This document shows positions 1 through 40,324 of a DNA stretch of 40,324 bases, in pieces. Each line of letters opens with the position of its first letter. Position 1 is the stretch's first letter. Source of the DNA: an uncultured Eubacteriales bacterium (lineage in GTDB: Bacteria > Bacillota > Clostridia > Lachnospirales > Bianqueaceae); NCBI GenBank assembly GCA_900315265.1, contig OMYN01000017.1:1-40324 (forward strand). Direction: 5' to 3'. The notes beneath the pieces were generated by a model. That model was not told where the DNA came from and ran no database searches. It saw only the letters and a list, made by a program, of their open reading frames with translations. The translations under genes and the position numbers were made by a program.

Positions 1-1
1 A

Positions 2-74
2 GGAAGGTTAGCTCAGCTGGGAGAGCGTCTGCCCTACAAGCAGAGGGTCACAGGTTCGAGCCCTGTACCTTCCA
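2..74 (+). tRNA. tRNA-Val (anticodon UAC)
   Basis: A full cloverleaf can be drawn. The acceptor stem pairs 2-8 with 67-73, the D stem pairs 11-14 with 23-26, the anticodon stem pairs 28-32 with 40-44, and the T stem pairs 50-54 with 62-66 around a TTCGAGC loop. The anticodon loop is 33-39 with TAC at its centre, which reads valine codons. Base 74 is the discriminator A; CCA is not encoded and must be added after transcription. Confidence 0.97.
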
Positions 75-84
75 TCTGAAAAGG

Positions 85-119
85 TCATGAGAGATCATTA
101 GTCTCTCATGATTTTTTTT
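85..119 (+). terminator. Rho-independent terminator of tRNA-Val
   Basis: A perfect 10-bp stem (85-94 with 102-111) with a 7-nt loop is followed by eight T residues. It lies directly behind the tRNA and ends that transcript. Confidence 0.93.
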
Positions 120-225
120 GCCTGGTATCCGGGAAGGAATGCCCGGGAAGGCAATTGCTGATATAAATAAAAATAATACCAGATTGCTTTTTATACATTT
201 TAAAGTTGTTTTTAAAATATTGCCC

Positions 226-254
226 TTGAAATATAGCGGTTTTTAGGGTAAAAT
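226..254 (+). promoter_or_regulatory. Sigma-A promoter for hfq-ynbB
   Basis: TTGAAA (226-231) and TAAAAT (249-254) are separated by exactly 17 bp in an AT-rich stretch. The expected transcription start is near 261, giving a leader of about 100 nt before hfq. The rest of 120-361 holds no gene that I can see. Confidence 0.7.
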
Positions 255-361
255 TCTAAAGAAGTATTCTCAATATTCTCAACGTTTTCCTACAATGAGA
301 ATAAGGCGAGAATAGGGTAAGAAAAGCAACAAGTGTATTATTTACGCAAGGGGAGGTTGCT

Positions 362-625
362 ATGAATAAGCAGACCAATCTGCAGGACGTATTTTTGAAT
401 ACCCTGCGAAAAGAAAAGACAGAAGTCACAATGTTTCTTACCAACGGATATCAGATCAAGGGGGTAATTCGGAGTTATGATAACTTCGTAATTATGATCG
501 AGTCCGAAGGCAGAAGGCAGCAGGTCGTGTATAAACACGCTGTTTCAACGATCAGTCCGTCAAAACCTGTTGAACTGAATCTTGCTGTAAAGGAAGAAGC
601 GTCAGAAAATACGGAGGAAGAATGA
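362..625 (+). CDS. hfq: RNA chaperone Hfq
   Basis: Sm-like RNA-binding protein that forms a hexameric ring and helps small RNAs pair with mRNAs. The 87-residue product shows both Sm motifs: the N-terminal helix NLQDVFLNTLRKEK with the conserved Gln8, the first motif around FLTNGYQIKGVIRSYDNF, and the second motif ending in YKHAVSTISP, whose Y-K-H part is a hallmark of the central pore. The C-terminal tail is short and acidic, as in other Firmicutes. A strong AGGGGAGG-type ribosome binding site precedes the ATG. The stop overlaps the next start by 4 bp (ATGA), so hfq and ynbB are probably translationally coupled; the same neighbourhood occurs in Bacillus. Confidence 0.96.
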   Translation: MNKQTNLQDVFLNTLRKEKTEVTMFLTNGYQIKGVIRSYDNFVIMIESEGRRQQVVYKHAVSTISPSKPVELNLAVKEEASENTEEE

Positions 626-1920
626 CAGATAAAGCACAACTGTTAGGGCAGATGGGAATCAGTCCTGAAGTCGCATCTTTCTGCGAAAAGCAGGAAAAAG
701 GCCTCAGAGACAAGTTCGATGAACTTGACCGGATCGCGGAATATAACTCGTGGAAAGTTTTGGATGCCTTTCATAAAGAGCAGGTCCAGGAAATGCATTT
801 CGACTGCACGTCCGGCTACGGCTATACCGACCCCGGACGAGATACACTTGAAAAAGTGTACGCGGACATTTTCCATACCGAAGATGCTCTGGTCCGTCCA
901 CAGATCATTTCCGGCACCCATGCACTTGCAACCACGGTATTCGGCATCCTGCGTCCCGGTGACGAGATCCTGTTTGCCTGCGGCACTCCTTACGACACCA
1001 TGCAGGGTGTCGTCGGCATTCGTAATGAAGTCGGAAATCTGACCGAATTCGGCATTACTTATAAGATCGTTCCTTTGAATGACAGGAATCTGCCCGATAT
1101 TCCCGCGATCACGGCGGCTATCGGACCTAAGACCAAAGTTGTCGAGATCCAGCGCTCCAAAGGCTATGAGTACCGCCATTCTTTGTCCGTAAAGGAAATC
1201 GGCGACATCATTAAAGCGGTCAAAGAGGTAAAACCCGACGTCATTGCCATGGTCGACAACTGCTACGGTGAGTTCACCCAGACGATCGAACCCACGGATG
1301 TGGGGGCTGACATCGCTGTAGGCTCGCTGATCAAAAACGCGGGCGGCGGCCTTGCTCCCATCGGCGGCTATATCGTCGGCCGTAAGGACCTGATCGAGTT
1401 GTGCGCTGTCCATCTGACGGCACCGGGACTTGGTAAGGAAGCCGGGGCAACTCTTGGCGTTACCAAAGCCATGTTCCAGGGTTTGTTCTATTCACCCACT
1501 GTTACCGCCGCGGCTATGAAAACAGCGGTTTACGCAGCGGCTGTTTTCTCAGCACTCGGTTATGATGTGCTGCCCAAAGCGGATGAAGAGCGGTGTGATA
1601 TCGTCGAAGCTATTACTTTAAACCAAAGCGAAGCGATCTTAAGCTTCTGCAAAGGGGTCCAGGCAGCTGCACCTGTCGACTCTCATGTTACACCTGTCCC
1701 GTGGGATATGCCGGGATATGGTGTTCCAATCATTATGGCGGCCGGTTCTTTTAATTCCGGCGCGTCGATCGAACTTTCGGCGGACGCTCCTATCCAGCCG
1801 CCTTATATCGTCTATTTCCAGGGCGGTCTTACCTGGCCTCATGGGAAATACGGTGTGATGAGAGCACTGCAGGAAATGGTCAACGATCCGAAGACCAAAC
1901 TGCCGAAAGAGATTTGCTGA
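622..1920 (+). CDS. ynbB: YnbB-type PLP-dependent enzyme (methionine gamma-lyase/aluminium resistance family)
   Basis: A 432-residue fold-type I PLP enzyme of the family named after aluminium resistance proteins and annotated as methionine gamma-lyase family. The PLP-binding part is visible: the SGTHA loop near residue 97, the CGTPYDT segment near 121, DNCYGEF near 212 (the Asp that binds the pyridine nitrogen) and the Schiff-base lysine K238 in GSLIKNAGGG. The start overlaps the hfq stop by 4 bp and length matches the family. The real substrate of this family is not well established; a carbon-sulfur lyase on sulfur amino acids is the usual inference. The hfq-ynbB adjacency is conserved in Firmicutes but its meaning is unknown. 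Confidence 0.88.
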   Translation: MTDKAQLLGQMGISPEVASFCEKQEKGLRDKFDELDRIAEYNSWKVLDAFHKEQVQEMHFDCTSGYGYTDPGRDTLEKVYADIFHTEDALVRPQIISGTHALATTVFGILRPGDEILFACGTPYDTMQGVVGIRNEVGNLTEFGITYKIVPLNDRNLPDIPAITAAIGPKTKVVEIQRSKGYEYRHSLSVKEIGDIIKAVKEVKPDVIAMVDNCYGEFTQTIEPTDVGADIAVGSLIKNAGGGLAPIGGYIVGRKDLIELCAVHLTAPGLGKEAGATLGVTKAMFQGLFYSPTVTAAAMKTAVYAAAVFSALGYDVLPKADEERCDIVEAITLNQSEAILSFCKGVQAAAPVDSHVTPVPWDMPGYGVPIIMAAGSFNSGASIELSADAPIQPPYIVYFQGGLTWPHGKYGVMRALQEMVNDPKTKLPKEIC

Positions 1921-1924
1921 TAAA

Positions 1925-1976
1925 ACAGATCGGGGATGTGGGAAATGATCATTCGTTTCTTACATCCCTGTCTTTT
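1925..1976 (+). terminator. Probable terminator of hfq-ynbB
   Basis: GGGATGT (1933-1939) pairs with ACATCCC (1962-1968), and the loop may hold a second small hairpin around the palindrome AATGATCATT. A run of five T follows at 1972-1976. The loop is long, so strength is uncertain. Confidence 0.55.
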
Positions 1977-2050
1977 TGTCCGGGGGCTTCCTTTTTTCAG
2001 ATTTCGGGACGGGACCGGCAGCTCTGTTTTATATTGGCAGAAAGACAAAA

Positions 2051-2079
2051 TTGTTGTATCATGGTTCCTGTGATATAAG
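2051..2079 (+). promoter_or_regulatory. Possible promoter for the rsmF-like operon
   Basis: TTGTTG (2051-2056) and TATAAG (2074-2079) are 17 bp apart, just ahead of the ribosome binding site AAGGAG (2083-2088). The resulting leader would be very short, so the assignment is tentative. Confidence 0.3.
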
Positions 2080-2097
2080 AGCAAGGAGATATGAGAG

Positions 2098-3507
2098 ATG
2101 GTACATTTTCCCCCTTTGTTTGAAGAGAACATGAAGAAACTTCTGTCGGAGGACGGATGGAAGGCTTATACGGCCACCTTTGAGCATGATTACTGGCAGG
2201 GGCTCAGGGTCAATCTCTCTAAAATCACACCTGAACAATACAAAGAGCGCCGCAGACTTCAGACCGGTGAAGACCTGGAACGGGTGCCCTGGTGCCCCAG
2301 CGGCTTTTATTTAAAAGGAGAAACCTCGGCCTATTCCAAAAGCCCGGACTATTTTGCCGGTTTGTTTTATCTTCAGGAGCCGAGTGCTATGGCTCCGGCC
2401 CAGATCCTGCCGATAGAACCCGGCGATCATGTGCTGGATCTGTGTGCGGCCCCGGGCGGCAAAAGCACCTTTCTTTCTGGTAAACTAGGAAGAAAAGGAG
2501 TCCTGGTATCCAATGATATCAGTCCTTCGAGGGCCAAAGCGCTGCTGAAAAACCTGGAAATGCAGGGAGCGACACAGGCTGTCGTAACAGCGGAAGCTCC
2601 CTATAAATTAGGCAAGTGGTTTGGCGGTTATTTTAATAAGATCCTGGTCGATGCCCCCTGTTCCGGAGAAGGCATGTTTCATAAAGAACCTTCCATCATG
2701 AAAAACTGGGAGCAGTACGGTAATGAGTATTACCGCAAACTGCAGGACCAGATCATGACCGAAGCCTATAAAATGCTGTCTCCTGGCGGAATGATCCTTT
2801 ATTCGACCTGTACTTTTTCTCCTCTTGAAGATGAGCAGATGATCGATCGTTTTCTGACCGACCATCCGGACATACATCTGGTCCCTATTGAAAAAACCGG
2901 AGGTATGGAAGACGGCCATCCCGAATGGGCAGATGCAAAGCGGAAGGAGCTGGCCTATACGGCCCGGTTCTGGCCCCAGAAGGTCAAGGGACAGGGGCAT
3001 TTTGCGGCCCTGATGGTCAAAGACGGAACATACACTCCGACCATGTTGGAGGAAAAAGATCAAAGAGGAGGTTTTTCCGCCCAGGATCTTACCTTGTTTG
3101 AAGGCTGGTGCCGGGACAATCTCAACGGGGAGTGGCAGAAGATCCTTCCCGGGGACGGTTATCTTTCCAAAATCAACGGTAGTTTGTATTACAGTCCCAT
3201 CGAGCACGGAACGCTGGCCGGGCTTCGGGTGCTCAGGTGCGGCATCCTGCTGGGCGAGCTGAAGAAGGACCGATTCGAACCTAGTCAGGCTTTTGCGCTG
3301 ACTTTGACGAAAGATCAGGTAAAACGGCGCATCGACTGTGCTTTTGATGACCCTCGGGCCCTTTCCTACCTGAAGGGGGAGACCCTGACGGGCGATTTTG
3401 AGGACGGCTGGACCCTGGTCACGGTGGATGGATATCCCCTGGGCTGGGGCAAGGCGGTCCGAGGCATTTTGAAGAATAAATATCTGAAAGGCTGGAAGCT
3501 GGATTGA
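2098..3507 (+). CDS. RsmF-like 16S rRNA m5C methyltransferase (NOL1/NOP2/Sun family)
   Basis: SAM-dependent RNA cytosine-5 methyltransferase, 469 residues. The catalytic core has the SAM-binding LCAAPGGKS motif near residue 122, the DAPCSGEGMF motif with Cys188, and STCTFSP with Cys238. These are the two cysteines of the family, one attacking the base and the other releasing the product. Residues after about 290 form the RNA-binding tail of RsmF-type enzymes rather than the N-terminal NusB-like domain of RsmB. The start at 2098 is chosen because AAGGAG lies 9 bp upstream; the nearer ATG at 2091 is in another frame and soon stops. The stop overlaps the next TTG start. The exact rRNA position methylated cannot be read from sequence. 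Confidence 0.88.
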   Translation: MVHFPPLFEENMKKLLSEDGWKAYTATFEHDYWQGLRVNLSKITPEQYKERRRLQTGEDLERVPWCPSGFYLKGETSAYSKSPDYFAGLFYLQEPSAMAPAQILPIEPGDHVLDLCAAPGGKSTFLSGKLGRKGVLVSNDISPSRAKALLKNLEMQGATQAVVTAEAPYKLGKWFGGYFNKILVDAPCSGEGMFHKEPSIMKNWEQYGNEYYRKLQDQIMTEAYKMLSPGGMILYSTCTFSPLEDEQMIDRFLTDHPDIHLVPIEKTGGMEDGHPEWADAKRKELAYTARFWPQKVKGQGHFAALMVKDGTYTPTMLEEKDQRGGFSAQDLTLFEGWCRDNLNGEWQKILPGDGYLSKINGSLYYSPIEHGTLAGLRVLRCGILLGELKKDRFEPSQAFALTLTKDQVKRRIDCAFDDPRALSYLKGETLTGDFEDGWTLVTVDGYPLGWGKAVRGILKNKYLKGWKLD

Positions 3508-4673
3508 AGCAATTTGATGTGATTATTGTCGGAGCGGGCCCCTGCGGCAGCATCTTAGCAGCCGGACTTGATCCGCGGATCCGCGTCCTTGTAGTCGATC
3601 GTCGTCATGTCCTGGATACAGATCGGATCGAGGAGGAAGCCAAGTGCTGCGGCGGTATGCTGGATCATGCCGCTCAGGAAGAACTGGCACATCTGGGGAT
3701 CGGCCTTGACCGAAAGACGTTGATGGCACCTAACGTATTCTCGGTGAGGGCTGTTGATTTCGAATCCAGGATGGAGAGGTTCTATCCCCGCAATTATCTG
3801 AATATGGATCGCGGCTGGTTCGATCACCAGCTGCTCAAACGCGCCTCAAGGCGGCCTAATGTGACCGTCTGGCAGGGGATCCGGGTCACAGGTTTTAAAG
3901 AAGAAGACGACCGGGTCCTGGTCGATTTCAGATCTGTCGATGAAGACGGAGCGGATCAGCCGGCCCGCCAGGTCAGCTGTCGTTATCTGGTAGGTGCGGA
4001 CGGGGCCTCGTCCGTTATCCGCTGCCAGCTGCTCAAAAATGAAAAGAAAGAGCGCCTTCCCAGAAACTATGTAGCTATCCAGGAAATTCATGAAGTCGCA
4101 AAGCCTCTTCCGTATTACATGGCTGTCTTTGACAAAAGAGTTACCGATTATTACAGCTGGGTCATTCCCAAAGGAAATAAAATTTTGATCGGGGCGGCTA
4201 TCCCGGCAGAAAAAAGCCCCAAATACGGCACAGCCAGTCAGCGCTTCGAATATCTGAAAGAGGACTTGACCATTAAAGGCTTTGATCTGTCCTGCCCCTT
4301 GAAACGGCAGGGATGCCGGCTTTTAAGGCCAAGGGCTGTCGGCAGTGTCAACAGCGGCGGGGGACGTGTCTTTCTGGCCGGGGAGGCAGCCGGTCTGATC
4401 AGCCCCAGTTCTTCCGAGGGGATCAGTTTCGCCATGAGAAGCGGCGAGAAGCTGGCAAAGGCTATGGGCCGCCTGGTAAAGTCCGATAAAAAGAAGGCAA
4501 AGGATCTTATCCATCTGCGCTACAGGCAGGCCCTGCGGCCGCTTAAGCTAAGCATCTTTCTGAAAACCTTTAAATCGTTTGTTATGTATACGCCCCTGGT
4601 CAGGGCCATGGTCTTCCTGACCGGAGCCCTTAGTATCAAGGGACCGGTCAAGAGCAGGAAGTGGTCGTTATGA
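3504..4673 (+). CDS. FAD-dependent oxidoreductase of the geranylgeranyl reductase family
   Basis: A 389-residue flavoprotein. The N-terminal Rossmann motif is VGAGPCGS (residues 8-15). An internal VGADGASS motif near residue 164 and the C-terminal GEAAGLISPSSSEGISFAMRSG segment, which binds the FAD phosphates, place it in the group of geranylgeranyl reductase/FixC-like enzymes. These reduce isoprenoid double bonds or act as related flavin oxidoreductases; the substrate here is unknown. CCGGM near residue 49 is also typical. It starts with TTG at 3504, overlapping the stop of the upstream methyltransferase gene, so translation is probably coupled. No membrane segment is obvious, although the last 40 residues are quite hydrophobic. 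Confidence 0.8.
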   Translation: MKQFDVIIVGAGPCGSILAAGLDPRIRVLVVDRRHVLDTDRIEEEAKCCGGMLDHAAQEELAHLGIGLDRKTLMAPNVFSVRAVDFESRMERFYPRNYLNMDRGWFDHQLLKRASRRPNVTVWQGIRVTGFKEEDDRVLVDFRSVDEDGADQPARQVSCRYLVGADGASSVIRCQLLKNEKKERLPRNYVAIQEIHEVAKPLPYYMAVFDKRVTDYYSWVIPKGNKILIGAAIPAEKSPKYGTASQRFEYLKEDLTIKGFDLSCPLKRQGCRLLRPRAVGSVNSGGGRVFLAGEAAGLISPSSSEGISFAMRSGEKLAKAMGRLVKSDKKKAKDLIHLRYRQALRPLKLSIFLKTFKSFVMYTPLVRAMVFLTGALSIKGPVKSRKWSL

Positions 4674-5902
4674 GCCCAAGGAATGATTTTACAAGACGCG
4701 GGAGCGGAAATTATCAAAGCCGTGGAAACGGCAGCAATTACCGCTACCGGCAGTCCGGAGGGTCTTCCTCCGGCCGCAGTCCTCAAAGGCGGCCTGACAG
4801 GCGGAGAAAAAGGAGACTGAAGCTGATCCATCCGGAACGCTTTATTGCCTTTCTGGCCATTCTTGCCCTGATCATCGTAGCGATCGTGACCGCGGCCGGC
4901 CGTTCCTCGTCCGGAAAAGCCAAGCAGGAAGCATCGTCTTCCGAGCCTGCCATCCAGGAGATCAAACCTCAGGCCAGTCAGGCAGCTCAGTCCTCACAGA
5001 CAGCCGTTTCGGTGCCTGCGACAAATATCGAAAGCTTCGGCAAGCAGCTGGCCGCTTACATGGCTGCGGTCCTGAATACCAACATGGACAATTTATCGAC
5101 CCAAAGGCTCTTAAGCAGTCAGGAAGAGTCTTCGGAAACGGCAGGGACGGATCTGTCGCAGTACAAATATATCGTGGTGATCGATGCGGCGGGCGGAGGT
5201 GTCGATAAGGGCAACTACAACGGCGATTGTGTGGAAAAAGACATCACTTTGGATGTAGCTCTTAAGATGCAGCAGTATTTGAGCGCGAAAAATCCCGATT
5301 ATTTCTTTGCCCTTACCCGTGACCGGGACGAAAACCGGACGGATGCCCAGCGGCTGACGATAGCCGAGGGATATCACGCGGATTTGATCATTTCGCTGCA
5401 TGTGAACGCATCGGATCTGGAAATGGGCGGAACGACCGCATCTTACTGGACGGATATCGATCTGAACGGTCAGGACGATCAGGGCGATACCAGTTCGGAT
5501 GATTCGAATCAGATCGTGCCGGAGGACAATGAAGCCCGTCAGCAGGAATGTGCCCAGCTGGCCGACAGCCTGATGCAGGCGGCGGCGGACGGCATCGGGA
5601 CCTGGTCCAGAGGAGAGGTCAGTATCGAGACCAATCAGCTGCTTGAAGTCAAAGTACCGGCCGTAAACGTATATCTTGGTTTCTGTACCTATGATTTTGA
5701 TAAAGAACTGATGATGGACGAGGCTAACCGCCAGGCGGCGGCTGAAAAAATAGGGGACGTGATCCTGGCTTATGCGGATGCCCATAAACGGAGCGGTGAG
5801 GAATCCGTTTCGACCGAGCCTGCCGATCTGACTTTCTCGGATGATGAGTCAAGTCTTCCCGAGAGTCTGGAAGAAAGCAGCAGTGCCGCTGCCGGCAATT
5901 GA
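4670..5902 (+). CDS. Membrane-anchored amidase_3-like protein lacking catalytic residues
   Basis: A 410-residue protein. Residues 1-55 are basic and Gly/Ser/Arg-rich (cytoplasmic), about 60-83 form one membrane helix, then comes a Ser/Gln-rich linker and, from about 168, an N-acetylmuramoyl-L-alanine amidase (amidase_3) fold outside the cell. Fold landmarks are present: the VVID strand, EKD with E189, LTRDRDENRT, ADLIISLHVNA with H244 and PAVNVYLGF. Two key positions are changed. The zinc-ligand His of the usual DPGHGG motif is Gly175, and the catalytic Glu of the usual VE-x-GF motif is Tyr335. It is therefore probably not an active cell-wall amidase. ATG 4670 is preferred over GTG 4661 because AGGAAG lies 8 bp upstream and ATGA overlaps the previous stop. 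Confidence 0.82.
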   Translation: MSPRNDFTRRGSGNYQSRGNGSNYRYRQSGGSSSGRSPQRRPDRRRKRRLKLIHPERFIAFLAILALIIVAIVTAAGRSSSGKAKQEASSSEPAIQEIKPQASQAAQSSQTAVSVPATNIESFGKQLAAYMAAVLNTNMDNLSTQRLLSSQEESSETAGTDLSQYKYIVVIDAAGGGVDKGNYNGDCVEKDITLDVALKMQQYLSAKNPDYFFALTRDRDENRTDAQRLTIAEGYHADLIISLHVNASDLEMGGTTASYWTDIDLNGQDDQGDTSSDDSNQIVPEDNEARQQECAQLADSLMQAAADGIGTWSRGEVSIETNQLLEVKVPAVNVYLGFCTYDFDKELMMDEANRQAAAEKIGDVILAYADAHKRSGEESVSTEPADLTFSDDESSLPESLEESSSAAAGN

Positions 5903-5932
5903 GAAGGAATCATTTGTTTCAAGGAGGATAAT

Positions 5933-7399
5933 ATGCCGATGAAATGTGATGTACTGATTATCGGCGGCGGAGTCACCGGCTCCGCGATCGCCCGCGAACT
6001 GTCACGCTATACGGTCCGGACGATTGTAGCGGAGGCGCGCGAGGATGTAGCAAGAGGGTCATCGGGGGCTAATTCCGGTATCGTTCACGCCGGCTACGAT
6101 CCCCGGCCCGGTTCGTTGATGGCCCGCTATAATGTAAAAGGCTGCGCCATGTACCCTGAACTGGCAGCCAAATTAGGCTTCCCCTACCGCGGGATCGGGT
6201 CTCTGGTGCTGGCTTTCAGCCAGAGTGACATGCAGACGGTACAGGATCTTTACCAGCGGGGCCTTGATAATGGCGTTCCGGATATGAAGATCCTGACCGG
6301 GGACCAGGCCCGCGCCATGGAGCCAAATCTGTCTGATCAGGTGATCGGCGCCCTGTATGCCCCGACAGCCGGCATCATTTCTCCTTACGAAGCGACCATC
6401 GCCTTTGCGGACAACGCCGCTGCCAATGGAGTTACTTTCCTTTTGGAAGAGGGTGTCCGCGCCATTGCCCGAACGGAGGAAGGATTTACGGTCACAACCG
6501 CTACTAAGTCGATCGAGGCCAAAGTACTTGTCAATTGTGCCGGGCTGAGCGCCGGAGAGGTAAGCCGGATGGCAGGCGGCGAGGATATCCCGATCACACA
6601 GCGGAAAGGCGAATATACCTTATATGACCGCAATCTGGGAGGCTTCGTCAGCCACGTCCTTTTCCAGACTCCCAACGAAGACGGAAAGGGAGTTCTGGTG
6701 ACTCCGACAGCGGAAGGAAATCTGCTGCTGGGACCTTCCAGCGATCCACTGCCTCAGGATGATCTGAATGATACGGCCACGACATCTGACGGCCAGTCCC
6801 GTATCTTTGCATTAGGAAGAAAAACTTGTCCGTCTCTTCCTTCGGGAGGCGCCATCACCGGTTTTGCCGGCATCCGTGCCGTATCGGGCAGCGATTTTAT
6901 TATCGGCCCTTCCCAAAAGGCAGAAGGATTGATCCAGGTAGCCGGTATCTGTTCTCCGGGCCTTACTTCTGCTCCGGCTATCGCCGAAGATGTAGCCCAA
7001 ATGGCTCTGGATCTTTTAGAGAAAAAAGGGCTGCGCGCGGAAAAGAAAGCGGATTTTATTGACACCAGAGAGGCGATTCCCTGCGTGAGAGACATGGATT
7101 GGGAAAGCCGCGAGGCACTTTGCAAAAAGGATCCGGATTTCGGCCGGATCGTCTGCCGCTGCGAGACGGTGACCGAGGGACAGATCCGCCGGGCTTTACG
7201 AGGCCCGATCGTTGTTCCGACCATTGACGGGGTCAAACGGCGCTGCCGCGCCGGCATGGGACGCTGCCAGGGCAGCTTCTGCACGCCCCGCGTCATGGAA
7301 ATCATTTCGGAAGAGACCGGTATCCCCTTTGAAGAGGTCCGCAAGGCTCAAAAGGGAACCGAGATCGGTCAGGGACGTCTGAAAGGAGGCCGCTCATGA
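5933..7399 (+). CDS. GlpA-like FAD-dependent oxidoreductase with C-terminal [2Fe-2S] BFD domain
   Basis: A 488-residue flavoenzyme of the DAO/GlpA type. The N-terminus carries the FAD motif IIGGGVTGSAIAREL, followed by a SSGANSGIVHAGYD segment typical of glycerol-3-phosphate dehydrogenase relatives. The last 90 residues form a BFD-like [2Fe-2S] domain with cysteines in CRCETVTEGQIRRAL and CRAGMGRCQGSFC. In Clostridia such proteins are usually followed by a second FAD oxidoreductase and a small DUF1667 protein. Here the second protein follows directly (4-bp overlap), while a DUF1667 gene lies about 13 kb downstream at 22018. The likely substrate is glycerol 3-phosphate or a related alpha-hydroxy compound. 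The AGGAGG site sits 6-7 bp before the ATG. Confidence 0.85.
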   Translation: MPMKCDVLIIGGGVTGSAIARELSRYTVRTIVAEAREDVARGSSGANSGIVHAGYDPRPGSLMARYNVKGCAMYPELAAKLGFPYRGIGSLVLAFSQSDMQTVQDLYQRGLDNGVPDMKILTGDQARAMEPNLSDQVIGALYAPTAGIISPYEATIAFADNAAANGVTFLLEEGVRAIARTEEGFTVTTATKSIEAKVLVNCAGLSAGEVSRMAGGEDIPITQRKGEYTLYDRNLGGFVSHVLFQTPNEDGKGVLVTPTAEGNLLLGPSSDPLPQDDLNDTATTSDGQSRIFALGRKTCPSLPSGGAITGFAGIRAVSGSDFIIGPSQKAEGLIQVAGICSPGLTSAPAIAEDVAQMALDLLEKKGLRAEKKADFIDTREAIPCVRDMDWESREALCKKDPDFGRIVCRCETVTEGQIRRALRGPIVVPTIDGVKRRCRAGMGRCQGSFCTPRVMEIISEETGIPFEEVRKAQKGTEIGQGRLKGGRS

Positions 7400-8685
7400 T
7401 CCGCCAAGTAGGGACCGTTATCGTAGGCGGAGGCCCGGCCGGTCTGGCTGCTGCCGTCAGCGCTTATGACCAGGGCGAAAGAAGTCTAGTAGTCATTGAG
7501 AGAGATACCCATCTGGGCGGGATCCTGCAGCAGTGCATTCATAACGGATTCGGCCTGCAGTGGTTCAAAGAAGAACTGACCGGACCGGAATATGCCCAGC
7601 GCTTTATCGATCAGGTAAATGAACGGGGCATCGAAACCCAGCTTGGCACCATGGTACTGGAACTTCAGTATCATCCCGACCGCAGCGACTATACCAAGAC
7701 GGTTTTATGCCTGTCTCCCCAATATGGTGTCCTGGAGCTTCATGCCCGGTCGGTGGTCCTGGCCATGGGCTGCCGGGAGCGTGTCCGCGGCAACCTGAAA
7801 ACACCGGGCACCCGCCCCGCCGGCATTTATTCCGCCGGACTTGCCCAGAAGCTGATCAATCTGGAAGGCATCATGCCCGGCCATGAAGTCGTCATCCTTG
7901 GTTCCGGTGATATTGGACTGATCATGGCCCGCCGTATGACATACGAGGGAGCACACGTCAAGATGGTCTGCGAACTGATGCCCTATTCAGCCGGCCTGCC
8001 CCGTAATATCCAGCAGTGTCTGATCGATGAGAATATTCCTCTATATTTGAGCACGACCGTTATCGATATCCACGGCCGGGACCGGCTGGAAGGCGTTACG
8101 ATCGCCAATGTCGATGACAAGCGCAATGTCATCAAAGGGACCGAGCGTTATGTGCCCTGCGATACCTTGCTGCTGTCAGTTGGTCTGCTGCCTGAAAACG
8201 AACTGACCAGGACGGTAGCTGTCGACATGGACCGCGTCACCGGCGGCGCCTGTGTCGATGAGGACCGTCAGACGACGATCCCGGGCATCTATGCCTGCGG
8301 CAACGTTCTGCATGTTCATGATATCGTTGATTTTGTCACCAGGGAAAGCATGATCGCCGGTAAAGCAGCCGCGCAGAATTCACTTGGCCAGGCGGAAAAC
8401 ATCGTGAAATATGTCCCGGTCAGTGCCCAGGGAGCGGTCCGCTATACCGTGCCGCAGCGGGTATCTCTGACCAAACCTTTCTCGGTATTCTGCCGGGTAT
8501 CCCATCCTTTAAATGCAGGCTCCTTCGAACTGAAGGCAGGGGATACGACCATTGTCCGGAAGAAGTTCGTCAAAGCTGTCCCTGCTTCGATGGCAGAGAT
8601 CGCGGTGGGACAGAAGGAATTGGACAAGATCAAAGAAGTTGTCAGCGGGGAAGGCTCGCTGGTGCTGACAGCGCAAGAAGAATAA
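7396..8685 (+). CDS. NAD(P)/FAD-dependent oxidoreductase, partner of the GlpA-like protein
   Basis: A 429-residue pyridine-nucleotide-disulfide-type flavoprotein. It has the FAD motif VGGGPAGLAAAVSAY at residues 10-24, a second nucleotide-binding motif ILGSGDIGLIMARRM near residue 174, and IYACGNVLHVHDIVDFV near 296, which closes the FAD site. It lacks a redox-active CxxC near the N-terminus, so it is not a thioredoxin-reductase-like enzyme. It overlaps the upstream GlpA-like gene by ATGA and probably forms a complex with it, passing electrons from the substrate flavin to a nucleotide or to another carrier. A terminator at 8713 ends the operon. Confidence 0.83.
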   Translation: MIRQVGTVIVGGGPAGLAAAVSAYDQGERSLVVIERDTHLGGILQQCIHNGFGLQWFKEELTGPEYAQRFIDQVNERGIETQLGTMVLELQYHPDRSDYTKTVLCLSPQYGVLELHARSVVLAMGCRERVRGNLKTPGTRPAGIYSAGLAQKLINLEGIMPGHEVVILGSGDIGLIMARRMTYEGAHVKMVCELMPYSAGLPRNIQQCLIDENIPLYLSTTVIDIHGRDRLEGVTIANVDDKRNVIKGTERYVPCDTLLLSVGLLPENELTRTVAVDMDRVTGGACVDEDRQTTIPGIYACGNVLHVHDIVDFVTRESMIAGKAAAQNSLGQAENIVKYVPVSAQGAVRYTVPQRVSLTKPFSVFCRVSHPLNAGSFELKAGDTTIVRKKFVKAVPASMAEIAVGQKELDKIKEVVSGEGSLVLTAQEE

Positions 8686-8712
8686 ACAGAGTTCGGAGAA
8701 TACGTGTTTTGG

Positions 8713-8743
8713 AAAAGGACTGTGCAGATACAGTCCTTTTTTT
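8713..8743 (+). terminator. Rho-independent terminator after the oxidoreductase pair
   Basis: An 11-bp stem (8713-8723 with 8730-8740) and a 6-nt loop run into a T tract at 8737-8743. Confidence 0.92.
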
Positions 8744-8762
8744 ATGTGAATAGGAAAGTCCC

Positions 8763-8797
8763 GCCATGGGCGTTCATGGCTAAAAGCATGCTTTTTA
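8763..8797. promoter_or_regulatory. Two adjacent inverted repeats upstream of the first lipoprotein gene
   Basis: GCCATG (8763-8768) and CATGGC (8775-8780) form one hairpin, and the 14-bp palindrome AAAAGCATGCTTTT (8782-8795) follows at once. They lie about 100 bp upstream of the promoter at 8885 and have no counterpart ahead of the second lipoprotein gene. They could be operator sites or a remnant; no regulator gene lies nearby. Confidence 0.35.
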
Positions 8798-8837
8798 GAA
8801 ATTTTGATTGATTGTAAAATTATACAATAAATAATAA

Positions 8838-8913
8838 TTTAACAAAGAAATACTGTGCAAAATTTTAATTTTTCCATTTTCCAGTTGACAATATTACTAT
8901 AATAATATATTTT
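8838..8913 (+). promoter_or_regulatory. Promoter of SBP gene 1, with shared upstream element
   Basis: TTGACA (8885-8890) and TATTTT (8908-8913) are 17 bp apart. A 20-base element at 8838-8857 (beginning TTTAACAAAG) recurs unchanged at 11085-11104, at the same distance from the promoter of the paralogous gene. It is followed in both by an AT-rich tract. This suggests a shared regulator site or UP-like element that was duplicated with the gene. Confidence 0.7.
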
Positions 8914-8934
8914 GTAATTAAATTATTTGTAGTA

Positions 8935-8969
8935 TTCGCCGATTTTATCCATTATCCAACAACGGCGAA
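8935..8969 (+). promoter_or_regulatory. Leader hairpin of SBP gene 1
   Basis: TTCGCCG (8935-8941) pairs with CGGCGAA (8963-8969) around a 21-nt loop, ending about 12 nt before the AAGGAAGG ribosome binding site. The second lipoprotein gene has the same outer stem (11183-11218) with a different loop sequence, which points to a role in mRNA stability or translation rather than chance. Confidence 0.5.
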
Positions 8970-8995
8970 AATAACAAAAGAAGGAAGGCGCAATC

Positions 8996-10927
8996 ATGAA
9001 AAAGATCAGAAGATCACTTGCTGTGATCCTTATAGCTGTCATGATCATGAGTCTTTTCACTGGATGCTCTAAGAGCAGTTCCGGTGAAAGTTCAACGACT
9101 TCTGAATCATCGTCAGCGGCAGAGGAATCAAGTAAGGAAGAAGTTTCTACAGCGGCTGAAGAAACCAGTGCGGAAACTTCCGAAACGTCACAATCGACAG
9201 AGGGCAAAGAAGCTGATTCCAACGATTTACCCCGTGACCAGACCCTGTATCTGGGCGGAATGCAGTGGGGAACGATCAACAGCTGGAATATTATCGGCAG
9301 CAACCAGAACAATGTCGCCTGCGGGTACGGACGAGGCTTAATGTTTGAAACCTTGTATATGTATAATATCCTGAACGGTGATATTCTTCCTCTTCTTGCC
9401 GACGGTGACTACAGCTGGAACGACGACCAGACCGAACTGACCGTGAAGATCAAGTCAGCGGCTTACTGGAGTGACGGTACTCCGGTCACTGCACAGGATG
9501 TAGCCGCTACCTGGGACATCAGCACGGTTGTCGGCAATTCGATCGGAAACTCATACGGCGGTTTTATTGACAGTGTCGAAGCTGTTGATGATTCTACCCT
9601 TCTTATACATTCTAAGGTAGATAGCAGCGGCGTTCCTATCAACCCGCTGAAAGTTCTGGATTATTTGGTCTTTGCCCCGGTCGCACAAAAAGCATGGATC
9701 GAGACGGTAAAGGCCAGAAATAATAATGATCCCACCGCCATTTTGAATGATGCGGCGGAAGATATTGTTTATTCAGGACCTTATCATAAATATTACGCGG
9801 ACGATCAGAAGGTCGTTCTGATCCGCGACGATAATTACTGGGGCCAGGATGCTTCCATGTGGGGAAGCCTGCCGGTTCCCAAATATATCGCGCATACCAT
9901 TTATTCCGATAATGCGGCTACCGAAGTTGCCTTCAAGGCCGGTGAGGTAGATGTCAACCAGCAGTTCCTGCCCAATATCCAGGATTTGTGGGAGAAAGAC
10001 GGACTGCCGGTTTCGACCTGGCTTGACCAGGCTCCTTACGGTGTATGCCTGACCATGCCTACTGCATGGTACAACATGAACATCCCTGTCCTGGCTGAGA
10101 ATACCGCTCTTCGCAAAGCGATCGCCATCGCCGTTGACTACGATACCATTATCGCCAACGCAATGACCAACCAGAGCCCCAGCTTCAAAGATGTTCCCAG
10201 ATCTCTTATGAACACGACCGACGGTGAGCAGGCCCTGTATAATCATGACGCAGTCAAAGATCTGCAGTGGACCGGCAACGACATCGAAGGCGCTAAAAAG
10301 CTTCTGGATGATGCAGGCATTGTCGACAGCGACGGAGACGGCTGGCGTGAGTGGAACGGCGAAAAGATCACTCTGAATGCTGTATGCCCGAACGGATGGT
10401 CCGACTGGCAGGCAGCGATTGAGGTTGTAGCGGCTGCCGGACAGAAGATCGGCGTGGACATTACTACTCTGTATCCTGAATCCAGTGTATACTATACGGT
10501 TTACAGCAACCCGGATGAAACGGATTATGATATCTTCATGATGAGTCCTTCTGCGGCAGCACCTTCCTGCCCGTGGGCTCGTGCCGATCAGTTCTTTGGT
10601 GAAGAATATATCGGCATGCAGAACAACTTCAGCGGTAACTATGGTCAGTATAAAAATGATGAAGCGGATGCGATCGTTAAGTCCATCCCGACCATGACAG
10701 ATGAGAAGGAGATCAAAGATGCTTATACAAAGCTGACCGAGATCTACCTGACCGAAGTTCCAAGTTTTTCTTTGATGTATCGTCCGTCTATGTTTTATGC
10801 GGTAAACGAGAGCGTATGGACCAACTATCCGTCCGCGGACGATGGTCGTAACATTCCTCCTACCGACTGCACCGACGGATACGGTATCCGTGCTCTGTAT
10901 GAGCTGGAAACGACGGACGGACAGTAA
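8996..10927 (+). CDS. ABC transporter family 5 substrate-binding lipoprotein, copy 1
   Basis: A 643-residue extracytoplasmic solute receptor. The signal peptide ends in the lipobox LFTGC with the lipidated Cys at residue 23, followed by a Ser/Glu-rich linker to about residue 75, then the SBP_bac_5 (OppA/DppA-like) fold. Landmarks are the repeated segments around YSWNDDQTELTVKIK and the acidic DSDGDGWREWNGEK motif. Family members bind peptides, nickel or oligosaccharides. The WNGEK and CPNGWSDWQAA stretch resembles my memory of oligosaccharide receptors from Thermotoga, so a sugar is possible, but this is an inference. It is the first of two tandem paralogues that share a 620-bp nearly identical block, and it has its own promoter and terminator. 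Confidence 0.9.
   Translation: MKKIRRSLAVILIAVMIMSLFTGCSKSSSGESSTTSESSSAAEESSKEEVSTAAEETSAETSETSQSTEGKEADSNDLPRDQTLYLGGMQWGTINSWNIIGSNQNNVACGYGRGLMFETLYMYNILNGDILPLLADGDYSWNDDQTELTVKIKSAAYWSDGTPVTAQDVAATWDISTVVGNSIGNSYGGFIDSVEAVDDSTLLIHSKVDSSGVPINPLKVLDYLVFAPVAQKAWIETVKARNNNDPTAILNDAAEDIVYSGPYHKYYADDQKVVLIRDDNYWGQDASMWGSLPVPKYIAHTIYSDNAATEVAFKAGEVDVNQQFLPNIQDLWEKDGLPVSTWLDQAPYGVCLTMPTAWYNMNIPVLAENTALRKAIAIAVDYDTIIANAMTNQSPSFKDVPRSLMNTTDGEQALYNHDAVKDLQWTGNDIEGAKKLLDDAGIVDSDGDGWREWNGEKITLNAVCPNGWSDWQAAIEVVAAAGQKIGVDITTLYPESSVYYTVYSNPDETDYDIFMMSPSAAAPSCPWARADQFFGEEYIGMQNNFSGNYGQYKNDEADAIVKSIPTMTDEKEIKDAYTKLTEIYLTEVPSFSLMYRPSMFYAVNESVWTNYPSADDGRNIPPTDCTDGYGIRALYELETTDGQ
9833..10452 (+). repeat. 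Near-identical block shared with 12100-12719 (copy 1)
   Basis: This 620-bp coding segment aligns with 12100-12719 at a constant offset of 2267 with no gaps. It includes a 95-bp stretch that is identical base for base (10130-10224 with 12397-12491), synonymous sites included. The regions upstream of it within the genes are clearly more diverged. Confidence 0.9.
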
Positions 10928-10937
10928 GAATTACTCG

Positions 10938-10971
10938 AAAAAAGGGGCTGTGCCTGCACAGCCCCTTTTTT
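10938..10971 (+). terminator. Rho-independent terminator after SBP gene 1
   Basis: GGGGCTGTG (10944-10952) pairs with CACAGCCCC (10957-10965), with an A run before and a T run after, so it can work in either direction. Confidence 0.93.
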
Positions 10972-11084
10972 GTGTAAAAAAGAAGAATGCTTTTGTATTT
11001 CGCCTTGTGGTCGCCTTGTCGTATGCAAAAGTAACCACTTTGCATTTTTAATCAGTTATAACAATTTTATACAAAAAGCAATAT

Positions 11085-11161
11085 TTTAACAAAGAAATAC
11101 TGTGAAAATTTTCTTTTTCCTGGTTTTAGTTCTTGACAAAATAACTAAAAGAATATATCTT
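11085..11161 (+). promoter_or_regulatory. Promoter of SBP gene 2, with shared upstream element
   Basis: TTGACA (11133-11138) and TATCTT (11156-11161) are 17 bp apart. The 20-base element at 11085-11104 is identical to 8838-8857. Between the terminator and this site there is a short direct repeat TCGCCTTGT (11000-11008 and 11011-11019) that I cannot explain; otherwise 10972-11084 is empty. Confidence 0.68.
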
Positions 11162-11182
11162 GTAAACGATAAATTTGTGTCA

Positions 11183-11218
11183 TTCGCCAGTCTTATCCGA
11201 ATATTATTGACCGGCGAA
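11183..11218 (+). promoter_or_regulatory. Leader hairpin of SBP gene 2
   Basis: TTCGCC (11183-11188) pairs with GGCGAA (11213-11218), and an inner GTC/GAC pair (11190-11192 with 11209-11211) extends it past one mismatch. It sits just before the AGGAGG site, as in copy 1. Confidence 0.5.
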
Positions 11219-11244
11219 AAATTAAAAAGGAGGAAGACACAATC

Positions 11245-13194
11245 ATGAAAAAGATCAGTAAATCACTTGCTGTGATTCTGGCTGCTGTCATGATCATGAG
11301 TCTTTTCACTGGATGCTCCAAGAGCAGTTCCAATGAAAGTTCAACGACTCCTGAATCATCCACCGCAACAGAGGAATCCAGCAAGGAAGAAACTTCTACT
11401 GCAGCTGAAGAATCCAGCCAGGAAACTTCAGAAGCTTCGGAAGCTTCTCAGCCCACCGATGAAGGGGATGCAGATGTAAACAACCTGCCTCGCAATGAGA
11501 CCCTTTACTTCGGCGGTCAGCAGTGGGGCACCGTTAACACTTGGAACCCCATCGGAACCAACCAGAACAACTGGGTCATTTCCACCAGCCAGATCAACCG
11601 TACTCTGATGATGGAAACCCTGTACATGTATGATATGCTGACAGGTAAGATGTATCCTCTTCTTGCCGACGGCGATTACAGCTGGAACGACGACCAGACC
11701 GAATTGACCGTAAAGATCAAACCGGCTGCTCATTGGAGCGACAATACTCCTGTCACCGCACAGGATGTTGCAGCTACCTTTGACATCGGCGTTAAGGTCG
11801 GCAACAACATTGGTAATGGTTATGGCGGTTATATCGACAGCATCGAAGCAAAAGATGATTCCACTGTCGTTATTCATGCTAAGAAGAACGATGACGGAAC
11901 GCCTGTTAACCCCATGAAAGTCCTTGACTTTATCGTTGCTTGCCCCATCTGCCAGAAAGCATGGATCGATACCGTATCCGAACGCAATAACGGCGATGCT
12001 ACGGCTATCCTGAACGATAAAGCTGAAGATGTCGTATATTCCGGTCCTTATCATTACTATTACGCAGATGATCAGAAGGTTATTCTGATTCGTGACGACA
12101 ATTACTGGGGCCAGGATGCTTCCATGTGGGGAAGCCTGCCGGTTCCGAAATATATCGCTCATACCATTTTCTCTGATAACGCAGCTACCGAAGTTGCCTT
12201 TAAGGCCGGCGAGATCGATGTTAACCAGCAGTTCCTGCCCAATATCCAGGATCTGTGGGAGAAAGACGGACTGCCGGTTTCCACTTGGCTTGACGATGTT
12301 CCTTACGGCGTATGCCTGACCATTCCTACTGCTTGGTACAACATGAACATCCCTGTCCTGGCTGAGAATACCGCTCTTCGTAAAGCGATCGCCATTGCCG
12401 TTGACTACGATACCATTATCGCCAACGCAATGACCAACCAGAGCCCCAGCTTCAAAGATGTTCCCAGATCTCTTATGAACACGACCGACGGCGAGCAGGC
12501 CCTGTATGATCGCGACGCAGTCAAAGATCTGCAGTGGACCGGCAACGACATCGAAGGCGCTAAAAAGCTCCTTGATGACGCAGGCATTGTCGACAGCGAT
12601 GGAGACGGCTGGCGTGAGTGGAACGGCGAAAAGATCAGCCTGAACGCTGTATGCCCGAACGGATGGTCTGACTGGCAGGCAGCAATCGAAGTTGTTGCAG
12701 CAGCAGGACAGAAGATCGGTATCGATATTTCTACCCTGTATCCGGAAGCAAGCGTTTACTCAACGGTTTACAGCAACCCTGATCAGACTGATTACGACAT
12801 CTTCATGAACGGTACTACTTCTGCAGCTCCTTCCTGCCCGTGGGCTCGTGCCGATCAGTTCTTCGGTGAAGAGTATGTCGGCATGCAGAACAACTTCAGC
12901 GGTAACTGGGGTCAGTACAAGAACGACGAGGCTAACGCCATCGTTCAGTCCATCCCGACCATGACGGATGAGCAGGAGATCAAAGACGCTTATACCAAGC
13001 TGACCGAGATCTACCTGACCGAAGTTCCCAGCTTTGCCCTGATGTATCGTCCCGCATTCTTCTACGAAGTAAACGAGAGTGTATGGACCAACTATCCGTC
13101 CGCAGATGACGGCCGCAACATTCCTCCGTCAGACTGCACCGATGGTTATGGTATCCGTGCTCTGTATGAACTTGAACTGGTAGACGGACAATAA
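11245..13194 (+). CDS. ABC transporter family 5 substrate-binding lipoprotein, copy 2
   Basis: A 649-residue paralogue of the preceding lipoprotein with the same signal peptide (LFTGC lipobox, Cys23), a slightly longer Ser/Thr/Glu linker and the same SBP_bac_5 fold. Differences concentrate in residues 75-290, which form part of the ligand-binding lobe; the C-terminal half is almost the same protein. This pattern suggests that the pair recognises related but different ligands while serving the same permease. A strong AGGAGG ribosome binding site and its own promoter precede it. A terminator follows, so the permease genes downstream are probably read by partial read-through or from a separate start. 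Confidence 0.9.
   Translation: MKKISKSLAVILAAVMIMSLFTGCSKSSSNESSTTPESSTATEESSKEETSTAAEESSQETSEASEASQPTDEGDADVNNLPRNETLYFGGQQWGTVNTWNPIGTNQNNWVISTSQINRTLMMETLYMYDMLTGKMYPLLADGDYSWNDDQTELTVKIKPAAHWSDNTPVTAQDVAATFDIGVKVGNNIGNGYGGYIDSIEAKDDSTVVIHAKKNDDGTPVNPMKVLDFIVACPICQKAWIDTVSERNNGDATAILNDKAEDVVYSGPYHYYYADDQKVILIRDDNYWGQDASMWGSLPVPKYIAHTIFSDNAATEVAFKAGEIDVNQQFLPNIQDLWEKDGLPVSTWLDDVPYGVCLTIPTAWYNMNIPVLAENTALRKAIAIAVDYDTIIANAMTNQSPSFKDVPRSLMNTTDGEQALYDRDAVKDLQWTGNDIEGAKKLLDDAGIVDSDGDGWREWNGEKISLNAVCPNGWSDWQAAIEVVAAAGQKIGIDISTLYPEASVYSTVYSNPDQTDYDIFMNGTTSAAPSCPWARADQFFGEEYVGMQNNFSGNWGQYKNDEANAIVQSIPTMTDEQEIKDAYTKLTEIYLTEVPSFALMYRPAFFYEVNESVWTNYPSADDGRNIPPSDCTDGYGIRALYELELVDGQ
12100..12719 (+). 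repeat. Near-identical block shared with 9833-10452 (copy 2)
   Basis: Second copy of the block described at 9833-10452. The flanking coding sequence is more diverged, consistent with local gene conversion between the tandem genes. Confidence 0.9.
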
Positions 13195-13204
13195 TCATCT
13201 GAAC

Positions 13205-13246
13205 GGGAAAAAGGCAGTCATCCCTAAGGAATGACTGCCTTTTCCC
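13205..13246 (+). terminator. Terminator or attenuator after SBP gene 2
   Basis: A long stem, GGGAAAAAGGCAGTCAT (13205-13221) with ATGACTGCCTTTTCCC (13231-13246), has one unpaired A. The T run is inside the stem, so termination may be partial; this would give more receptor than permease. The rest of 13247-13360 holds only a possible imperfect GC-rich hairpin (about 13290-13323) and the next ribosome binding site. Confidence 0.7.
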
Positions 13247-13360
13247 TTAATTGCCCTGATGCGATAGGAAAAAACACGGACAAAAGGAGCCGCCCGGTAA
13301 TATATATTTTATCCGGCCGGGGCGTGCTGCCCTTTATTGGTCCACAGGAGGAAAGAAGTA

Positions 13361-14368
13361 ATGAAGGGACTTCGCAAGTTTATTTTAAAGAAGATCCTGT
13401 GGTTTTTCATAACCCTGATCGTCGCTGTCTTTTTAAATTTCATTCTGCCCCGACTGATGCCTTCTGATCCGGTAGCAACCATTACCAGTAAAATGGCCGA
13501 AGGATTGACCGATACCGCTGCCGTTCAGCGAATCTACGAGCATTATCAAAAAGAATTCGGGACCGATAAACCGATCATGGTGCAGTTCTTCATCTATGTG
13601 AAAAATCTGCTGCACGGTGATATGGGAACCTCATTTTCACAGTATCCGCGTTCAGTTGCCAGCATCCTGTCTTCTGCGATCGGATGGACGATCGCACTGC
13701 AGCTGCCGGCTATCCTGGTAGGATGGTTCCTGGGCAACTTCTTCGGTGCAGTAGCTGCCTATAAACGAAAAGGCTGGGATAAAATCTTTATGCCTATTTC
13801 GATTTTCATCAGCAACATTCCTGCCTTCGGTTTTGCCGTTATCATGCTGGTAGTGTTTGCGGTCAAACTGAAGATCGCACCTACGTCCGGTGGATATGCA
13901 TACGATATGATACCGAATTTCAGCTGGAAATTTATTAAATCGGTTTTGTATCATTATCAGCTGCCCTTCTGGACGATCGTTATCACCACCATCGGCGGAC
14001 AGGCGATCGGTATGCGGTCCATGTCTATTTATGAATTGAATGCAGACTATGTTAAATACTCCCGCTTCCTTGGTATTAAAGACCGCAAAGTCGTAAAGTA
14101 CGTCTTCCGCAATGCCATGCTTCCTCAGATCACCGGCCTGGCTCTGTCTATGGCAACGATGATCGGCGGCAACCTGGTAGCCGAGATGATCTTCAGCTAT
14201 CCCGGAATCGGAAGCCAGATCTATGCAGGTATCACGACATCCGATTATCCTCTGATCTCCGGATCGACGCTGATCATTACCATCATGGTTCTGATCATGA
14301 CGACCCTTCTGGATCTGATCTGCGGTATCATCGATCCCCGTGTAAAAGCGGCTCAGTTCGATTCATAA
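13361..14368 (+). CDS. ABC transporter permease, OppB/DppB type
   Basis: Inner-membrane channel subunit of the family 5 uptake system, 335 residues from the start chosen here. A first membrane helix (residues 8-28, [21 protein letters not shown]) is followed by a periplasmic segment and five further helices. The cytoplasmic coupling loop, with the sequence [27 protein letters not shown], fits the EAA-type motif that contacts the ATPases. ATG 13361 is preferred because AGGAGG lies 9 bp before it; an upstream TTG at 13337 would put that ribosome binding site inside the gene. Confidence 0.92.
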
Positions 14369-14383
14369 GGGAGGGAGAAACAT

Positions 14384-15631
14384 ATGAAAAATACTATTCG
14401 CCAGCTGTTCCATTCTCCCAACTTTGTGGTTGGATTTGTCATTTTTGTCGGAATGCTTCTGGCTATCTTTCTTTACCCGATCTTTCATCCGGGCAGCCCG
14501 CTTGAAATGATCGGTGTCGGAACGTTTGCAAAGCCCGGTCTTTATATTTCCGTTTATGATTCGGTCAATTCCGAAACAGAGACTCTTCGTCTTCCGGATG
14601 CGGATGAAAAGAGGTCCGGCGCCGTCCTCTCGGACGAGGACCGTGTGGCTATGATCGAATGGTTCGGAAAAGCCGGTGTGGACACCACCAATCTGGACGC
14701 TAGTGACGACGCGGCGGTCCTGGAACTTTGGAAAGCTAATTATGATCCCGATAAGACTATCAAGGGTCTTACCAAAGCAAAACGTGCTTATTACCGCCGT
14801 CTGAACGAGGCCCTCGCTAATAACGGAGAGGCGGAACTATACGTGGCAACTAAAGACGCGGACAGTGGAGAATTAGTCGAAAAATCGGAAATCGACAAGG
14901 ATGCCTACGTCAATACCAAAGATGTCGCCAACGTAAAGCGTCTGGTTCTGGGAACCGATAACTTCGGCCGTGATATGCTGAAAGAACTTCTGGCTGCTGC
15001 CAAAACGTCTCTGATGATCGGCTTGATCGCGGGATCGATTGCGACCATGATCGGTCTGATCCTAGGCCTGATTTCCGGTTATGTGGGCGGTATCGTGGAT
15101 GATATCATTCTTTTCGTCATGAATATCTTCACGGTCATCCCCAGCTTTGTTATCCTGATCCTGATCAGCTATTCGCTGGGACAGAGTCAGCGGGGTGCCG
15201 GTGTCGTTGCAATGATCATCGGCTTTACCAGCTGGGTATGGACAGCCCGTTCGGTACGTTCTCAGGTCATCTCTCTGCGTAACCGTGACCATGTAAACCT
15301 GTCTAAATTGTCCGGACACAGCCTGCTTAGAATCATCTTTACAGATATCCTGCCCTACATCCTTTCTTATGTCGTTATGGCCTTTATCCTTCAGATCTCT
15401 TCGGGAATCCTGGCAGAAGCGCAGCTGTCTATGCTGGGTCTGGGACCCAAGACGACGGAGGTTCCTACTCTGGGCCTGATGATGAGCTGGGCTCAGTTGT
15501 ATTCTGCTCATATGAATGGTTCCTGGTGGGCTTACTTCCCGGTAATCTTTACCATCGCCCTCATCTCGTTCTCGCTGAACCTGATGAACACCGGTATGGA
15601 CCAGGTATTCAACCCGGCTCTGAGAGACTAA
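14384..15631 (+). CDS. ABC transporter permease, OppC/DppC type, with long extracytoplasmic insert
   Basis: Second channel subunit, 415 residues. Helix 1 (about residues 16-33) is followed by an insert of roughly 150 residues rich in Asp, Lys and Glu (about 40-185) that must lie outside the membrane. Then comes the usual OppC core: [26 protein letters not shown], five helices and the coupling loop with [22 protein letters not shown]. Typical OppC proteins are about 300 residues, so the insert accounts for the extra length. It may help dock the large lipoproteins. GGGAGGGAG precedes the ATG. Confidence 0.92.
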
Positions 15632-15642
15632 GGAGGAAGATC

Positions 15643-16650
15643 ATGGGAAAAGTAATGATCGAGGTCAAAGACCTCAAAACCAAATATGTAACCAGAAACC
15701 ACGAAGACGTCTATGCGGTCGATGGAGTTTCCTTTAAAATTGAGGAAGGAAAATCCTTAGGTGTAGCCGGTGAGTCGGGATGCGGCAAGTCCACCCTTGC
15801 CCTGTCAGTCATGGGTTATTATTTCGCTCCTCTTCACTATATGAGCGGCGATATCATCATCGACGGAAAGAGCATTTCGGGAATGGATCCGGATGAAGTC
15901 CGCAAACATGTCCTGGGCACGGAGATCGCCTACATTCCCCAGGCGGCCATGAACGCCTTGAACCCCACCCAGAAAGTCATCAATTTCCTGTATGATGTCG
16001 TTCATGCCCATCATCCCAAGATGCCTAAAAAAGACATCCGTGAGATGGCGGAAAAACGATTCGAGGAACTGGCTCTTCCCAAAGATGTATTGGACCGGTA
16101 CTCCGTTGAGCTGTCCGGTGGTATGAAACAGCGTACCGTTATCGCGGTATCCACCATCCTGTCTCCTAAAGTTCTGATCGCGGATGAGCCTTCCAGCGCG
16201 CTGGATGTTACCAGTCAGAAGCTGGTCATCAAGATGATGCGTGAGCTGATGGAAAAAGGCTATATCAAATCGATGATGTTTATCACCCATGAGCTGCCGC
16301 TTTTGTACAACGTTACGGATGATATTATGGTCATGTACGCCGGTCAGATCGTAGAAAAAGGAACAGCTAAAGAATTGGTATTCGATCCTACTCATCCCTA
16401 TTCTCACGCTCTGATGGGATCCATCCTGGTGCCGGAAGAGGGGACTCGCGGTAAGAAGCTTCCGGCTCTTCCCGGTACTCCTCCCAACCTGAAACATCCT
16501 CCGGCTGGATGCCGTTTTGCGGCCCGCTGCCCGTATGCGACCCAGGAATGCAAGTTCTATCAGGTACCGGTCAAAGAGTTTGGTGAAGGAAGAATGTATC
16601 GCTGCCTGAAAGGTATCGATGAACTGAAGGAGGCATACTCACATGAGTGA
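15643..16650 (+). CDS. ABC transporter ATP-binding protein, OppD/DppD type
   Basis: ATPase subunit, 335 residues. The Walker A motif is GESGCGKST near residue 45, the Q-loop lies in [12 protein letters not shown], the signature is LSGGMKQR near 160, the Walker B segment is [12 protein letters not shown], and the switch His is in FITHE. The C-terminal oligopeptide/dipeptide domain carries [14 protein letters not shown], a cysteine cluster usual for this type and able to hold an Fe-S cluster in some relatives. Start 15643 follows AGGAGG. The stop overlaps the start of the next gene by 8 bp. Confidence 0.94.
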
Positions 16651-17518
16651 CGAAGTTGAGCGCAGAGCCTATAACAAAGATGAAGTCATCCTTTCGGGAC
16701 GTGGAGTTACCAAAGTTTTCGTTAACGGTAAAGTAAGAAACACGGCGGTCAACCATGTTGACTTTGATTTCCATAAAGGAGAGTTCGTTACCATCGTAGG
16801 CGAGTCCGGCTCCGGAAAAACGACCCTTAGTAAAATGATCCTGGGTCTTCTGCCCATCACGGAAGGTACCATCTATTTCAACGGTAAGGAAAGAGATATC
16901 CGGTCCGGTCATAAGAAAAGAGAATACTGGAAAAACATTCAGGCTATCTTCCAGGATCCTTTCTCTTCTTACAACATCTTCAACAAGATCGATACCGTCC
17001 TTTTGGACTGCATCAACATGCGGGGCGGAAGGAATTTGCCCAAAGAGAAAAAAATCGAGATGATGACCGAAGCCTGCCGTTTCGTTAACCTGGAGTTCAA
17101 GGAGCTGACCAATAAGTATCCTTTTGAGCTTTCCGGCGGCCAGATGCAGCGTCTGATGATCGCTCGTATCTTCCTTCTGAAACCGCAGATCCTGCTGGCT
17201 GATGAGGCGACCTCCATGGTCGATGCTTCCTCCCGAGCCACCATTCTGGAAATGCTTCTGAACCTTCGTAATGAAACCGGAATGACGGTTGTTTTCATTA
17301 CCCATGATATCGGTCTTGCCTATTACATTTCGGATACGGTATACATCATGGAGCATGGAAAGTTCGTGGAGTCCGGGCCGGCTGACACCGTCATTCTGAA
17401 TCCCCAGGCTCCTTATACCAAACGTCTGATCAGCGATGTTCCTAAGATCCATGAGGTTTGGGATCTGAGTTCGGTCGATCTGGAACTCAATGAGATAAAG
17501 AAAGACAGCGCCAAATAA
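16643..17518 (+). CDS. ABC transporter ATP-binding protein, OppF/DppF type
   Basis: Second ATPase subunit, 291 residues. The Walker A motif is GESGSGKTT near residue 53, the signature is [13 protein letters not shown] near 169, and Walker B is [12 protein letters not shown]. It lacks the C-terminal cysteine cluster seen in its partner, and is shorter than most OppF proteins for that reason. It overlaps the upstream gene by 8 bp and pairs with it as a heterodimer on the two permeases. A terminator follows at 17535. Confidence 0.93.
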
Positions 17519-17534
17519 GCAACCCTTCACTTTT

Positions 17535-17575
17535 CGGGCTCTTCCGCAAATCTCGGAAGGGCCCGCTTCTTTTTC
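17535..17575 (+). terminator. Rho-independent terminator of the transporter operon
   Basis: CGGGCTCTTCCG (17535-17546) pairs with CGGAAGGGCCCG (17554-17565) with one T-G pair, followed by a T-rich tract to 17574. A TATAAT at 17599-17604 suggests a promoter for the next gene, but I see no good -35 box. Confidence 0.85.
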
Positions 17576-17680
17576 TATACTTTTTCGGCCGGGTACGATA
17601 TAATAATGACAATCAGCAGGTATCAGCTGTAAATGTAACAGCTGTATTCGTAATATATCAAAAGGGATAAGGAGGAGCCC

Positions 17681-19468
17681 ATGTTCATTACAAAGGACAT
17701 CCAGTACGTAGGCGTTAATGACCATCAGATCGACCTGTTTGAAGGACAGTACAAGGTCCCCAACGGTATGTCTTATAACTCCTATGTCATCATGGACGAC
17801 AAGATTGCCGTCATGGATACCGTCGATAAAAACTTTACCCATGACTGGCTGGATAATCTGGCAAACGTCCTTGGTTCAAGACAGCCTGACTATCTGGTAG
17901 TCCAGCATATGGAGCCGGATCATTCCGCCAACATCAAAACTTTTGCCAAAACCTATCCGGATGCTGTGATCGTTTCGTCCGCAAAAGCCTTCCAGATGAT
18001 GAAGAACTTCTTCGGGACCGACTTTGAAGATCGTCGCATCGTGATCAAAGAGGGCAATACCCTGGAACTGGGTCATCATACCCTGAACTTCGTGGGAGCT
18101 CCCATGGTCCACTGGCCGGAAGTTATGATGACGTACGACAGCACGGACAAAGTCCTTTTTGCTGCCGACGGTTTCGGAAAATTCGGCGCAAACGACGTGG
18201 AAGAGCCCTGGGACGATGAAGCCCGCCGCTATTATATCGGCATTGTCGGTAAATACGGCCAGCAGGTCCAGAATGTGCTTAAAAAAGCGGCCAACCTGGA
18301 CATTCAGATCATCTGCTCTCTGCACGGCCCTGTTTTGAAAGAAAACCTGGGACATTACCTCAAACTGTACGATACCTGGTCTTCCTATCAGCCTGAGAGC
18401 GAAGGCATCGTTATTGCTTATACTTCGATCTACGGGGATACGCGTAAAGCGGTTGAATTGCTGGAGCAGAAACTGAAAAGCAAAGGCTGCCCCAAAGTCG
18501 TTGTCTATGATCTGGCCCGCTGCGATATGGCAGCTGCTGTCAGCGATGCCTTCCGCTACAGTAAACTGGTGCTGGCTACCACGACTTACAATGCGGATGT
18601 ATTCCCCTTCATGAGAGAGTTCATCGAGCATCTGACCGAGCGCGGATTCCAAAAACGCACGGTAGGCATCATCGAGAACGGTTCCTGGGCGCCTCAGGCT
18701 GCCAAGACTATGCATAAGATGCTTGAAAACAGTCAGAACCTGACCTTTGCCAAGACCACCGTTACCATTCATTCGGCCCTGCAGGACGATAGCAAAAAGC
18801 AGATCGACCAACTGTCAGACGAACTGTGCCAGGAGTATCTGGCTATCCAGGACACCACGGCCAACAAGCAGGATCTGACCGCCCTGTTCAAGATCGGCTA
18901 CGGTTTGTATGTGATCACTTCCAACGACGGCAAGCGCGACAATGGCTTTATCTGCAACACAGTATCGCAGGTCACCAGCAATCCCAACCGTGTCGCGGTC
19001 TGCATCAATAAACAGAATTATTCACATCACGTCATCCAGAAGACCGGTAAGATGAATGTCAACTGCCTTTCCGTTGACGCGCCTTTCTCCGTTTTTAAAA
19101 CTTTTGGTTTCCAGAGCGGCCGTAATGTCGACAAGTTCAAGGACATCAAACCGCTTCATTCGGATAACGGCCTGGCTTTCCTGCCCAAATATATCAATGC
19201 CTTTATGTCTCTGGAAGTAGAGCAGTACATCGATCTTGGCTCTCACGGTATGTTCATCTGCTCGGTAACCGAAGCCCGCGTCATTTCCGACCGCGAGACC
19301 ATGACCTACTCCTACTATCAGAGCAATGTTAAACCGAAACCGAAGACTGAAGGCAAGAAGGGCTGGGTCTGCAAGATCTGCGGTTACATTTATGAGGGAG
19401 AAGTCCTTCCGGATGATTTCATCTGTCCTTTGTGCAAACACGGGGCTGCCGATTTCGAAAGGATATGA
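17681..19468 (+). CDS. Flavodiiron protein fused to flavin reductase and rubredoxin domains
   Basis: Oxygen or nitric oxide reductase that protects anaerobes, 595 residues. Domain order: a metallo-beta-lactamase-like diiron domain (1-245) with ligands H76, E78, D80, H81 (HMEPDH), H144, D163 and H215; a flavodoxin domain (about 250-390, starting IVIAYTSIYGDT); a flavin-reductase-like FMN domain (about 395-540); and a rubredoxin (about 547-595) with CKICG and CPLCK. Putting reductase and rubredoxin on one chain should let it take electrons with few partners. The ATG follows AGGAGG. The stop overlaps the ATG of the adenosine-deaminase-like gene, so both are probably made together. Confidence 0.92.
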   Translation: MFITKDIQYVGVNDHQIDLFEGQYKVPNGMSYNSYVIMDDKIAVMDTVDKNFTHDWLDNLANVLGSRQPDYLVVQHMEPDHSANIKTFAKTYPDAVIVSSAKAFQMMKNFFGTDFEDRRIVIKEGNTLELGHHTLNFVGAPMVHWPEVMMTYDSTDKVLFAADGFGKFGANDVEEPWDDEARRYYIGIVGKYGQQVQNVLKKAANLDIQIICSLHGPVLKENLGHYLKLYDTWSSYQPESEGIVIAYTSIYGDTRKAVELLEQKLKSKGCPKVVVYDLARCDMAAAVSDAFRYSKLVLATTTYNADVFPFMREFIEHLTERGFQKRTVGIIENGSWAPQAAKTMHKMLENSQNLTFAKTTVTIHSALQDDSKKQIDQLSDELCQEYLAIQDTTANKQDLTALFKIGYGLYVITSNDGKRDNGFICNTVSQVTSNPNRVAVCINKQNYSHHVIQKTGKMNVNCLSVDAPFSVFKTFGFQSGRNVDKFKDIKPLHSDNGLAFLPKYINAFMSLEVEQYIDLGSHGMFICSVTEARVISDRETMTYSYYQSNVKPKPKTEGKKGWVCKICGYIYEGEVLPDDFICPLCKHGAADFERI

Positions 19469-21948
19469 CATTCTTTACTTGTTTTTATCTGGACAGCGAA
19501 AAAGATATCGTTGTCGATCTGTATAAAGACCTGGACCGTATGTGGTACCGGCTGAGCACCCCCAACCATCATACCGGCAACCTGATCCGCAACCTGGCCA
19601 AGCTATGTCAGCTGCCCCTCAGCCAGGGGGACGACGGCCTGCTTGTCATTAATGGCGAGGTACCCTGCTATATCGATGCCGACAATAAAGAAGTCTATAT
19701 CTTCCGCCTTAAAGGGACTAAAGTCGCCAACATCTATCCCGACGGCAGGGTCGAGATGAAGGCCTCTATCCCCGCCATCTCCAAAACTCTGATGAGCCAG
19801 ACCCACGATTACCGGCTGGACGTGGGAAAAACCATTTTCAAGACCTATATCCGGCGGGAAAATAAGTTCCGTTCCGACCTGCACACCCACATGAACGGGA
19901 ACCTGCCCCCGGACCTTTTGATTGCGCTGGGCATTTATCACCAGATCCGCTATCCCTTGTATTACGTTAAAAAATTGAACCTGACCCTGACCAAAGCCCA
20001 GTCGGAGCGTCTTGCCGGGATCCGGGAAAAGGTGGCCCGCCAGGTGACAGATCCCGATCTTAAGGGCAAGTATCTGGACCGCCGCATCGATGACAACACC
20101 TTTATCAACTTTGCCGACCTGATCCTTAACAACATCGATAATGCGGCCGAAAACATTGCCCGCATCCGTAATTCCCTGGCTGTATTAAAAGATGGCCAGG
20201 CCGTCTTTACCAACCTCGAAAAGGTCTATCTTTACCGCTACATTTTTACCAAGGGCCAGGAGAGCGAAGACAAGATCCCTTTAAGAGGCATCGGTCAGAT
20301 CCCGGACCGGGACATCAGGCGGTATCTGGAGCAGATGCTCAAGGACAAAGAAACACAAGCCTACCATAACAACACTATTTTCCAGGACGATCTTTTATGG
20401 ATCGCCCGCTGCTACCGAAGCAAAGGGATCGACTACGTAGAAATCAGCGATACCACCCTGGTCAAAAAGTATGAATCCATCGAGATGCTAAGTCAGGTCC
20501 ATCAGGTCATGCCTTACATTTATCAGGAAACACAGGTTATGATCCGCTTTCTGGCCGCTCTTCGCCGTATCCCGCTGACCATCGTCAAATCCCAGGTGAC
20601 TCCGTCCGATTACCTGACTCAAAACCTCAAGGTGCTGCAGGCGGTAGCCATCGATCCCTATGTCGCCGGCTGCGACTTTGTCGGGGAAGAGATCAACGAC
20701 ATCATCGTCCTGAAACCGCTTTTTAAGGAGATCGTAAAGATCACTAAAGAGGTCCCCGGCTTTACCATTCGTATCCATGCCGGTGAAAACGACAGCCAGA
20801 AGGATAATATAGGGCACAGCATCGAGTGCGTCGTCGATTCACTGGAAGAGGGGCAGCCCATGCCCAAGGTACGCCTGGGACACGGCCTGTATATGCACAG
20901 CTTCCGGTCGGAGAAAGGCAGCAAGGTACTGGAGGAGATCAAAAAATACGGCATCGTGCTGGAGTTCCAGCTGACTTCCAACGTACGCCTCAACAATCTG
21001 AACGGACTGGACAACCATCCTCTTCGCAAATATTTGAAGGAAGGCATAGGCTGCGTGCAGGGCACGGACGGAGGGGCTATTTACGGCACCAACTCCATCG
21101 ACGAGCAGCTGGCTTTAGAAAAACTGCTGGATCTGACCGACGCGGATATCGCTAAGATGAAGGCGACCGAAACGACGATCATCAAAGAGGCTCAGGAGGA
21201 TTACCGGCGCAAGGGGATCGTGCTCAAACAAAAGCTGAGGACTCATACTTTGGAAGAAGTGCTTCTGGACCGCATGGAAAACGGGCCCATCGCCAGACAG
21301 CTGCATCTTGGCAGGGAGCTGGACAAACGCAAAAGCCGCCGCTACGACGCCAACACCGAACTGAAGAGCAAGATCCGCCAGCTGCCCTGGGACCGCACGC
21401 CGGTGGTCCTGGTGGGAGGCAGTTTCAACACGGACAAGCGGTCTACCAGGATCACACCGGAGGCCTGCCGCAAGATCGACAGCCTGCTGGAAAGGCTGGA
21501 TCCGGAAGAAGTTTTCTTTATGGTGGGGCAGACCCTGACCGGCTACGAGGAATATCTGGTGGCCCACAACAGCCGTCATTTCACTATATTCGCCATGGTA
21601 CCGGCCCTTCTGACGGCAGCGGAAAAAGAGAGGCTGCTGGATCAGGACGTATATGTGCGGGTATCCATCGAGGCGGAGAGCATGGGCATCTACAAGAGCT
21701 TCAACTATGAAGTTTTCGAACGACGCCCCTCCATCCTGCTTGCTTTTGACGGCAATTCGGCCGGAGCCAACCTGATCCAGGAAGCCCGCAACGGAAAGGG
21801 ACGTTCCTCCATCTTTATCTGGGACAAGTGTTCTCCTCTTAAGAAAAAGGCCCAGTCTTTATCCGGTTATGTGACCCTGTTCGGCAAGGATACGGACCTG
21901 GCGGATCTGGTGCTCAAAGCTCTGCCTGCCACAAAGCCACAAGGCTGA
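19465..21948 (+). CDS. Adenosine-deaminase-like protein with extra N- and C-terminal domains
   Basis: An 827-residue protein. Residues 1-130 are an unrecognised alpha/beta domain. The metal-dependent deaminase core follows, with H140 and H142 (DLHTHMNG), H438 and E441 (IRIHAGEN), H473 (LGHGLYMHS) and D535 (GTDGG), so all residues for zinc binding and catalysis appear present. The core is expanded by a helical region (about 165-330). From about residue 643 there is another domain beginning VVLVGGSF, then VFFMVGQTLTGYEEYL and a C-terminal segment around ILLAFDGNSAGANLI; its layout resembles the Rossmann-like SLOG/DprA/LOG nucleotide-binding fold (inference). Start 19465 is chosen for its ATGA overlap with the flavodiiron gene; an upstream ATG (19432) would overlap by 37 bp. 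Substrate unknown; a purine nucleoside or nucleotide is likely. Confidence 0.8.
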   Translation: MTFFTCFYLDSEKDIVVDLYKDLDRMWYRLSTPNHHTGNLIRNLAKLCQLPLSQGDDGLLVINGEVPCYIDADNKEVYIFRLKGTKVANIYPDGRVEMKASIPAISKTLMSQTHDYRLDVGKTIFKTYIRRENKFRSDLHTHMNGNLPPDLLIALGIYHQIRYPLYYVKKLNLTLTKAQSERLAGIREKVARQVTDPDLKGKYLDRRIDDNTFINFADLILNNIDNAAENIARIRNSLAVLKDGQAVFTNLEKVYLYRYIFTKGQESEDKIPLRGIGQIPDRDIRRYLEQMLKDKETQAYHNNTIFQDDLLWIARCYRSKGIDYVEISDTTLVKKYESIEMLSQVHQVMPYIYQETQVMIRFLAALRRIPLTIVKSQVTPSDYLTQNLKVLQAVAIDPYVAGCDFVGEEINDIIVLKPLFKEIVKITKEVPGFTIRIHAGENDSQKDNIGHSIECVVDSLEEGQPMPKVRLGHGLYMHSFRSEKGSKVLEEIKKYGIVLEFQLTSNVRLNNLNGLDNHPLRKYLKEGIGCVQGTDGGAIYGTNSIDEQLALEKLLDLTDADIAKMKATETTIIKEAQEDYRRKGIVLKQKLRTHTLEEVLLDRMENGPIARQLHLGRELDKRKSRRYDANTELKSKIRQLPWDRTPVVLVGGSFNTDKRSTRITPEACRKIDSLLERLDPEEVFFMVGQTLTGYEEYLVAHNSRHFTIFAMVPALLTAAEKERLLDQDVYVRVSIEAESMGIYKSFNYEVFERRPSILLAFDGNSAGANLIQEARNGKGRSSIFIWDKCSPLKKKAQSLSGYVTLFGKDTDLADLVLKALPATKPQG

Positions 21949-21952
21949 CATC

Positions 21953-21980
21953 TTGCATTTAGAACTGATTTTGCTATAAT
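21953..21980 (+). promoter_or_regulatory. Extended -10 promoter for DUF1667-mutY
   Basis: TTGCAT (21953-21958) and TATAAT (21975-21980) are 16 bp apart, and TGC directly before the -10 makes it an extended type. Transcription should start near 21987. Confidence 0.75.
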
Positions 21981-22017
21981 TTTTGTATCCTTCCTGTAGT
22001 AAGAAAAGAGGATCCCT

Positions 22018-22383
22018 ATGGAATACACCTGCATCGTATGCCCGCGAGGCTGCCGGCTGACGGCTGAAAAAGTAACGGAAGACGGAAAAGAGATCATCAA
22101 AGTGACCGGCAATTTCTGCCCCCGCGGCGCAAAATACGCGACCGAGGAAATGACCTGCCCCATGCGCACGGTGACCTCGTCCTGCTATGTATCGGGCGGT
22201 GATGAAAAAATGGTCTCCGTCAAGACCGATGACACCGTTCCTAAAGTCAAGATCGGCCAGGTGCTGGACGCTATTTCAAAACTGTCCCTGACGGCTCCCG
22301 TATCCGTGGGCGACGTGTTGATCCGCGACGTGGCCGGTACCGGCAGAAATGTCGTAGCTACCCGCAATGTCGGAGCTCTATGA
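22018..22383 (+). CDS. DUF1667 family protein
   Basis: A 121-residue small protein with four cysteines in two pairs near the N-terminus (CIVCPRGC and CPRG, residues 5-45), plus a fifth Cys in TCPMRT. The family is known as the third member of a set with GlpA-like and FAD oxidoreductases and is thought to carry a metal or Fe-S centre for electron transfer. Here the likely partners are encoded at 5933-8685, so the set is split by the transporter and other genes. It has its own promoter and overlaps the annotated mutY start by ATGA. Confidence 0.85.
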   Translation: MEYTCIVCPRGCRLTAEKVTEDGKEIIKVTGNFCPRGAKYATEEMTCPMRTVTSSCYVSGGDEKMVSVKTDDTVPKVKIGQVLDAISKLSLTAPVSVGDVLIRDVAGTGRNVVATRNVGAL

Positions 22384-23561
22384 TCATGAAGTCACAAGAA
22401 GAAAAACCGATAGAAGGCGCCCTAGAGGCGCCTTTTTCATACCGGGAGGCTTTGCCCGGGATCTTACAGGACTTGTCCCTATGGTTTGCAAAAGAGGGGC
22501 GGGAGCTTCCCTGGCGGGCGCATCCCCAGGGCAAAAGGGCGGATCCCTACTATGTTCTGGTCTCGGAGATCATGTTGCAGCAGACCCGCATCGAAACGGT
22601 CAAGCCTTACTTTAAGCGCTTTATTAAAACCTTTCCGACTGCCGGGGACCTGGCAAAGGCCGGGGAGGAAGAGGTGCTGAAACAGTGGGAAGGCCTGGGA
22701 TACTATTCACGGGCTAAAAATCTACATAAAGCCGCTCAGAGGATCGATCAGCGGGGAAGCTTTCCCGATACCTATGAAGAGATACTGGCCCTGCCCGGAG
22801 TAGGCGAGTATACGGCGGGGGCAATTTCTTCGATCGCTTTCGGTCTAAAAGAGCCTGCTGTCGACGGAAACGTTATGAGGGTCCTGTCCCGGATCCTGCT
22901 GATAAAGGAAAACGTGTTGGACGCCGGGGTCAGGAAGAAGACACGAGAACTGCTGAAAGAAGCTTATCTAACTGTTGACGACCCGGCTAAGGTGACCGAA
23001 GGTCTGATGGAACTTGGCGAGACCGTCTGCCTGCCCCAGAATCCTGCCTGTCAGCAGTGTCCGGTCCGTCAGAAATGTCTGGCTTTTGTATACGGCATGA
23101 CACAGCAGCTGCCGGTCAGGGTAAAGGCCCGGAAGCGGAAGATTGAAAACCGGCTGGTGCTGCTTAGCTTTGACGCAAAGGGAAGACTGCTGACGGCAAA
23201 GAGGGAGCATGATCAGGTGCTGGCAGATCTGTGGGAGATGCCTAATGTTCTGATACCCGAAGACAGTGAGAGTGACAGTGAGGGTAAAGAGGATCTGCAG
23301 AAAGCGATAGGTCTGCTGGAGGAAGAGTACGGGATCACGATCGACGGGGGGCCGGCAAAATGGAGCCGGGGCAGACACGTCTTCAGCCATATGGCCTGGA
23401 ACATGACTGTGATGGAAGCAAGTGCCGACATTACCGGTGATAAAGGCAGAAAGAAAGAGACCGACTGGAGGTACCCGGACAGGATCATGCTGCCGACCGC
23501 TTTCAAAAAACTGCTTGCCCAAAATAAAACTCCCGGGGATCCGCCGGATAAGGATCTTTGA
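22380..23561 (+). CDS. mutY: A/G-specific adenine glycosylase MutY
   Basis: DNA repair enzyme that removes adenine opposite 8-oxoguanine, 393 residues from this start. It shows LPWR (residue 43), SEIMLQQTRIETV, the helix-hairpin-helix LPGVGEYTAGAISS with the catalytic Asp in VDGNVMRVLSR, and the [4Fe-4S] cysteines in the C-x6-C-x2-C-x5-C pattern CLPQNPACQQCPVRQKC. A Nudix-like C-terminal domain follows. The start is uncertain: LPWR lies about 20 residues further in than in E. coli MutY, and the extra codons coincide with a terminator-like hairpin (22414-22437). A TTG at 22452 just after GGGAGG would give a family-typical N-terminus. Confidence 0.9.
   Translation: MIMKSQEEKPIEGALEAPFSYREALPGILQDLSLWFAKEGRELPWRAHPQGKRADPYYVLVSEIMLQQTRIETVKPYFKRFIKTFPTAGDLAKAGEEEVLKQWEGLGYYSRAKNLHKAAQRIDQRGSFPDTYEEILALPGVGEYTAGAISSIAFGLKEPAVDGNVMRVLSRILLIKENVLDAGVRKKTRELLKEAYLTVDDPAKVTEGLMELGETVCLPQNPACQQCPVRQKCLAFVYGMTQQLPVRVKARKRKIENRLVLLSFDAKGRLLTAKREHDQVLADLWEMPNVLIPEDSESDSEGKEDLQKAIGLLEEEYGITIDGGPAKWSRGRHVFSHMAWNMTVMEASADITGDKGRKKETDWRYPDRIMLPTAFKKLLAQNKTPGDPPDKDL
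22414..22437 (+). terminator. Terminator-like hairpin at the DUF1667/mutY junction
   Basis: AAGGCGCC (22414-22421) pairs perfectly with GGCGCCTT (22427-22434) around the loop CTAGA, followed by T residues to 22437. It has full intrinsic-terminator form but lies inside the first codons of the longest mutY reading frame. Confidence 0.65.
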
Positions 23562-23587
23562 AGCATTTTCCGGGAAGTTTGACTAAT

Positions 23588-23631
23588 GCGGCGGCGCATT
23601 CTCGTGACTTTAGTCGTGAGTTAGCCGCCGC
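23588..23631. repeat. Left-end hairpin of the IS element
   Basis: An outer 8-bp GC stem, GCGGCGGC (23588-23595) with GCCGCCGC (23624-23631), encloses the transposase-type hairpin 23601-23620 with loop TTTA and two G-T pairs. A weak promoter for tnpA (TAATAT at 23661-23666) lies inside. Confidence 0.8.
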
Positions 23632-23670
23632 GACCTTGTTTTATCTTAGAACATATGGGATAATATAGAC

Positions 23671-24099
23671 ATGGATAAACATGATTAATATTCTACCGAT
23701 TTTAAACTGACGTATGGTCGCGGTTATGTCTATTCGCTGCAGTATCATATCGTCTGGTGCACCAAATACAGGAAGCCTGTCCTTACCGGAGGGCTGGACG
23801 ATGAGATCAAACGATATCTGGCCGAGATATCGAAGCAGTACCAGTTCACCATCACTGCCATGGAGGTCATGCCGGATCATATCCATCTCCTTGTCGACTG
23901 CAAGCCGCAGTTCATGCCGTCGGACATGATCAAGATCCTGAAGGGAAATACAGCCAGATGGCTGTTCCTAGCCCATCCGGAGCTCAAGAAAGATCTCTGG
24001 GGCGGGCACCTGTGGAACCTGTCTAACTGCGTAGTAACAGTATGAGACCGCAGCCGAGAGATGGTCGAACAGTATATCCGTACTCAGAAATGTAAGTAA
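23671..24099 (+). pseudogene. tnpA: IS200/IS605 TnpA (Y1 HUH transposase), broken by two stop codons
   Basis: Reading one frame from ATG 23671 to TAA 24097 gives a 142-residue TnpA. The HUH motif is DHIHLLVDC (His at codons 70 and 72), GGHLWN lies near codon 112, and the nucleophile Tyr is at codon 135 (MVEQYIRTQK). The frame is interrupted by TAA at codon 6 (23686-23688) and TGA at codon 125 (24043-24045). The second stop comes before the catalytic tyrosine, so no active protein can be made without read-through. No frameshift is needed, so decay is by base substitution only and is probably recent. Confidence 0.88.
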
Positions 24100-24123
24100 C
24101 CTTATTGGAGGAGGGATACCGCC

Positions 24124-25458
24124 ATGAAGTCGGTCCTCAGTTATGCCGCCGAGATCAGGCCGCTCGACTTCCAGATCCGGGATACCGTTGCTATTTACCG
24201 GGAAGCGGTGTCTTTCCTGATCGATATTGCCGAACAGGAATGGGAAAGTCTTTCTGTTCTCGATGGAAGTAAAGCAAGGCTTTCTGCCATGGAACTGCTG
24301 ATCCATTCGGCAAACGGCCGGAAGGTCAAGTATCCGGAATTCGACAGCACTTTCTACAAGTTTCCAAGTTACCTTCGCCGTGGTGCGATCAATGCTGCCA
24401 TCGGTTCCGTTTCCAACTATCACTCGAATTATCAGCGATGGCTGGACAAGGGAAAGAACGGCAACCCTCCTAAGTTGACACTGGAACGGGATCTCTGTCC
24501 ATGCTTCTATCGGGATAACATGTATGTCGGCGATATCAGTTCCGATGAGGCCTGTATCAAGGTCTTCGTCCATAACGACTGGGTATGGAGACCGATCCGG
24601 CTCAAGCATACGGACATGCAGTTCTTAAGGAGATACTGGACCGGAGTGAGCTGTTCTGCCCCGGTACTGGAACGGAAGAACGGGAAGTGGTTCCTGAGAT
24701 TCACCTTCACGCAGAAGGTCAAGCTGTCGGAAACGCCGATCGAAGGCCAGCGGATCCTCAGCGTCGATCTGGGACTCAATACAGACGCGGTATGCGCGAT
24801 CATGGAATCAGACGGAACGATCCTCGGAAGGAAGTTCATCGACTTTCCGGGTGATAAAGACCGCCTGTATCATGAACTCAATCGTCTGAAGAAGTTCCAG
24901 CGGATGCACGGATCCCATAATTCCAAATCCAGGTGGAGACGGATCAGAAGCCTCAATGAGGAGCTGGCCCGCAAGATCGGCCATGCCATCGCCGACTATG
25001 CGGCAGGAGCCTGCTGCGACGCCATCGTATTCGAGTATCTGGACATGAAAGGAAAGATCCGGGGCAAGTCCAAGCGCCAGAAACTCCATCTGTGGCGAAA
25101 GAACGGTATCCAGCACGTGGCAGAGACAAGAGCTCACCGCTTCGGGCTGCACGTATACCATGTCAACGCCAGGAACACGAGCCGCTTGGCCTACGACGGA
25201 TCCGGGTATCTGGCCCGCGACAAGAACAACCACGCGCTTTCCGTTTTCAAGAATGGGAAGCAGTATAACTGCGACTTATCGGCCTCCTATAACATCGGGG
25301 CCCGGTATTTTGTAAGAGAACTCCTCAAACCCTTGCCGGAGACGGCAAGGTCTCAGATCCGGGCAAATGTCCCGGGTACTGAGCATCGAACCTCCTGTAC
25401 CTATCACACCCTGCTTCAGACAGCAGAAGAACTCTGCCGCCTGAGCGTGAGCGCTTAA
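24124..25458 (+). CDS. tnpB: TnpB RNA-guided nuclease of the IS200/IS605 family
   Basis: A 444-residue TnpB/Fanzor/Cas12-related protein. The RuvC-like triad is complete: D215 in SVDLGLNTD, E304 in VFEYLDMKGK and D384 in YNCDLSASYNIGARYF. The zinc-finger CxxC pairs that normally lie between the second and third RuvC motifs are absent; that stretch reads NTSRLAYDGSGYLARDKNNHAL instead. The reading frame is open and preceded by GGAGGAGGG 7 bp before ATG. Known TnpB proteins use a guide RNA from the right end of the element to cut DNA at the donor site after excision, favouring retention. With tnpA broken, this copy may persist only through that activity or be mobilised in trans. Confidence 0.9.
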   Translation: MKSVLSYAAEIRPLDFQIRDTVAIYREAVSFLIDIAEQEWESLSVLDGSKARLSAMELLIHSANGRKVKYPEFDSTFYKFPSYLRRGAINAAIGSVSNYHSNYQRWLDKGKNGNPPKLTLERDLCPCFYRDNMYVGDISSDEACIKVFVHNDWVWRPIRLKHTDMQFLRRYWTGVSCSAPVLERKNGKWFLRFTFTQKVKLSETPIEGQRILSVDLGLNTDAVCAIMESDGTILGRKFIDFPGDKDRLYHELNRLKKFQRMHGSHNSKSRWRRIRSLNEELARKIGHAIADYAAGACCDAIVFEYLDMKGKIRGKSKRQKLHLWRKNGIQHVAETRAHRFGLHVYHVNARNTSRLAYDGSGYLARDKNNHALSVFKNGKQYNCDLSASYNIGARYFVRELLKPLPETARSQIRANVPGTEHRTSCTYHTLLQTAEELCRLSVSA

Positions 25459-25610
25459 GGTACAGAGCAGGCAGACCATGGCTGACCTCTGTGCGGAGAT
25501 CGTCTCGTATGAGATCGTTTATCTGAGCTCAGGCCGTATCCATGGCTGTATCCGCCGAAGGGTCTAAAGCCCTTTGAAGCACGCGACTTTAGTCGTGTGA
25601 GGTTCACAAG
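25459..25610 (+). ncRNA. Candidate omega RNA scaffold and right end of the IS element
   Basis: Between the tnpB stop and the element end there are several short stems: one around GGGTCTAAAGCCC (25560-25572) and the right-end hairpin CACGCGAC/GTCGTGTG (25580-25599, loop TTTA). In IS200/IS605 elements the guide RNA of TnpB is transcribed from this region, with the guide being the first bases of flanking host DNA after the element. The position fits; the RNA itself is inferred. Confidence 0.45.
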
Positions 25611-25631
25611 GAAAGCAGAGGCTTTTATACT
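25603..25631 (+). promoter_or_regulatory. Possible promoter for the epimerase at the IS junction
   Basis: TTCACA (25603-25608) and TATACT (25626-25631) are 17 bp apart. The -35 box falls at or within the right tip of the IS element. A small hairpin CGTATT/AATACG (25644-25659) follows directly before the ribosome binding site. Confidence 0.4.
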
Positions 25632-25670
25632 GAAGAAAATGTCCGTATTTTCCAATACGAGGTATATGAA

Positions 25671-26531
25671 ATGATCACATTAGAAAATGAAAAACTGAAA
25701 GTTCAGGCGAACCCGCTGGGAGCCGAATTGAAATCGGTCGTGGATAAAGAACTGGGCCGCGAATGTCTGTGGACCGGGGATCCGGCTTACTGGACGGGAC
25801 ACGCGCCTGTGCTGTTCCCGGTCGTAGGGCTCTGCCATGACGGCAAATACCGTTACAAAGGGGTCGAATATGAACTCAGACAGCATGGATTTGCCAGGAA
25901 CAGTGTCTTTACCGTTTCGGAAGCCGGCAATACCAAGGTCGTTTTCAGCCTGCGTTCGAATGATCAGCTGAAAAAGATCTATCCCTTCGACTTTACCCTG
26001 TATGTGACCTATGAACTGTCCGGAAAGACGATATCCGAGACTTTTGACGTGGTCAATGAGGATAAAAAGGAACCTATGTACTTTTCCATAGGAGGCCATC
26101 CTGGATTTTTATTTGACGGGGACTTACAAGATCAGCAGTTTACCTTCAACAGCCGGGAAGATCTGGACCGTCTGCAGCTTGCCGGCCGTTATTTCAGCCG
26201 TACTTTGGTCAAGAATTATATGAACGCGAAAGATCCGCTGCCGGTGACGGAACACCTTTTTGACAACGACGCGGTCGTTTTCCACGACTTTGCTTTCACT
26301 ACGATCACTTTGGCAAATAAGAAAACCGGTCACGGAGTCACGGTCGACCTGACAGGCTTCCCCTATGTAGGAATGTGGGCAAAACCGGGCGCTCCCTACG
26401 CCTGCATCGAACCATGGTTCGGCCTGGCCGATTATGAAGATTTTAATGGAGAACTGCCCGAAAAAGACGGCATCCAAAAGCTGGATGCGGCCGGAAAATT
26501 CCACAGCGTCTTCACCATGACTTTTCAATAA
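25671..26531 (+). CDS. Aldose 1-epimerase family protein (LacX-like)
   Basis: A 286-residue beta-sandwich sugar mutarotase relative. Conserved parts are NPLGAELKSV near the N-terminus, HGFARN (residues 69-74) with the putative catalytic His, FSIGGHPGF near 140 with the second His, and CIEPWFGLADYEDF near 246 with the general-base Glu. Family members interconvert alpha and beta anomers of aldoses. The LacX branch is common in Firmicutes and its sugar is not defined. The start has GAGG 8 bp upstream. No other sugar gene is adjacent, so its pathway cannot be read from context. Confidence 0.85.
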   Translation: MITLENEKLKVQANPLGAELKSVVDKELGRECLWTGDPAYWTGHAPVLFPVVGLCHDGKYRYKGVEYELRQHGFARNSVFTVSEAGNTKVVFSLRSNDQLKKIYPFDFTLYVTYELSGKTISETFDVVNEDKKEPMYFSIGGHPGFLFDGDLQDQQFTFNSREDLDRLQLAGRYFSRTLVKNYMNAKDPLPVTEHLFDNDAVVFHDFAFTTITLANKKTGHGVTVDLTGFPYVGMWAKPGAPYACIEPWFGLADYEDFNGELPEKDGIQKLDAAGKFHSVFTMTFQ

Positions 26532-26533
26532 GG

Positions 26534-26584
26534 CAGCCGGGTGCCGGCCGGCTTTCAGCGGAAAGCAGCCCGTCCGGTGCCGGC
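26534..26584 (+). other. Imperfect GC-rich hairpin between epimerase and oligopeptidase genes
   Basis: GCTTTC (26551-26556) pairs with GAAAGC (26561-26566), and flanking GCCGG-rich arms extend the stem with mismatches. There is no T run, so it is more likely a processing or stability structure than a terminator. Confidence 0.35.
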
Positions 26585-26617
26585 TTCAATAAAATATCAG
26601 TAAAGGATAAGGATATT

Positions 26618-28357
26618 ATGAGTCAAACCTTCAGCAAAGATATGGATCCCAATTGGAAATTTACGACCCTGAAATATGAGCGGCCGGATTTTGATGCGGT
26701 CGAAAAGGGTCTGAAAGAGCTGACCGAAACGGTTAAAAACGCTTCAAACGGTCAGCAGGTCATCGACGCTATTTATGAGCACGACCGCCGGGAAGCCCAG
26801 GTCTACAGCATTATTACCATCGTCATGGTCCGCCATACCATCGATACCACCGATGAGTTTTACGAGAAAGAAAACCAGTATCTGAACAATGTGCTGCCTA
26901 CCCTGCAGCCCGCGGACATCGCTTTTAATGATGCAGTAGAGGCCAGCCCCTTCCGGGCGGACGTTGAAAAGGCTTTCGGAAAACAGTATTTCGTTCAGTC
27001 GGACCTGTCCAAGAAAGGCTTCTGCGAGAAGAACATCCCTCTGATGCAGAAAGAAGCTCAGCTCTGCGATGAATATCAGAAGATCATGGCTACCTGCCAG
27101 ATCCAGTTCGACGGCAAGACCGTCAACCTGTACGGCATCCAGAAATATTTCGAGGATGCCGACCGCAGTGTCCGCAAGGCAGCCTTTAAAGCCTTCTCGG
27201 ATTTTTACCGCAGCCATGAAGACCGCCTGGAAGAGATCTGGGACGAGCTGATCAGGATCCGCAATGAGATGGGCACCAACCTGGGCTTTGAGAACTTTAT
27301 CCCCCTGGGTTATATCCAGCAGGGCCGCACTGATTACGGAGTCAAAGAAGTCGAAGCCTTCCGCAAACAGGTCCGCGAAGTAGTCGTACCCCTTTGCCGG
27401 AAACTGTATGATGCTCAGGCTAAACGGCTGGGTATCGACAAGGTCATGGCTTACGATGAAAAACGGGTCTTCCCCGACGGCAACGCGATCCCGGCCGGTG
27501 ATGACGACTTCATGATCCGCACGGCTCAGGGCATGTACCATGATATGAGCAAAGAGACCGGCGAGTTCATCGACTTTATGATTGATCATGAACTGCTGGA
27601 TCTGAAAAATAAACCCGGCAAGGCCTCGACCGGCTACATGACGGCCCTGCCTTCTCTGAAGGCTCCCTTCGTCTTCAGCTGCTTCAACAATACCATCTTT
27701 GATATGGAAGTCCTGTCCCATGAGCTGGGCCACGCCTTTGCCGGCTATCAGGCCATGCGCCATCAGCCTATCCTGGCCCTGCAGGGCGAAACCACCGACA
27801 TAGCAGAGATCCATTCCATGTCCATGGAGCAGTTTGCCTACCCCTATGCTGAGCGTTTCTTCGGCAAGGACGCGGACAAATATCGCTTCCAGCATCTGCA
27901 GGAAGCCATCACCTTCGTTCCCTTCGGAACGGCGGTCGATGAATTCCAGCATATCTGCTATCAGCACCCGGAGCTTACCCCCAAAGAGCGCACCTATGAA
28001 TGGCACAAACTGGAAAAGATCTACATGCCCTGGCGCACTTACGAAGACGATGAATTCATGGAGCGGGGCGGCTACTGGTACTACAAGCTGCATATCTTCC
28101 TTTATCCCATGTACTACATCAACTACTGCTTTACCACCATGGGGGCTTTGGAGAACAAGAAAAAGATGGCAGACGACCCTCAGGGCTGCTGGAACGACTA
28201 TCTGGCCCTGTGCAACATCGGAGGAGCCGCCAGCTACCTGGAGACCCTGAAGCTGGCCCATTTGTCCGTGCCCTTTGCCGAGGGGACCGTCAAAAAGGTC
28301 ATGGAGTATCCCGCTAAGATCCTGATGGATCAGATCGGCCGGATGGAAAAAGCATGA
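26618..28357 (+). CDS. M3 family oligoendopeptidase (PepF-like)
   Basis: Cytoplasmic zinc metallopeptidase of 579 residues that cuts short peptides. The HExxH zinc motif is HELGH (H368, E369, H372) in VLSHELGHAFAGYQAM, and the third ligand Glu should lie in TTDIAEIHSMSMEQF about 25 residues on. The N-terminal half is helical, as in thimet-type enzymes. It lacks a signal peptide. The stop overlaps the start of the next gene by ATGA. Likely role: degradation of peptides taken up or produced in the cell. Confidence 0.92.
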   Translation: MSQTFSKDMDPNWKFTTLKYERPDFDAVEKGLKELTETVKNASNGQQVIDAIYEHDRREAQVYSIITIVMVRHTIDTTDEFYEKENQYLNNVLPTLQPADIAFNDAVEASPFRADVEKAFGKQYFVQSDLSKKGFCEKNIPLMQKEAQLCDEYQKIMATCQIQFDGKTVNLYGIQKYFEDADRSVRKAAFKAFSDFYRSHEDRLEEIWDELIRIRNEMGTNLGFENFIPLGYIQQGRTDYGVKEVEAFRKQVREVVVPLCRKLYDAQAKRLGIDKVMAYDEKRVFPDGNAIPAGDDDFMIRTAQGMYHDMSKETGEFIDFMIDHELLDLKNKPGKASTGYMTALPSLKAPFVFSCFNNTIFDMEVLSHELGHAFAGYQAMRHQPILALQGETTDIAEIHSMSMEQFAYPYAERFFGKDADKYRFQHLQEAITFVPFGTAVDEFQHICYQHPELTPKERTYEWHKLEKIYMPWRTYEDDEFMERGGYWYYKLHIFLYPMYYINYCFTTMGALENKKKMADDPQGCWNDYLALCNIGGAASYLETLKLAHLSVPFAEGTVKKVMEYPAKILMDQIGRMEKA

Positions 28358-29181
28358 GGAAAAAAGCAACCCTTGCGATCGGGATCACGGCTCTTGTCCT
28401 GATCTGCGTTCTGGCCTTTTTCATGACATCCATCCTGCGCGGCCGCGCAGCAGGTAACAGCGCAGAAAATTCCCAAAGCAGCCTGATCACGGTCCAGGAA
28501 GGCAGCTCTGACTACAGCCGGCTCGGACCGGAAGAAGGTTCTTCGGAAGCAGCCGGATCGTCCGGGCTTTCGCAAAGTTCCGCCCTGGATGAAAAAGAGT
28601 CGTCCCGGACAGGGACAGAAACCTCTCAAAAGGAGGAGACTTCCTCGGACAGCAGAGGGGAAGCGGAAACTTCCGATGCCCCGGGCCAGGTCGAACTCAG
28701 CATTGCGACCCAGGGACAGTCTTACGATGATATCAATACCAACGTGCTGACCTGCCTTCTGACCAAAGATATGTCCGGTCTTGCGGATTATGTTGCCTCA
28801 GACGGGCTGACTCTTTGCCCGACAGGGGGCAGTTCCCCAAAAGATCTGACCCTTTCCAAAAGCGATGTCGCGGACTTTTTCGACGGAGTCACCCGTACCT
28901 ACGGTACTTATTCGGGCAGCGGCTACGGAATTACCATGACGCCGGACCAATATTACAGTAAATACATGGTTCCGGGCGGCTTTGACTTTTCCGCCAGTGT
29001 GACCGCTTACGACGATCCTTCAGATCTGTCGGCGGCAGGAGGGCTGGGCAGCCATACGATCAGCTATTATTACGCCCCGGATCCGGTCGGCTGGATGAAA
29101 GTCATTCTTGTTTATCAGGCTCAGGAAGGGGCCGGTGACGCTTTACGGGCCGTTATTTATCAGGATACGACCACAAATTGA
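28354..29181 (+). CDS. Membrane-anchored protein of unknown function with Ser/Glu-rich linker
   Basis: I do not recognise the family. The 275-residue product has one N-terminal membrane helix (residues 5-28, ATLAIGITALVLICVLAFFM), no lipobox Cys, a low-complexity Ser/Glu/Gly linker to about residue 115, then a compact globular part of about 160 residues outside the cell with many Tyr, Asp and Ser. Its design resembles the amidase-like protein at 4670: helix, Ser-rich linker, outer domain. It overlaps the oligopeptidase gene by ATGA, so it is probably co-translated with it. Function open. Confidence 0.75.
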   Translation: MRKKATLAIGITALVLICVLAFFMTSILRGRAAGNSAENSQSSLITVQEGSSDYSRLGPEEGSSEAAGSSGLSQSSALDEKESSRTGTETSQKEETSSDSRGEAETSDAPGQVELSIATQGQSYDDINTNVLTCLLTKDMSGLADYVASDGLTLCPTGGSSPKDLTLSKSDVADFFDGVTRTYGTYSGSGYGITMTPDQYYSKYMVPGGFDFSASVTAYDDPSDLSAAGGLGSHTISYYYAPDPVGWMKVILVYQAQEGAGDALRAVIYQDTTTN

Positions 29182-29212
29182 CCCTTTCCCCCCTAATTTC
29201 TGCCAAAACCTG

Positions 29213-29240
29213 TTGACAAAAGAATGTAAAATGGTATAAA
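29213..29240 (+). promoter_or_regulatory. Promoter of the HU gene
   Basis: TTGACA (29213-29218) and TATAAA (29235-29240) with a 16-bp spacer. The leader is about 130 nt long and ends in a hairpin TATCC/GGATA (29345-29358) only 5 nt before the AAGGAGG site, which could limit translation. Confidence 0.75.
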
Positions 29241-29377
29241 TAAATAGTAATGTTTGCCCAAACGCTGTTTTCCGGGTGACTGCCGGATCGAGCTTTTTAT
29301 GTGTTTCTTTGTGAGCGCGGGCGGGCATCCAAACTTTATAAGACTATCCGTATGGATAATTTCAAGGAGGAACCAAT

Positions 29378-29653
29378 ATGAACAAGGCTCAGTTAGTAGC
29401 AGCCATCTCAGACAATACTGGTCTGACCAAAAAGGACACGGAAAAAGCTCTGGCAGCATTTGAGACCATTGTTACCGACGCTCTGAAAAAGGGTGAGAAG
29501 GTGCAGCTGGTCGGCTTTGGAACTTTTGAGACTTCTGTAAGACCCGAGCGCAGCGGGATCAATCCTCAGACCAAAGAGAAGATCACCATCGCCGCTTCCA
29601 AAGCTCCCAAGTTCAAACCGGGACGCAGTCTTAAGGAAGCTGTCAACGCTTAA
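29378..29653 (+). CDS. DNA-binding protein HU
   Basis: Histone-like nucleoid protein, 91 residues, the usual length. The N-terminal helices MNKAQLVAAISDNTGLTKKDTEKAL and the VQLVGFGTFET core are typical; the arm that wraps into the DNA minor groove carries RPERSGINPQTKE, with the conserved Pro between Asn and Gln. It forms dimers that bend DNA. A strong AAGGAGG site precedes it, and the gene stands alone between a promoter and a terminator, suggesting high expression. HU before rqcP is the normal clostridial order. Confidence 0.96.
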   Translation: MNKAQLVAAISDNTGLTKKDTEKALAAFETIVTDALKKGEKVQLVGFGTFETSVRPERSGINPQTKEKITIAASKAPKFKPGRSLKEAVNA

Positions 29654-29673
29654 GTTTTTAACGGCATCACACC

Positions 29674-29697
29674 GACCCCCGATTTTCGGGGGTCTTT
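29674..29697 (+). terminator. Terminator after the HU gene
   Basis: GACCCCCGA (29674-29682) pairs with TCGGGGGTC (29686-29694); the T run after it is short (TTT), so some read-through into rqcP is likely. Confidence 0.75.
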
Positions 29698-29711
29698 CAT
29701 TAGAGGAAGAT

Positions 29712-29951
29712 ATGAGACTGGATAAATATCTGAAAGTATCAAGACTGATCAAACGCAGAACGGTGGCCAACGAGGCCTGCAATCAGGGCAGGGTCATGGT
29801 CAATGACAGGCCTGCCAAGGCCGGGACTGACATCAAGCTGGGCGACGTCATTACCATCAAATTCGGCAGTTCCGACGTTTCGGTCAGAGTGACCAGCCTG
29901 GACGAACATCCTAAAAAAGAAGAAGCCGCTTCCATGTACGAAACCGTCTGA
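29712..29951 (+). CDS. rqcP: S4-domain RNA-binding protein RqcP
   Basis: A 79-residue protein made almost only of one S4 RNA-binding domain (MRLDKYLKVSRLIKRRTVANEACNQGRV, then GDVITIKFG). It is the orthologue by position and sequence of Bacillus YabO/RqcP, which works with RqcH on stalled 50S subunits to add C-terminal alanine tails during ribosome quality control. AGAGGAAG precedes the ATG. In spore formers yabP and yabQ usually come next; here the next gene is divIC. Confidence 0.88.
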   Translation: MRLDKYLKVSRLIKRRTVANEACNQGRVMVNDRPAKAGTDIKLGDVITIKFGSSDVSVRVTSLDEHPKKEEAASMYETV

Positions 29952-29953
29952 CC

Positions 29954-29983
29954 TTGACGAAGGCCGGCAGGGTAGAGTACAAT
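29954..29983 (+). promoter_or_regulatory. Promoter for divIC
   Basis: TTGACG (29954-29959) and TACAAT (29978-29983) with an 18-bp spacer, ahead of the ATG at 30026. The -35 box coincides with a TTG that would otherwise extend the divIC frame by 24 codons. Confidence 0.55.
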
Positions 29984-30025
29984 ATAAAAAATAGTTGTGA
30001 GCATAATAACGGGAAGCTGTCTAAG

Positions 30026-30358
30026 ATGAAAAGAAGAAAAGTAACCTATCAGACCATCGAGCCGGACAAAAGGTCCGGCTGGCTGCGGGGGCATTTGAAC
30101 GGGATCGCTTTGTTTGTCTTCAGTATGATTTTTTTCGCGGTGATCGCCTTCAATGCACAGTCGCTGAAAACGACCATTCACGGGCTCGAGAGCCAGCAGC
30201 AGGATCTTGAAGAACAGATCCAGGAAGAAAAGGCCAAATCGCTGCAGAATAAGGTAGATCAGTCCTATTACCAGTCGGACAAGTATAAAGAAGAAATGGC
30301 CCGCAACCGGTTCCGTCTGATTTACCCCGGCGACATACTGGTACAGATCAATAAATAA
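30026..30358 (+). CDS. divIC: Septum formation initiator DivIC/FtsL-like
   Basis: Cell-division protein, 110 residues: a basic cytoplasmic N-terminus, one membrane helix (residues 28-47, IALFVFSMIFFAVIAFNAQ), a coiled coil (about 50-80, LESQQQDLEEQIQEEKAK) and the hallmark end ARNRFRLIYPGDILVQINK. It joins FtsL and DivIB in the divisome. ATG 30026 is chosen; the longer TTG frame starts inside a promoter and adds unconserved residues. The ribosome binding site (GGGAAG) is weak. Gene order with tilS downstream matches Bacillus, without spoIIE between. Confidence 0.88.
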   Translation: MKRRKVTYQTIEPDKRSGWLRGHLNGIALFVFSMIFFAVIAFNAQSLKTTIHGLESQQQDLEEQIQEEKAKSLQNKVDQSYYQSDKYKEEMARNRFRLIYPGDILVQINK

Positions 30359-30366
30359 ACCAACCA

Positions 30367-30397
30367 AGCGGGATGCTGATAAGCGTTCCGCTGTTTT
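30367..30397 (+). terminator. Probable terminator after divIC
   Basis: AGCGGGATGCT (30367-30377) pairs with AGCGTTCCGCT (30382-30392) with two G-T pairs, followed by GTTTTC. Moderate strength. Confidence 0.6.
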
Positions 30398-30433
30398 CGT
30401 AATGGCGTTTTAGTCAAAGAAAGGAGGCCGGCC

Positions 30434-31843
30434 GTGCAAAAGCTGATAAGTGTCGTCAGCCAGGCTTTGTCCCATGTGCCGGATCTAAAAGGCAGCCTGC
30501 TTTTGGCGGCGCTGTCGGGCGGTCGTGACTCCGTCTGTCTTCTGGTGGCGCTCAAAGACCTGTCCGGCCCCATGGGCTTTGGCCTGGAAGCTGTCCACGT
30601 CAATCACCAGCTTCGTCAAACAGCGGACAGGGATCAGGCTTTCTGCGAGGACCTTTGCCGAAAGTGGCAGATCCCGCTGTGGGCCTGCAGGGTCGATGTG
30701 GCAGGGCTTGTCCGAAAAGAAGGGCTTTCGGTCGAAGAAGCCGCCCGCAGCCTGCGCTATCAGGCCATTAACAAGGTGCAAAGCGACCGCCTTGCCGAAG
30801 ACCCGGACCGGCCGGTCTATATCGCCCTGGGCCATCATCAGAAGGACCAGGCGGAGACTGTCTTACTGCATTTATTAAGGGGCAGCGGCCTGACCGGCCT
30901 TACCGGCATGAAAGAGGTCTCTGATATTTACCTTAGACCCATGCTCAAAGCGCCTTCTGAGGAATTGGATGCTTTTGCTGCGGAAAAGGGCCTTACCTAC
31001 GTTACCGATGAGACCAACTTTGATACGGCTATGACCCGCAACCGGGTCCGCCTGGACCTGATCCCCTATCTGGAGAAGGAATTCAATCCCTCCATCGTGC
31101 AGACCCTGTCGGACACGGCATTCAGGCTGAAGGAAGATGAAGAAGCTCTGGATAAGATGACGGAGGAAGCCTATCAGGTCTGCAAGGCCGGAGACGGTCT
31201 GAGAGTTTCCCGGCTCAACGAACAGCCGGAGGCCATTCGGCGCCGGGTGGTCCGCCTGTGGCTGTCCCGGGCGGGATACCTGAAAGATCTAACGTCTGCG
31301 CATGTAAAGATGGTGCTTGACCTGTGTGAGTCCCAAAGTGGCCGTAAGGTCTGTCTGAAAGGATTCTTGACGGTCGAAAGGGCCTATGATATACTTTCTT
31401 TTACATTTGATAATGGATCAAAATGCTCCGAAACAAAGGGGCCTGTCCCTTATCAGATCGAAGAAATCGACATGAATGCGTTCAGACGTCAGAACATCGA
31501 CCCTGCCTCGGTCCCGGCTTTTTCTTCGGAACAGTGGATGGACGCCGGCAAGATCAAAGATCCTCTTTTCAGGCACCGCCGGCCTTCGGATTATATGGTG
31601 GTGGCGCTGGGGAAAGATCCTTCGGGAAAGGCCTTGTACGGCCGTAAAAAGCTGAAAGAGATCCTGATCGAGAAAAAGATCCCGCAAAGTCAGCGGGACC
31701 GCCTGTGGGTGCTTGCCGGCGGCAGCTATATTGCCTGGGTCGAGAAAGTGCGTATGAGCGATGACGCCAAGATAGGGCCGCACACGGAGCGGGTGCTTCA
31801 TGTGAAAGGTCCGGCCGCGAAGGGAGAAAACGAAAATGCTTAG
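30434..31843 (+). CDS. tilS: tRNA(Ile)-lysidine synthetase TilS
   Basis: Modifies the wobble C of tRNA-Ile(CAU) to lysidine so that it reads AUA. The 469-residue protein has the PP-loop ATP motif SGGRDS (residues 29-34), HHQKDQAETVLLHLLRGSGLTGLTGM near 136, and RNRVRLDLIPYLE near 198, followed by the C-terminal domains of the long form. It begins with GTG, supported by AAAGGAGG about 7 bp upstream. It overlaps hpt by 8 bp, the same pair as in Bacillus. Confidence 0.95.
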   Translation: MQKLISVVSQALSHVPDLKGSLLLAALSGGRDSVCLLVALKDLSGPMGFGLEAVHVNHQLRQTADRDQAFCEDLCRKWQIPLWACRVDVAGLVRKEGLSVEEAARSLRYQAINKVQSDRLAEDPDRPVYIALGHHQKDQAETVLLHLLRGSGLTGLTGMKEVSDIYLRPMLKAPSEELDAFAAEKGLTYVTDETNFDTAMTRNRVRLDLIPYLEKEFNPSIVQTLSDTAFRLKEDEEALDKMTEEAYQVCKAGDGLRVSRLNEQPEAIRRRVVRLWLSRAGYLKDLTSAHVKMVLDLCESQSGRKVCLKGFLTVERAYDILSFTFDNGSKCSETKGPVPYQIEEIDMNAFRRQNIDPASVPAFSSEQWMDAGKIKDPLFRHRRPSDYMVVALGKDPSGKALYGRKKLKEILIEKKIPQSQRDRLWVLAGGSYIAWVEKVRMSDDAKIGPHTERVLHVKGPAAKGENENA

Positions 31844-32360
31844 CAATGATCAGATCCATGTCATGATCGATCAGAAGACACTGGAAGACAAGATCGCCGA
31901 AATGGGCGCTAAGATCACCGAGGACTATGCAGGAAAAGATCTTGTCATGCTCTGTGTGTTAAAGGGCGGCGTTATGTTTATGACCCAGCTGGCCAAAAGC
32001 GTAAAACTGCCGGTCGAAATGGAGTTTATGGTGCTTTCCAGCTACGGAAATAAGCTGATCAGCAGCGGCACCGTCAGCATCAAAAAAGACCTGGACAATG
32101 ATATCACAGGCAAAGACGTGCTGATCGTCGAAGATATCATCGACACCGGCCGCACCCTGTCTTTCCTGAGCAGTTACCTGATCAACAAAGGGGCGTCGTC
32201 GGTTGCCATTGCTACCATGCTGGACAAACCGTCCCGCCGTGTCGTTCCGGTACAGCCTACCTACACCGGCTTTACCATCGAGGATGAATTTGTCGTAGGT
32301 TACGGCCTTGATTACGCGCAGAAGTACCGCAACCTGCCTTATATCGCCTATATCAAATAA
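31836..32360 (+). CDS. hpt: Hypoxanthine phosphoribosyltransferase
   Basis: Purine salvage enzyme making IMP or GMP from hypoxanthine or guanine and PRPP; 174 residues. The PRPP-binding loop is VLIVEDIIDTGRTL (about 91-104), and VLKGGVMFM near 44 is the conserved substrate-side loop. It starts inside the end of tilS (8-bp overlap, GGGAG upstream). Order tilS-hpt-ftsH is conserved in Firmicutes. Confidence 0.96.
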   Translation: MLSNDQIHVMIDQKTLEDKIAEMGAKITEDYAGKDLVMLCVLKGGVMFMTQLAKSVKLPVEMEFMVLSSYGNKLISSGTVSIKKDLDNDITGKDVLIVEDIIDTGRTLSFLSSYLINKGASSVAIATMLDKPSRRVVPVQPTYTGFTIEDEFVVGYGLDYAQKYRNLPYIAYIK

Positions 32361-32376
32361 ATGTCGGCGGTAAATG

Positions 32377-32412
32377 CCGTATGGCTGATGGCGCTCGTTC
32401 ATCGCCGTACGG
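32377..32412 (+). other. Strong hairpin between hpt and ftsH
   Basis: CCGTATGGCTGATG (32377-32390) pairs with CATCGCCGTACGG (32400-32412), 13 pairs with one bulge and a 9-nt loop. No T run follows, so it is not an ordinary terminator. It may protect or process the mRNA. Confidence 0.5.
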
Positions 32413-32442
32413 ACCGGCCGTTTGGCATTCAAAGGAGTAAAC

Positions 32443-34323
32443 TTGAAAGAGAGCATGCGCGGGGTTGTCATCTACCTGGTCATCATGGCGGTCATTTTGG
32501 GAGTACTGATCTTCGGCGGCCTCAGAATGTCCGGCAATGTCACCAGACTGACCGACAACACCTTCAACGAAGAGTTGGAAGAAGGAAACATCAAGTCCAT
32601 CGAGATCGAACCTATCAAAGTCGGGGCCGCTCAGATGGGCAACGCCACGGTGGTCTATAAAGACACAGGCGACAGCTACACCTATTATGTTTCCGATATC
32701 GAAAATTTCCGCCAGAAGATGGCGGATCAGTACCCGGACGTTAAAGTAACGGTTTCCAACGTAAAGGCGGACAGCGCCTGGAGTGAGATCGTACCCCTGT
32801 TTCTGATGATGCTGGCGACCGCTCTGATCCTTTTCTTTTTTTGGGGACGGGTGCAGGGCGGAGGCTCGGCCAATGCCAAGATGATGAATTTCGGCAAGAG
32901 CCATGCCCAGATGATCACCAAAGAAAACAATCCTATCCGCTTTAAAGATGTGGCGGGACTGGATGAAGAAAAAGAGGAACTGCAGGAGGTCGTGGACTTT
33001 CTGAAGAATCCCAAGAAATATCTGGACCTGGGTGCCCGTATCCCCAAGGGAGTGATCCTGGAAGGGCCTCCGGGAACCGGTAAAACATATCTGGCCAAGG
33101 CGGTAGCCGGTGAGGCGGGAGTTCCTTTCTTCAGCATTTCCGGTTCGGATTTTGTGGAAATGTTCGTCGGCGTCGGCGCTTCCCGTGTCCGGGACCTGTT
33201 CGAACAGGCCAAGAAAAACGCTCCCAGCATCGTCTTTATCGATGAAATCGACGCGGTAGGCCGTCAGAGAGGTGCAGGCCTGGGCGGCGGACACGATGAA
33301 AGAGAACAGACTTTGAACCAGCTTCTGGTCGAGATGGACGGCTTCGGCATCAACCGGGGCGTGATCGTCCTGGCAGCCACCAACCGGGTGGATATTCTGG
33401 ACCCGGCCCTGCTGCGTCCCGGCCGTTTTGACCGCCAGATCGTGGTAAGCCGTCCGGACGTTAAAGGACGCGAGGCCGTCCTCAAAGTCCATTCGGCTAA
33501 AAAGCCCCTGGGCGACGATGTCAATCTGAATACCATAGCCAGAGCAACGGCAGGCTTTACCCCGGCCGACCTGGAGAACCTTTTGAATGAGGGAGCCATC
33601 CTGGCTGCCCGCGCCAACCGCAAGTTTATTACTATGGCGGATCTGCAGCAGGCCTTTATCAAGATCGGAGTGGGCACCGAGAAAAAGACCCGGGTCATCT
33701 CGCAGGAAGAAAAGACGATCACCGCTGTGCATGAGGCCGGCCACGCCATCCTGCAGCATGTGCTCAAGGGTCTCGATCCGGTACACAGCATCTCCATCAT
33801 TCCTACCGGTATGGCAGGCGGCTATACCATGCCCCTTCCGGAGGAAGACAGGCTGTATATGACAAAAGGCCGCATGGAAAACGAGATCTGCGCCCTTTTG
33901 GGCGGCCGTGTGGCAGAGGAGCTTGAGTTTGACGATGTGACCACCGGAGCTTCCAACGACATCGAGAGGGCTACCAAGCTGGCAAGAGATATGGTCACCC
34001 GTTACGGCATGAGCCAGCGGGTCGGTCTGGTCCAGCTGGGCGAGCGCAACGAAGAGGTCTTTTTAGGCCGCGACATCGGACACAGCCGCAATTACGGCGA
34101 GGATGTAGCGACGGCAGTGGATGAGGAAGTTCACCGCATCATCGAGGACGCTCATAAAAAGGCGGCCGAGATCCTGACCGAGAATAAAGGAGTCCTTTTG
34201 AAGACCAGGGATCTGCTGCTGGAAAAAGAGAAGATCACCGGAGACGAGTTCAACGCCCTTTTTGACGACGGAAGCGCCGGCAAGGACGATCTGATCGGCG
34301 CTATGAATCCGGCAACGAATTAA
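32443..34323 (+). CDS. ftsH: ATP-dependent zinc metalloprotease FtsH
   Basis: Membrane AAA+ protease, 626 residues. Two membrane helices (about 7-26 and 119-138) flank an outer domain. The AAA module has Walker A GPPGTGKT (from 208), Walker B FIDEID, the arginine-finger region RPGRFDRQ and the pore motif FVGVGAS. The protease has HEAGH (H430, E431, H434). It degrades damaged or surplus membrane and regulatory proteins. I choose TTG 32443 because AAAGGAG lies 5 bp before it; an upstream TTG (32422) would contain that site inside the gene. An ATG at 32455 is a less likely alternative. Confidence 0.95.
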
Positions 34324-34332
34324 ACAATAAAT

Positions 34333-34367
34333 AACGGGATGCTGACCAAAAGGCATCCCGTTCGTTT
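34333..34367 (+). terminator. Terminator after ftsH
   Basis: AACGGGATGC (34333-34342) pairs with GCATCCCGTT (34353-34362), then CGTTTC. The T tract is poor, so downstream genes may be partly read through. Confidence 0.65.
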
Positions 34368-34387
34368 CATAAGGAGTAAACAGGGAC

Positions 34388-34759
34388 ATGTCAGATAAAA
34401 ATATCCCGGACGGGAAGGATTATCAGCCGGATCCTGATAAAACGATCCTGCTTTATGTCAGTCACTATAAGGATAAGTATTACGTCAACGATAAGCTGGG
34501 CAAGCTGCCGGAGAGCATCAAAAAAGAGCTGCTGATGAATATGATCTTTATTGCGGAAGAGGCGGGCGGCGTCGTGGAACTGGGCTTTTATCCTGACGGC
34601 GAAGTCTATATCGACACTTACTGCGAAGAGGACGATATGGAATACGACCAGGTCTCCGGCCGCCTTTTAGTCAGCGAAATGGAACAGAAAGATAAAGATG
34701 TGCTGGACGATCTGCAGATCTGGTATCTGGAGATCATGAGGGAGAAGGGCAGACAATGA
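34388..34759 (+). CDS. Conserved hypothetical protein between ftsH and coaX (possibly DUF6145)
   Basis: A 123-residue acidic soluble protein with no signal peptide or membrane helix. I recall a protein of this kind (DUF6145) at the same place in Lachnospiraceae, but cannot verify the family here. It has a predicted alpha/beta pattern: YVSHYKDKYYVNDKLGKLPESIKKELLMN, then FIAEEAGGVVELGFYPDGEVYIDTYCEEDD. Its stop overlaps coaX by ATGA, so it is co-translated with coenzyme A synthesis. Function unknown. Confidence 0.75.
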   Translation: MSDKNIPDGKDYQPDPDKTILLYVSHYKDKYYVNDKLGKLPESIKKELLMNMIFIAEEAGGVVELGFYPDGEVYIDTYCEEDDMEYDQVSGRLLVSEMEQKDKDVLDDLQIWYLEIMREKGRQ

Positions 34760-35541
34760 GGATCCTGGTATTTGATATCGGCAACACCCAGATCAAGATG
34801 GGGGTGTATGATCAGAAAGAACTGATCGCCAGCTGGCGGCTGACTACCAGTTGCGATAAAACGACGGACGAATACGGGGTCGATATCCGCATGCTGCTGG
34901 GCTATGAAAATATAGAGGCGGAAAGCATCGACTATGTAGCGGTGTCATCGGTCGTTCCCGCTCTGATGCATTCTTTTGTGGGAGCCGTCAGACGCTATCT
35001 TCATAAAGAACCTTTAGTAGTGGGGCCCGGCATCAGGACCGGTATCCGTATCAAGACCGCCAACCCGGCGGAAGTGGGAGCAGATCTGATCTGCGATGTG
35101 GCGGCGGGACTGGAAAAATACGGAGCTCCTCTTCTGATCGTGGATTTCGGGACCGTGACCAAGTACGAGGTGATCAATCAGGACCGCGAATTCGTTTATG
35201 CCGTCTTTTCACCCGGCCTCGGCGTGTCTGCCAAAGCCATGAGCGACAGCGCCGCCCAGCTGCCCGGCATCGAGATCCGTAAGCCCAAAAAGATCCTGAC
35301 CTCGGTTACGGCAGAGTGCATGCAGGCCGGACTGGTCTACGGCTATATCGGCCAGGTCGAATATATCGTCGATCTGATCCGCAAGGAAATGGCCATGCCG
35401 GATATGAAAGTTGTCGCAACAGGCGGTTTCGGGCGCCTTTTCGGAAACGAGATTGAACAGATCGACACATACGACAGCAACCTGACCCTGGACGGGCTCC
35501 GAATCATTGCGGAGCGCAATATAGGCCGCAGCGGACGATGA
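34756..35541 (+). CDS. coaX: Type III pantothenate kinase CoaX
   Basis: First step of coenzyme A synthesis, 261 residues. It belongs to the ASKHA fold: the phosphate-1 motif DIGNTQIKMG near the N-terminus, VSSVVPAL near 74, EVGADLICDVAAG with the catalytic Asp near 115, and VDFGTVTKYEV near 131. The G-x-I-x-PG region reads VFSPGLGVSAKAM, slightly off consensus. It overlaps both neighbours by 4 bp, forming a coupled set with the hypothetical protein and dusB. ftsH-coaX is also neighbouring in Bacillus. Confidence 0.92.
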   Translation: MRILVFDIGNTQIKMGVYDQKELIASWRLTTSCDKTTDEYGVDIRMLLGYENIEAESIDYVAVSSVVPALMHSFVGAVRRYLHKEPLVVGPGIRTGIRIKTANPAEVGADLICDVAAGLEKYGAPLLIVDFGTVTKYEVINQDREFVYAVFSPGLGVSAKAMSDSAAQLPGIEIRKPKKILTSVTAECMQAGLVYGYIGQVEYIVDLIRKEMAMPDMKVVATGGFGRLFGNEIEQIDTYDSNLTLDGLRIIAERNIGRSGR

Positions 35542-36506
35542 AGGATAATCATTTTTCGATCGGCGGTCTGACGATCGGCAGCCGGGTCGTGGCCGCCCCC
35601 ATGGCAGGCATCACAGATTCTGCCTTCCGGCGCATCGTCCTCAGACACGGGGCCGGCCTTGTCTATACGGAAATGGTGAGTGCCAAAGGGCTTCACTACC
35701 ATAACGAAAATACTCACTTTCTTCTGGAACATACCGCTGAAGAAGCTCCCATCTTCTGCCAGCTGTTCGGCTCCGAGCCGGATATCATGGCCGAGGCAGC
35801 CGCTGCTGTTGCCCCCAACTTTGACGGTATCGATATCAACATGGGCTGTCCGGCTCCCAAGATCGTGAAAAACCATGAGGGATCGGCGCTGCTGGATGAC
35901 CCGGACCTGATCTTCCGCATCGTTAAGGCAGTTTCGCAGGCTGTCACGGTCCCTGTCACGGTAAAGATCCGCAAAGGCCGCCGCAAAGGAGATGACCAGG
36001 CGGTGGAGGCAGCTTTGGCCGCTCAGGAAGGAGGTGCCAAGGCCGTCACGGTCCACGGCCGTACCGCTCAGCAGATGTACAGCGGTCAGGCGGACTGGGA
36101 GGTCATCCGCAGGGTCAAGGAAGCCTTATCCATACCGGTCATCGGCAACGGGGATGTGACTGACGGTCCGTCGGCCCTGGATATGCTGAATCAGACCGGA
36201 TGCGATGCGGTCATGGTGGGACGCGCCATGATGGGCGATCCCTGGGTATTCGACAATATCAGCGCCTGCTTTAACGGCGAACCGGTTCCGGAAAAACCGG
36301 AACCCGGGGACGTGTTCAAACAGGCTTTGGAACAGGCCCGCATGATGGTGGAAGATAAGGGTGAATACGCGGGCATACGGCAGATGCGGGCTCAGCTGGT
36401 CTGGTATATGAAGGGGCTGCCGGGCGCGGCGCATAAAAAGCAGAAGCTGACTGCCGTGACCAGCCTGGCCGAGCTGGAAGAGATCCTTTCGGACCCTGAC
36501 TTTTGA
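35538..36506 (+). CDS. dusB: tRNA-dihydrouridine synthase DusB
   Basis: FMN enzyme reducing uridines in the D loop of tRNA, 322 residues. The TIM barrel has AAPMAGITDSAFRRI at the start, DINMGCPAPKIVKNHEGSALL near 95 with the catalytic Cys, VTVKIRKG, VHGRTAQQMYSG and IPVIGNGDVTDG for FMN phosphate binding. The ATG overlaps the coaX stop. In Bacillus the same enzyme sits before lysS; here greA comes between. Confidence 0.94.
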   Translation: MKDNHFSIGGLTIGSRVVAAPMAGITDSAFRRIVLRHGAGLVYTEMVSAKGLHYHNENTHFLLEHTAEEAPIFCQLFGSEPDIMAEAAAAVAPNFDGIDINMGCPAPKIVKNHEGSALLDDPDLIFRIVKAVSQAVTVPVTVKIRKGRRKGDDQAVEAALAAQEGGAKAVTVHGRTAQQMYSGQADWEVIRRVKEALSIPVIGNGDVTDGPSALDMLNQTGCDAVMVGRAMMGDPWVFDNISACFNGEPVPEKPEPGDVFKQALEQARMMVEDKGEYAGIRQMRAQLVWYMKGLPGAAHKKQKLTAVTSLAELEEILSDPDF

Positions 36507-36563
36507 CCTGCCGGGAAATTTGACCTTACAAATATATAAAATCAGGGACTTTTGCGGATTTTA

Positions 36564-36592
36564 TTGACAGAAGCAGTGGAATCCATTATAAT
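36564..36592 (+). promoter_or_regulatory. Consensus sigma-A promoter for greA-lysS
   Basis: TTGACA (36564-36569) and TATAAT (36587-36592), both perfect, with a 17-bp spacer. Transcription should start near 36599 and leave a leader of nearly 90 nt before greA. Confidence 0.9.
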
Positions 36593-36686
36593 TCACAGAA
36601 TACCGTAGAAGCTGAAATGAGACATGTTCCGACTGATACGGGTTGTTTTTTTGACTAAAAATGCATATTCCGGTGGAGGAAATAAA

Positions 36687-37163
36687 ATGGCAGAAAAGAA
36701 AATTTACCTGACCAAAGAAGGTCAGCAGAAGATGGAGGCACGGCTGATCCAGCTGAAAACCGTTGCCCGTCCCGAAGTTATTTTGAAGATCAAAGAAGCA
36801 CGCGCCCAGGGCGATCTGTCCGAAAACGCCGAGTATGACGCCGCCAAAGAGGAGCAGGGCAAGATCGAGGGAGAGATCACGGACCTGGAGGAGACCCTGC
36901 GCCATGCGGAGATCATCGATGAAAGCACGATGACAAACGATAAAGTATCGTTCGGCAGCAAGGTAACCGTTTACGATCCGAGCTTTGACGAAGAAAGCGT
37001 GTACACCATCGTCGGATCTCAGGAAGCAGACCCCATGGAAGACCGCATCTCTAACGAGTCTCCCATCGGAGCTGCTCTGATGGGCCATTCAGTCGGTGAG
37101 ACGGTCACCGTTCAGACCCCCGCAGGCCCTCTGGATCTTGAGATCCGCGAAATCACCCGATAA
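36687..37163 (+). CDS. greA: Transcription elongation factor GreA
   Basis: Rescues stalled RNA polymerase by stimulating transcript cleavage; 158 residues, the usual size. The N-terminal coiled coil includes KIKEARAQGDLSENAEYDAAKEEQGKIEG with the acidic D-x-x-E tip, and the C-terminal FKBP-like domain ends in GPLDLEIREI. ATG 36687 with GGTGGAGG upstream is chosen over ATG 36624, which adds 21 residues without similarity to GreA. Confidence 0.96.
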   Translation: MAEKKIYLTKEGQQKMEARLIQLKTVARPEVILKIKEARAQGDLSENAEYDAAKEEQGKIEGEITDLEETLRHAEIIDESTMTNDKVSFGSKVTVYDPSFDEESVYTIVGSQEADPMEDRISNESPIGAALMGHSVGETVTVQTPAGPLDLEIREITR

Positions 37164-37183
37164 GATAATAGAAAGGAAGCACT

Positions 37184-39118
37184 ATGGCCAACGAAAAGGA
37201 AGGGCAGAATCTGAACCAGATCCTTCAGCTGCGCCGTCAGAAACTGGCGGAGCTGCAGGAGGCCGGCAAGGATCCGTTCAAAATCACCAAATTCGATCAG
37301 ACTCATCACAGCAATGATATCGCTGAACACTTTGACGAACTAGAAGGCAAAACCGTTAAAGTAGCCGGCCGTATCATGAGCAAACGTGTCATGGGCAAGG
37401 CTTCGTTCTGCCATATCCAGGACCGCAACGGCCGCATCCAGCTGTACGTGACCCGCGATAATATCGGCGAAGAAGCCTACAAAGACTTCAAGCATTACGA
37501 TGATGTCGGCGATATCATCGGCGCAGAGGGCGAAGTCTTTCGTACCATGAAAGGGGAGATCTCTGTCCGTGTCCATGCTGTGATCCTTCTGACCAAGAGT
37601 TTGCAGACCCTTCCTGAGAAATTCCACGGCCTTACCGATGTCGAACTCCGTTATCGCCAGCGTTATCTTGATCTGGTCATGAATCCGGAAGTAAAGGAGA
37701 CCTTTATCAAGAGGTCTCAGATCATCGCCAGCATCCGCCGCTATCTGGACGGACAGGGCTTTATCGAAGTCGAGACCCCCATGCTGGTAGAAAACGCCGG
37801 CGGCGCGGCTGCCCGTCCCTTTGTAACACATTACAATGCCCTGAACGAAGACCGCAAGCTCCGTATCTCGCTGGAGCTGTATCTGAAACGCCTGATCGTA
37901 GGCGGTCTTGAAAGAGTTTACGAGATCGGCCGTGTTTTCCGCAATGAAGGCGTCGATACCCGCCATAATCCTGAGTTCACTCTGATGGAGCTTTATCAGG
38001 CTTATACCGATTATCACGGCATGATGGATCTGACCGAGAACCTTTTCCGCAATACGGCTAAGGAAGTCCTTGGAACGACCACCATCACCTACGGGGACAA
38101 GGTCATGGATCTGTCCAAACCGTTCGAGCGCATTACCATGATCGGCGCGGTCAAGAAATATGCCGGAGTCGATTTCAGCCAGATCCATACCCTGGAAGAA
38201 GCCCGCAAGGCAGCGGACCAGAAAGGTGTTGCCTACGAACAGCGACACGGAAAAGGCGATATCCTGGACCTGTTCTTCGAGCAGTTTGCTGAAGATAAGA
38301 TGATCCAGCCTACCTTCGTTATGGACCATCCGATCGAGATTTCGCCCCTGACCAAGAAAAAGCCGGAAGATCCCAATTATGTAGAGCGGTTCGAGTTCTA
38401 CATGAACGGATGGGAAATGGCTAATGCTTATTCCGAGCTGAACGACCCCATCGACCAGCGCGAGCGCTTCAAGGCAGAAGAAGCCCGTCTGGCCCAGGGC
38501 GACGAGGAGGCCAACCATACCGACGAGGACTTTGTTAATGCGCTGGAGCTGGGTATGCCGCCTACCGGAGGCATCGGTTTCGGCATCGACCGTATGGTCA
38601 TGCTGCTGACCAATCAGCCCTCCATCCGCGACGTCCTGCTGTTCCCCACAATGAAACCTTTGGACAAGGATAAGACCGAAAAGGCCGAGACCAAGGCGGA
38701 AGAAAAACCCGTTGAAGCGGCTCCTGTCGTCGAGGAAAAGATCGACTTTTCCAACGTCGTGATCGAGCCCTTGTTCCAAGATCAGGTCGATTTTGAGACC
38801 TTCTCCAAGTCTGATTTCCGCGCTGTGAAGGTCCTCGAATGCGAGGCAGTACCCAAGTCCAAGAAACTCTTAAAGTTCACTTTGGATGACGGTTCTGACG
38901 AGAAAAGGACGATTTTGAGCGGTATTCACGCATATTATGAGCCTGAAGAGCTGGTCGGAAAGACCTGCATCGCCATCACGAATCTGCCTCCCAGAGCGAT
39001 GATGGGCATCGAGTCCTGCGGCATGCTGCTCTCCGCCGTTCATAAGGAAGGCGAGGAGGAGAAGCTCCATCTTCTGATGGTTGATCCCCACATCCCTGCT
39101 GGTGCTAAGCTGTATTGA
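37184..39118 (+). CDS. lysS: Lysyl-tRNA synthetase (class II) with fused C-terminal tRNA-binding domain
   Basis: Charges tRNA-Lys. The first 495 or so residues are a standard class II LysRS: an OB-fold anticodon domain (VKVAGRIMSKRVMGK), motif 2 (FRNEGVDTRHNPEFTLME) and motif 3 (GIGFGIDRMVMLLTN). An acidic linker (about 500-520, rich in K, E and A) joins a second OB-fold of the Trbp111/EMAP-II type (about 535-644, FSKSDFRAVKVLECEAVP...SKKLLKFTLDDG, then NLPPRAMMGIESCGMLL) as found at the end of many MetRS. The total of 644 residues exceeds the common 490-500. Codon choice seems to shift near 38820, with more CTC, TTA and TTG for Leu, and an integrative element appears to begin right after the stop. 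Confidence 0.93.
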   Translation: MANEKEGQNLNQILQLRRQKLAELQEAGKDPFKITKFDQTHHSNDIAEHFDELEGKTVKVAGRIMSKRVMGKASFCHIQDRNGRIQLYVTRDNIGEEAYKDFKHYDDVGDIIGAEGEVFRTMKGEISVRVHAVILLTKSLQTLPEKFHGLTDVELRYRQRYLDLVMNPEVKETFIKRSQIIASIRRYLDGQGFIEVETPMLVENAGGAAARPFVTHYNALNEDRKLRISLELYLKRLIVGGLERVYEIGRVFRNEGVDTRHNPEFTLMELYQAYTDYHGMMDLTENLFRNTAKEVLGTTTITYGDKVMDLSKPFERITMIGAVKKYAGVDFSQIHTLEEARKAADQKGVAYEQRHGKGDILDLFFEQFAEDKMIQPTFVMDHPIEISPLTKKKPEDPNYVERFEFYMNGWEMANAYSELNDPIDQRERFKAEEARLAQGDEEANHTDEDFVNALELGMPPTGGIGFGIDRMVMLLTNQPSIRDVLLFPTMKPLDKDKTEKAETKAEEKPVEAAPVVEEKIDFSNVVIEPLFQDQVDFETFSKSDFRAVKVLECEAVPKSKKLLKFTLDDGSDEKRTILSGIHAYYEPEELVGKTCIAITNLPPRAMMGIESCGMLLSAVHKEGEEEKLHLLMVDPHIPAGAKLY

Positions 39119-39126
39119 TTGAGAAG

Positions 39127-39187
39127 CCAAAATCGGCTCGAATCACCAATTTAGTCACCAAAAATCACCTTTCGATCTCCAAATCGG
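39127..39187. repeat. Cluster of short direct repeats after lysS
   Basis: CCAAAATCGG (39127-39136) recurs as CCAAATCGG (39179-39187). Between them lie ATCACC (39142), GTCACC (39154) and ATCACC (39164) at 10-12 bp steps. Spacing near one helical turn suggests protein-binding arm sites of a recombinase or excisionase. Confidence 0.45.
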
Positions 39188-39242
39188 AAGGCAAAAAAAT
39201 GCGATTCCTCATGGTATGGCATAAATCATCGTTAATCTGCAA

Positions 39243-39278
39243 GAGACTCACTATCATACGGTAGTGGGTCTCTTTTTT
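39243..39278 (+). terminator. Rho-independent terminator
   Basis: GAGACTCACTA (39243-39253) pairs with TAGTGGGTCTC (39262-39272) with one T-G pair, followed by a T run. It would end lysS read-through. Confidence 0.9.
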
Positions 39279-39327
39279 GTTTTCAGCCTGTTCGAGATCG
39301 AACCTGCTGTACATATCCTATCTGTTT

Positions 39328-39357
39328 GCCCGCTGAGTAAAATCAGCGGGCTTTTTT
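39328..39357 (+). terminator. Second rho-independent terminator
   Basis: GCCCGCTGA (39328-39336) pairs with TCAGCGGGC (39343-39351) followed by six T. Two terminators in a row insulate the region downstream. An AT-only style hairpin TTTTTGAA/TTCAAAAA (39393-39412) follows. Confidence 0.9.
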
Positions 39358-39429
39358 GTTTCTAGAGGTGTGTGGAATGAGCGCGAAAAATTTTTTTGAA
39401 ATTTTTCAAAAATTGATGTCGTTTTTTGG

Positions 39430-39820
39430 CCTTCGATGTTGCGGTAAGGGGGTGAGAGGAGAAATTCCTACTCACCGCTACTTGACAACTGAATACACAT
39501 TCATCAGGTACGTTCCTGAGCGGGGGCGAAAGTCCCAGCCGAATGAAGGTGCGCCAAGACCCTCCTGCCCATCCGGGTTATAACGGAAAGCAAGGTGGCG
39601 AGCGTTTCCGAACCATTCTGAAATATCCGGTTGCTACGGATATGGCCATGAAACGCTACAGGGTTAATGATACTTCTCTACGGAGCTGGCGGAGAACCCG
39701 GCAGGGGTGAGATTCCCATGGACTTGTTTCGCAAACAAGCGCCTGATGTATTCCCACGTGGGGTGTCGAGGACAAATAACGCACAGGTACATAGCGGTAC
39801 AGAAATGGATCGCTGTGAAT
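39430..39820 (+). ncRNA. Candidate structured non-coding RNA upstream of parA
   Basis: About 390 bp with no credible gene but many stems: GTGAGAGGA with TCCT(A)CTCAC (39452-39476); a three-way unit closed by ATTC/GAAT (39499-39544) holding TCAGG/CCTGA (39504-39519) and a GGGGC-GAAA-GTCCC hairpin; ATATCCG/CGGATAT (39623-39643); a GGG/CCC plus TTCTC/GAGAA stem (39661-39699); CTTGTTT/AAACAAG (39723-39739); and CCCACGTGGG (39753-39762). I cannot match it to a named family. It may be a long leader of parA or an independent RNA of the element. Confidence 0.5.
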
Positions 39821-39841
39821 TCTAAGAAAGGAGGAAAACGC

Positions 39842-40324
39842 ATGGAAAACTGTAAAGTGATCGCTATCACGAACCAGAAGGGCGGCGTCGGTAAAACGAC
39901 TACGACAGTCAACCTCGGCGTGGGCCTTGCAAACACCGGAAATAAGGTCTTACTGATTGACGCTGACCCGCAAGGGAGCCTCACGGTGAGCCTCGGTGTG
40001 AAGAACCCAGACGAGCTGGATGTGTCGCTATCTACGCTCATGCAATCGGTCATAGAAGATGAACAGCCTCCCGGCAACGCGATCATCGCCCACAATGAAG
40101 GCGTTGATCTGCTTCCTTCTAATATTGAACTGTCCGGTATGGAAACGGGCCTGTTTAATGTTATGAGCCGTGAGTACGTTCTGAAATCCTGTATCGAGGG
40201 TATGAGAAAGAACTACGACTATATTCTTATCGACTGTATGCCTTCTCTGGGAATGATGACGGTCAATGCGCTTGCTGCGGCAGACAGTGTGATTATTCCA
40301 TCTCAGCCGAACTTCCTGTCAACC
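39842..40324 (+). CDS. ParA family ATPase, cut by the window end
   Basis: The first 161 codons of a ParA/Soj-type partition ATPase. It has the deviant Walker A KGGVGKTTTTVNLG (residues 14-27), the DADPQGSLTVSLG motif (41-53) and the Walker B region YDYILIDCMPSLG followed by VIIPSQPNFLS. Such proteins segregate plasmids, and in ICEs they help maintain the excised circle. AAAGGAGG lies about 8 bp before the ATG. A parB-like gene would be expected next, outside the window. Confidence 0.93.
   Translation, partial: MENCKVIAITNQKGGVGKTTTTVNLGVGLANTGNKVLLIDADPQGSLTVSLGVKNPDELDVSLSTLMQSVIEDEQPPGNAIIAHNEGVDLLPSNIELSGMETGLFNVMSREYVLKSCIEGMRKNYDYILIDCMPSLGMMTVNALAAADSVIIPSQPNFLST

Follow-up and report, generated by a model that had tools for sequence, protein, structure and literature searches.

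The window analysed here is the whole 40,324 nucleotide stretch of contig OMYN01000017.1 from an uncultured Eubacteriales bacterium (GCA_900315265.1). Towards its right end it carries lysS (37184–39118), a pair of intrinsic terminators predicted by a terminator scan (39241–39274 and 39328–39351) and the 5' part of parA (39843–40324), recognised by its KGGVGKTT motif; the terminators, parA and all features of the RNA given below are on the forward strand. A preliminary description of this DNA had placed a stem-dense structured region without a credible reading frame at 39430–39820, between the double terminator and parA. Both the placement and the non-coding character were borne out, as the open reading frames that overlap the region are short and unsupported, but comparison with homologues and covariation confine the conserved RNA to 39482–39778, i.e., about 300 bases co-directional with parA downstream. 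The hairpin immediately 5' of the RNA (39451–39476), read in the window and compared with loci L005 and L007, is unlike these relatives in sequence and lies outside the conserved core, as does the tail past 39778 up to 39820. Forward strand folding was modestly better than that of shuffled sequence (z = -2.0; 4 of 100 shuffles were equally good), while the minus strand had no advantage over shuffles (z = -0.6). About 65 nt separate the 3' end of the RNA from the start codon of parA, and the terminator scan found no terminator in this interval. A scan of the window found no sigma-70-type promoter between the terminators and the RNA. The sequence AAGTGAAGGGG, suspected to be a promoter block common to the loci, was discarded: it is present within 140 nt in just 15 of 45 loci, and in some cases (L240, L243) it makes up the 3' strand of a hairpin that resembles a terminator.

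The surroundings of the RNA can be compared within the genus. In another species (G015) the same RNA, 95% identical, and parA likewise follow lysS, and a terminator similar to that at 39328–39351 (GCCCGCTGA...TCAGCGGGC TTTTTTGTTTC) precedes the RNA (locus L005). In G013 an RNA of another subtype is found about 1.4 kb past lysS. Three species of the genus (window 39119–39480, L200 and L192) thus carry RNAs of the type discussed here, of differing subtypes, 3' of lysS, a site that is perhaps an integration hot spot. The lysS product of the window is 644 aa long and has a C-terminal extension beyond the LysRS part that resembles a tRNA-binding (MetRS-type) domain, whereas that of G015 is 504 aa long and lacks the extension. 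Elsewhere in the window's own genome, on contig 32 (L003, 2860–3965), about 1.1 kb of imperfect repeats is located upstream of a ParB-like gene. One of these repeats (ATGTTGCGGTAAGGGGGTGAGAGG, at L003 3303) is identical to window 39436–39459, just 5' of the RNA, and another repeat type is similar to the stretch preceding the RNA in L007; the repeats are possibly promoter or ParB sites.

The RNA begins with the boxA-like element TTGACAACTGAATA (39482–39495), identified by comparison with homologues and rRNA spacers. It is closed as a whole by a covarying long-range helix, P1 (CAUCAGG, 39502–39508, with CCUGAUG, 39742–39748), and a second long-range helix supported by covariation, P2 (UCCUGAGCG, 39514–39522, with CGCUACAGGG, 39654–39663), encloses the 5' domain. 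Then there are the P3 hairpin with a GAAA tetraloop (GGGGC-GAAA-GUCCC, 39523–39536, constrained fold), the segment GGUGCGCCAAGACC (39548–39561), conserved among homologues, the P5 hairpin (CCUCCUGC / GCAAGGUGG, 39561–39598, pairing test and fold), with one U-U mismatch in the window, and the P7 hairpin (AUAUCCG-GUUGCUA-CGGAUAU, 39623–39643, pairing test and covariation). The next stretch (39664–39721) matches the Rfam family RF02913 (pemK) and holds the core AAUGAUACUUC (39666–39676), P8 with a UACG loop, P9 and P10; it is followed by the P11 hairpin (CUUGUUU-CGC-AAACAAG, 39723–39739, pairing test) and by a 3' box conserved among homologues, composed of a CCC...GGGG hairpin and GUGUCGAGGACAAAUA (39753–39778). 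Homologues from dozens of Clostridia elements have in common boxA UUGACAACUGAAUA, P1, P2, P5, P7, P11 and the core. The conserved order is a boxA-like UUGA(A/C)AACUGAAUA, CAUCAGGUACGUU, GGUACGCCAAGACC, AGCGAG, a hairpin and GGCNAUGA in the 5' part, and the core, the pemK hairpins, a further hairpin and CCUGAUG-UUCCC in the 3' part, followed in many members by GGGGUGU-GAGGACAAAUA. Imposing the conserved helices on the window gives -97.0 kcal/mol compared to -101.6 kcal/mol for the unconstrained minimum. While the GAAA-loop hairpin of the preliminary description is real, its three-way-junction unit, closed by GCGUUUC (39602–39608) and GAAACGC (39650–39656), lacks conservation: L107 and L112 have no 5' arm, and one strand of P2 overlaps with the 3' arm. 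In the constrained fold CUUGACA of the boxA region (39481–39487) can pair with UGUCGAG (39764–39770) of the 3' conserved box; this pairing, which not all members preserve, could be a boxA-masking switch.

Compensatory base changes among homologues had been proposed as a check on the RNA, and strong covariation was seen in P1 and P2. Across 45 deduplicated sequences the mean pairing energy of the native strands is -14.5 kcal/mol for P1 and -14.7 kcal/mol for P2, relative to about -8.7 and -9.4 kcal/mol, respectively, with permuted partners. For neither helix did any of 20,000 permutations do as well as the native strands, and the outcome was the same for P5, P7 and P11 (0 of 20,000 each). The native pairing was still stronger when the partner strand was taken from the closest relative (P1, p = 0.0036; P2, p = 0.00029). 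When 13 parA/mazF-type sequences were aligned with MAFFT, RNAalifold recovered P2 and P7 unaided. The structure of model R1 consists of P2, P7 and a 2-bp helix; of its 15 pairs, 14 have changes on both sides, with a covariation of 0.81 compared to 0.24 for shuffled and at most 0.20 for slid controls; these are tests other than R-scape, and their shuffles treat sequences as exchangeable. With such covariation, the original suggestion of a functional RNA is right, and so is that of a leader encoded by the element.

The preliminary description could assign no known class. RF02913 matches at 68 bits (cut-off 34.8), so that part of the RNA, its 3' third, does belong to a described family; one of the refuting outcomes named in the preliminary description, a match to a known RNA family, hence applies in part. 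No other Rfam family reached its gathering score in the window region, and a search at loose threshold added chance matches and a sub-threshold dinG match alone. Reading the surroundings of homologous loci showed that the conserved RNA is longer, with the pemK part making up just its 3' third. The RF02913 model spans no more than 61 positions, roughly a fifth of the conserved length, and is without boxA, P1, P2, P5, P7 and P11.

The whole RNA has a counterpart in canT of Tn916, a 452-bp cis-acting processive antiterminator between orf8 and xis, which acts on heterologous promoters and terminators and is inactivated by the S3 mutation (ATA to TGC), which abolishes antitermination, and by a 162-bp deletion (Wirachman and Grossman, 2024, PMC11658703). 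The published coordinates were anchored at the end of orf8 (4040) in the Tn916 copy of pCTN1046 (L108). This places the start of the active 452-bp fragment at 4166, which is also the start of boxA, S3 at 4323–4325, where the letters are ATA as published, and the deletion at 4269–4430. RF02913 matches canT at 4323–4423 with 55 bits. Model R1, whose training set of 13 parA/mazF-type 5' halves excluded both Tn916 and the pemK part, matches end to end at 4166–4322 (42.2 bits, E 8.9e-5; E 6.7e-6 when the Tn916 plasmid alone is searched). The first base of this match is also that of the active fragment as published, and the two models, made from different parts of the RNA, abut at adjacent bases inside canT. 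Both published inactivating mutations fall on the pemK domain, S3 being exactly the first three bases of the pemK match; the core at this site is AUAAUGAUAC in Tn916 and UUAAUGAUACUUC in the window (39664–39676), with the first letter changed and the others kept. canT shares with the window RNA boxA, P1, P2, P5, P7, the core AAUGAUAC, the pemK hairpins and P11, and Tn916 was represented by a near-identical copy (L069) in the pairing tests of P1, P2, P5, P7 and P11. The two differ in that the P8 arm is longer in canT and that canT precedes xis/int and requires excision before it can act on the left-end operon, whereas the window RNA directly precedes parA. By homology the window RNA belongs to the canT family. 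In the literature searched, a limited library, no report was found that links RF02913 or RF03082 with canT.

Related loci, gathered by DNA and RF02913 searches, are widespread: of 291 genomes sampled from the class, 90 had an RF02913 score over the cut-off, compared to 0 of 14 control genomes. Among 76 distinct loci, 62 have parA, pemK/mazF or recombinase/excisionase genes within 1.3 kb 3' of the RNA, as classified by sequence motif and not by Pfam (11 parA, 11 pemK/mazF, 29 serine recombinases, 7 tyrosine integrases and 4 excisionase-like); of the others, 11 were without simple motifs and 3 ended too early. This bears on the role of a regulatory parA leader, suggested in the preliminary description, and more generally on a cis-acting leader that would regulate just the gene 3' of it, parA in the window and pemK elsewhere, by attenuation, ligand binding or protein feedback. 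Rfam labels RF02913 'Cis-reg', and the RNA is upstream of, close to and co-directional with parA. The genes downstream are, however, unrelated (parA, pemK/mazF, xis/int and serine recombinases), which makes a parA-specific role too narrow; the gene after the window RNA is parA, not the pemK implied by the family name, a name that is not part of the model. In addition, the scan found no terminator between RNA and parA, and the homologue canT is a processive antiterminator that works on heterologous promoters and terminators (PMC11658703). Gene-specific regulation is therefore improbable. A genome-wide ParA scan returned mostly unrelated ParA loci; the RNA was present in L112 and L119 alone among 14 upstream regions read, and is thus not tied to every ParA of this type.

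Still less likely is an element-encoded, free-standing structured RNA with a function in trans. The RNA is long, highly structured and far larger than most leaders, and boxA is also found with long non-coding transcripts such as rRNA, but no terminator was found that would separate it from parA, and canT has been demonstrated to act in cis (PMC11658703). A copy-control (antisense-target) RNA, as raised in the preliminary description, or a degraded coding sequence, to which the nearby ParA gene and the richness in stems might point, is very unlikely, as no replication gene was noticed near the RNA, the minus strand folds at chance level, Rfam gave no antisense RNA match in the window region and the covarying helices already contradict a coding origin.

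The window region is thus best explained, with a probability of roughly 0.8, as the nascent-RNA part of a canT-kind processive antitermination system that heads the parA-led operon of an integrative element. This reading is supported by the full-length homology to canT, the conserved architecture, the covariation, the rRNA-like 5' boxA and the association with mobile-element genes. Counting against it are the negative promoter scan 5' of boxA and the position of canT before xis/int instead of parA. The boxA of the window differs by one letter from TTGAAAACTGAATA, a 14-mer located in the 16S-23S spacers of two other genomes, 389 nt (G461) and 621 nt (G534) past the 16S 3' end. By analogy with canT, the window RNA would act in its element as follows. 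Its boxA, once transcribed, would recruit host Nus factors (NusB/S10), a route presumed from E. coli rRNA and lambda where boxA acts via NusB and S10 (PMC4807359; PMC12691694). The folded RNA would remain attached to the RNA polymerase, which would then disregard terminators within the long operon of the element. Transcripts from outside would be halted at the two terminators 5' of the RNA, and spurious transcripts initiated inside the element would be without the RNA. The operon of the window itself is unreadable because the contig stops in parA. Related parA-type elements lead into long, mostly co-directional operons, in which internal terminators gave a mixed picture that is suggestive only, with several on the sense strand in G006 and no excess in G538.

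A similar relationship may extend to the Rfam family RF03082 (dinG). The dinG loci L240 and L244 contain boxA, GCGCCAUGACC, a AGCGAGCGA-like segment, the core and P1/P2-like pairs as in the canT family, and R1 matches L240 at 49.9 bits. The P8–P10 region differs from that of the window RNA, which scores 15.7 bits with RF03082, below the cut-off of 46.9. dinG looks like a variant of the pemK/canT RNA, a link that is weaker than that of pemK, as the dinG loci examined were few and just one strand was read for two of them, L241 and L242. RNA-based processive antitermination is also known from put of phage HK022, EAR of Bacillus and conAn2 of pLS20, a large RNA that heads a conjugation operon within a system that additionally employs the protein ConAn1 (PMC8955417). 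put and EAR parallel the window RNA in their published mode of action; the sole Rfam match at gathering score in the region of the window RNA is pemK. A test for homology to conAn2 was negative: the pLS20 conAn region has no boxA, no core, no RF02913 match and no significant R1 match, so that the likeness is one of working, with homology not detected.

New findings are the family member in the window, a covarying structure common to the family, and a connection between canT and two orphan Rfam families, pemK and dinG, which look like fragments of one canT-family RNA. It is tempting to speculate, with chances that appear about even, that pemK, dinG and canT of Tn916 are pieces of one old family of large RNAs of Clostridia mobile elements, which hijacks host rRNA antitermination via an rRNA-like boxA and locks the machinery onto RNA polymerase by a two-domain fold. 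Independently of this speculation, the membership of the window RNA in a widespread family, with its covarying structure and rRNA-like boxA, provides a likely function for the two orphan families and opens the mechanism, with respect to Nus factors, P1/P2 and the core, to direct tests in elements by which antibiotic resistance is spread.
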